From positions 1 through 64,000 of the forward strand of contig NZ_JACJPF010000062.1 in NCBI RefSeq assembly GCF_014695915.1: 64,000 bases of DNA, given 5' to 3'. The position numbers and the translations under genes were made by a program. Below the pieces are notes generated by a model. The model did not search any database. It saw only the letters and a program-made list of their open reading frames with translations, and was not told the origin of the DNA. Positions 1 to 64,000 of this stretch are shown here, one piece after another (position 1 is the stretch's first letter; every line of letters starts with the position of its first letter). This DNA comes from Trichocoleus sp. FACHB-40. GTDB taxonomy: Bacteria > Cyanobacteriota > Cyanobacteriia > Cyanobacteriales > FACHB-T130.

Positions 1-138
1 TTGGGTTTCAATCATTTAATTAATGCAATGAATCAATTTAAACCCTTTTACGCTTCTGGATAATTTTGCTTGTTTCCTATTTTCTCTCTTCGGAGAGTGA
101 CAGAAGAGGGATAACTTTGAAAATGGCTCCCTCCGGCT

Positions 139-161
139 CCCCTTCCCTGGCAGGGAAGGGG
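139..161. repeat. Palindromic intergenic repeat
   Basis: Arms CCCCTTCCCTG and CAGGGAAGGGG pair over 11 bp around a single central base. It lies about 75 bp beyond the stop of the minus-strand ABC transporter, so it could end that transcript, but no U-tract follows. A related hairpin is at 3241-3267. The rest of bases 1-235 holds no gene that I can support. Confidence 0.65.
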
Positions 162-235
162 CTGGGGGTTAGGTCTGTCACTTGTATGTACGCGGTAGCC
201 TTTTTAAGATGAGGTTGGAGAAATCTCTTTATACC

Positions 236-2071
236 TTAATCATTTCCCAGCATTTGCAATTTGTATAAACTCGCATAAAGACCGCCTTGCTGCAATAATT
301 CTTCGTGACTGCCCGACTCCACCAATTGCCCGCGCTTCAACACCAAAATCCGATCCACATTGCGGATAGTAGAAAGTCGGTGAGCGATGATAATAGCTGT
401 GCGTCCTTCGAGCAACTTATCTAAAGCATCCTGAATTAAAGCTTCTGTAGCAACATCCAGACTTGCCGTTGCCTCATCTAACACTAAGACACGGGGATTG
501 CGGATAGCAGCACGGGCGAAAGCTAACAACTGCTTTTGTCCGCTAGAAATATTAGTGCCTCGTTCTCTGAGTTGGGTGTCGTAGCTTTGAGGTAGCCGTT
601 CGATGAAACTACCAACATTGGTTTTTTCGGCTGCTGCCTTAACTTCCTCGAATGAATAAGTGTCTCCCAGGGTGATATTGCTCTTGACATCGCCAGCGAA
701 GAGAAAACCATCCTGAAGAATAACGCCCATGTGTTCCCGCAGTTCTTGTTGCGGTAAGTCGCGGATGTTTATTCCATCGAGGAAAATACGACCTTGGGTG
801 GTGTCGTAAAGGCGGCACAGCAGACGGATAATAGAACTTTTTCCGGCACCTGTTGGGCCAACTAGAGCAACTTTTTCACCTGGCTTGATGGTGAAGTTTA
901 GGTTTTTGAGGACGTATTCATCGTTTTTGTAGGCGAAAGAGACATTTTCAAAGCGAATTTCACCTTTTCGTCCGTCGTCCGTTGTCCGTTGCCCGTTGAG
1001 CGTTGCCAATGACGACTCGGAATCGCGGATTTCAATCGGCTCATTTAGAATATCAGTGATGCGCTCGACAGCGGTAAAACCAGATTGTAGCGCGGTGAAC
1101 TTTTCAGCAAATTGACGCAAGGGATCGAATAGACGCTGGGCATACAAGACAAAGGCTGATAGGGTGCCAAAATTTATGGATTTCCCCATAATCAGGATGC
1201 CGCCTAACCAGAGTACGCCCGCGATCGCTACCAAGGCAACCCACTCCAGTGTCGCCGATACCGCTGAGTCGTGAAAGATGGTTTTATCAACTTCACGGAC
1301 GTATCGCTGGTTGGTAGTGCGAAACAGTTCGGCGTTGAATTTCTCCCGCCGGAACAACTGCACCACGTTTACACCAACGATATTTTCTTGCAGCGTCGAG
1401 TTAAGCGCCGAAAGTTCGTCCCTAGCTTTGTAATTAGCTTTGCGGTACTCCTGCTGGAAGTAAATAATCAAACCTGTTACTGGTACCAACAACAGCACCA
1501 GCATCAATCCCATCTGCCATTGCAAGGCAAACATGGTGATAGCAATTACCAAAATCGAGACTAAATCGCTGACAATCCCAACAGCACCTGTAGAAAAGAC
1601 ATCCCCCAAGGCTTCTACATCGCTGGTGAGGCGCGTAATCAATCTCCCTACTGGTGTCCGGTCAAAAAACCGCACTGCCAGAGAAGTTACATGGTTAAAT
1701 AAATCGGTGCGAATTTCTGCGGTAATTTGCTGCCCGACCTTCTGCACCGTGTAACCTTGGATTGCTGTAAACACCAGCCTTACCACCATTGTTACCAGCA
1801 GTAAAAGCGAGAGAATATTGATCCCATCTAATAAAGGTTTACCCCTAAGAAAAGGCCAAACTTGTTCGGAGCGAATCAACGAGATTGCTTGCCCGATTAT
1901 GATTGGTTGAATGGCTCCTGCTACGGATAGCGGCAGCAACAATATGAGAGAAATTATTAGTAGACCACGACTGCGACGCGCATAGGGTGCTAGTCGTAGG
2001 AAAAGCCGCCAGTCGCTTTCGCGCCGACGCGGTTTTGCCAAATTATCCGAAAGAAGCGGGGATTGAGTCAT
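236..2071 (-). CDS. ABC exporter, fused permease and ATPase (MsbA/MDR-like)
   Basis: A half-transporter of 611 residues, expected to work as a homodimer in the inner membrane exporting a lipid, drug or peptide. Six transmembrane helices lie in roughly residues 35-330. The nucleotide-binding domain follows, with Walker A GPTGAGKSS near residue 404, signature ISSGQKQ, Walker B VLVLDEAT and the switch histidine in IIAHRLST. The linker at about residues 356-368 (NGQRTTDDGRK) is encoded by a short tandem repeat, which is unusual. The ATG lies at the edge of another such repeat (2072-2135). It is downstream of hisG and the small gene on the same strand, but the repeat-filled gap makes co-transcription uncertain. 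The substrate cannot be told from sequence. Confidence 0.93.
   Translation of the reverse strand: MTQSPLLSDNLAKPRRRESDWRLFLRLAPYARRSRGLLIISLILLLPLSVAGAIQPIIIGQAISLIRSEQVWPFLRGKPLLDGINILSLLLLVTMVVRLVFTAIQGYTVQKVGQQITAEIRTDLFNHVTSLAVRFFDRTPVGRLITRLTSDVEALGDVFSTGAVGIVSDLVSILVIAITMFALQWQMGLMLVLLLVPVTGLIIYFQQEYRKANYKARDELSALNSTLQENIVGVNVVQLFRREKFNAELFRTTNQRYVREVDKTIFHDSAVSATLEWVALVAIAGVLWLGGILIMGKSINFGTLSAFVLYAQRLFDPLRQFAEKFTALQSGFTAVERITDILNEPIEIRDSESSLATLNGQRTTDDGRKGEIRFENVSFAYKNDEYVLKNLNFTIKPGEKVALVGPTGAGKSSIIRLLCRLYDTTQGRIFLDGINIRDLPQQELREHMGVILQDGFLFAGDVKSNITLGDTYSFEEVKAAAEKTNVGSFIERLPQSYDTQLRERGTNISSGQKQLLAFARAAIRNPRVLVLDEATASLDVATEALIQDALDKLLEGRTAIIIAHRLSTIRNVDRILVLKRGQLVESGSHEELLQQGGLYASLYKLQMLGND
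969..1006. repeat. Short tandem repeat inside the ABC exporter gene
   Basis: Units of GTCCGTT or GCCCGTT, about 7 bp, are repeated four to five times with drift. They are read in frame in the exporter gene and fall exactly between the transmembrane and nucleotide-binding domains. The same type of unit appears outside genes near 45901-45925. Confidence 0.8.
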
Positions 2072-2135
2072 GATCCTTAGTCTTTAGTCTTCAGTCATTA
2101 GCCCTTAACTAATCGCTAATGACTAATGACTAACT
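2072..2135. repeat. Heptamer STRR between genes
   Basis: Variants of TTAGTCA/TTAGTCT, and in the other orientation AATGACT, fill this gap. They run into the ATG of the ABC exporter gene on the minus strand. The same heptamer family occurs at 45865-45896. Confidence 0.75.
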
Positions 2136-2369
2136 TTATTCTTTCCCCTTCAGGAGTGCGGTGGCAGCTGCCTGGAGAGATATGTAGGCAGTTTCTGGTT
2201 GTCCGTTGATGTAAGAATTACCGTCTTCGGTTTCGCAGAGGAGGCCTATTTTTTGCCCATCAGCACCAACTACCTCTAGTACGTCCTGAATCGTCTCAAT
2301 GTCAAAACCTTCGACAACTGAACTCCAATCACTTTTGTCAACTGCGCGAATTCTAATAGTTTCTTCCAT
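2136..2369 (-). CDS. Small acidic protein, unknown
   Basis: A 77-residue soluble acidic protein with no transmembrane segment and no motif that I recognise. It contains the stretch VGADGQKIGLL and a basic C-terminal end, KGKE. The start is an ATG 14 bp after the hisG stop, so it is probably translated from the hisG transcript. Codon use matches its neighbours and the frame is open throughout, so I take it as a real gene. The link to histidine synthesis is only positional. Confidence 0.7.
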   Translation of the reverse strand: MEETIRIRAVDKSDWSSVVEGFDIETIQDVLEVVGADGQKIGLLCETEDGNSYINGQPETAYISLQAAATALLKGKE

Positions 2370-2383
2370 CTAGTTGCCTACTC

Positions 2384-3025
2384 CTAACAATTCAACGTTG
2401 CGTTTCGCAACTGTTCCACCCATTTATGAATATCGCCACCGTTCAGACGATATGAGAGAGGGTGGGCAATCAGCCGCGCCGTACTCTCAAATAGTGTATC
2501 AATTTCTACTAAACCGTTTTCTCGTAGAGTGCGACCTGTGGAAACCAAATCTACAATCGCCTCCGACATTCCCGTAATCGGCCCTAATTCCACTGAACCA
2601 TACAAAGGCACGATTTCCACAGGTAAATCTAAGCTATCAAAGTATTCGTGGGCGCAGTGAACATACTTAGATGCGACTCTACCATGAGGCGGCAATTCCA
2701 GCACAGAACGATATGGACTTTCGGCGCGTACTGCCACGGACATCCGACAGCCTCCAAACTGAAGATCGGCTAAATTAGCTACCAGGGGATTTTTTTCTCG
2801 CAGCACGTCATAGCCGACTATTCCCAAATGCGCTTGCCCATATTCAACGTAAACGGGGACATCTTGCGCCCGTACCAGTAGCGCTTTAGCTGTACCTGTG
2901 GGATCTTCGATCTGGAGTTGGCGGTTGGCAGAATCTTGAAAGGCGCTAAAATCGAGTCCGACAGATTGGAACAGTCGAATGCTATCAGATAAGAGTGCGC
3001 CTTTAGGCAATGCAACGGTAATCAT
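2384..3025 (-). CDS. hisG: ATP phosphoribosyltransferase, short form
   Basis: Catalyses the first step of histidine synthesis, ATP plus PRPP to phosphoribosyl-ATP, in the cytoplasm. The start [11 protein letters not shown] and the motifs [10 protein letters not shown] and [16 protein letters not shown] (PRPP-binding loop region) identify the family. At 213 residues it is the short HisG class, which lacks the C-terminal regulatory domain and normally needs HisZ; no hisZ is in the window. The reading frame extends 20 codons upstream to 3085, but the family begins at the ATG at 3025, so I use that. HisG is usually feedback-inhibited by histidine, in this class through HisZ. Confidence 0.95.
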
Positions 3026-3116
3026 GAATAGTGCAGTAAACGTCCTGCAAAATGGTAGCTGAAAGCTGACACTTTGCACCGTCACTCTTAAGAAGAATGG
3101 CAGTGATTTAAGACTT

Positions 3117-3152
3117 AGAGGATAGGTAGCGCGATCGCGCTACCTATCCTCT
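3117..3152. repeat. 36-bp perfect palindrome centred on HIP1
   Basis: Every base from 3117 to 3152 pairs with its mirror around the central GCGATCGC. The arms begin AGAGGATAGGTAGC. It sits between the hisG start and the end of the nucleotidase gene. No U-tract follows on either strand, so it is not a classic terminator. Confidence 0.85.
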
Positions 3153-3240
3153 CCCTTATTTTAGTTGGGTTTCTCGCCCCTCACCCCTCGGCTCTTGCCG
3201 AAAAAGGGTAAAAAGAAAACTCTAAAATATTTTTCTGGCT

Positions 3241-3267
3241 CCCCTTCTCTGATTATGGGAGAAGGGG
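3241..3267 (-). terminator. Rho-independent terminator of the 5'-nucleotidase gene
   Basis: Stem CCCCTTCTC/GAGAAGGGG of 9 bp lies 18 bp beyond the nucleotidase stop. On the minus strand it is followed by an AT-rich tract that includes AAAAATATTTT. Confidence 0.6.
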
Positions 3268-3284
3268 GTGAAGCGCATTGTGAC

Positions 3285-5339
3285 TCAGTTAGCCCTACGA
3301 CGCTTCAGGCGAGTAAGCCCTACAACTGCCACTAAACCTAGTAGCGTAGTCGGTTCTGGTACGGAAACACCATTGCCATCACCAGGTACAATTACCTGGC
3401 CCCCAGTTGCAGGAGCAACCAAGGATGAGACATCGCGGACACGAATGCCTTCACCCCTCTTAATATCGCTTTCATCAATTGTGCCTCCCAGATTTCCGCG
3501 GATATACTGTTCCAGAGCTTGCTGGTAGGTAACACCTGAGAGCGTGAACTTGCGATTTTGAGGAATATTCGCCAGAGTTGCGAAGTTGTCCCCACCGTTG
3601 GCGGTAAAGTTAATTGTTGCCAGATCGAAGAGTCCTTGGTCAGAGTTTAGCAGGAAGCCACCCTGAGCCACATCATAGAGGAATTGTCCCGTCCGGTCAT
3701 TGTCAGGATCGAGGAAGATACTCTGAATGCGCGAGCCGGGAGTAGTAATGATGCCATCCGCAGTCACCACCTGAGCAGGGCTGGTAACATCATAAACAAC
3801 CTCTAACCCGGATAGCTGGAGGAATTGACCGCCACCACCCACATCGGGTGCAGTTTGCCCAGAAACGGCTCTTTCTAAGATTTCCAGCAGTTCTGACGCT
3901 GTGATGTCTGTAACTACTGAGACAAAATTCGAGAAGGGCAGAACATCGAAAGTGTCAAACTCTGAGATTGTATCACCGGGCAAGAAACGGCGATCGTTGC
4001 GAATGCCACCTCCGTTCTGAATGCCTACTAAAATATTTTCTGGATCTAAACCTACACTTTCTGCACCATCGCGGGCAGCATCACGCACAGCATCAGCAAT
4101 CAAACTACCAGCAAGTGTACTTTTGGCACGAACATTGGTACGGATGCTGTCCAGAGGTACATTCGTTACTCCAACTGGTGTTTGTTGCAGCCTATCAACA
4201 AAGGCCGCAACTGGGTTCTGAACTTGCTCTACCAAATCTTGACGGGGAGTCAGCCCATCTAGACTCGTGTTGCGCTTGGGGCCGCTTTCTGGTTCTAAAA
4301 TGCTTGTAACCCTACCATCAGCGAACTCTACCTGCAAGTTGCCCAGATATTTGTATTCGCCATCTGTGGAAACAATCAGCACTGGTTCGCCCGTTACCGC
4401 CACCAGACTGTTGACCTGTGTGCCAGTGCTGGAGTCATAGACCAGGGGGTAAGAGGGAACTGGCGTTTCTCCGGTAAGGGGCAGCAAAGGGTCATCTGGA
4501 TTTGCTAGACGAGTATCGCTGCCAGCTGCAACGATGATGTCTACGTCTTTGAGTAGACCTGCTAGAGCTTTTTCCTCGTTGATGTTCTGGAGGTGAGAAA
4601 CCAGTACAACTTTATTGATGCCTTGCTGAGTTAGTTTGTCAACTTCGGTCTGCACTTGGTTGGCTAAGGCGGCAAAACCAGGAGTACCTACCACGTCACC
4701 GATTGTCTCCACATCTTCGGGGCTGGAAATTGAGCGCAGTAATGGGGTTGTCACGCCTACAACACCAAGGCGCTCTTGCACTCCATTCACGGTCTTGGTG
4801 ACAATGGTGCTAGGCTGAATCAATCCTTTGAGGGGATTGTTGTCTGGAATAATCAGGTTGGAGGAGACGAAGGGACGGAAACCAGTACCATCGCCTTCTG
4901 GGTCGATGAATCTAGCCAGCACATCTGGGCCAAAGTCAAATTCGTGGTTGCCGATGCCACCGACATCAATGTTAAATAGTTCTAGTGCTTTTGCATCGTA
5001 GAATTGCTGCCCTTCTGGGAGGCTCAGGCTTGCCTGGAATTGCGGCCCTGATAAGTAGTTATCTCCAGCTGTCACCAGTAGGTCAAAGTCTGTGCTGCTG
5101 GCGTTGCGTTGCCTATCGATTAAATCGGCAAACAAGCCAACGCCACTATACTCAAATGTGGTCGGTGGCGTGGTCGTTGGGGAAACAGTGCCAGTTCGGG
5201 TTAGCAGGGAGGATTCGGCATCGCTGAAGTGCAGCAGGTTGAGTGTTAGGGCGTGTGTTGTGGTGGATACTAAGGCACTGGTTAAACTCAAACTGGATAC
5301 TAGCAACCAGCGCTTGCCACCAGAAAGTTGCTGAAACAT
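3285..5339 (-). CDS. Secreted bifunctional metallophosphatase/5'-nucleotidase with PEP-CTERM tail
   Basis: A 684-residue exported enzyme expected to release phosphate from nucleotides or other phosphoesters outside the cytoplasmic membrane. Signal peptide at about residues 1-30. The metallophosphatase domain shows GDNYLSG, GNHEFDFG and VSHLQN. The first metal motif reads SDAES where the family usually has DxH. The C-terminal 5'-nucleotidase domain shows NGGGIRNDRR. The tail has VPEPTT, a hydrophobic stretch and RLKRRR, a canonical PEP-CTERM sorting signal. This makes it a probable client of an exosortase such as the one at 51770. Upstream AT-rich repeats resemble Pho boxes, consistent with phosphate control but unproven. 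Confidence 0.9.
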   Translation of the reverse strand: MFQQLSGGKRWLLVSSLSLTSALVSTTTHALTLNLLHFSDAESSLLTRTGTVSPTTTPPTTFEYSGVGLFADLIDRQRNASSTDFDLLVTAGDNYLSGPQFQASLSLPEGQQFYDAKALELFNIDVGGIGNHEFDFGPDVLARFIDPEGDGTGFRPFVSSNLIIPDNNPLKGLIQPSTIVTKTVNGVQERLGVVGVTTPLLRSISSPEDVETIGDVVGTPGFAALANQVQTEVDKLTQQGINKVVLVSHLQNINEEKALAGLLKDVDIIVAAGSDTRLANPDDPLLPLTGETPVPSYPLVYDSSTGTQVNSLVAVTGEPVLIVSTDGEYKYLGNLQVEFADGRVTSILEPESGPKRNTSLDGLTPRQDLVEQVQNPVAAFVDRLQQTPVGVTNVPLDSIRTNVRAKSTLAGSLIADAVRDAARDGAESVGLDPENILVGIQNGGGIRNDRRFLPGDTISEFDTFDVLPFSNFVSVVTDITASELLEILERAVSGQTAPDVGGGGQFLQLSGLEVVYDVTSPAQVVTADGIITTPGSRIQSIFLDPDNDRTGQFLYDVAQGGFLLNSDQGLFDLATINFTANGGDNFATLANIPQNRKFTLSGVTYQQALEQYIRGNLGGTIDESDIKRGEGIRVRDVSSLVAPATGGQVIVPGDGNGVSVPEPTTLLGLVAVVGLTRLKRRRAN

Positions 5340-5449
5340 TTTATTTATTTCCCTTCAATTACTTAGGTTTCTGCAAGTGGGAAGGTTGGGTCGCTAATAG
5401 GTAGCGATCGCGCCCTCTGGGTTGCTCCAATTTCTCCCCACTTTTTTGG

Positions 5450-5565
5450 GGTTAGATTAATAAAGATTAAGCAAATACCCTATACGTATTTGTACGAGTT
5501 AGTTCTGAATATCTGATAAACTTCTAGTAAAGAAGAGATTAATAAACTTAATATTTACTTAATCT
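5450..5565. promoter_or_regulatory. Possible Pho-box-like repeats in a divergent promoter region
   Basis: The 431-bp gap 5340-5770 separates the nucleotidase gene (minus) from the response regulator (plus) and holds no gene. At 5547-5565 CTTAATAT and CTTAATCT repeat with an 11-bp period. At 5450-5472 the minus strand reads CTTAATCT, TTA, then TTAATCT. Known cyanobacterial Pho boxes are direct repeats of PyTTAAPyPy with 3-bp spacers. The match is partial because a third unit is not clear. Confidence 0.35.
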
Positions 5566-5770
5566 TCATATAAATACCCGACTGCTTCACAAAAGCTTTA
5601 TATATTAAACGGATTGTCAGTTTTTATACTCAGTGGGTCGGAAAAAGTAGCTGAAAGCTGATAAGCAATTCCTTTATAGGTTGTGGCGAGTCTGTCCTTT
5701 TTTCGAGGCATCCTATACGTCTCGGAAGAAGAAAATTTTATGATTCATAAAGAAATTGCCATAGCTAATT

Positions 5771-6463
5771 ATGCGGATTCTTTTGGTAGATGATGAAATT
5801 GAGCTTGCTGAACCGCTTTCTCGCTTACTTAATCGTGAGGGGTACAGTGTTGATGTGGCTTATAATGGCGCAGATGGCAGCCAGATGGCAATGCAAGGCG
5901 GTTACGATTTGCTAATTTTGGATTGGATGCTACCGCAAATGACTGGGTTGGAGATTTGTCAGCAGATGCGATCGCTTAAACTTACCACACCAGTTCTGTT
6001 TCTCACTGCCAAAGATACTCTAGACGACCGAGTTCTGGGGTTGGACGCGGGTGCTGATGATTATCTGGTAAAGCCGTTTGAACTGCGGGAGTTATTAGCA
6101 AGAGTTCGCGCTTTGTTGCGGCGTTCTGCTGCTGATGCGTCTATAGCACCATCAGCATCAAATATACTTCATGTAACAGATTTAGAGCTTGACTGCGACA
6201 ACCAGCTAGCGTATCTTCGAGGACGCACTATTGAGCTATCGGAAAAAGAAAGCCAACTGCTTGCCTATTTTATGCGTCATGCTGGGCAGTTGCTAACTCA
6301 TAACCAAATTTATCACCATTTGTGGGATTCCGGAGAACAGCCCAGCAGCAACGTTTTAGCAGCTTTAATTCGCCTGTTGCGGCGCAAAATTGAGGCATCT
6401 GGGGAGACACCACTAATTCACACTGTTTATGGCAAAGGTTATCGTTTTGGCGATGGCAGTTGA
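5771..6463 (+). CDS. OmpR-family response regulator (RppA-like)
   Basis: A 230-residue transcription regulator. The receiver domain at residues 1-118 has the acidic pair D7-D8, phosphoacceptor D51, T79 and K101. The winged-helix DNA-binding domain at about 130-228 ends IHTVYGKGYRFG. The receiver resembles RppA/NrsR-type regulators of cyanobacteria, but I would not assign a signal. No histidine kinase is adjacent, so it is an orphan here. The histidine kinase at 17463 is too far away to pair by position. The start is the ATG beginning MRILLVDDE, the family's normal N-terminus. Confidence 0.93.
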   Translation: MRILLVDDEIELAEPLSRLLNREGYSVDVAYNGADGSQMAMQGGYDLLILDWMLPQMTGLEICQQMRSLKLTTPVLFLTAKDTLDDRVLGLDAGADDYLVKPFELRELLARVRALLRRSAADASIAPSASNILHVTDLELDCDNQLAYLRGRTIELSEKESQLLAYFMRHAGQLLTHNQIYHHLWDSGEQPSSNVLAALIRLLRRKIEASGETPLIHTVYGKGYRFGDGS

Positions 6464-6660
6464 ACAATAGCGATCGCGCTTGTACAATTCTGCCTACGGA
6501 ATTGCGATCGCTGTACTGAAGTTGTAATTCAGTATAAATTTTTATAAAAATATAATCTAAACAATGCTCTACAAGGAAATGGCCTTAATTGTTGAGTTGT
6601 CTATTTATCTTGACTACAATGAAAATAGCTCAAAATTAAATTACAAAAAACAGAGTTGAT

Positions 6661-6888
6661 ATGCCTGAAGATTTTAAAGATCCATTGATAGCTTGGAACT
6701 TGAGAAATTTAGATATCATTTTTACGAGTATTCTGTTTATAGGTTTAGCATTCCTTCTGGGCTGGCTAACTCGAAAAAATCCCTATGCTTTGTGGACTAC
6801 TCTAGTTACTGCTGGCTTAATAATTCTATTATTATTAGTAACGCAGAACGATCATGGTTTTGCTTTTTTCAGCCTGAAACTTGAATAA
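6661..6888 (+). CDS. Small two-helix membrane protein, unknown
   Basis: 75 residues with two predicted transmembrane helices (about 22-40 and 48-64) separated by TRKNPYALW. The N-terminus, MPEDFKDP, is acidic. No family recognised. The 197-bp region upstream carries HIP1 sites and AT-rich promoter-like sequence. The reading frame is clean and the hydrophobic pattern is regular, which supports a real gene. Function unknown. Confidence 0.6.
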   Translation: MPEDFKDPLIAWNLRNLDIIFTSILFIGLAFLLGWLTRKNPYALWTTLVTAGLIILLLLVTQNDHGFAFFSLKLE

Positions 6889-7005
6889 TTAGCTTAGTGT
6901 AAAACTAATCAAACTAAACATTTAGTATAGGTTGGGGAGCCACCCCCCCGCTGTGTTCCCCGCGTTGAATGGCGTGGCGTTTGAGGAATCTCACCCAACA
7001 TTGAC

Positions 7006-7053
7006 AAAATTAAAAATTAAAAAAATATATTAAATTTTTAATTTTTAATTTTT
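7006..7053. terminator. AT-rich bidirectional hairpin
   Basis: Heptamer-like AAAATTA units on the left pair with TAATTTT units on the right around AATATATT. It lies between the convergent genes ending at 6888 and 7064 and could terminate both. Confidence 0.5.
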
Positions 7054-7063
7054 ACTTCTTTGA

Positions 7064-7666
7064 TTACTGCTCCATAGCCGAGCGTCCTTGCTTGCCTAGT
7101 CGAATCAGGACAAAATAGCTCAAGTACAATACATAAATTATCAATCCTACCATTCCTAGAAAACCTAAAAATTGGGGTGAAGTTGTGGAACCGGAGTGGA
7201 AAAACTGTTTGTAAAGTCTGGGGGCTTCCAACCAGACATTGCAAAATGGAGACTTAATCGATCCAGGGGAAAACGCACAAGAAAGGAAAGGTAGAAAAGC
7301 TAACGCGCCTAAGGTGAGGTAAACAGTGATAGCCCAACGCCATGCTGTTAGCGCTAGTTTCAAAGGACGCAGGGGCCGATCGTCAATGTCATCGTTGATA
7401 TCTTCCCAAAACCAGAGAGAGACGGGAACCAGAAGGCGAGATCCGAAAGAAGCGACAAAAGCAATAGGCCATGCAGGAATCATCAGGTAAAGTGCGATCG
7501 CCATCAAACTAGAGACGCGCCAGTAGATAATTAACAAGCGGACAATGGCATCAGCTCTCTGGACAAAAGCCCAAATGAGCAGAATCAGGGGGATGATAAC
7601 CGTAAACAACACTCCCAGTCGGTAGTCCATCCAAACTAGCGGTCGAAACCAGATGTCATTTTGCAT
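7064..7666 (-). CDS. Membrane protein, probable DUF3177 family
   Basis: 200 residues with about five hydrophobic segments and short loops; the central loop EDINDDIDDRPLRPLK is hydrophilic. The N-terminal MQNDIWFRPLVWMDYRLGVLF and overall length fit a conserved cyanobacterial membrane family that I recall as DUF3177; the label is from memory. No catalytic motif. It is a single gene with no operon partner. Confidence 0.65.
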   Translation of the reverse strand: MQNDIWFRPLVWMDYRLGVLFTVIIPLILLIWAFVQRADAIVRLLIIYWRVSSLMAIALYLMIPAWPIAFVASFGSRLLVPVSLWFWEDINDDIDDRPLRPLKLALTAWRWAITVYLTLGALAFLPFLSCAFSPGSIKSPFCNVWLEAPRLYKQFFHSGSTTSPQFLGFLGMVGLIIYVLYLSYFVLIRLGKQGRSAMEQ

Positions 7667-7775
7667 GGGCGGTGTATGGCAGAAATGGCGATTTTTACCA
7701 ATTTATTTTACCTGCCATTAACACCTTGCACCATGCCCATACACTCTCTATGCGATCGCGCTACAGCATAACGCA

Positions 7776-7822
7776 CCCAAAAAACAAGCAAGGAGAACGC
7801 CCTTGTTAGACGTTCTCCTTGC
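7776..7822 (-). terminator. Strong Rho-independent terminator of cp12
   Basis: Perfect 12-bp stem GCAAGGAGAACG/CGTTCTCCTTGC with an 11-nt loop. On the minus strand it is followed by TTGTTTTTTGGG, a clear U-tract. It starts 50 bp after the cp12 stop. Confidence 0.85.
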
Positions 7823-7872
7823 TCATATCTCAGAACTATGCCGGAATAGCGGCGTTTAGCACCACGTTAAAT

Positions 7873-8094
7873 CTATTCTTCGTAAATGCGGCACTCAGCA
7901 GCGTCCGGATTATCGTCGCAGTATAGCTCAAGAGAGTTTTTCGGTTTTTGTTGACGCTTATGAGACGCTTCTGCTTGCAGTTCTTCAACGGCATCCCACG
8001 CAGCAGCGCACTCACCGGAAGTGTCACCCTTGGCATCACAAACAGCCCGGGCTTGATCGCGTTCTTGTTCGATTTGTTCTTGGATATTGCTCAT
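7873..8094 (-). CDS. cp12: Calvin-cycle regulatory protein CP12
   Basis: A 73-residue disordered redox protein that ties GAPDH and phosphoribulokinase into an inactive complex in the dark. Cysteine pairs C19/C29 and C59/C68 are both present, as is the core AWDAVEEL at residues 32-39. The C-terminal end is acidic, as needed for insertion into GAPDH. The length is normal. It stands alone, with its own terminator and a 405-bp upstream region. It is controlled at protein level by thioredoxin acting on the cysteines. Confidence 0.97.
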   Translation of the reverse strand: MSNIQEQIEQERDQARAVCDAKGDTSGECAAAWDAVEELQAEASHKRQQKPKNSLELYCDDNPDAAECRIYEE

Positions 8095-8291
8095 GACTTT
8101 ATTAGTCCCCGTTTCTTCTTTCAGTTCAGGAAACCTGGTGAATATCGACCTTTGGCGGCATCCAGTCAGGTGTACTACTTAACTTACTCAGTTATTTCAA
8201 TGATTCCTTATTTGTCATATCTGAATATGCAGTACCAGCACTGGATTGATCTTTATCTTTTAAGATTTGGTCATTTCTCCCTCACCGATGT

Positions 8292-8343
8292 GCCAGTATA
8301 CACAACATCTGGCGCATCTAGGTTCATATTAACTAATGTTAAT
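8292..8343. promoter_or_regulatory. Inverted repeats in the cp12/FIST divergent gap
   Basis: The gap 8095-8499 holds no gene. It has ATTAAC-TAAT-GTTAAT (8328-8343), a 16-bp inverted repeat of operator size, and GCCAG-N12-CTGGC (8292-8313). Either could bind a dimeric regulator. No known consensus assigned. Confidence 0.35.
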
Positions 8344-8499
8344 ACACCATTACACTAACTTGGTTCCCCCATAGAGATATTGCCCTGGTAGTATAACCAA
8401 GCTAACCCGTGCTGGTGTTAGGCTTATGATAAAGCTTTGACATCCTGCCAATCTACCCAAAGGCATCGGATTTCTAGGTGAGACTTTTGTGTAATCCCT

Positions 8500-9756
8500 A
8501 TGACTAACCAGATCAAGTGGGCAAACGCCTTATCAACCCGTCCGTCCTTGGAAGCGGCAGTCGAGGAAGTGGTCGAACGCGCCACTAAATCGTTAGAAGC
8601 ACCTACTGACTTGGGTTTGGTGTTCATCTCCTCTGCTTATGCAAGTGAGTATACGCGGTTGATGCCATTGCTGGAGGAGCGGCTAAAAACAAAAGCCCTG
8701 ATCGGCTGTGGTGGCGGCGGCATTATTGGGATGAACTCGTCTGGCGAGGTTGAGGAAGTTGAGGGAAAACCAGCTTTAAGCCTCACCTTGGCTCATCTGC
8801 CTGGGGTTAAGGTTCACGCTTTTGATATTGCTGGCAATGCTCTACCTGACTTGGATAGCCCTCCTGATGAATGGGTGCAACTGGTTGGCGTATCGCCTGC
8901 TGATGAACCGCAGTTCATCTTGTTAGGCGATCCTTTTTCTTCCAAGATTAACGACCTGCTCCAGGGGCTAGATTTTGCTTATCCGGGATCGGTAAAGGTG
9001 GGAGGGTTGGCTAGCGGTCGCAACATTGGAGGCAATGCTGGTTTGTTTTGTAACTACCAGTTATACGATGAGGGCGTTGTTGGGGTTGCCTTGAGTGGGA
9101 ATATTGTTCTAGAAACGATTGTGGCGCAGGGTTGTCGTCCTATTGGTCCGCCTTATCGGGTAATTCAAGGGGAGCGTAATATTGTGCTGTCTGTTTCCCA
9201 GCAGGATAATGCTGATGTCAGCAGCAGCGATGGGCAATCTCAGACACCCCTGGAAGCGCTACAGAAGCTAATTGAGAACCTAAGCGAGATAGATAGGCAG
9301 TTGGCGCAGGATTCGCTGTTTGTGGGGATTGTACGGGATGAGTTTAAGCAGCAGCTAGAACCGGGAGACTTTCTCATCCGCAACTTACTGGGGGTAGATC
9401 CAAGAGTGGGGGCGATCGCTATTGGCGATCGCGTCCGCCCAGGTCAGCGCATCCAATTCCACCTCCGAGATGCCCACACCTCCGCCGAAGACCTGGAACT
9501 GCTACTCCAGCATTATCAAAAAGCAGCCACAGGCGAGACACCTACCGCACAAGAAGCAGGTGCCTTGATGTTCTCCTGTCTGGGGCGCGGAGAACGACTT
9601 TATCAAAAGCCTAACTTTGACTCCCAGTTGTTCCGTCGCTATCTGAAAAATATTCCTGTGGCGGGTTTCTTCTGTAATGGTGAAATCGGCCCAGTGGCAG
9701 GTAGTACCTTTCTACACGGCTACACCTCGGTTTTTGGCATTTGTCGCCAAGGTTAA
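8500..9756 (+). CDS. FIST N- and C-domain sensory protein
   Basis: 418 residues of the FIST family, thought to bind small ligands as a sensory input module. The FIST_N part spans about residues 30-240 (GLVFISSAYASEY, IGCGGGGIIG, KVGGLASG). The FIST_C part spans about 250-400 and ends with FFCNGEIGPVAG and LHGYTSVFGI. No kinase, cyclase or methyl-accepting domain is attached and none is adjacent, so its output partner is unknown. The ATG start at 8500 gives the usual N-terminus. A strong hairpin follows the stop. Confidence 0.88.
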   Translation: MTNQIKWANALSTRPSLEAAVEEVVERATKSLEAPTDLGLVFISSAYASEYTRLMPLLEERLKTKALIGCGGGGIIGMNSSGEVEEVEGKPALSLTLAHLPGVKVHAFDIAGNALPDLDSPPDEWVQLVGVSPADEPQFILLGDPFSSKINDLLQGLDFAYPGSVKVGGLASGRNIGGNAGLFCNYQLYDEGVVGVALSGNIVLETIVAQGCRPIGPPYRVIQGERNIVLSVSQQDNADVSSSDGQSQTPLEALQKLIENLSEIDRQLAQDSLFVGIVRDEFKQQLEPGDFLIRNLLGVDPRVGAIAIGDRVRPGQRIQFHLRDAHTSAEDLELLLQHYQKAATGETPTAQEAGALMFSCLGRGERLYQKPNFDSQLFRRYLKNIPVAGFFCNGEIGPVAGSTFLHGYTSVFGICRQG

Positions 9757-9765
9757 AATTTTGTA

Positions 9766-9809
9766 TTTCCTCGTTTCCAGCACCTTCATAAGGCGCTGAA
9801 ACGAGGAAA
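9766..9809 (+). terminator. Terminator hairpin after the FIST gene
   Basis: Stem TTTCCTCGTTT(C)CAGC/GCTGAAACGAGGAAA of 15 bp with one bulged base, 10 bp after the stop. The ends of the stem are A/T-rich, so it could work in both directions. Confidence 0.75.
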
Positions 9810-9855
9810 ATTAAGAGCTTATACCAATTTGATTAATATCTGAAAGCTTATACGT

Positions 9856-9888
9856 GGGTAGGAGCATGGCAGTGCCATGCCCCTACCC
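9856..9888. repeat. Dispersed palindrome, GTAGGGGCATGGC type, copy 1
   Basis: Arms GGGTAGGAGCATGGCA and TGCCATGCCCCTACCC pair over 16 bp with one mismatch. Related copies are at 30342-30371 and 60426-60449. Confidence 0.85.
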
Positions 9889-9929
9889 TCAATTGATGTG
9901 TTGCATTGTTTTTTAAAATTGGTATTACA

Positions 9930-10676
9930 TTACAAAAGTGGTACTTTTTCTGAGTTCTCTGAATTACTATTTCGCTTTTGAATTACCTTTGCAGGAACTC
10001 CAACTGCAACTGAGTAAGGTGGAATATCTTTGGTGACAACGGCTCCTGCACCAATGACGCTACCTTGACCAATTGTGACTCCATCAAGTACCTTTACTCC
10101 AGCCCCTAGCCAACAGTCATCCTCGATCACAATTCCTTTGCGGGTGACTCCTTGGTTCCATATATAACGAGAGGGATCTGCAAAGTTATGATTGTTTGCA
10201 TAAATCCCAACGTATGATGCAATTAAACACTTTTTACCAATTTTGATATTACCGGGGCCAGCTAAACAGGTGTAGGGGGAAATGTGCGTACCTTCACCAA
10301 TTTCAATATGGCAGTTACCTTCGTGAGGAACAACGTTGATATCAACACCTCGATCGAGGCAGACATTAGAACAAATGCGGATCTTACTATTTTTTTCACA
10401 AGCGTTTAAACGAACGTCACGGAGAATCTTGACGTTATTCCCAATCTCAATGCAACTAGCACCAATAAATTCACACCCAGTCTGAATATATACAGACTTA
10501 CCTAACCAACCAAACATTTTAGGGTATAGTAGTTTCCGCATTATAGTGCCTACGGGCCGCCGAATTTGTCCTAATAATATAGTCAATACAGCTTCTTTCA
10601 CCCGCGACAAACGTGTAAGAGAATGATGTTCCGGTGAAGGAAATTGAGATTTTTCATTATTCATAACAAGACTCAT
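9930..10676 (-). CDS. Left-handed beta-helix acyltransferase
   Basis: 248 residues of hexapeptide-repeat type, probably an O-acetyltransferase for sugars or surface polysaccharides. Hexapeptide turns run through the middle (IEIGNNVKI, IKIGKKCLI, VTIGQGSVIGAGAVV) and the family end DIPPYSVAVGVPAKVI is present. The motif NNHNFADPSR carries the catalytic-type histidine. The first 45 residues are basic and lie outside the helix. A second ATG four codons in is also possible. The gene stands alone; a polysaccharide role is inferred from the family only. Confidence 0.85.
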   Translation of the reverse strand: MSLVMNNEKSQFPSPEHHSLTRLSRVKEAVLTILLGQIRRPVGTIMRKLLYPKMFGWLGKSVYIQTGCEFIGASCIEIGNNVKILRDVRLNACEKNSKIRICSNVCLDRGVDINVVPHEGNCHIEIGEGTHISPYTCLAGPGNIKIGKKCLIASYVGIYANNHNFADPSRYIWNQGVTRKGIVIEDDCWLGAGVKVLDGVTIGQGSVIGAGAVVTKDIPPYSVAVGVPAKVIQKRNSNSENSEKVPLL

Positions 10677-11010
10677 GGTAAATACACTCCCTGATTGTTA
10701 AGTAAAATCAAAGCTAGTTTTTAAAAACCAACTTTGGTGATGGCATGTGCAGCTTGTTGGATAGCTTTTTCGACTGAATGAAGTCAGTCTAAAGTAGCGA
10801 TCGCTTGAAATTATGTAGGAAAACGTTCTCAAAGAAGTTAATACATCAGGCAGACTTCCTTGAGGTTGCTATTAATTTGTTTTCAGCAAAAAAACGTACT
10901 TACTAGAAACTGGTATAGTTTTTAGTAGTATCTGTAGGGTATTTATGGAGAAGTAATTTAAACCTACGCAGTTACTTCCCACAGCTGTGTCTTAATACCT
11001 GTGACCCAAA

Positions 11011-11214
11011 TTAGGGTGGATTATCTCCAACTTCAGCCATCACGTTAAAATTTACCATCGGTGCAAATAATAAAGGACTTCCACGACGGCTATAGCGACT
11101 TTCCTGCAACCAATTTTTTTCTTCTACTGTTAGTGGCTTCACGATGTAGAGAGTGAATTTATAAACTAAGTACAGACAGAGTGCAACTAAAGTTATATGT
11201 TTTAAGACTTAATC
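11011..11214 (-). pseudogene. Possible small membrane ORF or remnant without a normal start
   Basis: In the otherwise gene-free gap 10677-11277, the minus strand has an open frame of about 67 codons. It encodes a hydrophobic stretch (ITLVALCLYLVYKFTLYIV) followed by TVEEKNWLQESRYSRRG and ends GDNPP. No ATG or TTG opens the frame; the first usable codon is a GTG after the hydrophobic part. It may be the tail of a decayed gene or a gene with an unusual start. The rest of the gap holds a HIP1 site and AT-rich sequence. Confidence 0.35.
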
Positions 11215-11277
11215 TAGTCAAGGCAAATATTCAACACCATCCCCCTAATGGTAGATATTAGGAGTAGGGATCGTAAA

Positions 11278-12482
11278 CTAAATGAATAAAATTGTGGAGT
11301 TGTCGATAAGCTTAGGGGTGCCATCGGTAGCGATCGCGCCAAATGACTCGAAATATCGCTTTACTGCGGGAGGGAATTCCGAAAAGTCAAATAAAGCGTC
11401 GCCGTTAGCAATATCTGCCCAAAAATAGCGCAAATTGGGGACTAATTTTTCTGCTTCTGCTATTGGTAGATTTAAAGGCGCATCGGTTAGCAGTTTGAGC
11501 ATAAAGGGAACAGAGCGATCGCCCATCCACTCTCTCGATTTCTGCGACAGCATTGGGTAATTTGGCACAGATTCTACCCGTGGTGAATCAATCTGTAAGG
11601 ATTTTCTACCTTCCTTGTCGGTGCGAAAATCCAATATCCGGTAGGGATGAGGATAGCTAACTAGAGAACCCGTGGTAATATCAAATACATTGCGATCGCA
11701 AGCGATATCCTGAACGTGCAAATGCCCTGTAAATACCAGATTTACTCCAGAATCGCGGAGTATTTGCAACAGTAAAGGTGCGTTTTTCAGCATATACCTA
11801 CGTCCTAGCTGATGTTGCGATTGTTCAGGCAAATGCTCGACAACGTTGTGATGCACCATCACCAGCACCAACTCGTTATCATCAATATCTGCTAACACCT
11901 GTCGCAGCCAAGCTAACTGTTGCTCATCTAAACACCCTATCTGTTTTCCCTGATCATCAAACTGATTAGAATTCAGCCCAATTAGCCGCACTCCAGGCAA
12001 AATTTCACAAGTATAATACAACTGCTCTGGATTTTTATAACCGAACTGCTGATAAGCTGTTCGTCATTTAAACCTGATTGTCAAGAATTGCCGAATCCTT
12101 GTAGTGCGACCATCTTGGTTGGGACTAATAACCAATTTAAAGGAGTAACAGCTTAGTAGTAGGGAAAGTCTTTTAGCCCAATATTTTGCCCAGTTGATAC
12201 TAAACTCAGTACATCATGATTCCCCGGAACGACGAAGACTGGGAAAGGTAGCTTCAACAGACGCTTAGCAAGCCAAGCGTGATTATCTGGTTCCCCATCT
12301 TGGGTTAAATCTCCGGGTAACAACAGAAAATCTAGGTCGAGTTTTTCTATATTTTCCAGTACAATCTCTAGTGCTGGGATACTTACTTCCACCAGATGAA
12401 ATCGGCTGGGATGATCGGAAATAGTGTGAGGAAGCGCGATGTGTAAGTCGCTGACTACAGCAAAGCGAAAATTCAGACTCAT
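11278..12482 (-). pseudogene. Metallophosphoesterase gene interrupted by a miniature element
   Basis: The gene is cut into two frames. The 5' part (12482 to 12153) starts MSLNFRFAVVSDLHIA and carries the metal motifs DLH, GDLTQDG and PGNHD. It stops right after KDFPYY at a TAA supplied by the insert. The 3' part (12021 to 11278) carries the remaining motifs, VHHN and GHLHVQD. Removing the 99-bp element plus one TA copy gives DFPYYYQQFGYKNPEQ and one open frame of 367 residues, the size of a calcineurin-like phosphoesterase. The ATG at 12482 is the family start; the frame extends further to 12539. As it stands the product lacks half its metal site and should be inactive. Confidence 0.88.
12055..12153. 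mobile_element. 99-bp MITE-like element with TA target duplication
   Basis: The ends form an 18-bp imperfect terminal inverted repeat (AGCTGTTCGTCATTTAAA against AGCTGTTACTCCTTTAAA, 15 of 18 matching). It is flanked by TA at 12053-12054 and 12154-12155. It has no coding capacity. TA duplication is typical of IS630/Tc1-mariner transposases, so a non-autonomous relative of such an element is the likely identity. The parent transposase is not in the window. Confidence 0.85.
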
Positions 12483-12807
12483 AGAGATAATGCCAAGAAA
12501 GATCGAGGGATGTAATAATAACTGATCCCTGTAGATCATAACCTTTGCTACATTACCTTACGACAAAAGCTGGCGCAGAACTTCAGTATGGCGCTATACA
12601 AATTAAGCCTGAGGAGAGTAGGCTTATTATCTATAGCAGTCCTATTTGATTCGTAAAAAACGAACCACTTCAGGCGCAGAGGGCGCAGATAAATAAAAGA
12701 GAGAGGGTTACAACTCATTTAGGATTGTTATATAGCTTGCTGTCTTCAGGCTTAGTTTGTTCGACCTTGACTTTAGTGGCCGAATATTTGAAAAAGGAGT
12801 TTAAATT

Positions 12808-13440
12808 TTGGGATCTGTCCGAGTTCGCCAACACGTTAACCCACTTTCACAGAAGTATCTTGAACCAGTGAATCCTCCCGACTGGGAGAAAATTTATGCC
12901 AATCCGACACAACCGCTGCATTTGGATATTGGATGCGCCAAAGGGCGATTTTTGTTGAAGATGGCAACTGTGGAACCTGATTGGAATTTTCTAGGTTTGG
13001 AAATTCGAGAACCATTAGTAGAAGATGCAAATGAACGGAAAGTAAGCGCTGGATTGCAAAATGTCCACTACATATTTTGCAATGTGAATAATTCGTTAAA
13101 TCCTCTTTTAGGTTCTTTGCCAGATGGCACCTTGCAGCGCGTGACAATTCAATTCCCCGATCCCTGGTTTAAAAATCGCCATGCTAAACGTCGCGTCGTG
13201 CAGCCAGAGATGGTAGAAGTTTTAGCAAAATATCTTGTTAGTGGAGGAGTTGTATTTTTCCAGTCAGATATTGAGGTTGTGGCGGTAGAAATGCGTGATC
13301 GCTTCTCATCTCACCCAGCTTTTCAAAGGCAAGGTGATACCTGGCTAGATCCTAACCCGTTACCAGTCCCGACTGAGCGCGAAGTATCTACTATTTCTTC
13401 TGGTGAACCCGTTTATCGCGCCATATTTAAAAAGCGATAA
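12808..13440 (+). CDS. trmB: tRNA (guanine-N7-)-methyltransferase
   Basis: Methylates G46 of tRNA using S-adenosylmethionine. 210 residues; the SAM motif is LDIGCAKGRFLLKMA and the tRNA-binding signature is QFPDPWFKNRHAKRRV. The start is a TTG at 12808, with GGAG 8 bp upstream and the expected N-terminal RVRQHVNPLS; no ATG is available. The 325-bp stretch upstream (12483-12807) holds no gene, only a fragment of a dispersed GGCGCAGAGGGCGCAG-type repeat at about 12670. Confidence 0.95.
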   Translation: MGSVRVRQHVNPLSQKYLEPVNPPDWEKIYANPTQPLHLDIGCAKGRFLLKMATVEPDWNFLGLEIREPLVEDANERKVSAGLQNVHYIFCNVNNSLNPLLGSLPDGTLQRVTIQFPDPWFKNRHAKRRVVQPEMVEVLAKYLVSGGVVFFQSDIEVVAVEMRDRFSSHPAFQRQGDTWLDPNPLPVPTEREVSTISSGEPVYRAIFKKR

Positions 13441-13493
13441 ACGGGTTTCTCTCGTTCTCTAGGCATAAGCTTGGAGAACGATCAATAGCTTTT

Positions 13494-15014
13494 CTAAACC
13501 CAATTTGGCAACCATTGGCGTAACCAAAACGGCACATATTTACCATTGAAGCGCGGCATTCGCCAATTATAAGCTTCCGGTGATAAAGGTAAACCCAGAT
13601 AAATCGGCATCCAAAATATAAAAGCTAACAAAATTGCCACAATTATTGTGATAGCGATCGCGCGAAACTCAGGTGTCGGACTAAATAGCCATCGATCGAC
13701 AATCCAAGCTAGCGCCAATGCAGCAAACACGCATGCTCCCATGTAATGATACAAAAAAGTGCAGCGTGTCACTCTCACCCAAGGCAACAAGTTTGCTAAC
13801 CAGTTAAAAACTAAATACAGGCCTATCCAGGTTGAAGCGCTTGGCGTATATTTCCAACTTTTTTTAGTTAGAAACCGTTGAGTTACTAGCAACAGCAGTG
13901 AAATAATTGCCACTGTTGACAGCCACCACAAAATAGGATTCCCCATCGCATGAACATCATAAATTACTTTCGCTGTACCTACAGGCAAAGGTGGTAAATT
14001 TGGTACAGTTTCAGTAGTATTTTGAGCGGTTTGGTAAAAGTAAGCAACTGGGCGCAGCATCAACAGCCAACTGTACCATCTGGAGCAGTAAGGATGAACT
14101 TTAGGCCCATCACCTACCCCTTGGTGGTACGTCAAAATTTTCTTTTGCACTTCCCAAAATCCAAATTCTGGGTTTAGTTTTAAGTGAGGAATCCAGATGA
14201 CGGAGTAAAACAGGAAGGGGATTATTGCTAAATTTATTAAAATGTGAATTAACTTTATTTGCGTTAAATTTTGTAGCGGTATTTTGGGAATAAGAGGGGA
14301 TAAATTATCGGCAACAATTGAAGAATTATCTTTAGCTTTATTTTTAAGTATTTTATTATTAACTATTTGTAGTATCCAGGCAAAACCCCAGATAAAATAT
14401 ACTCCTAATAGAAACCATAAGCCATTCCATTTTATGGCAACTGATGCGCCGAAAAACATACCAGAAAGAGCAAGAGTTAACCAACGTCGTGTTGATTGAT
14501 TAGCTAATGCCAACAGGAAAAAATATTGTCCTAGCAGCCCGAAAATAACTAGGTAAACGTTATTAAGGGCATAGCGGGACTCTACTAGGAATAAACCATC
14601 AGCAGCGGCAAATATGGCGGCGATTAAGGCATAGCTGCGGCGGTAACTCAGCTGATAAGCGATCGCTCCCACAACTAAGGGAATAAAAGAGCCTGTGAGT
14701 GCGTTCAGCCACCGGTAACTCCAAGGTGATCGCAAAGAACCCGATAATCCATTCATCCCATCGCCCACAGGGAAGCGATCGCCTATCCACATCCCGACGG
14801 CGATGATGTATTTACTCAGAGGCGGATGTCCATCAAAAAAACGAGTTTGAGTTAGATAGTTGTTGGCAAATTTAGCATAGTAAACTTCATCAAATACCAG
14901 AGTGTTAAATCGTTCCAAACCCCAAAATCTCAGGGCAAGTGAAACTAAAAATACGCCAGTCATGCCAAGCCAGAACCAGTGGTGCCTGATAGAAAATTTG
15001 TTCGATGAGGACAT
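13494..15014 (-). CDS. PMT-family glycosyltransferase (GT39-like)
   Basis: A 506-residue integral membrane enzyme with about ten transmembrane helices. It resembles protein O-mannosyltransferases that use a polyprenyl-phosphate sugar and glycosylate exported proteins. The catalytic-type acidic pair in VFDEVYYAKF lies in the first outer loop. The next motif, HPPLSKYIIA, and the C-terminal GKYVPFWLRQWLP are typical of PMT_4TMC domains. The end faces trmB, with a 53-bp convergent gap. The acceptor in cyanobacteria is not established. Confidence 0.88.
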   Translation of the reverse strand: MSSSNKFSIRHHWFWLGMTGVFLVSLALRFWGLERFNTLVFDEVYYAKFANNYLTQTRFFDGHPPLSKYIIAVGMWIGDRFPVGDGMNGLSGSLRSPWSYRWLNALTGSFIPLVVGAIAYQLSYRRSYALIAAIFAAADGLFLVESRYALNNVYLVIFGLLGQYFFLLALANQSTRRWLTLALSGMFFGASVAIKWNGLWFLLGVYFIWGFAWILQIVNNKILKNKAKDNSSIVADNLSPLIPKIPLQNLTQIKLIHILINLAIIPFLFYSVIWIPHLKLNPEFGFWEVQKKILTYHQGVGDGPKVHPYCSRWYSWLLMLRPVAYFYQTAQNTTETVPNLPPLPVGTAKVIYDVHAMGNPILWWLSTVAIISLLLLVTQRFLTKKSWKYTPSASTWIGLYLVFNWLANLLPWVRVTRCTFLYHYMGACVFAALALAWIVDRWLFSPTPEFRAIAITIIVAILLAFIFWMPIYLGLPLSPEAYNWRMPRFNGKYVPFWLRQWLPNWV

Positions 15015-15257
15015 AAAATTACGTTAAAAATATTCCTGATATTCCTATTACAGTGCGGCTAGACAAACAAAGCTTGACAAGAGCAGGCTAACAAAAGGCT
15101 AATGCTTAAAGGCTGCTAACGCAGTTTTTTCTCAAGTAGCTGCACCGTTGAGGGTGTCGCCTACTCTCAGGATGCACCTCCTCAAAACTGTGTAGCATCA
15201 TCCCAAAAGTTATTCAATAAGAGTTTATCCTGAGTGCAGTAGCTGCTGGGTACAACC

Positions 15258-16697
15258 ATGAAACACGATGATTTGAGCGATCGCGAAGTCGTTGCTAGTC
15301 GCGGATCTTCTCCGCCGCCGTCTGGGTGGCAAGGCGCGATCGCGAGATTCTTTAAGTTTGACGAATTCAACACTAACTTTCGCACCGAGGTGCTGGCTGG
15401 TGTCACTACCTTTATGACAATGGCATATATTCTGGCAGTCAATCCGGGGATTTTGTCAAATGCGATTTTTCTCTCCCAGCCGCAGGATTTGTTTGGCGAG
15501 TTGGTAATAGCGACGGCACTTTCCAGCGCGATCGCTACCTTGGTGATGGGCTTAACGGCAAATTATCCCTTCGCTCTTGCGCCGGGGATGGGGCTAAATG
15601 CCTTTTTTGCTTTCTCCGTAGTTTTGGCGCTAAAAATCGATTGGCGGGTGGCTTTAAGCGCTGTCTTAATCGAAGGACTAATTTTCATTGCCCTTACCCT
15701 ATCAAATATTCGCAGCCAAATTATTAAAGCAATCCCCGAATGTCTCAAACAAGCCACAGCAGCGGGAATTGGCTTGTTTATTGCTTACATCGGTTTGGCG
15801 GGCGATCCCAAGACTGGCGGCGCGGGAATAATTGTGGCAAACCCCGCCACGAAAACCGCTTTGGGTAATTTTGCTCAACCAACGACTTTGGTAGCGATCG
15901 CAGGTATTCTCATCACCGCCGCTTTTGTCGCCCGCCGGATCAAAGGGGCGCTACTGTGGGGAATTCTCGCAACTGCCTTACTCGGATGGATTCTTCGCAT
16001 CGCACCCGCGCCTTCTGGTATTGTCGCATTACCGCAGTGGCCTGGAGATTTATTTGGGCAAGCTGTCGTAGGTTTGAGTCAAATTGGTAGAACTAATATC
16101 TGGGATTTAGTCGCTGTTACCTTTGTCTTTCTATTCATAGACTTATTCGACACCATTGGCACCCTCGCAGGTGTCGGAACGCAAGCAGGCTACATTGATG
16201 AAAATGGCGAACTTCCCCGCGCCAGCGAAGCGCTGATGGCAGATGCGGTAGGAACTACAGTAGGTGCAATTTTGGGAACTTCCACCGTCACTACTTACAT
16301 TGAATCTGCGGCTGGAGTTTCAGAAGGAGGACGCACCGGTTTTACTGCTGTTGTCACCGCCATTTTATTCACCCTATCGATATTTTTTATTCCCCTCCTT
16401 TCAGCAGTTCCCGCTTTCGCCACAGCACCAGCATTGTTAATTGTTGGCGTATTGATGGCGGGCAATGTGCGGATGATTCGTTGGGACGACCCAGCAGAAT
16501 CTATTCCCTCATTTTTGACAATTTTACTAATGCCTTTAACTTACTCAATTGCCGAAGGTCTAGCGATTGGCTTTATCACTTATCCGCTGATTAAATCGTT
16601 TCAAGGGAAAGCCCATGAAATTAGTTTAGCAGTGTGGATTTTGGCTGGAATTTTCGTGCTGAGATTTGTGTTGATGGCTGTAAGAGCAGGTAGTTGA
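15258..16697 (+). CDS. NCS2-family purine permease (AzgA-like)
   Basis: A 479-residue uptake permease for guanine, hypoxanthine or adenine with proton. The family start is visible at FKFDEFNTNFRTEVLAGVTTFMTMAYILAVNP (shown by FRTEVLAGVTTFMTMAYI), with FALAPGMGLNAFFAF and DLFDTIGTLAGVG motifs. About 12-14 membrane segments. The N-terminal 30 residues are hydrophilic. It is monocistronic. The 243-bp leader 15015-15257 contains G/C-rich dyads, but I do not recognise a purine riboswitch there. Confidence 0.92.
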   Translation: MKHDDLSDREVVASRGSSPPPSGWQGAIARFFKFDEFNTNFRTEVLAGVTTFMTMAYILAVNPGILSNAIFLSQPQDLFGELVIATALSSAIATLVMGLTANYPFALAPGMGLNAFFAFSVVLALKIDWRVALSAVLIEGLIFIALTLSNIRSQIIKAIPECLKQATAAGIGLFIAYIGLAGDPKTGGAGIIVANPATKTALGNFAQPTTLVAIAGILITAAFVARRIKGALLWGILATALLGWILRIAPAPSGIVALPQWPGDLFGQAVVGLSQIGRTNIWDLVAVTFVFLFIDLFDTIGTLAGVGTQAGYIDENGELPRASEALMADAVGTTVGAILGTSTVTTYIESAAGVSEGGRTGFTAVVTAILFTLSIFFIPLLSAVPAFATAPALLIVGVLMAGNVRMIRWDDPAESIPSFLTILLMPLTYSIAEGLAIGFITYPLIKSFQGKAHEISLAVWILAGIFVLRFVLMAVRAGS

Positions 16698-17073
16698 AGA
16701 ATGCGATCGCATTTTACCCTAAACGCGATCGCTTCCTACCTACTACAATTTTTCTTCTTTCTCTAAATTTTTAATGTATATCCTCCTCTGTAATCCGCTA
16801 AAATTGCTTTCTGCTGAAAATACTTTATATTACACAGAATTTATCCCCCGTAAACAACACCTTGCAGCGGTAAAAAAGTTGGACAAGCCCATCATATTGA
16901 AATTTTTAATAATACGATGCCTTTAATAATTTATTAATAAAATAAAAAAAACCATGCCTTTATCTACAAATTTAGAAAACTGCATGGGAACTATCTGGTA
17001 TTTTATCTATCATTAGAATAGATCGCTACTTGTGTAATAATTTATTACTATATATTGACCACTAACAATTTAT
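16698..17073. other. Gene-free gap between the permease and a small gene
   Basis: 376 bp. It has two HIP1 sites just after the permease stop, then AT-rich sequence with no open frame, no strong hairpin and no repeat family seen elsewhere in the window. Confidence 0.6.
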
Positions 17074-17373
17074 ATGAGCAATTCTGTAGCACAGCGTCTG
17101 GAACAATACACCGTCAAGCGATCGCAAGAGGTTTTACTTGTCACCGTTTTAGTTGCTGAGGAAGAAGATCAAATTGCCATTTTTAAAGGATACTCTAGTT
17201 CTTTGATGCGCCCCACAGCTTTTGATCCCGATATTCCGGTGCTGCCAGACCATGCAAAAATTATCTCTATTGATAGGCTATTTGCCCCCTATAATCCCTC
17301 TTCTCCCCATTATATACAGCAAGGCTTGACGTGGGAGACACTGCAACCGCTCTTGTCTGAGGTGGGAGTTTGA
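17074..17373 (+). CDS. Conserved small protein, probable DUF7734
   Basis: A 99-residue soluble protein. The stretch QEVLLVTVLVAEEEDQIAIFKGYSSSL followed by DPDIPVLP and ISIDRL looks like a small conserved domain of cyanobacteria and plants that I recall as DUF7734; the name is from memory. It ends 89 bp before the histidine kinase gene on the same strand. No catalytic residues recognised. Confidence 0.65.
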   Translation: MSNSVAQRLEQYTVKRSQEVLLVTVLVAEEEDQIAIFKGYSSSLMRPTAFDPDIPVLPDHAKIISIDRLFAPYNPSSPHYIQQGLTWETLQPLLSEVGV

Positions 17374-17462
17374 GCAAAACTAAGTTAGGCTGATAGTAAA
17401 AGCAGAGTGTAAATTTAAGTAGTGACAGGTTAAGAATAGTATTTAAGTATTTCACTTAACGC

Positions 17463-19394
17463 TTGACTATGCCACCTCAAGACCCTGGTTGTTCCCCAAG
17501 AAGCAAAGTTGTAGCTGATAATCCTGCGCTAGAGAGTCAACCTCAGCTCTCACAACCTTCATCCCAATGGGTAAGCAAACTTATCCATCATTCCAGTATT
17601 AGAAAAAAAATTGGCCTTGGCTATGTCCTTGCCCTTTCTGTAGCCATTGTAGGAACTAATATTGGGCGTTTAGTAGGAGGTTATTTATATGAAATTCAGG
17701 CTAAGGAAAAGCTAGAGCTTGCCCGTAAAGAAACACTTCTTTTCCATGAATTGAGGTCTAACGTATTAGAGGCACGAAACCACCAGCAACAATTTATATC
17801 TTTTATATCGCAACCAGAGGAATTTAAAAAACACTATTCCCACTATATTGAGCATTCAGATGAAGTTGTGCATCTGCTGTCTGAAATAAAAACTTTAGCA
17901 GATATCACAAATCGCCAGGATTTGCAGCAATTTCTCCAAAATCAGAACAAGCAAGTAGAAGGCTACTTTCAGCAAGTAGAAGCCCTTTTAAAGCAAATTA
18001 ACTGGAATAATTTAAAACCAGAAGGAATTCCAGCGGCACAACAGGCACTGATCGCTTTTACAAACGAAAGCGTGGCTACCGATTTCGATGAATTTTCTGA
18101 AGATATAGAAAACTTGATTGCGATTGCTCGCAAGGCAGAAGACGAAGCCTATCTTGCCCTACAAGAGGCAGAGACTTTAGGAACAAAGGTGGCAATTATC
18201 GTAATGCTACTGTCGATCGCGATCGCTACAGTGATCGCCATTTCTACCAGTCGCGCGATCGCTCGTCCCATTGAAGCTGTCACCAGAGTAGCGCAAAAAG
18301 CGACGGAGGAAGCTAATTTTGATTTGCAAGCTCCTGTCACCACCAAAGATGAAGTAGGCGTATTAGCGATCGCTTTCAACAATCTCATTCACCGAGTAAA
18401 AGACTATACCGAAAAATTAGAGCTATCTCGTATGACATTGGAAAGACGAGTAAAAGAACGCACCGTCGAACTTTGGCGCAAACATGAGCAGCTAGAGGAA
18501 GCTCACGAAGATTTGCAACAGCTAAATATGGAATTAATATCTCAGGCTGACGATCTCAATCAAGCTCTGCAAAATCTCCGAGAGACCCAGGCACAGCTGA
18601 TTCAAACAGAAAAAATGTCCAGCCTGGGGCAGATGGTAGCAGGAGTGGCACATGAAATTAATAACCCAGTTAACTTCATCTATGGCAACCTGTCATACGT
18701 CAATGAATATACTCAAAATTTATTAACTTTAATCGACTTTTACCAACAACGCTATCCTAATCCTGACCAAGAACTCCAAGACTACATGGAAGCCATTGAA
18801 CTAGACTTCTTGGGTGAAGATTTACCGAAAATGCTTTCTTCGATGAAGATGGGAACTGACCGCATCCGCCAGATTGTTCTTAGCTTGCGGAACTTTTCTC
18901 GTCTCGACGAAGCTGCTATGAAATCTGTCGATATTCACGAAGGAATTGATAGTACGCTATTGATTCTCAATAGTCGTCTCAAGCAGGGAATTGAAATTAC
19001 TAAGAAATATGGAAATTTGCCTTTGGTTGAGTGTTATCCAGCTCAACTAAATCAGGTGTTTATGAATATCTTGAGCAATGCGATTGATGCCCTGCTAGAA
19101 CAAGTAGAGCAACCAGTCAAACAGATAGTGATTCATACAGAAACTGTAACTCCAGAAAATAATATCCCATCTGTACTGGTGCGGATTTGTGACAACGGCC
19201 CCGGTGTTCCTCCAGAAATCCGAGCTAAACTATTTGAAGCGTTTTTCACCACGAAGCCAGTAGGAAAAGGCACCGGGCTAGGGTTGGCGATTTGTTACCA
19301 GATTGTTGAAAAGCATGGCGGCAGAATTGAGGTAATTTCGCAGGTTGGACAAGGAACCGAGTTTGCGATCGCATTACCTATTCAACATTCTTAA
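17463..19394 (+). CDS. Sensor histidine kinase with HAMP domain
   Basis: A 643-residue membrane kinase. A first transmembrane helix at about residues 50-70 and a second near 240-260 enclose a helical sensor domain of about 170 residues. Then come a HAMP domain, a coiled coil and the phosphoacceptor H397 in VAHEINNPVNF. The ATPase domain shows QVFMNILSNAIDAL, DNGPGV and GTGLGLAI. No receiver domain is fused and no regulator is adjacent. The frame opens at a TTG (17463); an ATG two codons on (17469) is equally good. The signal is unknown. Confidence 0.93.
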   Translation: MTMPPQDPGCSPRSKVVADNPALESQPQLSQPSSQWVSKLIHHSSIRKKIGLGYVLALSVAIVGTNIGRLVGGYLYEIQAKEKLELARKETLLFHELRSNVLEARNHQQQFISFISQPEEFKKHYSHYIEHSDEVVHLLSEIKTLADITNRQDLQQFLQNQNKQVEGYFQQVEALLKQINWNNLKPEGIPAAQQALIAFTNESVATDFDEFSEDIENLIAIARKAEDEAYLALQEAETLGTKVAIIVMLLSIAIATVIAISTSRAIARPIEAVTRVAQKATEEANFDLQAPVTTKDEVGVLAIAFNNLIHRVKDYTEKLELSRMTLERRVKERTVELWRKHEQLEEAHEDLQQLNMELISQADDLNQALQNLRETQAQLIQTEKMSSLGQMVAGVAHEINNPVNFIYGNLSYVNEYTQNLLTLIDFYQQRYPNPDQELQDYMEAIELDFLGEDLPKMLSSMKMGTDRIRQIVLSLRNFSRLDEAAMKSVDIHEGIDSTLLILNSRLKQGIEITKKYGNLPLVECYPAQLNQVFMNILSNAIDALLEQVEQPVKQIVIHTETVTPENNIPSVLVRICDNGPGVPPEIRAKLFEAFFTTKPVGKGTGLGLAICYQIVEKHGGRIEVISQVGQGTEFAIALPIQHS

Positions 19395-19698
19395 AATAGA
19401 AATCCATTCATTCTCTTTTCCCATACTGTGGGCGAATGTGGAACCAAACGCACAAAGCTGGCTCAGATTCTGAATCTGGGTTTAAATACTTAATATTCGG
19501 CAATTGAAAGAAAATATATAAAAAGCTATATGGGGTGAACCCAGAGGCAGGGCAAGAAAGCAACCTGCCTTCAAAATCGTCCCACCATACCTAGTGTAAC
19601 TGCCAAGCGGCTAAATATCTGTGCCTATAGCAGTAGAGTGTCAATCCTGAAAGTGCTATTCTCCACTGTAAGTGTGTTGTGTGGAGTGATTATAAAAT

Positions 19699-21186
19699 AT
19701 GGTTTCATCCCCTATTCGGACTCAGCCCTCTGGCCTGTCTGAATCTACCTTGTCTTTGGCTGATGCGGCGCCAGCTGTAAAAAACCTTAATGTTAGAGCT
19801 GGTTCGAGTCCCCTAGCATTACCAGCGACACCATTGTTTGGCACAGATGGGATTCGTGGAAAATTCGGAGAACTGCTGAGTGAAACGCTCGCCTTGCAAG
19901 TGGGCTTCTGGGCAGGACAAGTGCTGCGAGCATCGGCAAAAACAGCCGGGCCAGTGATTATTGGGCAGGATTCGAGAAACTCTAGCGATATGTTGGCGAT
20001 GGCGCTTGCTGATGGTCTGACCTCGGCAGGGCTTGAAGTTTGGAATTTGGGGCTATGCCCAACTCCCTGCGTTGCTCATCTGGTGAGCGCAACGGATGCG
20101 GTGGGAGGAGTGATGATCTCTGCCAGCCACAATCCGCCAGAAGATAATGGGATTAAGTTTTTTGGCTCAGATGGTACGAAACTGCTCCCGGCGATGCAGC
20201 AGGAGATTGAAGCGGGGTTGAGAGGAAATGGGAATTTTGCAATTTTAAATAAAAGTTGGGGACAGCACTATCATCGACCGGAATTGGTGAGAAATTATGT
20301 TGACTCGCTTCAGCAAAGTTTGCAACCATCGATAAAATTACAAGGTTTGCGGGTTGTGCTGGATCTCGCTTGGGGTGCTGCTGTGCATCTGGCACCTGCG
20401 GTATTTAAAGCTATGGGAGCAGAGGTTATTTGCTTGCACGATCTTCCTGATGGCGATCGCATTAACGTTAATTGCGGTTCCACTCACCTCGCCTTCCTCC
20501 AGTCAGCCGTAAAGCAGCACGGTGCAGATATAGGTTTTGCCTTTGATGGGGATGCTGACCGAGTGATGGCAGTTGATTCCCAAGGTCGCGTTGTTGATGG
20601 CGATTATATCCTTTATTTCTGGGGAACAACCCTCAAAACATCGGGGCAGTTGCCTGGGGATTTGATTGTCGCGACGGTGATGGCAAATTTAGGCTTTGAA
20701 CTGGCTTGGAAACAGCTAGGCGGCAAATTTGTTAGGACTTCTGTAGGCGATCAGTACGTCCAGGCAGAAATGCTGCGGACTGGCGGAAAACTGGGCGGCG
20801 AACAATCAGGGCATATCCTTTGTCACCATTACAGCCTCACCGGAGATGGACTGCTGACCGCTTTACATTTGGCGGCTCGTGTGCGTAGTACCGGAGAATC
20901 CCTATCGCAATTGGTAGATAAAAGCTTCCAGACATATCCGCAGGTGTTGCGGAACGTGAGAGTCGAAGATCGCGATCGCCGTCGGCGATGGCAAGAGTGC
21001 GAGCCACTGATGAATGCGATCGCTAAAGCCGAAGCCGCAATGGGAGACTCTGGACGAATTTTAGTTCGCGCCTCTGGCACCGAACCCCTCATTCGCGTTA
21101 TGGTAGAAGCCCAAAGCGCCGAACTTACCCACCACTGGACAGAACAGCTGGTACTAGCGGTTGAGAAACACCTAGCCGTCTCCTGA
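19699..21186 (+). CDS. glmM: Phosphoglucosamine mutase
   Basis: Converts glucosamine-6-phosphate to glucosamine-1-phosphate for peptidoglycan and other cell-surface sugars. 495 residues; [13 protein letters not shown], phosphoserine loop [12 protein letters not shown] (serine near 143), metal loop [10 protein letters not shown], sugar loop GGEQSGHI and C-terminal [15 protein letters not shown] are all present. The N-terminus carries about 45 extra serine/alanine-rich residues before the domain, longer than most homologues, so a later start is possible. The 304-bp gap upstream (19395-19698) shows no gene or clear signal. Confidence 0.95.
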
Positions 21187-21219
21187 GACCTCAGCAATTC
21201 ACGCAATTAAATCTTACTG

Positions 21220-21244
21220 GGAGGATAGGAAAAGCCTGTCCTCC
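21220..21244 (+). terminator. Terminator after glmM
   Basis: Stem GGAGGATAGG/CCTGTCCTCC (one G-U pair) with loop AAAAG, followed by the T-rich TAATTATTTTATTT. Confidence 0.8.
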
Positions 21245-21358
21245 TAATTATTTTATTTGCCAATATAAACCTGAGGCAGCTATCTTGGAATGGGCATCTT
21301 GCCCAGCCCATATCTGCTCTTTTAGGCTAACATCAACTTTAATTGAGAAAAAACAACG

Positions 21359-22027
21359 ATGAATCAGGCGATGGAGATGAATAAAAATGGAATTTGTTTA
21401 AATATTGGGTGTTGGATAGATGTAGCGGAAGGATGGGAAAACATCGACGCATCACCCTACGTTAAAATTTCTAAAATTCCTCTCATCGGTTCCCGCGTTC
21501 TCTCGGCTATCGGTGCTCCAACCTTCCCAAAGTCTATCAAGCATGGTGACTTACTAAAAGGTCTAAATCTCCAGCCGGAAAGTTGCGAATTGATTTTTGC
21601 ATCCCACGTTCTTGAACACTTGAGCTTGGCTGATTTTGATGTAGCACTAAAAAACATTTACCTTTATTTGCAGCCCGGAGGGATTCTGCGAATCATCGTC
21701 CCAGATTTGGAAAAGTATGTAAAGACCTATCTTACTCAGCGTTCCGATAATTCATTATCAAGCAAGGCAGCTCATAAGTTTATGCACAACTCCTTTCTGG
21801 GAAACACAGGAAGTAGAATTACTATTAAAGAGCGGCTTAAAGAATTATTCTCTAATTCAAGACATCAATGGATGTGGGATGAACCATCACTTACCGAGGC
21901 CTTGACAAAGCATGGCTTTAAGAATATACGACGGTGCGAGTATGGCGATTGGTCAAATCCCAAATTTGGAACTGTCGAAAGGAAAGATAGGCATGGGGAT
22001 GCTATCTGTATAGAGGCAATCAAGTAA
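21359..22027 (+). CDS. SAM-dependent methyltransferase
   Basis: 222 residues. NIGCWIDVAEGWENID matches the type of cyanobacterial methyltransferase found in polysaccharide clusters. SCELIFASHVLEHLSL and YLQPGGILRIIVPDLEKYV are class I motifs IV-V. It lies 33 bp before the HpsL-like gene on the same strand and starts the cluster, so methylation of a sugar or glycan intermediate is likely. The substrate is unknown. Confidence 0.82.
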   Translation: MNQAMEMNKNGICLNIGCWIDVAEGWENIDASPYVKISKIPLIGSRVLSAIGAPTFPKSIKHGDLLKGLNLQPESCELIFASHVLEHLSLADFDVALKNIYLYLQPGGILRIIVPDLEKYVKTYLTQRSDNSLSSKAAHKFMHNSFLGNTGSRITIKERLKELFSNSRHQWMWDEPSLTEALTKHGFKNIRRCEYGDWSNPKFGTVERKDRHGDAICIEAIK

Positions 22028-22060
22028 TTATGCGGAGTATTTTATAACTTTTACTCCACC

Positions 22061-23755
22061 ATGCCACGTAAAAAATCAACATCGAAGAGTAAATCTAAAA
22101 AGCAGCCAACGCCTGAAACTCCAACTCTTACTAAGAAGGAAGAATCAGCACTAAAGCGTAAGGCTATTAAGGAGCGCGAAGAATTCATAAGCTATACCAG
22201 CGCCACCTTATTTGGCTCTCTTTTTCTGGGTTTATTCCTGTTTCCATTTGGCGGTCCGAAAATAGCGGGGGGAGCAGTTGGAGCAATAGTTTCTATAGCT
22301 CTTTCCTACAAATATCCCCGTAAAGCTCTTTGGTTATTCCTGATATATATGCCCTTCGGAGGAACGGTAGTATATATGGCTGCTGGCGGAAATGCCCTAT
22401 TTCAGGTAGCTAAAGATGCTTTTTATATTCCAGCAGCGATCGCCTTCTATCAAGAATGTAAAAAGAAACGCTTACCCTTCCTGCTTCCCAAAGGGCTGAA
22501 GACACCCTTAAACCTTTTGTTGGCGTTCTGTATAGTGACCTTGCTGTTAGTAAATGGGTCTCAGCAGTTTATAGGCAAAAGACCAGGCGATCAGCCGATC
22601 GCAATGGGGCTTTTAGGTTTGAAAGTTCTGCTGGGATACCTTCCCCTGATCGCTTGTGCTTACTATCTAATTCGTAACAAGCGAGAGCTACTTTTCCTAA
22701 CTCGATTGCACGTAGTTCTCGCTATTATCTGTTGTGTGCTGGGATTGGTACAGTACAATATGCTACTCACTGGGATCTGTAAGAGTACAGAAGCTTTTGC
22801 TGTTGAAGGAGCAGATTTATTTAAAGCTAGTCTGGAGGCAAAGTGTTTAGTCGGCGGCTCTCTACTGTATAGTACGTCGCAGGGAGTGATCCGCTTGCCT
22901 GGTACGTTCGTTTCTCCCTGGCACTGGGCATGGTTCCTGATATCAAATGCCTGTTTAACTTATGCTACTGCCTTCAGCGACCCTAACATTCTCTGGCGGT
23001 TCGGAGGTTTAGCAGGTATGGCAATCGTGTTTGTGAATGCCGTTATCTGCGGTCAAAGAATTTCCCTAATGTTGGTTCCTACTGTCACAATAATCCTACT
23101 GATACTCACAGGCCAAATAGCTAACCTGAAAAGATTTATACCAATTGCAGTAGGATTAGCTGTGGTTATAGCAATCGGGATGGCAATGTTTCCTGGCATA
23201 GTACAAGAGCGGTTAGATAGCGCTGTTGCACGTTGGAATGCTTCGCCACCCACAGAATTTATTGCCTCTCAAGCTGAATTTACATCTAAAGGTCAAGAAG
23301 GAATTTTTGGTAATGGCTTGGGAAGAGCAACAGCTTCTACCCGCGCCTTTGGCAAAATTAAGCTGATAGAGACATACTATCCAAAATTGCTCTATGAAGT
23401 TGGACCAGTGGGAACAATCGGGTTCTTGGCGCTTGTCACCACACTCACGGTAATTACTTTCAAAATTTACCGCTCTGTTAAAGAGCAGAATTTACGAAGC
23501 TTTGGAGCGAGTTTCTGGGTTTTTATTTTGATTATCAGTTACAACACCTATTGGTATCCACTTGATACAGACCCGGTGGGTATTTATTACTGGTTTTTTG
23601 CCGGAGTTATTTTAAGATTGCCAGAAATAGAGCAGCAAGAACAGGAGAAACTAAAAGCAGCTCTGGAAAATGAGCCTGAACCTAAAAAGAAAAGAAACCT
23701 CAGTAAATCAACAGTTATGAGTCATGAATCAGAAGTTGAAATTCAACCCTCATAA
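22061..23755 (+). CDS. hpsL: HpsL-like polysaccharide biosynthesis membrane protein
   Basis: 564 residues. The N-terminal 45 residues are lysine-rich, followed by about 11 transmembrane helices. A large loop at about 405-450 is typical of O-antigen ligase/polymerase-type proteins, and the C-terminus is charged (EPEPKKKRN). The arrangement and neighbours match the HpsL protein of the hormogonium polysaccharide loci of filamentous cyanobacteria. Its probable role is polymerising or ligating the exported polysaccharide at the membrane. Next comes the HpsN-like gene after 105 bp. The name rests on memory of the family; the polymerase-like topology is visible. Confidence 0.72.
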   Translation: MPRKKSTSKSKSKKQPTPETPTLTKKEESALKRKAIKEREEFISYTSATLFGSLFLGLFLFPFGGPKIAGGAVGAIVSIALSYKYPRKALWLFLIYMPFGGTVVYMAAGGNALFQVAKDAFYIPAAIAFYQECKKKRLPFLLPKGLKTPLNLLLAFCIVTLLLVNGSQQFIGKRPGDQPIAMGLLGLKVLLGYLPLIACAYYLIRNKRELLFLTRLHVVLAIICCVLGLVQYNMLLTGICKSTEAFAVEGADLFKASLEAKCLVGGSLLYSTSQGVIRLPGTFVSPWHWAWFLISNACLTYATAFSDPNILWRFGGLAGMAIVFVNAVICGQRISLMLVPTVTIILLILTGQIANLKRFIPIAVGLAVVIAIGMAMFPGIVQERLDSAVARWNASPPTEFIASQAEFTSKGQEGIFGNGLGRATASTRAFGKIKLIETYYPKLLYEVGPVGTIGFLALVTTLTVITFKIYRSVKEQNLRSFGASFWVFILIISYNTYWYPLDTDPVGIYYWFFAGVILRLPEIEQQEQEKLKAALENEPEPKKKRNLSKSTVMSHESEVEIQPS

Positions 23756-23860
23756 TTCAAAACTCGCAGCGGGCGGGTTTATGTATATTATCTGTGAGAT
23801 GCCAGCACTATCATCAACCCCGCCTCTACAACTCATAACTTTTGCAAGGAGCCGTAAACT

Positions 23861-24898
23861 ATGAACTGGCCTTTGATTTCGGTGATTATTCCCACCTACG
23901 GACGTGAGGAGCCTTTGCAAGATACGCTAAAGGATGTTTTAAAACAAGATTACCCAGCTTTTGAAGTGCTGGTAGTTGACCAAACCGCCACGCATAAGCC
24001 GGAAATTCAAGCTTATCTAGAAGAGCTAGCAGAGTCGGGAAAAATTCGCTGGTATCGAGTTGATTGGGCTAGTTTACCTGGGGCGAGAAATTATGCTGCA
24101 CGGCGCTCATCTGGAGAAATTATTCTGTTTATTGATGATGACGTACAGATGCCAATTGAATATTTAACAGCCCACGCTCGCAACTATTTGGAAAACCCAG
24201 AGATAGGGGCAGTAGCTGGAAGGGTATTCGACCGAATGAAACTGGCAGATTCAAAAAAGGAAAAATCGGGCGATAACCTTTACGAAATTGAATATTTACC
24301 TTCGGAAGCGATGGACCCTGGAATTGCCTGGTATCATATTGATTTGGTGCATACGGTGAAGCCGCAGCAAGTGCTAACAGCTAGAGGCTGTAATATGTCC
24401 TTCCGCCGCGAAATTTTCACTAAGTATGGGCTGCGGTTTGATGAGCGATTTCGTGGCAGTGCAGTCCGAGAAGAATCAGATTTTTGTCTGCGGATACGGC
24501 AGACGGGTTACAAGATTTGGTATGACCCAGAGGCTTATTTGGTACACCTGGGCGAAGAAACTGGTGGATGCCACGATATTAGTACGCGATCGCTCAAATA
24601 TCAAATCACTTTCTATCACAACCACTTCTTGTTAGGGCTGAAAAGCCTTACCCCAACTCAATGCCTACGATTCTTTGCCAAGCTTTTTGACTGTCACGTA
24701 CTGGGACATCCCCCTTGTAACAAAAGCGGTTCCCCCCTAAAAGTTCTCAGCCGCTTTGGTTCCTACACTTTAGGCTTTCTCAGCGCTGTCTGGACACTCA
24801 TACAATCGATTGGAAACGATGGACAATCTTACACTAAACAAGATGTTGAAACAACTGAAGAATTAGCCGCATCTTATCAACAATCTCCGGCTCAGTAA
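23861..24898 (+). CDS. hpsN: GT2 glycosyltransferase, HpsN-like
   Basis: 345 residues. A GT-A fold with SVIIPTYGREEPLQDTL at the N-terminus, the metal-binding DDD in ILFIDDDVQMP and the acceptor motif VREESDFCLRIR. The C-terminal part has no membrane helix of note. It probably adds one sugar to the lipid-linked polysaccharide repeat in the cytoplasm. The gene overlaps nothing, and the next gene starts within 25 bp, so the three glycosyltransferases are very likely one transcript. Confidence 0.8.
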   Translation: MNWPLISVIIPTYGREEPLQDTLKDVLKQDYPAFEVLVVDQTATHKPEIQAYLEELAESGKIRWYRVDWASLPGARNYAARRSSGEIILFIDDDVQMPIEYLTAHARNYLENPEIGAVAGRVFDRMKLADSKKEKSGDNLYEIEYLPSEAMDPGIAWYHIDLVHTVKPQQVLTARGCNMSFRREIFTKYGLRFDERFRGSAVREESDFCLRIRQTGYKIWYDPEAYLVHLGEETGGCHDISTRSLKYQITFYHNHFLLGLKSLTPTQCLRFFAKLFDCHVLGHPPCNKSGSPLKVLSRFGSYTLGFLSAVWTLIQSIGNDGQSYTKQDVETTEELAASYQQSPAQ

Positions 24899-24921
24899 AA
24901 GTGAAAGCTGAGAAAAAATAT

Positions 24922-26115
24922 ATGAAGCTAATAATTCTTGCTTCACATCCAGTGCAGTATTATGCTCCTGTGTTTCGGGCTGTTTCTGAACAGTTAAGTC
25001 AAGCAGGGTCAGAATGTTTAGTGGTTTATTTGTCGGATTTTTCCATTCAAGGATATCGCGATCGCGATTTCGGAACTGCCTTTGCCTGGGATGAGCCTTT
25101 ATTAGAAGGGTATCGCTCAAAAGTCTTAAATCAAGAGTCGCAACAGCAACCTAAAGGCTTTTTTGACCTGAAAGCACCAGGTTGGCAACAACTGCTACAG
25201 ACAGAAAAGCCAACTAGACTGATGCTGACAACTCTGAATTATCAAGGAGCCATTAGTGCGGCAATTCAAGCACGGTTTCGGGGTATTCCTGTCACTTTGA
25301 GAGCCGAAACCAATGATGCAGCATTCATGCGCTCAAAATCAAAACAAGCTGTCCGCTCTATAATTTATAAAGGTATTTACAACTTATTTGATTCAGCGAT
25401 CGCTTTTGGTTCTCTCAACCGCCAGCACTTACTAAATCATGGCATTAACCCCAAGCAAATCGGGTTGAGTTATTTTTGCGTTCCTGACCGCTTTCAATCC
25501 ATAAGCTCAGAAGAAAAACAACGACTGCGGGAAAATTTACGCCGAGAGCTAGGTTTTTCTGAGGAACAAACAGTTATTTTATTTAGTGGAAAACTGATTT
25601 CCAAGAAAAACCCAGAGCTGTTATTAGAAGCGGTGAAAAAACTGCCGCGAAAGGAGCGATCGCAACTGGCAATAATTTTTCTTGGCTCTGGAGTTTTAGA
25701 AGAAAAACTGCAATTAAGTGCTGCTAATATACCTGATATTAAAGTGCATTTTGCTGGCTTTAAAAATCAGCGGGAATTACCGCCTTATTATTTAGCAGCC
25801 GATTTGCTGGTGCTACCTTCCCAACGGCAAGGAGAAGTTTGGGGTTTAGTGGTGAATGAAGCGCTACAAGCCGGGCTGCCCTGTATCATAACGGATGCTG
25901 TTGGTTGTGCCGCCGATTTTGCTGAATTGCCTGATTTTCAAATTATTCCAGAAAATGATGCGATCGCATTCAGTCAAGCGATCGCATCATCAATCGGTAA
26001 ACCCCGCGATTTTGAGCGCTATCGTCTGTTGATGAAAGAGTTCTCCGTTGAGCAATGCGCCCAGAACATAACTGATTTTCTACTCAATTTACCCACCAGT
26101 GGAAAAAACCATTAG
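24922..26115 (+). CDS. hpsO: GT4 glycosyltransferase, HpsO-like
   Basis: 397 residues with a GT-B fold. The N-terminus is MKLIILASHPVQYYAPVF. The donor-binding half shows LFSGKLISKKNPELLLEA and the E-x7-E region GEVWGLVVNEALQAGLP. I chose the ATG at 24922; the frame extends to a GTG at 24901, three bases after the previous stop, which could also serve. It should act on the same glycan as its neighbours; sugar and acceptor are unknown. Confidence 0.78.
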   Translation: MKLIILASHPVQYYAPVFRAVSEQLSQAGSECLVVYLSDFSIQGYRDRDFGTAFAWDEPLLEGYRSKVLNQESQQQPKGFFDLKAPGWQQLLQTEKPTRLMLTTLNYQGAISAAIQARFRGIPVTLRAETNDAAFMRSKSKQAVRSIIYKGIYNLFDSAIAFGSLNRQHLLNHGINPKQIGLSYFCVPDRFQSISSEEKQRLRENLRRELGFSEEQTVILFSGKLISKKNPELLLEAVKKLPRKERSQLAIIFLGSGVLEEKLQLSAANIPDIKVHFAGFKNQRELPPYYLAADLLVLPSQRQGEVWGLVVNEALQAGLPCIITDAVGCAADFAELPDFQIIPENDAIAFSQAIASSIGKPRDFERYRLLMKEFSVEQCAQNITDFLLNLPTSGKNH

Positions 26116-26119
26116 CCGC

Positions 26120-27319
26120 ATGAGTCCGCCTCTGAGAATTTTACAAATTATTCCTTCGATTTCCCTCGTCTATGGTGGCCCTAGTCAGATGGTTCTAGGA
26201 CTATCGGAGGCGCTGGCGCAAGAAGGTGTAGAGGTGACGGTACTAACAACAAACAGCAACGGAGATGTCGGTCAGCCGCCGTTGGATGTGCCTCTCGACC
26301 GCCCGGTGGAACAAAACGGCTATCAGGTGCGTTATTTCCCCTGTTCCCCGTTTCGGCGCTATAAGTTTTCCCTGGATTTGTTGCGCTGGCTAGCGGGACA
26401 CGCGACTGAATTTGACTTAGCTCATATCCATGCTTTATTTTCGCCCGTAAGCACCGCAGCGGCGACTGTGGCGCGATCGCGTCATTTACCGTATTTAATG
26501 CGTCCTCTGGGGACGCTAGACCCCGCAGACTTACGCAAGAAGAAGAGAATCAAGCAGATTTATGCGGCGTTGCTGGAACGTCCCAACTTAGCAGGCGCGG
26601 CGGGAATTCACTTCACCAGCCCCCAAGAAGCTAAGATTTCCGAACGCTTCGGAACTTCAACGCCAGATATAGTGATTCCCTTGGGCGTAAAGCAGCCAGC
26701 GATGCTCCCAAAAGGTCAATCTAGAAAGGAATTAGGCATTCCGGAGACTCAGCCTTTGCTGCTGTTCATGTCGCGGATCGACCCGAAAAAGGGGCTAAAT
26801 TTACTAATTCCAGCCCTGGAAAAACTTTTAGAAGAAGGTGCTGATTTTCACTTTGTGCTGGCGGGTGGCAATCCCCAAGATCCAGCTTATGAAAACAAAA
26901 TTCGAGAACAATTGCAAGCGTCACCCTTACGCGATCGCACTACTATAACCGGATTTGTAACTGGTGAGTCGAAAACTGCCTTACTACAAGATGCCGATTT
27001 ATTTGTCCTCCCTTCTTACTACGAAAACTTTGGCATTGCTGTAGCAGAGGCGATGTGTAACGGAACCCCGGTGGTAATTTCTGACCAAGTTTATATCTGG
27101 GAGGAAATTCAACAAGCAGAAGCTGGCTGGGTTTGCGCCTGTGATGTAGAGAGTTTAATTAAGCAATTGCGCGATTCGCTGGCTGATGCTTCCGAACGAC
27201 AACGCCGGGGAATCAATGCTCAAGAGTACGCTTTGAAAAATTACAGTTGGAAAGCGATCGCTCAAGCAACCATTAAAGCTTACCAACAAATTCTTACAAG
27301 CAAAAGTAGGTTGGGTTGA
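26120..27319 (+). CDS. hpsP: GT4 glycosyltransferase, HpsP-like
   Basis: 399 residues with a GT-B fold. N-terminal RILQIIPSISLVYGGPSQ is a glycine-rich donor/acceptor loop. The C-half has LLFMSRIDPKKGLNLLI and the catalytic ENFGIAVAEAMCNGTPVV. The ATG at 26120 is 4 bp after the previous stop; a GTG at 26099 would overlap the upstream gene. The last four codons and the stop (SRLG, TGA) come from a 78-bp repeat, so the original C-terminus may have been different. Confidence 0.8.
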   Translation: MSPPLRILQIIPSISLVYGGPSQMVLGLSEALAQEGVEVTVLTTNSNGDVGQPPLDVPLDRPVEQNGYQVRYFPCSPFRRYKFSLDLLRWLAGHATEFDLAHIHALFSPVSTAAATVARSRHLPYLMRPLGTLDPADLRKKKRIKQIYAALLERPNLAGAAGIHFTSPQEAKISERFGTSTPDIVIPLGVKQPAMLPKGQSRKELGIPETQPLLLFMSRIDPKKGLNLLIPALEKLLEEGADFHFVLAGGNPQDPAYENKIREQLQASPLRDRTTITGFVTGESKTALLQDADLFVLPSYYENFGIAVAEAMCNGTPVVISDQVYIWEEIQQAEAGWVCACDVESLIKQLRDSLADASERQRRGINAQEYALKNYSWKAIAQATIKAYQQILTSKSRLG

Positions 27320-27462
27320 GGTACGAAACCCAACATCACATCCGATATTTGTTCAATTTCACTAAGCTCGATCGCATCTCATCGTCGCTGAGATGGAAGC
27401 ACAAAAATCAACATCACATTAGATATTGGTTCAATTTCACCAAAGGCGATCGCATCTCATCA
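27307..27462. repeat. 78-bp HIP1-containing repeat, copies 1 and 2
   Basis: Copy 1 (27307-27384) begins TAGGTTGGGTTGAGG and ends with GATCGCATCTCATCG. Copy 2 (27385-27462) is diverged in its first third but shares the CAACATCACAT to CGCATCTCATC part with an exact 78-bp offset. Copy 1 supplies the stop codon of the HpsP-like gene. The same family recurs at 28226-28381. Confidence 0.8.
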
Positions 27463-27476
27463 TAGCGATCGCTCTA

Positions 27477-27720
27477 TCATGGGGTTTGGGGGGTGGGGTC
27501 GATGTACCAGCCGATGCCATTGGCGTTGTGGTCAAGGAGGAGGGTACCGCCGTTGGGGCGTCCAAAAGGGTCGAAGGAGGTAATTTGAGCTTCGGCTAGT
27601 TGTCCAGTGGGGAGGTCGGCGATTTGGAGGTTGATGTTGAGGGAAGGAGTGGGGTTGAAGAGGGAAGTCTAAAGGTTTTGGGCGCTATTGTTGAGGGTGT
27701 AAATGGATGCGACAGATGAG
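27477..27720 (-). pseudogene. C-terminal remnant of a large surface protein
   Basis: The minus strand reads SIHNSSVASIYTLNNSAQNL, an in-frame TAG, then NINLQIADLPTGQLAEAQIT, SFDPFGRPNGG and LLLDHNANGIGWYIDP up to a TGA at 27477. The GQLAEAQITSFDPFGRPNGG type is known to me from the C-terminal ends of large cyanobacterial extracellular proteins. No N-terminal part is nearby, so this is a leftover. Confidence 0.6.
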
Positions 27721-27722
27721 TT

Positions 27723-28055
27723 ATGGATGCTGAGGAATTGCTCGAACGGTACAATGCTGGGGAAAGGGATTTCAGTGGCGTTGACTTGAGTAGAGCTAAT
27801 CTGAGTGGAGCTAATCTGAGTGCAGCTAATCTGAGTGCAGCTATCTTGTGGGGTACTGATTTGAGGGATGCTAACTTGAGTGGAGCTGATTTGAATCGGG
27901 CTGACTTGAGAGTTAGTCGCATGGAAGGGGTCAATCTGCAAGACACCAACTTGAAAGGTGCTAATTGGCATGGCGCTGAGATGTATGGAGCTTTTTTCTG
28001 TAATACTGTCATGCCCGATGGGGATATTGTTGCTGAACCTAACTGGCTTGAGTGA
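27723..28055 (+). CDS. Pentapeptide-repeat protein
   Basis: 110 residues. After MDAEELLERYNAGERDF come about eight A(N/D)LSx-type pentapeptides (ANLSG, ANLSA, ADLNR, ADLRV), predicted to form a right-handed quadrilateral beta-helix. The end, CNTVMPDGDIVAEPNWLE, is a common cap of small cyanobacterial members. It has no signal peptide, so it should be cytoplasmic. It sits between repeat clusters and overlaps the edge of the pseudogene region; the function of such proteins is mostly unknown. Confidence 0.82.
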   Translation: MDAEELLERYNAGERDFSGVDLSRANLSGANLSAANLSAAILWGTDLRDANLSGADLNRADLRVSRMEGVNLQDTNLKGANWHGAEMYGAFFCNTVMPDGDIVAEPNWLE

Positions 28056-28225
28056 ATCAGGATCAAATTTTGTATTTTCTCCATTCAGATTCTCTGCAAG
28101 TGCGATCGCATTGCCTCGTAGTAGCGCGTCTAGGCTAAAATGCTGGGTTGAACAAATGTGGAAAAGGTTACATTTCGAGCTTTTTAGCCCTCAGCAAACC
28201 CAGCAAATTAAGCTTGTCGCGCTAG

Positions 28226-28381
28226 TAGGTTGGGTTGAGGCAAACGTTACCCAACACCACATCCTCAACTAAAAATAATTCAAAGTGCGATCGCATCGCC
28301 TCGTAGGTTGGGTTGAGGCAAACGTTACCCAATACCACATCCTCAACTAAAAACTATTCAAAGTGCGATCGCATCCCCTCG
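28226..28381. repeat. 78-bp HIP1-containing repeat, copies 3 and 4 in tandem
   Basis: Two nearly identical 78-bp units, 28226-28303 and 28304-28381. Each begins TAGGTTGGGTTGAGGCAAAC and ends at a GCGATCGC with CCTCG. They differ at only a few positions. More HIP1 sites follow to 28420. With the copies at 27307-27462 they flank the pentapeptide gene. Confidence 0.9.
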
Positions 28382-28477
28382 TTATAAGTGCGATCGCGTT
28401 CTCCTGTCAAAGAGCGATCGCATAAGCTAAAACAAGGTAGTCCCCTCTACAGCTGTTGGTTTTAGTTGGAAACAACA

Positions 28478-30157
28478 ATGCAAACATCCTCTGCTACTCC
28501 CTCCGCTTGGCAACGGCTGAAAAATCGCGAAATTGACTGCGAACAAGCCCTAAAGCTCCTGATCGATGAGCAAGGAAGTGTTAACCTAGCTCTACTTGAC
28601 CGAGAAGTGAGTTATCGGTTTTTTAGGGAATTTCAAGATAGAAAAGTTTTGCCCCCAGTGGTTCCGCTGCTACTCTGGCGAAACTGCTACTACCTGGGAA
28701 GCCCGAAAACTGTGTCGTTGGAAGCTATCAAAGAAATAAGCGATCGCACCTTCACCGACATTAAAATTATCCCAATTGCCGACAAAAGTTATCGCACCTG
28801 GTATCACACCCAAAATCTTAACCCCAACTGCATTTCCTCGGCTCCTCTGGTAAATCCCCTCACCGGAGAACAGGAACAAGAAAACATCAGCGAAACCACA
28901 GAACTATACCTTTCCAAAGCAGTTGACCAAATTGGGCGGATTAAAACCCTAATTTCCGGCGCATTGCGGAACCGCGCCAGCGACATTCACATGGAACCCG
29001 CGCCAGAAGGCTTAAGAGTCCGTTATCGCATTGATGGCGTACTGCGAGATATTACCACCCTGCCGCTCAATGTTAGCCGCAAGGTAATCGTCGCCCTGAA
29101 AGTCATGTCTGAGATAGACATCGCTGAAAGCCGCCGTCCCCAGGATGGACGAATTGGAGAAAAATACGCTTCGGGCGAAGAATTAGAACTGGGAATGGAT
29201 ATGCGCGTCAGTACCCTCCCCTGCGTGGGTGGGGAAAAAGCCGTAATTCGCTTACTACCGCGCAAAAATCCCTTTTCTAAAATCCAAAACTTAGGCTTCA
29301 CTCCCACAACTCTTGAAACTTACAAAAACTGGTTGGAACAGCCGCAGGGAATGATCATCCTCACCGGCCCGACAGGGAGCGGTAAAACCAGCACGCTGTA
29401 CACCAGTCTGCAATCCGTCGCCAAGGAACACGTCAATGTAGTGACGGTAGAAGACCCGGTGGAGTACATTTTGCCCCGCATCACCCAAACCCAGGTGAAT
29501 GAAGCAGCGGGAATGACTTTTGCTGCTGGTTTACGGGCAATTTTGCGCCAAGACCCGGATATCATCATGGTGGGAGAAGTCCGCGACCATGAAACCGCAG
29601 AGACAGCCGTTAGAGCAGCGCTCACTGGTCACTTAGTTTTTACCACGCTGCACACTAATGATGCTCCTGGTGCGATTCCCAGAATCAAAGATATTGGCCC
29701 AGATCCCGGTTTAATCAGCGATGCTCTCTTGGGAATTGTGGCGCAGCGTTTGGTACGTCGCGTTTGTCCCCACTGTTCGGCACCTTACAAGCCCACTGCC
29801 TCGGATTTGAAGGTTTTGAGTTTGGAGCCAGAACAGGCAAATTCCACTACTTGGCGGAAGGGTAAGGGCTGCGCTCAGTGCTTCAATTCTGGTTATCTGG
29901 GACGAGAGGCAATTGTTGAGTTGCTGGATGTGGATGATACGGTGCGCGAAATTATCTATGACGGTACGATGACACAGCTGCATCGCTATTTGCGGGAAAT
30001 CAACTTTTTCTCTTTCGGTATGGCAGCTGTACAAAAGGTGACAAATGGGATTACAACGGTTGAGGAAGTGTTGCGAGTATTACCCCGCAGCGCCTTCTCT
30101 CGCCGTAAGTCTCTGGCTGTACGCACGGAACAGTTTACGCCGTTGGGTGTAGGATAG
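28478..30157 (+). CDS. GspE/PilB-type secretion ATPase
   Basis: 559 residues. The hexameric ATPase domain shows Walker A GPTGSGKTSTLY, the Asp box DPVEYILPRITQTQVNE, Walker B RQDPDIIMVGEVRD and the His box GHLVFTTLHTND. A C-terminal zinc tetracysteine follows, CPHC and CAQC. The N-terminal domain is shorter than in the usual cyanobacterial PilB and no pilT, pilC or pseudopilin genes are adjacent. It may be a second assembly motor. I use the ATG at 28478; a TTG at 28466 is in frame. Confidence 0.88.
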   Translation: MQTSSATPSAWQRLKNREIDCEQALKLLIDEQGSVNLALLDREVSYRFFREFQDRKVLPPVVPLLLWRNCYYLGSPKTVSLEAIKEISDRTFTDIKIIPIADKSYRTWYHTQNLNPNCISSAPLVNPLTGEQEQENISETTELYLSKAVDQIGRIKTLISGALRNRASDIHMEPAPEGLRVRYRIDGVLRDITTLPLNVSRKVIVALKVMSEIDIAESRRPQDGRIGEKYASGEELELGMDMRVSTLPCVGGEKAVIRLLPRKNPFSKIQNLGFTPTTLETYKNWLEQPQGMIILTGPTGSGKTSTLYTSLQSVAKEHVNVVTVEDPVEYILPRITQTQVNEAAGMTFAAGLRAILRQDPDIIMVGEVRDHETAETAVRAALTGHLVFTTLHTNDAPGAIPRIKDIGPDPGLISDALLGIVAQRLVRRVCPHCSAPYKPTASDLKVLSLEPEQANSTTWRKGKGCAQCFNSGYLGREAIVELLDVDDTVREIIYDGTMTQLHRYLREINFFSFGMAAVQKVTNGITTVEEVLRVLPRSAFSRRKSLAVRTEQFTPLGVG

Positions 30158-30190
30158 CGATCGCGCTCCTGTTGCGGGAAGGCTAGATAA

Positions 30191-30221
30191 GCAAAGTTTT
30201 TCTTTGCAGGCTTCAAAGCCT
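30191..30221 (+). terminator. Hairpins after the GspE-type gene
   Basis: GCAAAG-TTTTT-CTTTGC (30191-30207), then AGGCTTCAAAGCCT (30208-30221), 34 bp after the stop. The T-run is in the loop rather than behind the stem, so it is a modest candidate. The gap 30158-30459 otherwise holds repeats only. Confidence 0.45.
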
Positions 30222-30341
30222 GATGTTTCCCCAAAGGTACTATTTAACCCGAACTCACGTTAGACTATCTGCCCTGTACCCCATTTAAATTGGTATCAGT
30301 TGGGTGGAATATATCGCGGTTGTTTCGTTTTAGCCACCTTG

Positions 30342-30371
30342 GTAGGGAACATGGCAACACCATGTCCCTAC
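30342..30371. repeat. Dispersed palindrome, GTAGGGGCATGGC type, copy 2
   Basis: GTAGGGAACATGG-CAACA-CCATGTCCCTAC, the same family as at 9856 and 60426, with one mismatched pair in the arms. Confidence 0.8.
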
Positions 30372-30430
30372 AGATGTATCGCACCCAGCCCTTGAATTGC
30401 CATATCCTTCAGCAAACTGGCTAACAACTA

Positions 30431-30462
30431 ATGGGAATTCACCAATTAGCAATTAGCAATTA
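30431..30462. repeat. Heptamer STRR at the protease stop codon
   Basis: AATTAGC units are repeated three times and run into the TAA stop (complement of 30460-30462) of the site-2 protease gene. Confidence 0.7.
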
Positions 30463-31980
30463 ACCGCCAATGCCCAAACTTCCCGCCAAGCCTGGAGTCA
30501 GGGGTAGGAGAGTCGCCACCATCAAGAACAGAGCCAATAACCCTAAAGCGGCTCGTGCATCATCGGGTTCAGAAATCTCATTCAGGCTAGGGCGTTCTAA
30601 ACTTCGCTGCAAGAACAGAATTACAATTCCCCAGTACAGCAGCAAAGGATTCGCCGGATTCACTATTGAGATAATCCCCAGCAAAATTAAAGTTGCTACC
30701 GTAGCCCGACGGGCAATTTGCCGCCCGTAGATTGCCTGAACAATTCGCCCGCCGTCGAGTTGTCCAGCTGGCATTAAGTTAAATGCACTTACCACTAAAC
30801 CCAACCAACCGATAATCGTCAGGGGGTGGACATCAACCAGGGTTTGCTGGAGGGCGGAACCAAGGACGACTCGCGCCAGCGTTCCCACCAAAATCGACCC
30901 TTGGAAAAACTGAGATGGCACTTGAAACAGGCTGCCTTCATGGGAAAGGATTAAACCTGCAATTAGCATTAACAGGGAAATAATACCACCAGTAGCAGGG
31001 CCAGCTAAGGAGATATCAAATAGCACCTGACGATTAGGCAACAGCGATTCAAAGCGGGTAATGGCTCCAAAAGCGCCAATTTGACCGGATGGGATGAAAA
31101 AAGGCAGACTCAGACGGATTTTGTGACGACGTGCTAGTAACCAGTGACCGATTTCGTGAGCGATTAAAACTGTCCAGATACCCAAGCTGATGGGTAGAAC
31201 TTCTTTATATCGACTCAGGTTGTTGAAGAAATCGAAACCGAGGAAAAGCCCTGCGGTTTCTAAACTGCTGGCAATTGTGGCTATGAACAGAACACCTGCG
31301 AGAAGCTTCTGAGTTAAGGTTGCCTTTTGGGGATCATTGCTGCTGGGGAGAACAATGACAACTGGCTTCTCTTCTGGATTTTCTACTAAAAATAGGCGAT
31401 AGCGATCGCCTAATCTCTCTTCCAAATTGGCAGTCAACCGGGAATGCACTGCATCAGGTTCACCCCGCAGATTCCCCCGAAAAATCGCACCCTCTTGATA
31501 GGAAATGGTTTCAGTAGCAAAGAATGTATCAATCCCAAAAATTCCTTGAATGCTTTTCAAGTCTTCGTCTGGGATGGGAACTACCTCAGAAGTGACGCGA
31601 TTTAGTCCATCTGTAGGTGTCTGGGGCGTTTCGATGTCTTCCTCAGACTTATTTTCTGTAGGGTTCGATTCCTGGATCATCTTCACGACTTGCTCCCGCA
31701 GGATAGCATCCTGACCAGCGGCACGCAGTTTCTTGCCGATGAAGATATACAACCCAGCTGAGGCTACCAACATAAATAGGATGCCGACTAGGTTGATATA
31801 AATCCCGGCGGCGAACAACCCAAAGAACAACAGCCAGGGAGCCATCAACACGACTGACTGCAACCAGGCATATATTCCCAATTTGCCGAAGGGCTTGGCT
31901 CGATAGAAGCCCCAACCCAGGATGCCGAAAGCCACCAGCGCAATTAAACTTGTTGTAGCAGTCTCCGATCCAGTAAACAT
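30460..31980 (-). CDS. Site-2-type membrane metalloprotease (M50)
   Basis: 506 residues, similar in plan to the plant EGY proteases and their cyanobacterial relatives. Two to three N-terminal membrane helices lead into a charged domain at about 100-225, then the M50 core. Zinc motif HEIGHWLLARR (HExxH) and third ligand region NLMPAGQLDGGRI are both present, so it should be active. It cleaves membrane-spanning substrates within the bilayer, for example anti-sigma factors in related systems; the substrate here is unknown. The stop lies in a short tandem repeat. Confidence 0.9.
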   Translation of the reverse strand: MFTGSETATTSLIALVAFGILGWGFYRAKPFGKLGIYAWLQSVVLMAPWLLFFGLFAAGIYINLVGILFMLVASAGLYIFIGKKLRAAGQDAILREQVVKMIQESNPTENKSEEDIETPQTPTDGLNRVTSEVVPIPDEDLKSIQGIFGIDTFFATETISYQEGAIFRGNLRGEPDAVHSRLTANLEERLGDRYRLFLVENPEEKPVVIVLPSSNDPQKATLTQKLLAGVLFIATIASSLETAGLFLGFDFFNNLSRYKEVLPISLGIWTVLIAHEIGHWLLARRHKIRLSLPFFIPSGQIGAFGAITRFESLLPNRQVLFDISLAGPATGGIISLLMLIAGLILSHEGSLFQVPSQFFQGSILVGTLARVVLGSALQQTLVDVHPLTIIGWLGLVVSAFNLMPAGQLDGGRIVQAIYGRQIARRATVATLILLGIISIVNPANPLLLYWGIVILFLQRSLERPSLNEISEPDDARAALGLLALFLMVATLLPLTPGLAGSLGIGG

Positions 31981-32134
31981 TTTTTATAAAACCGTGCAGC
32001 TAGTAGAGCTAATAAGTCTACTCTAACTGAGTGCGATACCGTTGCAGGTAATGCGATCGCTGTGAGATCCTACAAGTTTTGCTTATGCCAAGATTCACGT
32101 CAGTTTTACTAATCGTGTAGCAACCAGCCAACTT

Positions 32135-33055
32135 CTACTCTGGCTTTTGGTAACTCGAAACAGCGGCTCTGAGATTCCCGTGATGTTCCGCAAGCAAACT
32201 CGCGCTTTGTTCCCTTTCTAACCCTGTCCAGTGCATCAGTAGCGCTAACTTGACAGATCGCCCACTTTGCTCTAGTAAATAACTAGCATCTTCCCGATTT
32301 AAATCGGTGAGGTCTTGCAACATTCTTAAGGCGCGATCGCGCAGTTTTTTATTGGTGACGGCGACATCTACCATGCGATTGCCGTAGACTTTACCCAACT
32401 GCACCATCACGCCTGTGGAGATGATGTTTAAAGCCATTTTCGTTACGGTTCCGGCTTTGAGGCGTGTCGAACCTGCCAGCACTTCTGGCCCCACTATCAG
32501 GCGAATATCTAAATCTGCCTCAATGCTGACTTGTTCAGCGGGGACACAGGCAATCAAAATTGTAGTTGCTCCCCGCCCGCGTGCTGCTTGAATCGCACCG
32601 TGGACAAAGGGAGTCGTTCCCCCGGCGCTAATTCCAACGACGACATCGAGATTGGTGATATGGCGTTGCGCGATCGCATTCGCTCCATCTTCATCTTTGT
32701 CTTCCAAATCTTCAGAGCTACGAATTAAAGCGCCCGCACCACCAGCAATAATTCCTTGTACCAAATCTGGCGGCGTACAAAAAGTGGGCGGACACTCTGC
32801 TGCATCCAACACGCCTAAACGTCCACTCGTCCCAGCACCGATATAAAAAAGCCGTCCCCCTTGACTTAAGGCACTAGCTGTAGTATCTATTGCTTGGGCT
32901 AGTTCAGTTCTGGCGGATGCGATCGCCACCAGTGTTTGAGCATCCTCGCGATTGAACAAATCTACCAATTCCAAAGAACTCAGTTGATCTAAGTTCTGAC
33001 TATTGGGGTTAATTTGCTCTGTTAAAAGATGCCCCCGCTCCTCCAGATTTTTCAT
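32135..33055 (-). CDS. murQ: N-acetylmuramic acid 6-phosphate etherase
   Basis: 306 residues. Cleaves the lactyl ether of MurNAc-6-P during recycling of the cell wall. The SIS sugar-phosphate domain spans about residues 50-230, with FYIGAGTSGRLGVLDAAECPPTF, GGAGALIRSSEDLEDKDEDG and VVVGISAGGTTPFV. TGVMVQLGKVYGNRMVDV is also typical. It follows the DUF3110 gene by 12 bp on the same strand, so they probably share a transcript. The VanX-like dipeptidase at 33545 is also a wall-recycling type gene. Confidence 0.95.
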   Translation of the reverse strand: MKNLEERGHLLTEQINPNSQNLDQLSSLELVDLFNREDAQTLVAIASARTELAQAIDTTASALSQGGRLFYIGAGTSGRLGVLDAAECPPTFCTPPDLVQGIIAGGAGALIRSSEDLEDKDEDGANAIAQRHITNLDVVVGISAGGTTPFVHGAIQAARGRGATTILIACVPAEQVSIEADLDIRLIVGPEVLAGSTRLKAGTVTKMALNIISTGVMVQLGKVYGNRMVDVAVTNKKLRDRALRMLQDLTDLNREDASYLLEQSGRSVKLALLMHWTGLEREQSASLLAEHHGNLRAAVSSYQKPE

Positions 33056-33067
33056 CCTCGATCCTTA

Positions 33068-33448
33068 TTACAACAGTCCTTCTAGTTGACGACGAATTTT
33101 GTCTAAATCCGAAAGCTCCGGTTCAGGAGCATCTGGTTCCCAATCGGTTTTGGAAAGGTTATTTTCCGGTGGAGCTAAAAAAAGACGTTCTACATCGTCT
33201 TCGGGAACAAATCCTTCCGGAATTAGCTTCCAGTCATAATCTAAGTCTTGACAAATTTCCTCAATTTCCTCTAATTCCATTGGCTCCACAGTGGGAGTAG
33301 CAAAATCTTGAGCTTCTAGTAGCAGAGCATAGCGAATAGCATCATCTTCTGCTTCAAACAGTAAGAGCAAGTTGCGATCGCCAATTCGCAGCGAGTGCAT
33401 CCCCTCGTTTTCTGTCCCGGTATTAAATATTAATACGTATCCGCGCAT
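33068..33448 (-). CDS. DUF3110 protein
   Basis: 126 residues. The N-terminus MRGYVLIFNTGTENEGMHSL followed by the nucleotide-free acidic middle (EPMELEEIEEICQDLDYDW) is the plan of DUF3110, found in cyanobacteria and plastids. The C-terminus is a proline/acid-rich tail. The product is soluble, of unknown function. It is 12 bp upstream of murQ. Confidence 0.82.
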   Translation of the reverse strand: MRGYVLIFNTGTENEGMHSLRIGDRNLLLLFEAEDDAIRYALLLEAQDFATPTVEPMELEEIEEICQDLDYDWKLIPEGFVPEDDVERLFLAPPENNLSKTDWEPDAPEPELSDLDKIRRQLEGLL

Positions 33449-33544
33449 AGTACCGCCATAATTCTTTTATCTATCTTTCTTTAATTTAGGATATCTGGCA
33501 ACTTATTCAATGTCCTAACTTCTGTAAAGACATATACACCATCT

Positions 33545-34252
33545 CTACACTAATCTTCCATATCGTGCTGTCATTGGTTGGGCTGGATTTTCTTGATTGT
33601 AAGCCCAAGCCCACATCTGATCGCCTAGCGAGAAGTGCCACCACTCATTAGGATGACGACGAAATCCAGCTTGACACATCACAGAGTTCAACAACTGCCG
33701 ATAAATATGATACTGCTGTTGGGCGGCATCAGTGCTATCGGCATAATAATCTGGATACGACGCGGGAGATATTTCATCAATCTGGGTTCCCATGTTAATA
33801 GTCTGCCCAGTGCCGTCTACTAACGTCACATCAACCGCAGCACCAGTGCTATGAGGCGGTGGTGTTGTTGGGTTCAAGTTGGGGAATGCCCAAAATTGAT
33901 AAACTTGTTCCCAAATCTCTTGACGCTGTGCTTCCGTTAACTCAGTTAAATTTAACTTCCGCGCCTGAACAACTTCAGCAAAGGTGTAATCTACCATAAA
34001 TTGCTGGACTTCCACCGGGCGATAAGCGTCAAAAATTTTGATTTGCCAACCCTGGTGTATTTGTTGCAGGAGAGTTTGGGCTACCTTTAAGCTATCTAGA
34101 ACGCTTTGGCGGAGATAGTATGGCGAAAGCGCTCCATAACTAGCACCCAACTTTTGATAAGGATGAGGAGACTCTACCGCAAATTGCTCCAAAGGAATTG
34201 CAGCGATCGCTTCCCCACACTCTACAATTGCAATCTCCTGATAAGGTTTCAT
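33545..34252 (-). CDS. D-Ala-D-Ala dipeptidase, VanX/M15 type
   Basis: 235 residues. Zinc-peptidase motifs HSTGAAVDVTLVDG (SxHxxGxAxD) and the terminal EWWHFSLGD (ExxH) are intact. FDAYRPVEVQ provides the conserved arginine. It has no signal peptide, so it should act in the cytoplasm on the dipeptide from wall turnover. Without vanH/vanA partners a recycling role is more likely than vancomycin resistance. Confidence 0.9.
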   Translation of the reverse strand: MKPYQEIAIVECGEAIAAIPLEQFAVESPHPYQKLGASYGALSPYYLRQSVLDSLKVAQTLLQQIHQGWQIKIFDAYRPVEVQQFMVDYTFAEVVQARKLNLTELTEAQRQEIWEQVYQFWAFPNLNPTTPPPHSTGAAVDVTLVDGTGQTINMGTQIDEISPASYPDYYADSTDAAQQQYHIYRQLLNSVMCQAGFRRHPNEWWHFSLGDQMWAWAYNQENPAQPMTARYGRLV

Positions 34253-34434
34253 GCTCAGTCTCCTCTGTCTGACATCGTTCTTATTATGCCCTGTAGCAAA
34301 TACACTTAATACTCTTTATTTATTTATATTGGGTGATATTAATCAATCAATACGGCACAATTGATAACTATCAAATTTGAGGAATTAAAAGTTGAAAATT
34401 AATAACTTCTAACTCCTCACTCTTAGATTAGCAA

Positions 34435-34986
34435 TTAGCTACATCCTTCTACAAAATTTACTTCAGGAAGTTTACCGGATCTGATCTGAGTAACACGCTT
34501 GCCATCAGTCTCGAATAGTATGCGATAGTTTCTGTCAGCGGCATCTCGTGGCACGAATGTCAGATAGTGTCCTTTAGGAAGGTATTGATGTGGAGTAACT
34601 TTAATTTGCCCTGGATAAAGTGACTTGATTCGTGCTTCAGTATCGCCGATACGTGCGCCTCTGAGAGTAGTAATCGTCCTATTTGTCCATACATCTACTC
34701 TAGAAATGCGACCGTTTGTTACCATGAAACCAAGACCACTGGGGCCTTTTTGCGGTTTGACGTACTGGCAACTGTTATTAGTAGGGTATTCGCCAGTTGA
34801 AACTAGCCGAGTACCCGCAGCTTGTGAAGCTTGGGAAACAGTCATGCCAATTCGGACTGCTCCGATCCCTCTAATGACTACTTTTGATTGATTTGTTAGT
34901 GCTGCTTGCACTAGAGTAGCCGACATTACAGAAGAAACTGCAAGTGAGCTAATGCAGAAAGTCAAAATTTTATTATTGTTAGACAT
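34435..34986 (-). CDS. Exported protein of unknown function
   Basis: 183 residues. An N-terminal signal peptide (about residues 1-29, ending VQAAL) is followed by GIGAVRIGMTVSQASQAAGT, a pattern seen in small periplasmic domains that resemble lipoprotein-like repeat folds. Two cysteines (in NNSCQYV and VEGCS) could form a disulphide. No enzyme motif. It stands alone, with a gap of 428 bp upstream. Confidence 0.7.
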   Translation of the reverse strand: MSNNNKILTFCISSLAVSSVMSATLVQAALTNQSKVVIRGIGAVRIGMTVSQASQAAGTRLVSTGEYPTNNSCQYVKPQKGPSGLGFMVTNGRISRVDVWTNRTITTLRGARIGDTEARIKSLYPGQIKVTPHQYLPKGHYLTFVPRDAADRNYRILFETDGKRVTQIRSGKLPEVNFVEGCS

Positions 34987-35414
34987 GGCGAATATTTAAG
35001 TAATTCTGGGTTTTGCCTAAATGTATCTACCAATTAAAAAGGTAGAATTCCAGATTTTAGTTTTCTTTTAAATAATTTTTATATAGGGATAAACGATAGT
35101 GAAACCAAATAAATGTTTATAGCAGCTTGGTTTTGCATCATCAATTTTAACCTACGTTTTTTTACATTTTTAAGTGTTGGTATTTATAGATAATAGGATA
35201 ATTTTGATTAGCCATATAGTTAATTTTTCGATACTTTAATGGACTGCGATTTGAATATAAAATCTATCAAAATGCCTAAAAAACTATACCAATAGTTAGA
35301 TTACAGGAACAATAATAAATGACCATATTGAGGACAGCATTGAGAATTTACCCGATAGAGTGATGGTAAGCGATCGCGATCGCTCACCATGACCCATAAT
35401 CTCAATGACATAAT
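34987..35414. other. AT-rich gap with a HIP1-based palindrome
   Basis: No gene. At 35363-35390 ATGGT-AAGCGATCGCGATCGCT-ACCAT forms a near-perfect 28-bp inverted repeat around two overlapping HIP1 octamers, 25 bp after the yidD stop. It could be a terminator stem for yidD, though no U-tract follows. The rest is AT-rich. Confidence 0.6.
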
Positions 35415-35648
35415 TTAATCTTTAGTTGTTTCGGGCGCAGGTGGCACCGGATCGTAACCGCCGGGGTAGAACGGATGACAGCGCAAGATGCGGCGAATCG
35501 CAAGCCAACCGCCGCGCCATACTCCAAATCTCTCTACCGCCTCTATTGCGTACTTAGAACAAGTCGGCTGAAACCTACAAACTGGAGGAAACAGCGGAGA
35601 AATCAAAACCCGGTATCCTTTAATTAACCAAATCAGTAATATTTTCAT
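35415..35648 (-). CDS. yidD: Membrane protein insertion efficiency factor
   Basis: 77 residues, the normal length. The hydrophobic N-terminus precedes [19 protein letters not shown] and the family's conserved [24 protein letters not shown]. It acts at the inner membrane beside YidC. rnpA or yidC are not adjacent, as often in cyanobacteria. It is divergent from the phytol-kinase-like gene, only 58 bp away. Confidence 0.95.
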
Positions 35649-35706
35649 TCTGGCACCTTAATCTAATAGATTGGTAATAGAGCTTTTTCCCCTTTGAATA
35701 AAGTCT

Positions 35707-36411
35707 TTGTTGAACTCTGTGTCTTCGTTAGAATCATTCCCACAGCTATGGCTCCAAATTGCCTTAATTGGAGTCTGTCTTGGCGTTATTGTACTACTAG
35801 CAGAGGGACTACATCGGTATACCTCGACAGATCCGGAACGGGTGCGGAAGGTAGTACACATTGGTACTGGCAATGTGATTTTGCTTGCCTGGTGGCTGAA
35901 TATTCCCGCTTGGGTAGGTATTACGGCTTCGATTCTAGCGAGTAGCGTTGCCCTTTTATCATACAAATTCCCAATCCTTCCAGGGATTAACAGTGTTGGG
36001 CGCAAGAGTTGGGGAACATTTTGCTACGCCCTTAGTATTGGGATTTTAGTTGCTTGGTTCTGGTCTATAAACCAACCCGAATATGCGGCGCTGGGAATTT
36101 TAGTAATGACTTGGGGGGATGGGCTGGCAGCACTGATTGGGCAGAAATTTGGTAAGCATCCCTATCAATTTGGGGGGAGCAAAAAAAGTTGGGAAGGCTC
36201 TTCTACAATGTTTTTGGTTAGCTATGCAGTCAGTAGCTTGATTTTACTCGGCGTTCATGGCAATATCTGGCAAAGTTGGGCGGTGCCATTGGCAGTTGCC
36301 ATAGCTGCTACTGCCTTAGAAGCATTTTCCTGGTACGGTATTGATAATTTGACAGTTCCTGTAGGCAGTGCAGCGATCGCATTTTTCTTGACTGGGTTGC
36401 TGCTAACCTGA
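35707..36411 (+). CDS. Phytol/polyprenol kinase, VTE5-like
   Basis: 234 residues with about seven membrane helices. ERVRKVVHIGTGNVILLAWW matches the CTP-dependent kinase family of dolichol and phytol kinases. The loop MTWGDGLAALIGQKFG and GGSKKSWEGSSTMF are the conserved nucleotide-binding segments. It probably salvages phytol from chlorophyll breakdown for tocopherol or chlorophyll. The start is uncertain: the first codons are TTG (35707 and 35710) and no ATG is near the N-terminus. Confidence 0.83.
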   Translation: MLNSVSSLESFPQLWLQIALIGVCLGVIVLLAEGLHRYTSTDPERVRKVVHIGTGNVILLAWWLNIPAWVGITASILASSVALLSYKFPILPGINSVGRKSWGTFCYALSIGILVAWFWSINQPEYAALGILVMTWGDGLAALIGQKFGKHPYQFGGSKKSWEGSSTMFLVSYAVSSLILLGVHGNIWQSWAVPLAVAIAATALEAFSWYGIDNLTVPVGSAAIAFFLTGLLLT

Positions 36412-36483
36412 AAATATTGTCTCAGCTTATAGTTACAACATCGCCTCCGCCAAATCACTATTTAAACCTTTCAACTTTTCTTG

Positions 36484-36518
36484 AAAAAACTCGGTTTCTC
36501 CCAGAAACCGGGTTTTTT
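36484..36518. terminator. Bidirectional terminator hairpin
   Basis: AAAAAACTCGGTTTCT-CCC-AGAAACCGGGTTTTTT: a 16-bp stem with one G-U pair, A-run on one side and T-run on the other. It lies 72 bp after the VTE5-like gene. The remaining gap 36519-37008 is AT-rich with no gene seen. Confidence 0.88.
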
Positions 36519-37008
36519 AATGGTCGAGTTTTTCTCAATACGGTTTAGGTTTACTTAAAATCCAAACCTTGGGATTTGTTGGGAAAGAGGATGCAGAACC
36601 CAGTACCCATAAGCATTGGTTGAGTTACACTTGGGTACTGCTACGCCAAAGCAAGCTAGATACTATTCCCTAAAAACCTTCTTAAGTAAACCTCAAATTT
36701 ATTTCTTTTGCCTGTTTAATTATTCAAAGCTTATGTATATAGACTTATTTTTAATGCCATTAATAAGCAATTTGTATATTTAATTACCGTTTACTCTAAA
36801 GTATTTACTACCATTGATAGATTAAAAATAGACAATATCCTTTCCACTGGCAGATTCCCGATAAAGGCTTATTAGTACAAAATTAAGCATTAACACAATA
36901 CAAAGCTGTCATAAATTTAACTTGCATATTAAATTGCTTGCGAGAGCAATTATTAGCGAATAGTCATGGGCTAGATTCTTCCCCTGTGCTAATTGCTTAA
37001 ATCTTCTT

Positions 37009-37755
37009 ATGTGCAAATTAGATAAACAGCAACTTATCTATCTATTATTAGCAGCACATCAAATGACTTTTTTTAATTCCACAGTACCGCCTCTGCGCCG
37101 CAAACAAAAAAATCTTGATTTTCAGGATCTCCAAGGCCTTTGGCGTATTCATTTGCAGATCGGAAACACTACGCTTTATTCCACGTTTTATACTCGGATC
37201 GACCAAGCTTGCATTTTCTGGGGTTTGATATCAGCCGCGATTTTTTTCACCGCCCACTTTTTCCCTTTGAGTTGGAATATTCAAGCTGCTTTGTGGTCAG
37301 CGCTGACTCTGATTGGTACTACTGTAATGGTAGTATGGACGCGCTTTTGGGTTAAGGTGGAGCAGGTTAGCTGGGTGCTGTATTGCTGGGTAATTTTAAT
37401 GTTAGTGGGGCTTGTCCTGACTGACTTGGGTATTTTCTTGGGCTGGGGGAATGTTTTGATGCGCCTGTGTCCGTTGTGGCTGGGGTTGAGCGCTTTTGGC
37501 TATTTCTTGACTGGTTTAGGGGTGCGATCGCGTGCTATCCTTCTGGCTGGAATTGTTCACCTGCTATGTATATTTCTCCTTCCCTACTTTTGTGGTTGGG
37601 AGTTTCTGATCGCTGGAGGCGTGATGGTGATTAGCTTGTTAATCTTAGCTGAATTTCAGTGGGATATGCGGTCGCCTATTAGTTACGATGCGTTGACCCT
37701 AGAACAAAAACAATTCAATCAACAGCAACATCAGCTACGCCGAATGATTGTTTAG
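37009..37755 (+). CDS. Membrane protein, unknown
   Basis: 248 residues with about six to seven transmembrane helices and a hydrophilic C-terminus (LTLEQKQFNQQQHQLRRM). The stretch LWRIHLQIGNTTLYSTF at the N-side is amphipathic. No family recognised. Start choice is uncertain: the ATG at 37009 and an ATG at 37063 (MTFFNSTVPP) have no clear ribosome-binding site. It is followed by a good hairpin at 37770. Confidence 0.65.
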   Translation: MCKLDKQQLIYLLLAAHQMTFFNSTVPPLRRKQKNLDFQDLQGLWRIHLQIGNTTLYSTFYTRIDQACIFWGLISAAIFFTAHFFPLSWNIQAALWSALTLIGTTVMVVWTRFWVKVEQVSWVLYCWVILMLVGLVLTDLGIFLGWGNVLMRLCPLWLGLSAFGYFLTGLGVRSRAILLAGIVHLLCIFLLPYFCGWEFLIAGGVMVISLLILAEFQWDMRSPISYDALTLEQKQFNQQQHQLRRMIV

Positions 37756-37769
37756 AAATATTTCAATAA

Positions 37770-37806
37770 AATTTGGTGGAGAAGAAACGCTTTTCCCCAC
37801 CAAATT
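37770..37806. terminator. Terminator hairpin
   Basis: AATTTGGTGG/CCACCAAATT stem with an inner imperfect extension, between the membrane protein gene (plus) and the small gene at 37851 (minus). AT-rich on both sides, so it can serve both. Confidence 0.65.
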
Positions 37807-37850
37807 ATTTATTATTGACCACACGACGACAGAAAAAGACATTCGCTTGA

Positions 37851-38003
37851 CTACCAATCAGCCCTTCTAGTTTCTTTTAAGGGGTCGCCTGAAAAAGGCT
37901 GCACTCCAGTCACAGGATAAGCATCGTCACTTGGGCCAAAGATGCGGGCAATCGCTTCGGAAAAATACTGGGTGATACTATCCATCATTCGGGTAATACC
38001 CAT
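37851..38003 (-). CDS. 50-residue protein, unknown
   Basis: The minus strand has a complete short frame, MGITRMMDSITQYFSEAIAR to TRRADW. A GGGAGA lies just upstream of the ATG at 38003, a plausible ribosome-binding site. The composition (SITQYFSEAIARIFGP, then DDAYPVTGVQPFSGDP) looks like a folded small protein rather than random sequence: an amphipathic helix and a proline/glycine-rich tail. No homologue named with confidence. It is too short for most gene finders. Confidence 0.6.
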   Translation of the reverse strand: MGITRMMDSITQYFSEAIARIFGPSDDAYPVTGVQPFSGDPLKETRRADW

Positions 38004-38202
38004 ATACTTACTCTCCCGGTTTGTTTTTAGACTTGAAATGTAAATTAGCTTTCTATACTTACCATTATGAGTAGTTTTGGATTATTGACGTTTATTTGCA
38101 ATACTTGTTTGATTAGGTTTGCAATACTTTGCTTGTCGTTGATAAAAGCTGTGCGTTTCATTAAAACTTTTACAAGTTTTTTAAACTTACTTATATTTTC
38201 AA

Positions 38203-38240
38203 CAATTTACTTTAAAAGTTATGACTTTTAAAGTAAATTG
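38203..38240. repeat. Perfect 17-bp inverted repeat
   Basis: CAATTTACTTTAAAAGT and its exact complement flank TATG. It lies in the 488-bp gap 38004-38491, between the start of the small gene and pncB. Nothing else is seen in that gap except AT-rich runs and a short CTTGC/GCAAG dyad just before pncB. Confidence 0.85.
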
Positions 38241-38491
38241 CTCCTGTTATGGAGAGCATCCAGCTTTCTTCAGCGCCGCGCAGTTAGAGTTTTATGCGAT
38301 CGCTCTTTATTTGTCTATTTTAAATAAAAATACTATTAAGAATAGTATACAAAGGAGATAAGTAGCCCTAAGAGGTCATGTAACCTACCTGATACATCTA
38401 TCTTCTTTAAGAGATTATCAAAATACCTTGGCAGTATTTTGGTGAATAGCACTATAATCGTAGAAACTATTCTTGCCAAGGTAGCAAGATT

Positions 38492-39904
38492 ATGAAAATT
38501 TCCCTTGACGGACTTGCAAAGCACCCGAACCCTCTTCATGAGCAGGTTAGGGCAGAAGATCGGGAACTGGCGATCGCGCCTGAAGATTATAGCCTCCTGA
38601 CCGACCTCTACCAGCTGACGATGGCAGCTTGCTACACAGGCGAAGGTTTGGAGCAAAGGCGCGCCAGCTTTGAGCTGTTTGTGCGGCGGCTACCAAACGG
38701 CTTTGGCTATTTGATTGCGATGGGGCTGGCGCAGGCGCTAGACTACCTGGAGAAATTCCGCTTTACACCAAGTCAGCTGGAGGCTTTGCAGGCAACAGGG
38801 ATTTTTGCACAAGCACCAGCGCGATTTTGGTCGCTGCTGGAGGAAGGTCGCTTCACAGGCGATGTGTGGGCAGTTCCAGAGGGAACCGCTGTTTTTGCTA
38901 ACGAGCCGCTGCTACGGGTGGAAGCACCCTTATGGCAAGCTCAGTTGGTAGAAACCTACCTGCTGAACACCATCAACTATCAGAGTTTGGTGGCGACGCG
39001 GGCGGCGCGGATGCGCGATGCGGCTGGGGCGCAAGCGACACTGCTAGAATTCGGGACGCGACGGGCGTTTAGTCCCCAAGCCTCTGTGTGGGCGGCGAGG
39101 GCGGCCTTGGCAGCTGGGTTAGATGCCACTTCTAATGTATTGGCAGCGATCAAATTGGGTCAAAAGCCTAGTGGAACGATTGCTCATGCTTTAGTGATGG
39201 CGATCGCAGCCACATCTGGAAGCGAACAAGAGGCTTTTAAGGCATTCCACCGATATTTTCCTGGTGCGCCATTGTTGATTGATACATACGATACAGTCGC
39301 TGCTGCCCAAGGTTTGGCACAAATGTTAGCAGCAGGGGAAACGCAATTGGCTGGGGTGCGGATAGATTCGGGTGATTTAGTAACTTTATCTAAACAAGTG
39401 CGATCGCTTTTACCCGATGTTCCCATCTTTGCCAGTGGCGATTTGGATGAATACGAAATTGCCAGATTGAAAGCAGCTGGCGCTTGCATCGACGGTTATG
39501 GACTGGGAACTCGACTGGTTACGGGAACAGCTTTAAATGGGGTTTATAAACTGGTGGAAATTGATGGCATTCCCGTGATGAAAGAATCGAGCGGTAAGAT
39601 AACTTATCCTGGTCGAAAGCAGATTTTTCGCCGCCATCAGGGAAGTCAGGTTAAAGCAGACAGATTGGGATTGTTGACGGAAAGCCCGAATGGAGAAGAA
39701 CCTTTGTTGCAGCTGATGGTTAAACAGGGCGAACAGGTGCAGTTACCAGATTTGGCGGAAATTCGAGAACGTACAACTGCATCAGTTGCTAGTTTACCAG
39801 CTCTGACGCGATCGCTTGATTCTCCCATTTCTGTATCTGTGGAGATTTCTGAGGCGCTGAGGTTGTTGACTGAAAAAACTCGTCTTGGTTCATCGAAGGA
39901 ATGA
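38492..39904 (+). CDS. pncB: Nicotinate phosphoribosyltransferase
   Basis: 470 residues. Makes nicotinate mononucleotide from nicotinate and PRPP (NAD salvage). Motifs: SLLTDLYQLTMAACY, the catalytic-histidine region, RRLPNGFGYLIAMGL, TLLEFGTRRAFSPQ and IRIDSGDLVTLSKQV, plus GYGLGTRLVTG. First gene of the NAD operon, 61 bp before nadD. The start codon ATG follows a short hairpin CTTGC/GCAAG. Expression is likely controlled by the NrtR-like protein of the same operon, by analogy. Confidence 0.95.
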   Translation: MKISLDGLAKHPNPLHEQVRAEDRELAIAPEDYSLLTDLYQLTMAACYTGEGLEQRRASFELFVRRLPNGFGYLIAMGLAQALDYLEKFRFTPSQLEALQATGIFAQAPARFWSLLEEGRFTGDVWAVPEGTAVFANEPLLRVEAPLWQAQLVETYLLNTINYQSLVATRAARMRDAAGAQATLLEFGTRRAFSPQASVWAARAALAAGLDATSNVLAAIKLGQKPSGTIAHALVMAIAATSGSEQEAFKAFHRYFPGAPLLIDTYDTVAAAQGLAQMLAAGETQLAGVRIDSGDLVTLSKQVRSLLPDVPIFASGDLDEYEIARLKAAGACIDGYGLGTRLVTGTALNGVYKLVEIDGIPVMKESSGKITYPGRKQIFRRHQGSQVKADRLGLLTESPNGEEPLLQLMVKQGEQVQLPDLAEIRERTTASVASLPALTRSLDSPISVSVEISEALRLLTEKTRLGSSKE

Positions 39905-39965
39905 ACCGCCTTGGCTATGCTAATGCGCGTTAGCGCTTAGCGCTATATAAACCCAAAGGAAGAAA

Positions 39966-40556
39966 ATGAAGAGAGTTGCTTTGTTTGGTACAAGTGCCGA
40001 CCCGCCGACATCTGGACATCAGGCGATCCTTAATTGGCTGTCTCAACACTACGATCTGGTGGCGGTGTGGGCATCGGATAATCCGTTTAAGTCTCACCAA
40101 ACGCCGCTGGAACATCGATCCAGAATGCTACGGTTGCTGATTGAGGAACTTAATTCGACTTGGCACAATATCTGCCTGTTTCAGGAACTCAGCAGCCCAA
40201 GAACTCTGGAGACAGTGCAGAAGGCGAGGGCACTTTGGGGAATGTCGGTAGACTTTACAGTAGTAATTGGTTCCGACTTAGTTAGCCAGATGCCGCGTTG
40301 GTATAGAGTTGAAGATTGGTTGCGGCAAGTGCAACTGCTGGTAGTACCTAGACCAGGATATCTGATAGAAGACTCTAGTTTAGAGGAACTGCGGCAGATG
40401 GGAGCGCACATAGCGATCGCTCACCTTAACGCGCCAGCGGTTTCCTCTACAGCGTATCGTGAGAATGGAAACACCAAAGCCTTGACGACCACCGTCAAAG
40501 ATTATATCAATAGAGAACGTTTATACGAATGCCAGGACGCGGCTCGAAAAAAATAG
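39966..40556 (+). CDS. nadD: Nicotinate-nucleotide adenylyltransferase
   Basis: 196 residues. Joins nicotinate mononucleotide and ATP to deaminated NAD. N-terminal ALFGTSADPPTSGHQAIL is the nucleotidyltransferase (T/H)xGH-type signature, and SDNPFKSHQ and VVIGSDLVSQMPRW follow. The C-terminal ISSTxxR-type motif appears as PAVSSTAYRENGN. It overlaps the next gene by 28 bp, which suggests coupled translation. Confidence 0.93.
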   Translation: MKRVALFGTSADPPTSGHQAILNWLSQHYDLVAVWASDNPFKSHQTPLEHRSRMLRLLIEELNSTWHNICLFQELSSPRTLETVQKARALWGMSVDFTVVIGSDLVSQMPRWYRVEDWLRQVQLLVVPRPGYLIEDSSLEELRQMGAHIAIAHLNAPAVSSTAYRENGNTKALTTTVKDYINRERLYECQDAARKK

Positions 40557-41266
40557 CACAACAACCGACATTAGCCGATTTTAAAGTCGGAGTTGATAAC
40601 GTAATTTTCTCAGTCGATACGGCGCAAAATCGACTGTTAGTTTTGTTAGTAATGCGCCAAGAAGAACCCTTCTCAGGACATTGGTGCTTACCCGGTACTT
40701 TAGTCCGTCAAGGAGAATCTTTAGAAGATGCCGCCTATCGAATTTTAGCTGAAAAAATTCGCGTCAAAAACTTGTACTTGGAACAGTTATACACCTTTGG
40801 CGGGCCAGGACGCGATCTGAGGGAATGTGATGACAGTTATGGGGTGCGTTATCTATCAGTTAGTTACTTTGCTTTGGTACGGTTTGAAGAAGCTGAATTA
40901 ATTGCCGATGGCGTTAGTGGTATTGCTTGGTATCCCTTAGAACAAGTGCCGCAACTCGCCTTTGACCACAATAAAATTTTAGAGTATGGTCATCGGCGGT
41001 TGCGAAATAAGTTAGAGTATAGCCCAGTTGCATTTGAAGTGTTACCAGAGGTATTTACTTTGAGTGACTTATATCAGCTTTACACGACAGTTTTAGGGGA
41101 CAATTTTGCAGATTATTCCAACTTTCGCGCCCGGTTGCTGAAGCTAGGTTTTCTTTACGATACTAAAGTAAAAGTGTCGCGTGGTGCCGGTCGTCCAGCA
41201 AGTTTGTATCGGTTTGATGCTGAAGCGTTTGCCCCGTTTAAGGATAAGCCTTTGGTGTTTATTTAA
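40529..41266 (+). CDS. nrtR: NrtR-like NUDIX transcription regulator
   Basis: 245 residues. The N-terminal NUDIX-like domain (about 20-150) has GHWCLPGTLVRQGESLEDAAYRILAEKI, but the catalytic REx2EE box is degenerate (RILAEKIRV). The C-terminal winged-helix part (about 165-245) ends LKLGFLYDTKVKVSRGAGRPASLYRF. This plan fits NrtR, a repressor that senses ADP-ribose and controls NAD genes. Lying inside the NAD operon supports it. No operator sequence assigned. Confidence 0.82.
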   Translation: MPGRGSKKIAQQPTLADFKVGVDNVIFSVDTAQNRLLVLLVMRQEEPFSGHWCLPGTLVRQGESLEDAAYRILAEKIRVKNLYLEQLYTFGGPGRDLRECDDSYGVRYLSVSYFALVRFEEAELIADGVSGIAWYPLEQVPQLAFDHNKILEYGHRRLRNKLEYSPVAFEVLPEVFTLSDLYQLYTTVLGDNFADYSNFRARLLKLGFLYDTKVKVSRGAGRPASLYRFDAEAFAPFKDKPLVFI

Positions 41267-41311
41267 ATGCCAAGGTATGCAAAGTAATTTAATCTTCTGC
41301 CTAAAAAAAGT

Positions 41312-41605
41312 ATGGAACCCGAAGAGACTTTAGATATCCAAGACATTCGTAATGAGATTGATAAAATTGACCAGAAAATTATTGAACTTCTTGGCAAGCG
41401 ATTTGAATATGTGAAAGCTGCTGCCAAGTTTAAAACCAGTGAAGAAAGTGTAAAAGCCCCAGAACGGCGTAAGGCTATGATGCAGCAAAGACGTGTTTGG
41501 GCTGAAGAACAAGGCTTAAATCCTGATGTAATTGAAAAGTTATATCAAGATTTGGTCAGTTATTTTATGAATGAAGAATTACACCATTGGAAATCAAGAA
41601 AATAA
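41312..41605 (+). CDS. Chorismate mutase family protein, PchB-like
   Basis: 97 residues of the all-helical AroQ fold. It aligns without gaps to the isochorismate pyruvate lyase PchB as I remember it: IRNEIDKIDQKIIELLGKR, then YVKAAAKFKTSEE, APERR and WAEEQGL. The active-site residues R13, R30 and K41 are conserved. The position of PchB Q90 is E89 here, the swap seen in some chorismate mutases. No salicylate or siderophore genes are near. It may act on chorismate or isochorismate. Placed between nrtR and nadE in the NAD operon. Confidence 0.78.
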   Translation: MEPEETLDIQDIRNEIDKIDQKIIELLGKRFEYVKAAAKFKTSEESVKAPERRKAMMQQRRVWAEEQGLNPDVIEKLYQDLVSYFMNEELHHWKSRK

Positions 41606-41737
41606 ATAATGTAATATATTCAAATACAGCAAACCTTATTTATATATAAAATCTTCTTTTTCTTCCTCTGCGTTCTCAGCGTCTCTGCGGTTCGTTTTAA
41701 AAAAGTAGCTTTCACACATCAAATAGGATGGCTATAT

Positions 41738-43504
41738 ATGAAAATTGCGATCGCTCAACTTAACCCCACAATTGGCGACCTCGCCAACAACGCCCAACAA
41801 ATTCTCAATGCTGCTAAAATTGCCGCTGAGAATAATGTCCGTTTATTGCTAACACCGGAACTTTCTTTGTGCGGTTATCCGCCACGGGATTTGCTATTAA
41901 ATCCCAGCTTCGTTGAATCAATGGCAAACGTTTTACAGCAATTAGCACAAGATTTACCGCCAAATATCGCTGTTTTAGTGGGAACAGTTGAACCAAATTC
42001 AAAAGCGCACGTTGCTGGCGGGAAACCTTTATTTAACAGTATCACCTGGTTAGAAAATGGTCAATTACAGCAAATTTTTCACAAGCGATTGTTACCTACC
42101 TACGATGTTTTTGACGAATATCGATATTTTGAACCAGGGCTGCAAGCTAATGCTTTCACCCTCGACAATCTCCACATCGGAGTAACAATTTGCGAAGATT
42201 TGTGGAACGATGAGGAATTTTGGGGTAAGCGCAGCTATGCCATAAATCCAATTGTTGATTTAGCTCAATTGGATGTAAATTTTATTGTGAATTTATCAGC
42301 TTCACCTTACAGAGTTGGTAAGCACAAGTTGCGAGAATCGATGTTGCGACATAGCGCGTCTCGCTTCAACAAACCAATCGTATATGCTAATCAGGTTGGG
42401 GGAAATGATGACTTAATTTTTGATGGGTGCAGTTTCGCTTTAAATCGTACTGGTGAGGTAGTTAGTCGCGCTTTTGCTTTTGAAACAGATTTGGTGTTAA
42501 TAGAATTTGATGAGGAAAAGCGGGATCTGATCCCCTCCAACTCCTCCTCGTTAAGAGGTGAGGGAGGGATATCGCCTTTACCAGAAACTGAAGATGAGGA
42601 AATTTGGGGTGCTTTGGTGTTGGGGGTGCGAGACTATGCGCGTAAGTGCGGCTTTTCTAAAGTAGTTATTGGTTTGAGTGGTGGGATCGACTCGGCATTA
42701 GTGGCAGCGATCGCATCCTCTGCATTAGGATCAGAAAATGTATTCGGCATTCTCATGCCTTCTCCCTACAGTTCCGATCATTCTATTAAAGATGCGCTGG
42801 AATTAGCCGAAAATCTGGGCATTGCGACTGAAATTCTGCCGATTGGCGATTTAATGACAGGTTACGACAAAACTCTGGAAAAGGTGTTTGCTGACACATC
42901 TTTTGGACTTGCCGAGGAGAATATTCAATCGCGGATTCGCGGTAATTTATTGATGGCGATCGCTAATAAGTTTGGCTATCTGCTACTATCTACAGGCAAT
43001 AAATCAGAAATGGCGGTTGGTTACTGTACGCTTTACGGCGATATGAACGGCGGATTAGCTGTAATTGCTGACGTACCTAAAACTCGCGTCTATTCCCTTT
43101 GTAATTGGCTGAATGCTGAGGGACTGGGGACTGGGGACTGGGGACTAGGGACTGGGGAAGAAAAGAATGCTACTCTTTCCTCTATCCGAAAAGAAATTAT
43201 CCCAACCAATATCATCTTCAAGCCTCCGAGTGCGGAATTAAAACCCGGTCAAGTCGATCAAGATTCTCTGCCGTCTTATGATATTCTGGACGACATTTTG
43301 CAACGATTAATTCACGAGTATCAATCATCAGCCCAAATTATCGCCGCCGGACACGATGCAACTGTTGTTAACCGAGTAATGCAGCTGGTAGCGCGTGCGG
43401 AATTTAAGCGGCGACAAGCACCTCCGGGAATTAAGATTACAGATCGCGCTTTTGGTACTGGTTGGCGAATGCCAATTGCCAGTCGTTGGGCGGTAAATAA
43501 TTAA
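41738..43504 (+). CDS. nadE: Glutamine-dependent NAD+ synthetase
   Basis: 588 residues. The N-terminal amidase domain (1-260) releases ammonia from glutamine; the C-terminal domain (about 290-588) amidates deaminated NAD. Amidase triad regions are LLTPELSLCGYPP, HKRLLPTYDVFDEYRYF and VTICEDLW. The synthetase P-loop is VIGLSGGIDSALVAA. Two stretches are short-repeat-derived: residues about 265-283 in the linker, and about 462-475 (GTGDWGLGTGEE) in the synthetase domain. The second makes it odd, but the frame and motifs are intact. Terminal enzyme of the operon. Confidence 0.95.
   Translation: MKIAIAQLNPTIGDLANNAQQILNAAKIAAENNVRLLLTPELSLCGYPPRDLLLNPSFVESMANVLQQLAQDLPPNIAVLVGTVEPNSKAHVAGGKPLFNSITWLENGQLQQIFHKRLLPTYDVFDEYRYFEPGLQANAFTLDNLHIGVTICEDLWNDEEFWGKRSYAINPIVDLAQLDVNFIVNLSASPYRVGKHKLRESMLRHSASRFNKPIVYANQVGGNDDLIFDGCSFALNRTGEVVSRAFAFETDLVLIEFDEEKRDLIPSNSSSLRGEGGISPLPETEDEEIWGALVLGVRDYARKCGFSKVVIGLSGGIDSALVAAIASSALGSENVFGILMPSPYSSDHSIKDALELAENLGIATEILPIGDLMTGYDKTLEKVFADTSFGLAEENIQSRIRGNLLMAIANKFGYLLLSTGNKSEMAVGYCTLYGDMNGGLAVIADVPKTRVYSLCNWLNAEGLGTGDWGLGTGEEKNATLSSIRKEIIPTNIIFKPPSAELKPGQVDQDSLPSYDILDDILQRLIHEYQSSAQIIAAGHDATVVNRVMQLVARAEFKRRQAPPGIKITDRAFGTGWRMPIASRWAVNN
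42530..42585. repeat. Repeat-derived segment in nadE, linker
   Basis: CCCCTCCAACTCCTCCTCGT followed by TAAGAGGTGAGGGAGGG resembles the dispersed C/T-rich hairpin repeat seen at about 50870-50950. It encodes PSNSSSLRGEGG between the two enzyme domains. Confidence 0.65.
43121..43159. repeat. Heptamer STRR inside nadE
   Basis: GGGGACT is repeated about five times with one variant (GGGACTA). It is in frame, coding for a Gly/Thr/Trp-rich insert. The same unit type appears at 60283-60312 outside genes. Confidence 0.85.
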
Positions 43505-43523
43505 AGACTTCAAAGCCAAGAAA

Positions 43524-43548
43524 GTAGACAGGCATCTTGCCTGTCTAC
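43524..43548. terminator. Terminator between nadE and the transglutaminase gene
   Basis: GTAGACAGGCA-TCT-TGCCTGTCTAC, perfect 11-bp stem with T-rich sequence behind it, between convergent stops at 43504 and 43552. Confidence 0.82.
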
Positions 43549-43551
43549 GGT

Positions 43552-45867
43552 TTATTGTTTTACGAGTTTTAAACGCGATCGCTGCTCCCAAACCTTCTTT
43601 ATCTGAGATTTTTTCAAACTTTGCAAGCGCGATCGCAACTGTTTTAAATTCGGTGTCTCTCTGCCATAACGCCATTGGACATATGCCTGAGAAATTTCGT
43701 TGATGACTTCGGCTTTGTCGGGTGAATGGTGTTGACGTGCTTGATAGGCATACTCTAGGGGAGTGTGTGCTGGGTGCTTGGCATATCCTTGGATACTCAA
43801 CTCCTTAAGCATTTGCTGGTAGATACTTTCCATCGGCGGCAACTTACCCAGCCAGAGACGGTAACGCAATGCTTGCAACCTGTTCCAAGCCAGCCAACCC
43901 AGGAACCCCAGGCAAATTGCCAAGATAATACCAGTAAACAATCCCACCCAGCCATTGGAAAGCAGCGCCCAGAGCCAGATTATCGCCCCAATCAGCCAAA
44001 TGATAATGGCACCGAATACGTTATTTAACCAACTTGATACAGGTGAAGGCAACCACCCAGCAACCCACTTCCAGAACTGGCGCAACACGCTAAAGGTTTG
44101 GTCTTCTTCAACTGAGGGGGGAATTAAGGGATTACCGGGAATCGGATCGAAGGCAAACCAGCCGTAGTCGGGAAAATACACTTCTGTCATCGCGTAAGCG
44201 TCGGTGTTGCGGACGACATAGAAGCCAGTGAAGGGATTGAACTCCCCTGGTGAAAAGCCTGCTACTAGCCGGGATGGAATGCCAACCGAACGCAACATAA
44301 TTGTTAAAACGCTGGAGAAGTGGTCAGGATAACCTCCTTTGTGTTTGAAGAGAAATGCTTCTACTAAGTCTTCGTTTTCATCCAAAAAAGGCAAGCCAAA
44401 AGGGTCTTGTGGGATGGTGTAGTTTTGTTTGAGATACTGAGCTAAGTAGAGAGCTTTTTCGTAGGGAGATGTGATGGGTTTTCTCGATTTGGCTAATATT
44501 TCTTCGGTTAGCTGCCGCACTTTGTCAGAGATTTCTGGAGGAACTTGCAGATAGTAATTGCGGATTCTTTCGGAATAGTTTGTTGATGTTTTCGCCAAAA
44601 GAGCGCGATCGCGTACTGGTACTTCAGAAATCACGGTGTAGGTAAATCCTTCTCCCAAACCTGTAGGCGCTCGCAAACCGCTCTCCGTATCCATTGCTAC
44701 TTCCTGTGTGGGAAAATACAGTTCTTTAGGATAGGATAAGGCGGGAATCAGATTCGGCAGTTCAGACACTATTGTGTAACTCTGAATCACCTGTTTAGTT
44801 TTCCCACTGAAGATAACCTGTCTGGGAAGGAAAAATCGGTACGACCAGGCCGGACGTTGCACAGTCTGGGTTTGCTTGTCGCGGGAAATTTCCCAACCCT
44901 GACCAGTGTAGCGATCTAACGCCAGCACTCGCCAAAATCCCTCGGCTTGCGATCGCACTCGCATCACCACTTTGGGCTTCATCTCCCCCCGGAGATTCTG
45001 GTTAATTTTGCTGCTAAAGCCGTAGTAGAAGGTATCATCCATCTGCCCGGCGCCCCTTTCTCGGTTTTGTCCGCCGCCTCCACCTCTACCTTGTTTACCT
45101 TGTCTGGCGTAACCAGGGTTAACTATGGCGCGGCCGTTACTAGAAAAATTTTGTTGTTCTAAACCTTGAGGCCCGCTAACTGGAAATGTTTGTAGTTGAT
45201 AGCCAGGAAACCGGGGCATCAATGCAAAAATAGTTAGTCCCAGCCCGACAATTAAAGTAAAAAGTAAAAAGTAAAACTTGAAAGTGTTTTTAATTTCTTG
45301 GGGATTTTGTTTAACTTTTGTCTTTTTACTTTTGCCTTCAAGTAGACCTAACCGAGAGCGATAATCTAGCACCAAAACAGGCAGCGCTACACCCAAAAAC
45401 AACAGCAAAATTGGTGCAAAGGTTAATGTTTGGCTGACTGTAGCAGCAACGCCCAACAAAATCAGCCCAATCACCATCGAATAACCCAAATCTTTGCGAC
45501 GCGGGAGGTCAAAGCTGTGCAGCACTTGCAGATGAATTAACAATTCTGCAAGCACCAAGCGTGTATCATTCAAAGCACCAAACAGATTTCTTAGAAAAAC
45601 TGTTAGTGCTACCACCATCCCAATCGCTATCAAAAATTTTACAGGCACATTGCGATCGCGTCGTCGATAGTAACTCCACGTCGCACCAAGTAGACTCAAC
45701 GGCACAGCCCATAAACTAATCTGAGTTTCCGCCGCTACATCCGTGGCAATAATCCCCACAACTACGAGTGCCTGCACCAGCACCCGTAGCAGGATTGATT
45801 CTTCCGTTTCCGGTTTCGGCGTTGTTTCTAGCCGTTGCCGCACCCGATGCAAAACTGAATTAGTCAT
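43552..45867 (-). CDS. TgpA-like transglutaminase membrane protein
   Basis: 771 residues. Five to six N-terminal membrane helices (DUF3488 type), a large extracytoplasmic transglutaminase-like domain and a final helix pair before a C-terminal DUF4129-type tail. The active-site triad is not fully standard: KGGYPDHFSSVLTIMLRSVG has aspartate where the catalytic cysteine is expected (usually GxCxxF), while RNTDAYAMTEVYFPDYGWFAFDPIPG carries the Asp region and a tyrosine. The domain may therefore bind rather than cross-link. A tandem repeat encodes part of one transmembrane region. The start ATG lies in a heptamer repeat. Confidence 0.85.
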   Translation of the reverse strand: MTNSVLHRVRQRLETTPKPETEESILLRVLVQALVVVGIIATDVAAETQISLWAVPLSLLGATWSYYRRRDRNVPVKFLIAIGMVVALTVFLRNLFGALNDTRLVLAELLIHLQVLHSFDLPRRKDLGYSMVIGLILLGVAATVSQTLTFAPILLLFLGVALPVLVLDYRSRLGLLEGKSKKTKVKQNPQEIKNTFKFYFLLFTLIVGLGLTIFALMPRFPGYQLQTFPVSGPQGLEQQNFSSNGRAIVNPGYARQGKQGRGGGGGQNRERGAGQMDDTFYYGFSSKINQNLRGEMKPKVVMRVRSQAEGFWRVLALDRYTGQGWEISRDKQTQTVQRPAWSYRFFLPRQVIFSGKTKQVIQSYTIVSELPNLIPALSYPKELYFPTQEVAMDTESGLRAPTGLGEGFTYTVISEVPVRDRALLAKTSTNYSERIRNYYLQVPPEISDKVRQLTEEILAKSRKPITSPYEKALYLAQYLKQNYTIPQDPFGLPFLDENEDLVEAFLFKHKGGYPDHFSSVLTIMLRSVGIPSRLVAGFSPGEFNPFTGFYVVRNTDAYAMTEVYFPDYGWFAFDPIPGNPLIPPSVEEDQTFSVLRQFWKWVAGWLPSPVSSWLNNVFGAIIIWLIGAIIWLWALLSNGWVGLFTGIILAICLGFLGWLAWNRLQALRYRLWLGKLPPMESIYQQMLKELSIQGYAKHPAHTPLEYAYQARQHHSPDKAEVINEISQAYVQWRYGRETPNLKQLRSRLQSLKKSQIKKVWEQRSRLKLVKQ
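45254..45277. repeat. AAAAGTA heptamer repeat inside the transglutaminase gene
   Basis: AAAGTAA units repeat three times with a trailing variant. On the minus strand they encode the hydrophobic FKFYFLLFTLIVG start of a membrane segment. Confidence 0.75.
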
Positions 45868-46050
45868 TAGTCATTAGTTATTGGTCATTAGTCTATTGTG
45901 CTTTGTCCGCTGTCAGTTGTCCGTATGTGTTGCAAGGTTGGAAAGCTGTTAGAACGAGAATCTCTACCCAACGTTTCAACTCGACAACCCTTCAGTGACG
46001 ATTGACTGCTGACGAATTACTAATGACTACGAACTAATGACTACGAACTA
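45865..46050. repeat. Heptamer STRR clusters between two genes
   Basis: AGTCATT units at 45865-45896 run into the start codon of the transglutaminase gene. ACTAATGACTACGA units at 46008-46050 include the TAG stop (complement of 46041-46043) of the PatU-like gene. A GTCCGTT-type unit lies at 45901-45925. Confidence 0.78.
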
Positions 46051-47054
46051 ATTGCGATCGCAAAAATCAGCGGTGGTTGATCCACTTCTGACAAGCGAAT
46101 TTCCAGAGGATAAGTCTGATTAGGTTCTAAATCAAACGATTCTACACTCAGGTAGCCTGGATAGGAACGCTGCGCTGTTGCTTCTGCAACAGCAGTTCGC
46201 AGCGTCAAACTGCCGCCACGAGGTAAGCGACTAACAATCCTGCACCTGGGAACCTTACCCTCTACCTGGTATTCTGCCTGGACGCTCATGATCCCCAGAG
46301 ATGTTTGCCAATGTCGCTCCACAGGCTTCGAGTCGGACGATACTGGCAACGTCAGCGCCTTGATGATTTCTCGAGCCGCCAATAAGGACAGCGCCATCTG
46401 TTGGCTATCTGTAGCTTCTTCGTAACGATTGGTGAAAAGCTGCTGCTCTTGGGGAGAACGGGTTGGGTACAGCAACACCATTCCTGCTAACTGGTTTAGT
46501 GTCTGGCGTTGTTCTGGAAACAAGGCACTAGCGGCACGCACCAATTTCGCTCCCTGCGCTAGCGGCGACTGCACGACCTCCTGACAGGAATCTAGCAGTT
46601 GTGTTAAAACCGTTTCGGGGAGGGTGACAGGCAGACTGAAGTTAGAAAGCTGTGGTATCCACAGGGGAACAGAGCTTTCAGCCTCGCCGTCTAAATAATC
46701 GGGTTCGTAGTTGCAAATTTCCGTCTCCCAAGGAAAAAGAGGTGGGTTACGTTCAATTTCAACTTGCAGTTTGCGCTTCAAAAGGGTATGGAAACGATTT
46801 TGCACAGTCGGTTTTTCTCCTCCCAAGTTGAGTGGTTGACAGCCTTGGGCCGCTTCATCGAGGTGGTCTAATACTAGGCTCAGGTCTTCTGAGTCTAGGG
46901 GATCAGAATAATCCAATTCCATTGCCTCCACAGGATCGCCTTCCAAGTTAGGGTCTTGTGGTGGTTCTGCTGCTGTGGGGTTAGAATCCTTTAGCAGCCA
47001 TGCTAGGAAGCGGTTATCTATCGCTTCGGAATTGTTATCTAGGTCACTATTCAT
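46041..47054 (-). CDS. patU: PatU-like protein
   Basis: 337 residues, largely soluble, with an acidic N-terminal part (DYSDPLDSEDLSLVLDHLDE) and a helical middle rich in glutamine. I see no enzyme motif. The plan and its position directly after a HetZ-like gene match the hetZ-patU order known in heterocyst formers. I use the ATG at 47054, which overlaps the upstream gene by 8 bp; the frame runs to 47105. Its stop codon and last residues come from a short repeat. The name is by synteny and memory. Confidence 0.6.
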   Translation of the reverse strand: MNSDLDNNSEAIDNRFLAWLLKDSNPTAAEPPQDPNLEGDPVEAMELDYSDPLDSEDLSLVLDHLDEAAQGCQPLNLGGEKPTVQNRFHTLLKRKLQVEIERNPPLFPWETEICNYEPDYLDGEAESSVPLWIPQLSNFSLPVTLPETVLTQLLDSCQEVVQSPLAQGAKLVRAASALFPEQRQTLNQLAGMVLLYPTRSPQEQQLFTNRYEEATDSQQMALSLLAAREIIKALTLPVSSDSKPVERHWQTSLGIMSVQAEYQVEGKVPRCRIVSRLPRGGSLTLRTAVAEATAQRSYPGYLSVESFDLEPNQTYPLEIRLSEVDQPPLIFAIAISS

Positions 47055-48210
47055 CTTGAGATGCACTTGCTCCGGATACTGAACGATTGCGAATTTCCCA
47101 GGCAAGCTCCAGCAGCTTAAACCATCGCTTTTCGACCTGAGAAACTGTACAATTTAAAGTCTGAGCGATCGCTGCTGGTTCCACTCCCTGTTGCTTTAAT
47201 CGTAGTAATTCAGCCTGTTGAGCGCTCAAAACTCCTTGAAACACCTGCCATTGCTGGGGTGTTAGACCCAAATTGCGCTCCAAATCCGCTTCTAACCACT
47301 GATGCACCAGTTCCCAGCGATGGGAAAGGGCAAACCGAATTAAATGATATTTGAAGCGTTGTTGCAAATAATCCCTCTGGCGGGGAGTCAAACCCAAAAT
47401 CGCCTCAATTTCCCCGGCGGATAAATCTTTCAGGCGCAGCGTAAAGTAATCGACGCATTCATGCTGCTGGCGGTCTTTGAGATATTTCATCAACTCCTTA
47501 ACCACCGTTTGGCGCAGGCTCTTTTCCAACGGTTCCGGTTCATGACCTACCATTGCCTCCCGCACCTGATGCACCGTTGCTTCATTCCAAACCGAGTCTG
47601 ACTCGGTACCGCCTCCCTCCGCCGCCTGCTCCATATCTACGGAAGTTTCCGGAGGTTGCTGTTGCGAAAATGTCTGCGCCCGCAGGATGATTAGTTGCTG
47701 AGTGCGATGGCCCGGAAGGGGAATGCGTCGCTTGCCGTAGCGTTCGGCAAAAGCCATGTATTCTGCCAACTCTAAAAGAGTATGGGGACGATACTTGGTA
47801 ACAATCGCATTCTCGCGGCGAAACGCATTTAAGGATTCCGCATAGAATCCTTGCAAGAAATCTTCAATCAGTACCAGCCGTGCCTGATAGCTCGTTGGCA
47901 CTTGTGAAGGTGTAATGTAGCGATAGACAATCGCACTCAGAGTAGCGTGTAATTCCACTCTTCCCCGATGTGCGCCCATCTGATAATAGTGAAGACATTG
48001 CTTCAAGCGAAGACGAGCCAGCGTCGTCGCCCAAGTTTCCACATCTCCTGAATCTTGGATGCGTTTACTCTCATGACAAATTCGGGCGACTTCACTGGCT
48101 ATCCGCGCCGCCACCTCACGACAGTTATCCTCCGAGGCTTTTGTTGACTCTCGGAGTTCGTTAAATAGTAGTTTAAAAATTGCCTCCACGCGCTGGTAGA
48201 TATTCCCCAC
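47047..48210 (-). CDS. hetZ: HetZ-like regulatory protein
   Basis: 387 residues. N-terminal helices, then a long conserved region, RRIPLPGHRTQQLIILRAQTF, that I associate with HetZ of filamentous cyanobacteria. The C-terminal end has a sigma-like helix-turn-helix look (LTPRQRDYLQQRF, then LTPQQWQVFQGVLSAQQAELL and QTLNCTVSQVEKRWFKLLE). Its likely role is a DNA-binding regulator in cell differentiation or pattern formation. The start is GTG at 48210. Co-transcribed with the PatU-like gene by an 8-bp overlap. It does not by itself show that the organism forms heterocysts. Confidence 0.65.
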   Translation of the reverse strand: MGNIYQRVEAIFKLLFNELRESTKASEDNCREVAARIASEVARICHESKRIQDSGDVETWATTLARLRLKQCLHYYQMGAHRGRVELHATLSAIVYRYITPSQVPTSYQARLVLIEDFLQGFYAESLNAFRRENAIVTKYRPHTLLELAEYMAFAERYGKRRIPLPGHRTQQLIILRAQTFSQQQPPETSVDMEQAAEGGGTESDSVWNEATVHQVREAMVGHEPEPLEKSLRQTVVKELMKYLKDRQQHECVDYFTLRLKDLSAGEIEAILGLTPRQRDYLQQRFKYHLIRFALSHRWELVHQWLEADLERNLGLTPQQWQVFQGVLSAQQAELLRLKQQGVEPAAIAQTLNCTVSQVEKRWFKLLELAWEIRNRSVSGASASQDE

Positions 48211-48286
48211 ACTGGCTAAATTGTTACCAAGACCCTAGCATACCCAAACGTCATCCGTTAACAGCACAAGCCCTTAAATTAACAAT

Positions 48287-48772
48287 ATGAATTTAGACCA
48301 ACAGATTCTAGCACTGATTGACAAAGCGCAACTTTATGGTGTACCACCTGAGTGGATTACCCAAATCGCACCCGTTCTCATCGAATATGCGACCGGGTTG
48401 CAACATTTAGAGTATTACATTCTCCAAAGCCCAGAATCGGGTTGGTTATTGACAACCCTTAGTAATCGCGCCGAACCCGATGTCCAAAAAAAGGTGATAC
48501 ACGCTTTCTCAACTCTTGAGGACGCTAAGGGTTTCCAGTTAGTGCCAGAGCCTCAAATTGTTGCCCAAAGAGAGCCTGTGACTCACATTTTGTTTGAGAC
48601 GGTCGGCAGGGAGGTTATAGACAGCACAATTTTCTTTGATACTCCTGGTAATCGTACCACTGGCTATGAAATTTTTCGGGTAAATTTAATAGAGCGGATC
48701 AAAGAACATCAGCAAATACACCGACCTTCCCCCAAATCTAACCCCAGAAACTTGCCTCCAGATATTGCTTGA
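48287..48772 (+). CDS. Conserved-looking hypothetical protein
   Basis: 161 residues, soluble. Patterned helices at the N-terminus (LDQQILALIDKAQLYGVPPEW), then a middle sheet-like part and a proline-rich tail. No domain recognised. Divergent from the HetZ-like gene with a 76-bp spacer, so the two may share a control region. The 291-bp gap that follows contains an AAAAAACCGGGTTT fragment and no gene. Confidence 0.65.
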   Translation: MNLDQQILALIDKAQLYGVPPEWITQIAPVLIEYATGLQHLEYYILQSPESGWLLTTLSNRAEPDVQKKVIHAFSTLEDAKGFQLVPEPQIVAQREPVTHILFETVGREVIDSTIFFDTPGNRTTGYEIFRVNLIERIKEHQQIHRPSPKSNPRNLPPDIA

Positions 48773-49063
48773 GCAAGGTTTGTTATGGTGAGCTTTATTC
48801 ATCAATGCTTTGAAGCTTTAACAAATGTAATCAAATGTCCGATTTGTATTAATCGTTTACGCTCGTCTACTTAAAGCCGAGCGTAAATAAACGGAACTAA
48901 AAAACCGGGTTTGTAGGGTTCCTGCAATCTCGGTTTAATCATGCTCACCTCCTTAGCCGCTAAAGTTAATTGCTCTTGTAAATGTTTGTAAAAATAGTTT
49001 CAGAGGTTCCTGGTAAGTAGAAAAAGTTCTGTAGACGTACTTATTGATTTTGGATATTGGATT

Positions 49064-49717
49064 TTGCGAAGGTCGGATATATTCCCAAAGCCTCCCATAA
49101 GGCAAAATCTCTTTGATATTGTTTTGACGACAGCACTGTTATACTTACCATCGAGTGCTTACGCAGCAGTTTTCAACATCGCCTCAGGCGGGCAGATTTT
49201 CGATTTTTCAACATCGGTTTTTACTTTCAGTGTCTCCGGCGAGGGAACCATCACCGACCTGAACGTGAGGTTTTCCGCCCAGCATACTTATGATTCTGAC
49301 TTGACTGTTTTCTTGCGATCGCCAATTGGAACAGAAATTCAACTGTTTTCGCAGGTGGGTAGCTTTGAGGACAACTTCCAGGATACCCTGCTCGACGACC
49401 AAGCAGCGATCGCTATTACCGCGGGGAACGCCCCGTTTATCGGTGCCTACAGACCGAGTAACCCCCTGAGTGCGTTCAATGGGCAGAACCCCAACGGAAC
49501 CTGGACATTGAGCATTGTTGATGACTTTGCCTCGGAGGATGGCTATTTGTACCAAGCAGGCGACGCAGCACCGTGGGGGACTGCCCTTGGTACGCAGTTG
49601 AGTTTTAGTTCTTCTACTCCAGTGCCTTACGAGTTTTCACCAACCTTGGGCATATTGGTGCTGGGCGGTTGGGGCGCGGCGACTCAACTCAAAAAACAAC
49701 TGCAAAAACGCAAATAA
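49064..49717 (+). CDS. P-domain protein with PVPYE sorting tail
   Basis: 217 residues. An N-terminal hydrophobic segment acts as a signal (TALLYLPSSAYAA). The middle is a proprotein-convertase-like P domain (GTITDLNVRFSAQHTYDSDL, NPNGTWTLSIVDD). The tail PVPYEFSPTLGILVLGGWG plus KKQLQKRK follows the order motif, hydrophobic stretch, basic cluster. It is a probable exosortase client: cut and anchored or released at the surface. The first codon is a TTG with no clear ribosome-binding site, so the N-terminus is uncertain. Confidence 0.8.
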   Translation: MRRSDIFPKPPIRQNLFDIVLTTALLYLPSSAYAAVFNIASGGQIFDFSTSVFTFSVSGEGTITDLNVRFSAQHTYDSDLTVFLRSPIGTEIQLFSQVGSFEDNFQDTLLDDQAAIAITAGNAPFIGAYRPSNPLSAFNGQNPNGTWTLSIVDDFASEDGYLYQAGDAAPWGTALGTQLSFSSSTPVPYEFSPTLGILVLGGWGAATQLKKQLQKRK

Positions 49718-49960
49718 TACTTACGCGATAGCAAATTTTTCTAGTTGTTTCTAACAGTATCAAATTCCAAACTACCCAGCACTTACGAATAGTTACTGAA
49801 ATTAAAAGCCACCCAACTTTAATTAGATTGTTAGCCAGTAATTACACTGAACTTTTCAGGGAAACCCTCTATCTCTCGATAGATTGTCCGGAAGTTCAAA
49901 CCAGGAAGGGAAAGATGAACCAGGACGTCCTGATTGAACTTTACACTGGGAAATTATCAC

Positions 49961-50824
49961 ATGGATATTCGTTCGCTGCCCATATTTTGCAAACTGCAAT
50001 TAGCCAGTTTGAAGAAAGAGCAGCCGATCCTAGACCGTGAAACAGCTACTCCAGATCGTCAGCCTCAGCAACTTAAACGTCCACTCACTTTCCACAGAAG
50101 TTTAGCATTTCTTGGATTAACAGCAATATTAGGACTCAGTGGAGGCACTGCCCCTCAAAGTGCGATTTCTCAAACTAACTTAGTTTCATCAATAGGCAGT
50201 AATGTCACCTTTTCCTGTAACGATTCTGAAGCAACAATTCGAGCTAAAAACGGACCTAAAGTCACCTTTGGATCGTCAACCATATACATCGGCTACCAGC
50301 AAGTATCAAGTATTAACCAAGACCCGCGAATGGTGCGTTTCGACAATGGTGTAAGAACTTGGTGTAAAACAGACTACGACACAACAGGTGCTGATGGTCG
50401 AGGCTACGGTTTACTTTGGAATGGCAGCAGCATTTTATATGCTGCATTCAGCACCGACGGCACACAGGGAACATCCAGCCAAGATTTCCGCCGCTTTGCT
50501 ACAAATGGTTGGTTAACTACCTATGGAGAAGGTGGGGGTAGAAAAGTGGCAATTCTAGCACGGATAGATCCCAAAACTGGTAACGTTCTCAATGCGACAT
50601 TTTTATCAGCTTTGCTAAGTAATGGAGAAAGCAATTCTTTAGCTGTAAAAGGCTTCTCTTGGACAGGCACAAACCTTGTCGTTCAGGCAGATTCATATTT
50701 TGCTCCTCGACGACCAAATAAAACTGCCATGACTTGCACTGGTTCTTCGCCCTTCCAATACACGGCACAATTCACTAGCGACTTAAGAACTGTGGTGCAG
50801 GCTTCAGCACTAGGTTGTTCTTAA
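49961..50824 (+). CDS. Secreted protein of unknown function
   Basis: 287 residues. An N-terminal stretch of charged residues precedes a hydrophobic segment at about residues 45-65 (LAFLGLTAILGLSGG), probably a late signal peptide. The mature part is rich in serine, threonine and glycine (NGSSILYAAFSTDGTQGTSS) and contains four cysteines, suggestive of a small beta domain. No PEP-CTERM tail, unlike its neighbours. I use the ATG at 49961; the frame reaches a TTG at 49934. Confidence 0.65.
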   Translation: MDIRSLPIFCKLQLASLKKEQPILDRETATPDRQPQQLKRPLTFHRSLAFLGLTAILGLSGGTAPQSAISQTNLVSSIGSNVTFSCNDSEATIRAKNGPKVTFGSSTIYIGYQQVSSINQDPRMVRFDNGVRTWCKTDYDTTGADGRGYGLLWNGSSILYAAFSTDGTQGTSSQDFRRFATNGWLTTYGEGGGRKVAILARIDPKTGNVLNATFLSALLSNGESNSLAVKGFSWTGTNLVVQADSYFAPRRPNKTAMTCTGSSPFQYTAQFTSDLRTVVQASALGCS

Positions 50825-51018
50825 ATTGGGACTGCCAATTAACGCAATGTGCAATCCCGATTAAAACTCCCCTTAAGAAGGGCGCAAGGGGGATTATTAC
50901 CTGAGTTTGTCTAGTGTAAATCCCCTCCAAACTCCCTTTTTAAGGCGGATTTCTAAAAGTGGCACCTTAAGCGAATTACTAATTGTTAAAGGTTAATTCC
51001 TAATTGGGAGAATAAAAA

Positions 51019-51765
51019 GTGAACAATTATCTCTTTTTGCCTTTTGCCTTTTGTATTGTGCCTTTTTTAGTTGGAGAAGTGGCACGAGCTGCTACATTTA
51101 CTGAGATTGGGAATGCTGGCGAATTGCTATCAACAAGCCAGGCTGTAAGTACCCAACCGCCCGGAACACCCCTGACCAGCATCTTAGGCATAATAACGGC
51201 AGGTGAAGATATTGACTTGTTCCAAATATACGTAAATGGTGTTAATCCATTTTCAGCTACAACAGTAGGTACTGGGACTACAATTGACACGCAGTTATTC
51301 TTGTTTAATTCAGCGGGCATAGGTGTTTTTGGAAACGATGACGATGCAGGTACTCCTCAGTCAACTATTTCTTCCACTTTGTTATCTGCTGGGGTTTACT
51401 ATTTAGCAATCTCTACTTTTGGAGACTCGCCAATAAGCGCTGGAGGTGAAATTTTTCCTTCACCATTGTTGGGAGTTCAAGGGCCAACTGGTGCTGGAGG
51501 TGCGTCGCCACTTAGTGCCTGGTTCAGAGATAGCTTTGATGACAATATTGGCACCTATACTATCAATTTAACCGGGGCTGAGTTTACTACTGGTTCTACT
51601 CCTGTTCCCTACGAACCGCATTCAGCACTGGGAGTATTAGCGTTGGGTGTTTGGGGTGCTGTTTCTAGATTTAAAAAAACACGAAAATTAGCCAGAAAAT
51701 CATGTATGGCGGGCAATACCAGCCAAAGCGGACAACTTGCTAAAAAGCCAGAAAAGCAAGTTTAA
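51019..51765 (+). CDS. PVPYE-tailed surface protein with pre-peptidase-type domain
   Basis: 248 residues. Signal peptide with NNYLFLPFAFCIVPFLVG encoded by TTTTGCC-type repeats (51034-51070). The domain at about 30-190 (DIDLFQIYVNG, then TQLFLFNSAGIGVFGNDDDAG) resembles bacterial pre-peptidase C-terminal or DVUA0089-type domains. The tail PVPYEPHSALGVLALGVWGA plus RFKKTRK is the sorting signal, but 20 further residues (SCMAGNTSQSGQLAKKPEK) follow. GTG start, GGGAG 8 bp upstream. It ends 4 bp before the exosortase start. Confidence 0.8.
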   Translation: MNNYLFLPFAFCIVPFLVGEVARAATFTEIGNAGELLSTSQAVSTQPPGTPLTSILGIITAGEDIDLFQIYVNGVNPFSATTVGTGTTIDTQLFLFNSAGIGVFGNDDDAGTPQSTISSTLLSAGVYYLAISTFGDSPISAGGEIFPSPLLGVQGPTGAGGASPLSAWFRDSFDDNIGTYTINLTGAEFTTGSTPVPYEPHSALGVLALGVWGAVSRFKKTRKLARKSCMAGNTSQSGQLAKKPEKQV

Positions 51766-51769
51766 ATCT

Positions 51770-52645
51770 ATGAAAAAACGTACTGTCAGCGTAGGTAGGT
51801 TATTAGGAAACTCAAAGTTATGGTTGTTTGCGATCGCTTTCGGCATAGCTGCGGTTCAAGTAATCTTAACCTGGAAGCTAACTCGCGATAGCGATCGCTT
51901 AAGCTTAACTGTCTTGTCTTGGTGTGCTTTATTCTCTTTGCTGTGGAAAAAACGTAATACTTTAAAAGTAGAAAGTGATATTCTTTCTACTTTATTTGGT
52001 GTCTTACTGATTGCTATCAGCCTCATCAAAAGCACATCTCTGTTTTGGTTTGAATCTTCATTTATTAAAATAGCTGTAGTATTTTTTGCTTTAGGATTGG
52101 GTTTGATAGCATCTGGTTTTAAGGGATTAAAGCAATATTCGCTGGAATTTATTATCGTGTTCCTTCTTGTTATTCCTGAAGAATTGCTTTTACAGCAACT
52201 TGAAAATCTAATTAATACCAGCTTACTAGCCGCTAAGTTTTCAACCTTCATGCTTTGGTATTTAGGATTTACAGTTTCTCGCCAAGGCGTAAACGTGATT
52301 TTACCCAATGGCGCTATAGAAATATATGCCGGATGTTCTGGATTAAATGCGATGTTCCTACTGTTACGGTTGTCGCTGCTTTTTATTTTAGTATTCCCTA
52401 CGGAAATTTATAAAAAAATCTTATTACCCATAGGGGCTATTTTATTAGCATTTCTAATCAATGGGATTCGAGTTGCTTTAATGGCGGTTTTGGTAGCATC
52501 CTCAAATCAACAAGCATTTGAATACTGGCATGGATCTGAAGGCAACCAAATATTTTCTACAATTTCTATTTTGTTTTTTGGTATTTTGTGCCAATTTTTG
52601 CTACATGAAAACAAACCGGAAAATCCAGATAGTATGGAGTTTTAA
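51770..52645 (+). CDS. crtA: Exosortase (cyanoexosortase A type)
   Basis: 291 residues with about eight membrane helices. The predicted transpeptidase residues are present: Cys in IYAGCSG, Arg in INGIRVA and His in YWHGSEG. It should cut PEP-CTERM-type tails at the outer face of the cytoplasmic membrane. I use the ATG at 51770; the frame reaches a TTG at 51737, which would overlap the upstream gene. Followed after 5 bp by its associated protein gene. Whether it is type A or B is a judgement from memory. Confidence 0.85.
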   Translation: MKKRTVSVGRLLGNSKLWLFAIAFGIAAVQVILTWKLTRDSDRLSLTVLSWCALFSLLWKKRNTLKVESDILSTLFGVLLIAISLIKSTSLFWFESSFIKIAVVFFALGLGLIASGFKGLKQYSLEFIIVFLLVIPEELLLQQLENLINTSLLAAKFSTFMLWYLGFTVSRQGVNVILPNGAIEIYAGCSGLNAMFLLLRLSLLFILVFPTEIYKKILLPIGAILLAFLINGIRVALMAVLVASSNQQAFEYWHGSEGNQIFSTISILFFGILCQFLLHENKPENPDSMEF

Positions 52646-52650
52646 AAGCA

Positions 52651-53337
52651 ATGATATTGAGCAAAGAACTCCGAGGCATATTACTAGCCATAACTTTTTT
52701 CGGAATTATTTTAACGTTTTTAAAGTTAATTTTAAATCCAGAAGCAGGTAATAAAACTGTTAGCTTGTTCGCTTTTCCGCCAACTGTTCCATTAACTGAA
52801 GCTCAACTATTGGAAAGTAAACCTCTGAATGATACAGTTAATCAGCTACCTGGACAATACGATTCTGTTATTGCTGGAAGGCGATATCGATATATTAAAA
52901 ATGGCATTTCTATCAATATAGAGATGCGCTATGTGGTAGGTACTCTGGGAAATATCGATAGCTTGCTGCAAAAACATACTGATGTTAAGCTACCTCGTGG
53001 TGAGATGATACAGGCGTTACGCCAACAAAATAAAATGGGCTTTTATAGCCTCTTTGTTTATCGGCATCAAGCTTACTTGAATGCCTGTATTAACCCACGC
53101 GGAAACAGTACAGTTACTATGCAACAATTTTTGAAAAATCAGGTTACTTACGACTTACAAATAAGACGTTTGATGCCTTGGTTATTAGGTGAAGAAACTT
53201 TGCGCGATCGCCGTTGTCTTTGGGCACATTTATCCACGCCTTTAAATGCTACTAATCTTGAGTCTTCCTACCAACTTTTGGAACAAGCTTGGGTTTCCTG
53301 GTTTCGCTGGTGGAAACCGCGTTTTCCCAAACAATAG
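52651..53337 (+). CDS. Cyanoexosortase system-associated protein
   Basis: 228 residues. One N-terminal membrane helix (GILLAITFFGIILTFLKL) and an outer domain with two notable motifs: VIAGRRYRYIKNGISINIEM and NACINPRGNSTVT. This is the plan of the protein that lies directly after cyanoexosortases. Five bp separate it from the exosortase gene. Its role is inferred from position: assisting or guiding the exosortase. Confidence 0.78.
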   Translation: MILSKELRGILLAITFFGIILTFLKLILNPEAGNKTVSLFAFPPTVPLTEAQLLESKPLNDTVNQLPGQYDSVIAGRRYRYIKNGISINIEMRYVVGTLGNIDSLLQKHTDVKLPRGEMIQALRQQNKMGFYSLFVYRHQAYLNACINPRGNSTVTMQQFLKNQVTYDLQIRRLMPWLLGEETLRDRRCLWAHLSTPLNATNLESSYQLLEQAWVSWFRWWKPRFPKQ

Positions 53338-53343
53338 AGAGTT

Positions 53344-54087
53344 TTGAGTAATAACAATTTAGAAAAAAGTTTTACTTCTATGAATCAATTAGAAAGCAAA
53401 GAAATCCAGACTATTTCTCTTTTGCGGGTCGCAGGTTACGGCTTGTTGATGTTAGCCTTCTTTGATTTTTCTCAGATTCTTGTTCCGCCACGCTTTACTA
53501 ACCCAACCTGGGAATTTCAGATGATGGGTTCTCTCGTTGAAAGAGTTCCTGTACCTTTGATAGGACTGGTGTTAGTTTTTTACGGAGATTTAAGTTATCG
53601 CCGCAAATTAGAAATAACTATTTTAAAACTTTTTTCCTGGGTTTCTCTAGCATTGGGAGTATTATTTTTGCTGCTAATTCCTTTAGGAGTTAATAACACT
53701 TGGCGACTTTACAATCGAAACAATGCCCAAATCAATTACCAATCATCTCAACAGTTATCGCAAATTCAACAATTTAAAGGTAGGTTAGCACAAGCTACCA
53801 CTGAAGAAGATATGAATCAGCTTTTTGCGGCTTTAAATCCCCAAGAGCGATCGCCTGAAATTAAAAATACTGAAGGCTTCAAAAAGAAACTACTTGCAGA
53901 AATTGGTAAAGCTGAGAAGATTGTCACTACCCAAAATCAAACAACGCGCCAAAATATGCGCCTTAGCCTAATAAAAAGTTCTCTAAAGTGGAACTTAGGT
54001 GCGTTGGTTTCTGCTACTTTGTTTGTTTGGATTTGGCACGCCACACGCTGGGCGCGACGCAAGCGGAGCAAGAGCATTCGTAATTAA
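53344..54087 (+). CDS. HpsJ-like protein, exosortase-associated
   Basis: 247 residues with three to four membrane helices: two near the N-terminus (LLMLAFFDFSQILVPPRF and the PVPLIGLVLVFYG region) and one at the end before RRKRSKSIRN. The middle is a soluble helical part. The VPPRFTNPTWEFQ motif fits the HpsJ family attached to cyanoexosortase loci. Frame starts at a TTG; the ATG at 53380 (MNQLES) is an alternative. Likely part of the exosortase complex. Confidence 0.76.
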   Translation: MSNNNLEKSFTSMNQLESKEIQTISLLRVAGYGLLMLAFFDFSQILVPPRFTNPTWEFQMMGSLVERVPVPLIGLVLVFYGDLSYRRKLEITILKLFSWVSLALGVLFLLLIPLGVNNTWRLYNRNNAQINYQSSQQLSQIQQFKGRLAQATTEEDMNQLFAALNPQERSPEIKNTEGFKKKLLAEIGKAEKIVTTQNQTTRQNMRLSLIKSSLKWNLGALVSATLFVWIWHATRWARRKRSKSIRN

Positions 54088-54115
54088 TACGTTATGGTTT
54101 ATCAACCCTAAAGGA

Positions 54116-54143
54116 AGGCTTCGCCTAAGAAAAGGCGAAGCCT
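54116..54143. terminator. Terminator between HpsJ-like gene and glgX
   Basis: AGGCTTCGCCT-AAGAAA-AGGCGAAGCCT, perfect 11-bp stem, between the convergent stops at 54087 and 54163. Confidence 0.8.
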
Positions 54144-54162
54144 ATTTAATTGGTCTTGAGTT

Positions 54163-56289
54163 CTATGGCAGACAGCGTAAGACTACTAGCGATCGCGCCG
54201 TGACTGGCACAGCTTTATCACCCGTGTAAATAGCTCCGTCTTCTACGAAACTAGCCTCCTTAGTATCAATCTCAACCATCCACCCTCGCTCTTGCAAATC
54301 AATTGGTAAAGTAAACTCAATCATTTCCCAGTGAGCATTAAAGAACAACAGAAAGCTCTCATCAATAATGCGTTGACCTTGGGGGCCAACTCTGGGAATT
54401 TCCTCTCCATTCAAGAAAACCCCAATTGCCTTGGAAAAACCAATCTGCCACTGTTCCTCAGTCATCTCGCTACCATCAGGATTGAACCAGGCAAGATCGC
54501 TTATCGTCCTACCGTGGATCGGTCTTCCTTGAAACCACTTGCGTCGCTGAAATACCGGATGTTTGCGGCGGAAGTAGATTAGCTGGCGAGTAAAATTTAA
54601 CAGCTCAGCTTTTTCATTTTGCAAATTCCAATCCAACCAGGAAATTTCATTGTCTTGGCAATAGGCATTATTATTACCCTTTTGGGTTCGCTGCATTTCG
54701 TCCCCGGAAACCAGCATCGGTACCCCTTGGGAAAGCATTAACGTCACCAGGAAGTTTCGCTTTTGTCGTTCCCGCAACGCCAAAATTGCGGGGTCATTGG
54801 TTTCCCCTTCTACCCCGCAATTCCACGAACGGTTATGGCTATCGCCATCGCAGTTGTTTTCTCCATTCGCCTCGTTGTGCTTCTCGTTGTAGCTGACCAG
54901 ATCGTAGAGAGTGAAACCATCGTGGGCAGTTATAAAGTTGATACTGGCATAAGGACTGCGCCCATTGGTCTGGTATAAATCAGAGCTACCCGTGAAGCGG
55001 TAGGCAAATTCCCCTAAGCTGCCATCCTCACCGCGCCAGAAATCTCGCATGACATCGCGATACCTGCCATTCCACTCTGACCACAGCAGGGGAAAGTTGC
55101 CGACTTGGTAGCCGCCATCTCCCACATCCCAAGGTTCGGCAATCAGCTTCACATCCGCGATTACAGGGTCTTGGTGGACAATGGTAAAGAATGCTGCCAG
55201 ATTATTCACGTCATAAAGTTCTCGCGCCAGTGCCGAGGCCAGGTCGAAGCGGAATCCATCGACGTGCATCTCCAAGACCCAATAGCGCAGACTATCCATG
55301 ATTAACTTCAGGATTTGCGGATGGCGCACGTTCAAGGAATTTCCGCAACCCGTGAAATCCATGTAATAGCGGGGATCGTCCTCTACCAGGCGATAGTAAG
55401 CGGCATTATCTACCCCCCGCATCGACAATGTAGGGCCTAGGTGATTGCCTTCGCCCGTATGGTTGTAGACCACATCCAGAATGACCTCAATTCCCGCTTT
55501 GTGCAGTGCCTTTACCATTGCCTTGAACTCGCGTACCTGACCCCCCGGAGTTTTATCGGCACTATAGCCAGAGTAGGGGGCAAAATAATTGAGGGAATCG
55601 TAGCCCCAGAAATTCCTCAGTCCCTTGTCAGCGAGATGTCCGGGAAAGCCTAAGAAGTGATGCACGGGCATCACTTCTACTGATGTAATTCCTAGGGTCT
55701 GGAGATGAGCGATCGCGGCCGGATGCGCCAGTCCCGCGTAAGTACCCCGCAGTTGTTCCGGGATATTCGGTTGCAGCTGGGTAAATCCTTTGACGTGGGT
55801 TTCATAGATGATCGTCTCGTGGAATGGGATTCGCAGCAGTTGATCCCCTTCCCAATCAAAGGACTCATCAATAACAACCGATTTTGGCATCAGATGGGCG
55901 CTATCAGTTTCGCTGAAGCTGAGGTCTTCTTTTGGGTCATCCCAAGAGTAGCCAAAGAGTTCTGGTCCATTGACGACATCGCCATCAATCGCTTTCGCAT
56001 ACGGGTCGATCAGGAGTTTGTTGGGGTTGAAGCGATGACCTTGAGATGGATCGTAGGAGCCATATACACGATATCCATAGCGTTGTCCCGGCGCTATCCC
56101 CGGCACATAGCCGTGCCAAACCCAGTTGTCTACTTCCGTCAGGGTGAGGCGTTTCTCCTTACCGTCTTTGTCAAACAGACAAAGTTCTACACCCGTTGCG
56201 TTTTCACTGAACAAAGCGAAATTTGTACCTTTGCCATCCCAGTAAGAACCTAAAGGATAAACGTTACCAGGCCAGAGTTCTAGGTGCAT
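54163..56289 (-). CDS. glgX: Glycogen debranching enzyme (isoamylase type)
   Basis: 708 residues. Hydrolyses alpha-1,6 branches of glycogen or starch-like granules after phosphorylase action. An N-terminal carbohydrate-binding module (LELWPGNVYPLGSYWDGKGTN) precedes the GH13 barrel with DVVYNHTGEG, DGFRFDLASALA (nucleophile Asp), IAEPWDVG (acid Glu) and FITAHDGFTLYDLV. Length and motif order are normal. The start ATG follows MHLELWPG. It is a lone gene, with a 760-bp gap upstream. Confidence 0.95.
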   Translation of the reverse strand: MHLELWPGNVYPLGSYWDGKGTNFALFSENATGVELCLFDKDGKEKRLTLTEVDNWVWHGYVPGIAPGQRYGYRVYGSYDPSQGHRFNPNKLLIDPYAKAIDGDVVNGPELFGYSWDDPKEDLSFSETDSAHLMPKSVVIDESFDWEGDQLLRIPFHETIIYETHVKGFTQLQPNIPEQLRGTYAGLAHPAAIAHLQTLGITSVEVMPVHHFLGFPGHLADKGLRNFWGYDSLNYFAPYSGYSADKTPGGQVREFKAMVKALHKAGIEVILDVVYNHTGEGNHLGPTLSMRGVDNAAYYRLVEDDPRYYMDFTGCGNSLNVRHPQILKLIMDSLRYWVLEMHVDGFRFDLASALARELYDVNNLAAFFTIVHQDPVIADVKLIAEPWDVGDGGYQVGNFPLLWSEWNGRYRDVMRDFWRGEDGSLGEFAYRFTGSSDLYQTNGRSPYASINFITAHDGFTLYDLVSYNEKHNEANGENNCDGDSHNRSWNCGVEGETNDPAILALRERQKRNFLVTLMLSQGVPMLVSGDEMQRTQKGNNNAYCQDNEISWLDWNLQNEKAELLNFTRQLIYFRRKHPVFQRRKWFQGRPIHGRTISDLAWFNPDGSEMTEEQWQIGFSKAIGVFLNGEEIPRVGPQGQRIIDESFLLFFNAHWEMIEFTLPIDLQERGWMVEIDTKEASFVEDGAIYTGDKAVPVTARSLVVLRCLP

Positions 56290-57049
56290 ATATGGAAAAA
56301 TTCACGAAAAATTGATAGTTAGCTAAAATCAACTCCTTACAGCGTCAGTTCACTCCAGGCAAACGCATCTAATCTCTCAAGTCTTGCTAAATGAATGACT
56401 TAATTGTAGGAATGTTGTTATTCCACGCTGTATCTTATTGATTTAATTGATGTTCAAAATTTAGATGTGTTTGCCTTACTAATCGAGTTAAAAGTATTCT
56501 TGCATATCCGTGATGGCAAGTTTTTATATTTGGGTATCAAGTTTATCATAAATTGTTTGGTTAAAAGTTCCTATTGAAACAATCTCCTCTCTTCATCAAC
56601 CGCAAGCAGCATCAGCAAATGCCCATTATTGTGCGTAAACCGAAGAAAGTCTTAGACACCATGACCCTTGATTACCCACGTGTTGTTTAAAATAATTTAA
56701 CTGTTACTGTTTTCTGCGGCTTCTATCCGAGAATGGAACTAAGGTTAAGCTTAAAGGTGATTTTAAATACAAAATATCTTCATATTAGTTATGGCTGATA
56801 CCTAGTAGCATTCAAATAGGTCGTTTCAGTTCGCTTTACTCAGGATGACATAGCACGTATAAATGCAACTTTGTATGAGTAGTATTTTCGGTTAAGTCTG
56901 AGCGCGATCGCAAACATAAACAGCAAGAATTCAGAATTCAGAAAAATGAGGGTACAGCAAAAACGTTTCAAGGGCTAATTGTTTTAGCTGCCTATCGTTT
57001 GATCCAAGACTTTCCTAAATCTGAAATAGATAACTAGCAACGGGATAAT
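56290..57049. other. Long gap without supported gene
   Basis: 760 bp between glgX and the membrane gene. It is AT-rich with a single HIP1 site near 56910. One 38-codon open stretch exists at 56574-56690 but shows no gene-like features. It may contain the promoter of glgX near 56300. No repeat family of the window was recognised. Confidence 0.55.
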
Positions 57050-57472
57050 CTACAGCCATTGTCCGCCCCGAAAACGCCAGCGGGGAAATATAATTCGCAT
57101 AATTGTTTGCGATGCTATATAAACAGCAAGCCAAACAACGCTGTAGTGGAGTGCGAACCATTGCAGCGGTAAATCTCGTCTTACACCTGGTAAGCCAAAT
57201 ATTTTTACTAATAGCACTATAAATATTGCTTCCCAGATACCAGCAAGTAATTGCAAGACTCCGGGCCAATCGCTATCCCAGCGAAATTTCTGGATATAGT
57301 CATAAAGAACATCCCAAGCCAGTCCAAAGATAGCAACATCTAGCAATACCCAGAAATAAACTGGATTCGCTGGGCCGATAATGCCCAAATAAAAGGGTAA
57401 AGTTACTAAAACGCCTACTGTTGCAAGTAGTAATAACCGAGTTTGCCAGCGACCAAACAGAGTTGGAGTCAT
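57050..57472 (-). CDS. Membrane protein, unknown
   Basis: 140 residues with four hydrophobic segments; DVLYDYIQKFRWDSDWPG is the longest loop and IMRIIFPRWRFRGGQW is a conserved-looking C-terminus. It resembles small cyanobacterial integral membrane proteins near FHA genes, but I do not recognise the family. It lies 135 bp downstream of the FHA-oxidoreductase gene on the same strand. Confidence 0.65.
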   Translation of the reverse strand: MTPTLFGRWQTRLLLLATVGVLVTLPFYLGIIGPANPVYFWVLLDVAIFGLAWDVLYDYIQKFRWDSDWPGVLQLLAGIWEAIFIVLLVKIFGLPGVRRDLPLQWFALHYSVVWLAVYIASQTIMRIIFPRWRFRGGQWL

Positions 57473-57607
57473 AGGATTTTGGATTTTAGATTTTTAATTT
57501 TGGATTGCTCCGACGGATGATGGAAACTTGCAAATTGTTGCTTTTTAGCAGAATTACTGAACGTGTATTTCCGGATAATCGCCTAACCATCGACACAGGA
57601 ATTAATG

Positions 57608-59599
57608 CTAAGGGGATTGATTTGCTGCCCATTTTAGCCATTGTCCAAGGGAACTAAAAAGGTTTAATCGGTGCATTCCAGGCGATCGCGCGGCTGCGAG
57701 GCTATCAACTGTACAAAGTGCGGCATACTGCAAACCGAGGAAGCTATCAACAGCCGCATAGGGGCCACCTAGTGTCATGGCACCAGCAGCATACATTCGC
57801 CCGCGTGAGGCGCGCATATCAACGATTTCAAAGTCGTTGGCGACGGCTATGCGCCCATTTTCGTACAAGGGGAGGTTGTAATGGCTAACGAGGTCGTTAA
57901 GCAGGGGACTTGCTTTGACTTTGGCATCGAGTCCGGTGGCATCAATGATAAAGTCAGCTTCCAGCCGAATTTGCCCTTTTAAGCCTTTCTCTTGAATGTA
58001 GGTGATGGTGTGTCCTGTTGCTGATGATTGCGGGTCGCGTTCGACTTTTTCAACTGCACCAAAGGCGATTTGATACCAGCCTTGGCGGATGCCTTCTTCT
58101 ACGATGCGCTTCCAATCTCCACGATCTGCGGTGGTGGTGCCTCCCCAGTCTGCTAGTAGGCGCGATCGCGCTTGGGGGTCGGCTTTTTCGAGCATTACCC
58201 GCAATTCGCCACCCCAGCAGGCTTTGGGCCAGTTAAAGGGTTGAAATTCGTAGTGATTTTCGACGGTACGCTGAGAGGTACCAAATTTGTTGCCTTGGGG
58301 TTTGGGCGATCGCATCAAGTGTAACAGCGCAATATTCTGATTTTTCTTTCTAGCTTCATAAATTCGCTGTACAATCCGCGAGGCGACAATTCCCCGTCCC
58401 CGAATCATCACCGTCCCGCCATATTGCTCTAAATGTTCGTAGACGTGGTTATGTTCTTCGTAGGCATTCACCACTGATTTGAAATCGCCTGTTTTTTCCC
58501 GGTATTCTTGCAAATCTGGGAGAAACTGAATTGCTGGATAGCCAGTTGCTAGTTGTACGTTGCGGGCGATTAAAAAAGCATGGTCGCGGCGGTTGGCGCT
58601 GGTGCGAGAATAAGCGATCGCATACCTTCCATCCTCTGTTTTCCGAATCGACCGCACGCTTCCGTAGCGAAATATTTGCTCCCAACCAATCCGTTTGGCT
58701 TCTCTATCTATTGAGTCAAATACATTACCAGCGCGGGGGGTGTAAGTTTGGGCAAAGGTTGGTTCAGCAAACACTTGCCATAAATACCCTAATGCTGTAC
58801 TAATACTTCCCTTAAACAAGTCGCGCCAAGCTTCCCGTAAAGCATAGCTGGGCCAACCCCAAATATTATCTGGACAAGAATCTGAGTTTGAGCGCAACCG
58901 TTCGTGCAGAGGAATTTGCGAATTCATGCAAAGCCGCTGGTAACGGGCGTAGGGCTGCGCCTCCATCCCCAAAGCCGCAATGCGATCGCTTTTCACCCCG
59001 GAAATTCTCAATAAATCCACCCAGACAAAGCTGCCCAACCCCGCCCCAACTGCCGCATAGTCCACTTCATCCACCGACAACCCGGTAGCATGGAGGTCTT
59101 GTACTACAACTTGGTCTGCCCCAAACACAGGCGGGGGAAAGCTACTACTAACCGCCACCACTGGTTGAGGTGCAGGCTGACTAATGTTGGGGTCGGGTAA
59201 ATCGGTGTCTGGGTTAAATAAAATCTGGGAATTGCCAGAAGGGGACGGCGCTGGTGTACTGGCAGCGAAAGTAACAATAATTTGGTAGGGGCCCATTTGC
59301 AGCGTATCGCCGTTCGCCAAAATGCTCCGCGTCTGACGTTGCCCATTGACAAAGGTGCCGTTGCTGCTGTTTTGGTCAATTACCACCACGCCGCCTGCAT
59401 CCTGTTCAATTAGGACGTGGAAGCGGGAAACCTCAAGACTATTAAGAACCATCCGGGAGACGCGACGCTCGTTTATTTCGGCTGGCATCTGATTAAATTC
59501 TCGTCCTAGCGCAATTGGGACGGAGAGTATTGGTTCGCGTCGTTCTCCCGTTGCTGGGTCGTCCCAGCTAAGCCGAAGGCGCAGGGATGCGGGATTCAT
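57608..59599 (-). CDS. FHA domain fused to a flavin/NAD(P)-binding oxidoreductase-like domain
   Basis: 663 residues. The FHA domain (about 20-110) has GR at 32-33, SRFH at 58-61 and SSNGTFVNG at 78-86, the phosphothreonine-binding residues. A linker of about 65 residues follows. The second part (about 185-640) starts VDYAAVGAGLGSFVWVDLL (GxGxxS, Rossmann-like), a later GGTVMIRGRGIVASRIVQ segment and a terminal GRMYAAGAMTLGGPYAAVD motif like an FAD-binding GD loop. It resembles lysine/ornithine N-monooxygenase-like proteins. It forms an operon with the FHA gene upstream (17-bp gap). The substrate is not known. Confidence 0.72.
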   Translation of the reverse strand: MNPASLRLRLSWDDPATGERREPILSVPIALGREFNQMPAEINERRVSRMVLNSLEVSRFHVLIEQDAGGVVVIDQNSSNGTFVNGQRQTRSILANGDTLQMGPYQIIVTFAASTPAPSPSGNSQILFNPDTDLPDPNISQPAPQPVVAVSSSFPPPVFGADQVVVQDLHATGLSVDEVDYAAVGAGLGSFVWVDLLRISGVKSDRIAALGMEAQPYARYQRLCMNSQIPLHERLRSNSDSCPDNIWGWPSYALREAWRDLFKGSISTALGYLWQVFAEPTFAQTYTPRAGNVFDSIDREAKRIGWEQIFRYGSVRSIRKTEDGRYAIAYSRTSANRRDHAFLIARNVQLATGYPAIQFLPDLQEYREKTGDFKSVVNAYEEHNHVYEHLEQYGGTVMIRGRGIVASRIVQRIYEARKKNQNIALLHLMRSPKPQGNKFGTSQRTVENHYEFQPFNWPKACWGGELRVMLEKADPQARSRLLADWGGTTTADRGDWKRIVEEGIRQGWYQIAFGAVEKVERDPQSSATGHTITYIQEKGLKGQIRLEADFIIDATGLDAKVKASPLLNDLVSHYNLPLYENGRIAVANDFEIVDMRASRGRMYAAGAMTLGGPYAAVDSFLGLQYAALCTVDSLAAARSPGMHRLNLFSSLGQWLKWAANQSP

Positions 59600-59616
59600 T
59601 CTTTATGACCTAAATA

Positions 59617-60168
59617 TTAGTTGCCGTTGGGAGTTACTAATACACTGAGCGCTGCTGCTAAGGAAGTGCCACACCAGGGACATCCCAAATTTAGCTGCTT
59701 ATACGGAGAAACTTTATTACAAGCAAAACATTGCAGCCCATAGGTTACAGGGTTAGGGCGGGTAGTTCCCGGAGCTACTGCTTTTGCTGCTGGGGAGGAC
59801 GGTGGCATTATTATAGTGGCGGGAACAGTGATCGCGCCCAGACAAACAGCAGTGACTTTTAGTTCCATCTGCCCTAAGTAAAAAATGCTACCCTGACTCA
59901 GAGCCACTTCGCCTTGAGCAATGCTGCATCCATCCACTAGAGGGGGATTACTTTCTCGCAGGGAACGCAAGTAGAAGCTTTGCTGCTGCGCTTGAAAAAA
60001 AATTTCGACGTGCAGCCCCGATACTGTGGGATCTGTCAGTACGATATCGCATCGAGCTGGGTCACGACCGATGCGGATTGTTCCAGGGTTTTTACCGATT
60101 TGGTGGTCGTTAATTGTCAGGCTTTTTACCTGCGTTGCTTCGTACCACTCTAAAGTTAGTTCGTTCAT
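59617..60168 (-). CDS. FHA domain protein with C-terminal zinc ribbon
   Basis: 183 residues. FHA core: IRIGRDPARCDIVLTDPTVSGLHVEIF, with the usual GR and S-G-L-H pattern in place of SRxH, so the phosphothreonine site is partly altered. The end is a zinc ribbon, CFAC and CPWC, 18 residues apart. FHA plus zinc ribbon suits a scaffold or adaptor. It is upstream of the FHA-oxidoreductase gene with a 17-bp gap; an Ser/Thr kinase partner was not found in the window. Confidence 0.78.
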   Translation of the reverse strand: MNELTLEWYEATQVKSLTINDHQIGKNPGTIRIGRDPARCDIVLTDPTVSGLHVEIFFQAQQQSFYLRSLRESNPPLVDGCSIAQGEVALSQGSIFYLGQMELKVTAVCLGAITVPATIIMPPSSPAAKAVAPGTTRPNPVTYGLQCFACNKVSPYKQLNLGCPWCGTSLAAALSVLVTPNGN

Positions 60169-60282
60169 CGCTCTAGCCTTATATATTGTCTACTTCTATA
60201 AAGTGCTTCAAGTTAGCCTGTTCTGATTTCTAACATGAGCTAGAAGAGAAATCCGAAATTGTGTATGAAGTTTAAAGAAGGA

Positions 60283-60648
60283 GGGATTGGGGACTGGGGA
60301 TTGGGGATTGGGAAGACCTATACATTAAATCCGGTTAATTTGGAACCCCAGAACCCTACCCTGCTCTTCGTTGAGGCAGGGTGGTTTTATACAATGAGAA
60401 AAAATATCGAAAATTGCAACACTTTGTAGGGGCATTGCCATGCCCCTACCGCCAACCAAAATCAACGTTATAGAATTTTCTTTTAATCAATGAAGCCACT
60501 CTGCTTTTTAAGGGAGATGCAAGGGGTATCTTGTAGGGCTTGCTACAGCCAGTGGGACTTTTAAAACATCCTTTTAAATCAGTCCCATTGCACCCTACCG
60601 AACTTCAGCGGAAGGTTCCCCAATCCCCAATCCCCAATCCCCAATCCC
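60283..60648. repeat. Gap with two inverted GGGGATT STRR arrays
   Basis: No gene lies in 60169-60647. GGGGATT/GGGGACT units at 60283-60312 face CCCCAAT units at 60618-60648 in inverted orientation. A C/G hairpin, ACCCTGC/GCAGGGT (60358-60382), lies between. The second array reaches the TAG stop of nfi. Confidence 0.8.
60426..60449. repeat. Dispersed palindrome, GTAGGGGCATGGC type, copy 3
   Basis: GTAGGGGCA-TTGCCA-TGCCCCTAC; the arms match copies at 9856 and 30342. Confidence 0.82.
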
Positions 60649-61310
60649 TACCTATTCGATGCCAATTTATCAGCCCAGCGGGTTGTCTCTGGCAAACGAT
60701 ATTTCGGCGTACAACGCATTACATAATCTATTGCCGTTGTCAAGCTTACTCGATGTCCGCTAGAGACATAAACTGGTTTAACGCCTTTGCGAGTCCGCAA
60801 GACTGCGCCGATTGTTTCACGGCGATGGATTAAAGGTTGCCAATTGCCGCGTTCTAAAGGCAATTCCTCATGCTTCCCAACCAGCAAGGATTTCGCTACG
60901 CCAATAGTGGGAACGTCTATCAGCACTCCCAAATGGCAGGCAATCCCAAAGCGACGGGGATGGGCGATGCCTTGACCATCACATAATATCAAGTCAGGCG
61001 CGATCGCGAGTTTCTCTAGCGCGTCCAGTACGGCGGGGATTTCTCGAAACGAGAGGAATCCGGGAACATAGGGAAAGGTAGTAGGACGCTTTGCGATCGC
61101 TTGCTCTTTTAGCTCCAAGTCTGGAAAACTGAGAACGGCAACAGCTGCGCGTGAGATGCTAAAAGAATCCTCAAAGCCCATATCGACACCAGCCACATAC
61201 TGCACCGATTCCAACTGATCTGAGGTGATTACTTCTTTTCTGAGCTCTTGTTGAATAGGCAGCGCTTCTTCAACTGTAAGAGGCCATGCGTGACGTTGGT
61301 GGATTTTCAT
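60648..61310 (-). CDS. nfi: Endonuclease V
   Basis: 220 residues. Cuts DNA near deaminated bases, mainly inosine, as a repair nuclease. Motifs: [11 protein letters not shown] (metal Asp), [40 protein letters not shown] and [12 protein letters not shown]. The start ATG overlaps the stop of the glycosyltransferase gene by 4 bp (ATGA). The stop codon abuts the CCCCAAT tandem repeat. Confidence 0.95.
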
Positions 61311-62302
61311 TGATCAACTTCGACATCCTGATTTTTTTCCAGCCACTCAATTACTCGTGCTTCTTCTGACAGTTTCGCTTGATTTTGCCCAACTGCCCTA
61401 GCGCGGACATTGATCAAGCCAATCGGGGTACTCAACAAATCTACAAGCGTGGCTTTGCCAGCGACGCACATCGCCCCTTTTATCGGCAATTCCTTCACCA
61501 GCCACCGTCCCAGCCGCACTGCATATTGCTTGGGAGTTGGTTCGTGCATCAATTTGACACCATGCAATTCGTGCAAGTAGCGATTTGAGCGACCATAGCG
61601 CCGCCATTGGCTTTGGAGTTCTGGCACTGTGGAACGGTGGCGATGCCGGACAATAGCTGTAGGGGCAAAATGTAGCTGCCAGTTGCTTTCCCTCTGGATG
61701 CGCCAACAGATATCAGCATCGCCGCCAGTTGTCAGGTGAGGGCGAAATAAACCCACCTCTTGGAAAGCTTTTTTGCGAATTGCTAGGTTTGCAGTTTGAC
61801 CGTATGGGCAGAACGTATTAGCTAAAGTATGTTTCTGGGACAAAACATCTTCTCGCTGGGCGTGTTGTTCCAGCAGAGTTTTACCCGGCAAAGCCATAAT
61901 TTCGCCTACGACAATACCAATATTGGGATTCTCGAAAGGCTGGATTAAGCCTGCTAACCAATCTGGTTCTGGACGACAATCGGCATCGGTGAAGGCAAAA
62001 ATGTCAGTTGTTGCTGCCCGAATTCCAGCATTTCGCGCCGCATAAGAGCTTTGGATTTTGTTTTCGGTAATTGGGCGAATTGTCCACCCAGAGGAGGCGG
62101 CTGACTCGGCGGCTGACTGGAGAAGGCTGAGGGTGCGATCGCTACTATTATTGTCTACCAGCAAATACTCTACATTCTCGGCTGGATAACTTTGCGACAA
62201 GAGGCAGCTGATTAAACCTGACAAGTCCCTTTCACCATTGTAGATCGGGACTATTACTGAAACTTTGGGCCCAAAAGGCTGTGTCATGGGGCGGGAGTTC
62301 AT
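61307..62302 (-). CDS. GT2 glycosyltransferase
   Basis: 331 residues. GT-A fold: [21 protein letters not shown], metal DxD-type site [18 protein letters not shown], and [15 protein letters not shown] (acceptor EDxx-like). The C-terminal quarter is helical and basic. It ends in the ATGA overlap with nfi, which suggests translational coupling but no shared pathway. Probably a cell-surface glycan enzyme; substrate unknown. The 337-bp stretch 62303-62639 upstream holds no gene. Confidence 0.85.
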
Positions 62303-62639
62303 GCCGTTTTTTAATACCGTTTCTTATAAATTTAGGCGGCGAAATTTACCAACCAAAAGAAATACTGATTTTAGTTGAGTCGGTAATGCTTATTTTACTT
62401 TTTGGTGCAGTAGTTTATCTTCAGCCGTTTCCAGCCGCATCTCACCTCCTTTCTATGTCTTCTAACTGATGATGCTTGCTGTTCTAAAATAGCAAAGTTC
62501 TTATAACTAGGGCATCTTGCTATACCAGCTCTCGCCTGAACCTATTTATCTCCGAAGATGGAGCGTTCCGGGGATCAGCCAGTGTTACGTTAGTTTACAA
62601 GTTTTTAAAAAAATTGAAATTACTGATGGGAGGTTAGCA

Positions 62640-62843
62640 GTGCCTAGCAGAAAGATGAAAAAGCTAAAAGAAAAAAATGTTTGGAGCGATATTGACTTTC
62701 AGAAAGTTAAGCAAAGAATTAATAAAATAACTCAAAAGCTGGATGAGGTTCAAAGCAAGTTTGAACCCCAAGAGGACAAATTCAAATCGATGTCGCAGGA
62801 ATTCAATCAAAGCGATCGCATTGAAAAATCAAATCGTTCCTAA
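62640..62843 (+). CDS. Small coiled-coil protein
   Basis: 67 residues, very lysine- and glutamate-rich (KKLKEKNVWSDIDFQKVKQR, then TQKLDEVQSKFEPQEDKFKS), predicted helical coiled coil. GTG start at 62640 with GGGAGG 6 bp upstream is far better supported than the upstream TTG of the same frame. Its end overlaps the 3' end of ispD by 15 bp on the other strand. Function unknown. Confidence 0.62.
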   Translation: MPSRKMKKLKEKNVWSDIDFQKVKQRINKITQKLDEVQSKFEPQEDKFKSMSQEFNQSDRIEKSNRS

Positions 62844-63515
62844 GCGCTGACGCAAAATAAATTCAGCCAAACTTAAATCCATCGGGGTCGTCACCTTCAG
62901 ATTCGTCTCTTCCCCCTGCACAATCTGTACTTTCAAACCGCATTTTTCAAACAAGGCAGCATCGTCTGTAACTTCCCAGTGTTGCGATCGCGCTTCGGCA
63001 TGGCACTGTTGTAACAAATCAACCTTGAAACCTTGAGGCGTTTGCGCCGCCCACAACTGTTCTCTATTGGGCGTACTCTCAATTAATCCAGTTGCATCCA
63101 CTACCTTAATCGTATCTTTCACAGGCACAGCAGCAATTAAGCCGGGAACCTCCACAAGTGCCTCAGCACAGCGATCTAGCAGTTGGGGAGTTGCTAGACA
63201 CCGAGCGCCATCATGAATTAATACTAACTGAGCTGCTGGTAATGCTTGCAAGCCGTTATAGACAGATTCTTGGCGCGTAGTACCACCGACAATCAGCTGC
63301 ACAGGCTTAGTCAGAGAAAGCTCAGCTAAAATCTCCTTAAAGTCGGGAAAGTCATCAGGGTGAGCAATCAAACCGATCCAGCTAATGTGCCGTGAGGCTT
63401 CCGCCGCTAGGAGAGTCCAGGTAATCAAAGGTTTACCCAGTAACATTAGCAGCAGTTTGTTGCGATCACTTCCCATCCGCCGCCCCATGCCCGCGGCTGG
63501 AATTAATAAGTGCAT
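62829..63515 (-). CDS. ispD: 2-C-methyl-D-erythritol 4-phosphate cytidylyltransferase
   Basis: 228 residues. Third step of the MEP isoprenoid pathway: CTP plus methylerythritol phosphate to CDP-ME. N-terminal LIPAAGMGRRMGSDRNKLLLMLLGKPLI binds CTP; VLIHDGARCLAT and TPQGFKVDLLQQCH follow. The active-site region VTDDAALFEKCGLKV is intact. Length normal. The start is ATG at 63515, close to a divergent GT9 gene. Confidence 0.96.
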   Translation of the reverse strand: MHLLIPAAGMGRRMGSDRNKLLLMLLGKPLITWTLLAAEASRHISWIGLIAHPDDFPDFKEILAELSLTKPVQLIVGGTTRQESVYNGLQALPAAQLVLIHDGARCLATPQLLDRCAEALVEVPGLIAAVPVKDTIKVVDATGLIESTPNREQLWAAQTPQGFKVDLLQQCHAEARSQHWEVTDDAALFEKCGLKVQIVQGEETNLKVTTPMDLSLAEFILRQRLGTI

Positions 63516-63611
63516 AATTCTCCTATTTTAGGCATTAGGTCTTCCGGTGTAGGGTGTTATGGGTATATATTCCCTTAAAATTAGGCTCAGAAGTACCCTC
63601 AGTAACTCGAG

Positions 63612-64000
63612 ATGAGAATACTAGCCCTTGTTCCCGGCGGAATTGGCGACCAAATTCTATTTTTCCCTACACTGGACGATCTAAAACGGAATTACCCCGA
63701 AGCCCAGATAGATGTGGTTGTGGAACCCAGAGCAAAGGGTGCATACCGTGTTTGCAAGTCTGTCGATGAAGTCATAGCCTATGATTTTAAGGGTAGCAAT
63801 GGCCCCGCAGACTGGGGAAATTTACTCGGTGTCATCCGCGATCGCGAGTATGATATCGTCCTCTCTTTGGGGAGTAGGTGGAGTGTAGGCTTGTTGCTAT
63901 GGCTGACTGGCATTACCACCAGGGTTAGCTACAGTGGCCCAGGCAATTTGTTCCTTACAAACCCTGTACCCCTGAAGCCAGCCCAGTATGCCGCCCATAT
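63612..64000 (+). CDS. GT9 heptosyltransferase-like protein, 5' part
   Basis: The frame runs off the window after 129 codons. It begins MRILALVPGGIGDQILFFPT, the GT9 opening, then DDLKRNYPEAQIDVVVEPRA and YDIVLSLGSRWSVGLLLWLTG. A related enzyme transfers heptose or other sugars in lipopolysaccharide or other surface glycans. Divergent from ispD with about 96 bp between. Its C-terminus is not seen. Confidence 0.85.
   Translation, partial: MRILALVPGGIGDQILFFPTLDDLKRNYPEAQIDVVVEPRAKGAYRVCKSVDEVIAYDFKGSNGPADWGNLLGVIRDREYDIVLSLGSRWSVGLLLWLTGITTRVSYSGPGNLFLTNPVPLKPAQYAAH

Follow-up and report, generated by a model that had tools for sequence, protein, structure and literature searches.

FHAox, a predicted flavoprotein carrying an FHA domain, and mem, a small membrane protein, are nearly always inherited together in the many cyanobacteria that carry them, an arrangement that suggests a membrane redox reaction switched by protein kinases. 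Both genes lie, together with that of a second FHA protein (FHAzn), on a 64,000-nucleotide stretch of the Trichocoleus sp. FACHB-40 genome (contig NZ_JACJPF010000062.1), hereafter the window, at the positions given in Table 1. The reading of the flavoprotein and mem as one kinase-controlled, NAD(P)H-dependent flavin redox module at the membrane is judged to have about an even chance of being correct.

Table 1. Positions, in the window, of the three genes and of the features within them
Feature	Position	Strand	Residues	Basis or remark
mem, small membrane protein gene, 140 aa	57050..57472	-		four helices (model); downstream of FHAox
FHAox, FHA-flavoprotein gene, 663 aa	57608..59599	-		ORF call, Pfam, homologues, model
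Flavoprotein domain of FHAox	57611..59140	-	154-663	fold matches over residues 175-645
DATGL motif	57929..57943	-	553-557	D553, T555, G556, L557 invariant
GRGIVA (GxGxxA), second Rossmann motif, presumed NAD(P)H site	58382..58399	-	401-406	G401, G403, A406 invariant
H383-x-x-x-Y387, just ahead of second Rossmann motif	58439..58453	-	383-387	both invariant, including Nonomuraea
ATGY motif	58538..58549	-	351-354	G353, Y354 invariant, including Nonomuraea
GAGLGS, first Rossmann motif, presumed FAD site	59030..59047	-	185-190	G185, G187, G189 invariant
Linker motif SxIxFNPxTxLPDP	59189..59230	-	124-137	conserved; linker probably disordered
Thr132 codon, candidate phosphosite	59204-59206	-	132	conserved linker Thr
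FHA domain of FHAox	59264..59581	-	7-112	model strands, Pfam FHA
FHAzn gene, 183 aa	59617..60168	-		FHA domain and four-Cys ribbon; 17 bp upstream of FHAox
CxxC...CxxC ribbon of FHAzn	59671..59730	-	147-166	four conserved Cys
Thr118 of FHAzn	59815..59817	-	118	conserved in linker; 76/80 sequences, remaining 4 gaps

In FHAox, the FHA domain is followed by a low-confidence linker and then by the flavoprotein-like part. Long matches to this protein are found in 29 of 60 genomes, its own included, without internal stops; 28 span nearly the entire protein in one piece and the other (G058) in two, and the flavin domain is present in 61 of 386 cyanobacterial genomes. A chance reading frame or a pseudogene can therefore be ruled out. 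The first-pass annotation had called both FHA reading frames where they are placed here, and had recognised a full FHA domain in a flavoprotein-like protein, an operon partner with a second FHA domain and a zinc ribbon, and a membrane protein following on the same strand. Each of these is recovered, the last having been understated, as mem is the near-obligate partner of FHAox.

Across the 386 genomes, FHAox and mem are each found in 61 and occur together in 60; one genome (G311) has FHAox without a detected mem, one (G416) has a broken mem without an FHAox match, and 324 have neither (Fisher test ignoring phylogeny, 2.5e-68). Within the sample of 60 genomes, mem is present in 28 of the 29 with FHAox and in none of the other 31 (2.8e-16, phylogeny again ignored). 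The exception, G002 of family f1, in which no mem is detected, is also the only disagreement among seven families that mix genomes with and without FHAox. The two genes are mostly close neighbours, with mem within 6 kb of 52 of the 64 flavoprotein copies, a count that leaves out the second piece of FHAox in G058 and both pieces of the broken mem. Ten copies have no mem within 10 kb yet one elsewhere in the genome: for five of them the closest mem shares the contig at a distance of 0.5-2.6 Mb, and for the other five it is on a different contig, where the division of a genome into several contigs may hide linkage. Three genomes (G210, G288 and G317) carry two copies of both genes, and trees of 22 FHAox-mem pairs recover the same seven-member clade for both proteins (support 96/92 and 96/99). 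The second copy in G288, left out of these trees, is a fused frame in which the flavin domain is cut short by approximately 140 residues and continues directly into mem; this frame may have arisen by deletion and be decaying, and was set aside as proof of interaction.

The pairing extends beyond the cyanobacteria. A flavoprotein homologue in Nonomuraea has no FHA domain, nor any other signalling domain recognised by Pfam, and is encoded next door to a mem homologue. This record, a chromosome-sized sequence filed as a plasmid, contains the only full-length match, and the only mem matches, in the plasmid collection searched. Among 40 pattern matches in a viral contig collection, none was confirmed as a phage relative. 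A separate scan of genome contigs gave 348 relatives, of which the best 80 were kept, all with cyanobacterial titles. Because the FHA-less homologue has mem as its neighbour, the flavoprotein and mem look like the core of the module, with the FHA domain, found fused to the cyanobacterial members examined, as a cyanobacterial control input. It is thus probably an added regulatory input rather than part of the core. FHAox and mem may form a physical complex.

The four helices of mem are predicted by its model, for which Foldseek returns no PDB match at E values up to 0.001. Its similarity to DUF3267 (PF11667) falls below the family cut-off (14.0 bits for the mem of the window against 27.1); 23 of 35 members match this family at E values up to 1, the best at 7.7e-05, and weak matches to UbiA are also observed. 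No histidine of mem is conserved into Nonomuraea, hence there is no obvious haem ligand, and identification of mem as a haem-binding protein is not supported.

The C-terminal part of FHAox (about 490 residues) belongs to no Pfam or NCBIfam family, with weak matches in some relatives. In the AlphaFold model it takes the fold of a flavoprotein and comprises two nucleotide-binding domains, with a beta-alpha-beta unit at residues 395-429; a different fold, which the first-pass annotation had named as grounds for abandoning its reading, is not what the model predicts. Confidence in the model is moderate (pLDDT 73.8, pTM 0.59), falling below a pLDDT of 50 in conserved motif regions as well (228-246, 354-358, 434-468, 556-563 and 611-616). 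When 30 cyanobacterial sequences and that of Nonomuraea are compared, 78 positions are invariant, among them the glycines and A406 of the GAGLGS and later Rossmann motifs anticipated from the sequence, and many polar positions outside the cofactor motifs (R234, R236, D244, N245, E279, R299, E300, H383, K459 and D618). The third position of an FAD motif is usually glycine or asparagine; that of FHAox is serine (GxGxGS). The H383-x-x-x-Y387 motif is taken here to resemble the HxxxY/F end of the FMO fingerprint. At the level of fold, the two Rossmann motifs fit group B flavoprotein monooxygenases, although they are common to reductases too, and FHAox would be expected to bind a flavin and NAD(P)H.

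The likeness to N-monooxygenases proposed at the outset stands in part. In its favour are the fold, both Rossmann motifs and the best Foldseek matches in the PDB, which are SidA (E = 3.8e-15, TM by target 0.56), PvdA and other N-hydroxylases; dihydrolipoamide dehydrogenases are also returned. It does not extend to membership of the Lys/Orn N-monooxygenase family (PF13434), which leaves the FHAox of the window unmatched and matches only two of 30 relatives, at best with an E value of 0.15. In an ad hoc comparison of 32 flavoproteins by hhalign, with weak controls that consist of single sequences or of profiles built from two to five, three of the four top scores went to a group of cyanobacterial proteins that match PF13434 weakly and whose profile aligns with FHAox over 324 columns (E = 0.0012, probability 19%). 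The top probability was 44%, and L169, the sole strong PF13434 member, had a low score of 18.1, the best being 38.8.

It is possible, if somewhat unlikely, that FHAox is instead an NAD(P)H reductase passing electrons to a quinone or to a carrier bound by mem, in the manner of ferredoxin/flavodoxin-NADP reductases, which share its fold. VIA puts reductases ahead of monooxygenases, ranking Bdr/YpdA, FNR and thioredoxin reductases above PvdA: the first 19 rows (Z 22.2-19.0) contain no N-hydroxylase and PvdA follows in row 20 (Z 19.0), although gaps of less than 1 are to be read as ties, and the N-hydroxylases that head the Foldseek list align over a greater length in VIA too (353 residues for PvdA against 312 for Bdr). 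An obligate membrane partner fits membrane electron transfer, but one lacking a conserved histidine offers no obvious haem ligand. A YHS-like protein is encoded close by in four of the five subfamily-B loci read, and a thioredoxin-like one in the fifth, as might suit a reductase; none of the 78 invariant positions is a cysteine, however, which argues against a thiol mechanism and makes disulfide chemistry unlikely. A thiol-disulfide reductase identity is rejected on these grounds, despite the top VIA ranks.

The case for kinase control of the module comes from the FHA domains and the linkers beside them. Both proteins exceed the curated Pfam FHA cut-off of 20.7 bits, FHAox with 50.9 bits (PF00498, E = 2.1e-13 over residues 46-103) and FHAzn with 47.8. 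The residues of the phosphothreonine pocket have been listed as GR, SxxH and NG (PMC1262709), and all are conserved in an alignment of 110 FHAox sequences, where G32, R33, S58, R59, H61, N80, G81 and N85 are each kept in 108-110 (G32 and H61 in 110; R33, S58 and G81 in 109; N80 in 108). Two of these sequences are duplicates, and the ratios hardly shift on their removal. In the linker, where the model is of low confidence (block pLDDT 36-53 for residues 111-150), I126, F128 and T132 are each conserved in 108 of 110 sequences, or 106 of the 108 that are distinct, making Thr132 a candidate phosphosite.

FHAzn keeps most of the pocket (GR, S and N in 80 of 80 sequences, H in 79), but has NP in place of NG and mostly SGLH in place of SRxH, the arginine being glycine in 74 of 80. 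Three of its four cysteines (C147, C150 and C163) are present in all 80 sequences and C166 in 79, while the similarity of this C-terminal end to the Pfam Zn_ribbon_NOB1 family is sub-threshold (E = 0.013). Thr118 is a second candidate phosphosite, by virtue of its conservation. Of 80 loci, 79 have FHAzn ahead of FHAox in the same orientation, no more than 300 bp away in 72 of the 79 and 1,542 bp away at most; in the remaining locus, FHAox sits at the start of a contig. FHAzn is nevertheless not part of an obligate core, as no match is found in several lineages (G034, G056, G104, G113 and G147) that have FHAox and mem, and as its FHA domain also occurs in kinases.

The altered pocket of FHAzn is one reason to consider that the FHA domains bind their partners free of phosphate, as unphosphorylated OdhI and GarA do, such that the active state needs no kinase. 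OdhI binds OdhA via its FHA domain (PMC10415282), and phosphorylation by PknG abolishes the inhibition exerted by unphosphorylated OdhI (PMC9769921). This appears unlikely, given that the near-complete retention of the phosphothreonine pocket in FHAox would be superfluous for a purely phosphate-free role.

No individual kinase linked to the FHAox-mem module was found. The genome has 45 Pkinase matches over the Pfam cut-off, of which none lies on the contig holding the window, extending the original observation that the window itself has no kinase. Neighbour clusters common to at least six of the 80 loci, viewed over the first 110 residues of each protein, also contained none. In one of the neighbourhoods read (G016), the cluster is flanked by a kinase-TPR protein. 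Close to the second copy in G288 is an ORF that has WD40 repeats and begins like a kinase; Pkinase is absent from the 25 best of its 59 Pfam families. FHA domains 50-60% identical to that of FHAzn occur in five proteins of four relatives, and each of the five proteins carries a Pkinase domain over the Pfam cut-off.

Two further explanations fare worse. A non-catalytic flavin domain, serving as a cofactor-binding sensor or scaffold whose redox state the FHA domain reports to a kinase network, would suit the deviant GxGxGS motif, the lack of a known family and the FHA fusion in cyanobacteria, but is quite improbable in view of the 78 positions invariant across two phyla, many of them polar and outside the cofactor motifs in the manner of an active site, and of the Nonomuraea protein with no signalling domain recognised by Pfam. 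That FHAox and mem co-occur through a shared gene cluster alone, with no joint function, agrees with their usual proximity but is extremely improbable: the ten separated pairs persist, five of them at megabase-scale distances on one contig; the two genes are absent in step across the seven contrasting families and adjoin in two phyla; G416, which lacks an FHAox match, retains only a broken mem; and linkage alone does not force co-inheritance, since FHAzn, for all its proximity to FHAox, is unmatched in lineages where both core genes stay.

In the favoured scheme, FHAox and mem would form one redox module, in which FHAox transfers electrons from NAD(P)H onto FAD and acts on a substrate positioned at mem or supplied by it, more probably by oxidising than by reducing this substrate, group-B-like monooxygenation being the likeliest chemistry. 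Cyanobacteria would have gained Ser/Thr-kinase control by fusion of the FHA domain to the flavoprotein and, in most lineages, by the addition of FHAzn, another FHA protein, which bears a zinc ribbon. A kinase may phosphorylate a conserved threonine (Thr132 or Thr118 being candidates), and the FHA domains would then read the phosphothreonine, whereupon the complex opens, closes or assembles at the membrane. The fullest version, an undescribed membrane redox module in which a new-family NAD(P)H-flavin enzyme and an obligate four-helix partner, common to cyanobacteria and an actinobacterium, carry a grafted kinase-read gate (the two FHA domains binding pThr132 and/or pThr118 of FHAzn, in cis or in trans), is rather doubtful and offered tentatively. 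If true, it would represent a flavin redox enzyme switched directly by Hanks-type kinases. The module is a possible output of Ser/Thr kinases, combining an enzyme with its own predicted phosphothreonine reader, a candidate phosphosite and a membrane partner. Since neither Pfam nor NCBIfam has a family for its flavin domain, this conserved enzyme has no proposed function in those libraries, and the recurrence of one membrane protein as its partner in both phyla offers a tangible route to the substrate.

Of the known systems, the SidA/PvdA/IucD-type N-hydroxylases (PF13434, group B) provide the best Foldseek matches and share with FHAox two Rossmann-type motifs in the same order, along with ATGY-like and DATG-like motifs. 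The weak profile match to FHAox is colinear and comes from a cyanobacterial group whose scanned member passes the PF13434 cut-off, whereas the strong family member tried produced no notable profile match. FHAox differs from this type in scoring no match above the Pfam cut-off, in its GxGxGS motif, in its extra FHA domain and in its near-obligate membrane partner. Bdr/YpdA and FNR-type proteins have the highest VIA Z scores (22.2 for Bdr, 21.1 to 19.6 for FNR, rows 1-9), over alignments of about 310-330 residues that leave large insertions of FHAox outside. Thiol-dependent flavin disulfide reductases (thioredoxin reductase, DLD, CoADR, Bdr) carry conserved redox-active cysteines, which FHAox does not. 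In the GarA/OdhI switches of actinobacteria, a kinase-phosphorylated threonine in a flexible segment N-terminal to the FHA domain is bound by the protein's own FHA domain. FHAox has the FHA domain in common with these (phmmer 7.9e-07 to GarA) and likewise a conserved threonine in a flexible segment beside it (108/110), but this lies C-terminal to the domain, which is itself fused to an enzyme. Finally, cyanobacterial Ser/Thr kinases with an FHA domain have been described (cbSTKII-FHA, PMC2176072; FHA kinases, PMC1262709), and such kinases carry the close relatives of the FHAzn domain noted above; FHAzn differs from them in having no kinase domain, in its four-cysteine ribbon and in adjoining a flavoprotein.

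The first-pass annotation had described an operon-like pair of FHA proteins with a membrane protein on one strand, and this observation is real. Three minus-strand genes, separated by gaps of 17 bp and 135 bp, encode an FHA protein with a four-cysteine ribbon (FHAzn), the FHA-flavoprotein (FHAox) and a small membrane protein modelled with four helices (mem); the FHA domains of FHAox and FHAzn both exceed the Pfam cut-off. The window is part of a contig, C86, of a 6.38 Mb genome. Scanning genome contigs identified 348 FHAox relatives, the best 80 of which all have cyanobacterial titles. In 79 of these 80 loci FHAzn lies upstream of FHAox on the same strand, at a spacing of 300 bp or less in 72 of the 79 (maximum 1,542 bp), and in the sole exception (L093) FHAox stands at the contig start. 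The endonuclease V gene is also present in 69 of the 80 fetched loci; the neighbourhood is possibly conserved, and a functional link is not obvious.

Coordinates of the three-gene set, its neighbours and related features in other genomes
Feature	Position	Strand	Description
FHAzn	59617-60168	-	183 aa; first of three genes
FHAox	57608-59599	-	663 aa; second
mem	57050-57472	-	140 aa; third
Endonuclease V gene	60648-61310	-	upstream of the set
CBM48/alpha-amylase-type gene			downstream of the set
Broken mem remnant (L216)	G416:C1:3657581-3658011		genome without flavoprotein match
Fused frame, second copy of G288	L209:2179-4386	-	single 735-aa open frame joining FHA, flavin domain and mem
YHS-like proteins	L209:1512-1982, L210:5850-6383, L211:1243-1806, L217:1362-2048
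142-aa FHA protein, G034	L166:4986-5414	+	occupies FHAzn position upstream of FHAox
Separate FHA open frames	G003:C28:109329-109682, G004:C34:8561-8899, G029:C63:24291-24641 and others		about 186-229 aa
Nonomuraea gerenzanensis flavoprotein homologue	L189:19929-21446, NZ_LT559118.1	+	505 aa, FHA-less
Nonomuraea gerenzanensis mem homologue	L189 about 21444-21862, NZ_LT559118.1	+	directly after flavoprotein

The membrane protein had been noted as a gene following on the same strand, which it is, but that reading needs re-centring, as mem is a near-obligate partner of FHAox more than a follower. Long FHAox matches occur in 29 of 60 genomes, the source genome included; when 21 of the 31 relatives lacking it were searched with a profile, nothing convincing emerged (one genome, E 0.05). 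Of the 29, 28 have mem; none of the 31 does (Fisher 2.8e-16, uncorrected for phylogeny). In each of seven families (f1, f5, f13, f14, f20, f24 and f25) some genomes have FHAox and others lack it; mem tracks it in all except G002, where FHAox is present and mem was not detected. Among 386 genomes drawn across the cyanobacterial phylum, the flavin domain and mem are each found in 61 and coincide in 60 (Fisher 2.5e-68); in G311, FHAox is present and mem was not detected. The mem of G416, a genome with no FHAox match, is split in two and carries three stops, as if mem decays once the enzyme is lost.

With G416 and G058's second fragment left out, the nearest mem lies within 300 bp of 25 of the 64 flavoprotein copies, within 6 kb of 27 more and within 10 kb of one; for five copies it shares the contig at a distance of 0.5-2.6 Mb, for five it is on a different contig, and one copy has none. 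G210, G288 and G317 each have two flavoproteins and two mems. Trees of 22 flavoprotein-mem pairs recover the same seven-member clade (support 96/92 and 96/99). The two trees do not resolve its internal order in the same way, and many mem branches are open.

A more distant pair is found in Nonomuraea, on an 11.85 Mb record filed as a plasmid in a plasmid collection. Its flavoprotein is 36.8% identical to FHAox residues 172-663 and has no Pfam match, hence no recognised FHA domain; its mem homologue is 36.4% identical over mem residues 53-140. As the FHA-less flavoprotein and mem are adjacent here, the pair looks like the core and FHA like a cyanobacterial addition; this is a single record, which does not polarise gain and loss. 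Five cyanobacterial loci (L209, L210, L211, L212 and L217) belong to a second subfamily, with flavin domains 51-54% identical; they retain FHA, flavin domain and mem and have no FHAzn match. The fused frame of L209, its flavin domain about 140 residues short, may be a decaying fusion. Near the pair in four of the five is a small YHS-like protein (the two that were scanned gave sub-threshold YHS matches, E 0.0037 and 0.0074), which could be an extracytoplasmic partner; in the fifth, a thioredoxin-like protein lies upstream instead. By eye, the N-terminus of the YHS-like proteins resembles a lipoprotein signal. The interpretation of the locus as kinase-controlled oxidation is partly supported: its centre should be the flavoprotein-membrane protein pair, with the FHA domains as a control layer, and we infer the module's mechanism and substrate.

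The FHA pocket residues of FHAox are kept in 108-110 of 110 sequences; FHAzn keeps the GR, S, H and N residues, while the Arg of SRxH is Gly in 74 of 80. The FHAox linker (113-153) is mostly variable and of low pLDDT, the exceptions being S124 (104/110) and I126, F128 and T132 (108/110 each), or 102 and 106 each of 108 distinct sequences. Of 80 FHAzn linkers, 76 keep Thr118 and the other four have a gap there. T132 and Thr118 are candidate phosphosites on the grounds of position and conservation only; a binding motif that works without phosphorylation is equally compatible with these conserved residues. The 142-aa FHA protein of L166 has a similar linker motif and is 45% identical to the FHAox FHA domain, and the separate FHA frames, up to 52% identical to it, also occur in genomes without FHAox.

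The FHA domain of FHAzn has counterparts of 50-60% identity in four relatives, in five proteins altogether (two in G029, one each in G045, G007 and G018). Each of the five also scores over the Pfam cut-off for a Pkinase domain; the L162 ORF, as called, spans the kinase model in its second half only. Cyanobacteria are already known to have FHA-kinases (PMC2176072, PMC1262709). In the source genome 45 Pkinase matches exceed the cut-off; none of them is on C86, in agreement with the earlier statement that the window lacks a kinase, and the genome's only FHAzn-like match at E up to 0.001 is FHAzn itself. Open-licence literature on FHA domains with oxidoreductase, flavoprotein, monooxygenase, FAD-dependent enzymes, zinc ribbon, phosphothreonine, kinases and cyanobacteria (Anabaena, Nostoc) yielded no description of an FHA-flavoprotein or FHAox-mem pair, including passages of PMC6584798, PMC6213207, PMC7880944, PMC7159879, PMC2176072, PMC1262709 and PMC11871447; such absence is no proof of being unpublished.

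Residues 174-663 of the window FHAox have no Pfam or NCBIfam match. Among 30 relatives scanned singly, weak matches were to FAD_oxidored (8, best 0.0096), LodB (10, best 0.0017) and Lys_Orn_oxgnase (PF13434; 2, best 0.15), and the family profile found nothing meaningful among PDB sequences (one match, E 1.6). An AlphaFold model from the window protein and 53 relatives (pLDDT 73.8, pTM 0.59) predicts an FHA beta sandwich at residues 7-112 and, after a linker of low confidence, a two-dinucleotide flavoprotein from 175 to about 640 in which several stretches, conserved motifs among them, are of low confidence. Foldseek gave 255 PDB matches at E up to 0.001, led by SidA ornithine hydroxylase (3.8e-15) and including PvdA, putrescine N-hydroxylase and dihydrolipoamide dehydrogenase. 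The modelled fold clearly places this part in the flavoprotein superfamily. The proposed likeness to N-monooxygenases holds for the fold, with N-hydroxylases heading the Foldseek matches, but the choice between monooxygenase and reductase is not decided by a predicted fold that fits both: structural re-ranking with VIA-align puts Bdr/YpdA first (Z 22.2, 312 aligned), against Z 19.0 (353 aligned) for PvdA. Disulfide chemistry is argued against by the lack of any Cys that is invariant in both the 30 cyanobacterial sequences and Nonomuraea. When 32 flavoproteins were scanned with hhalign, a cyanobacterial group with PF13434 matches ranked best, but the sole strong PF13434 member scored low; a profile of the group reached a probability of only 19%. 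The invariant H383xxxY387 of FHAox stands before the second Rossmann motif and is reminiscent of the fingerprint found in this region of group B enzymes.
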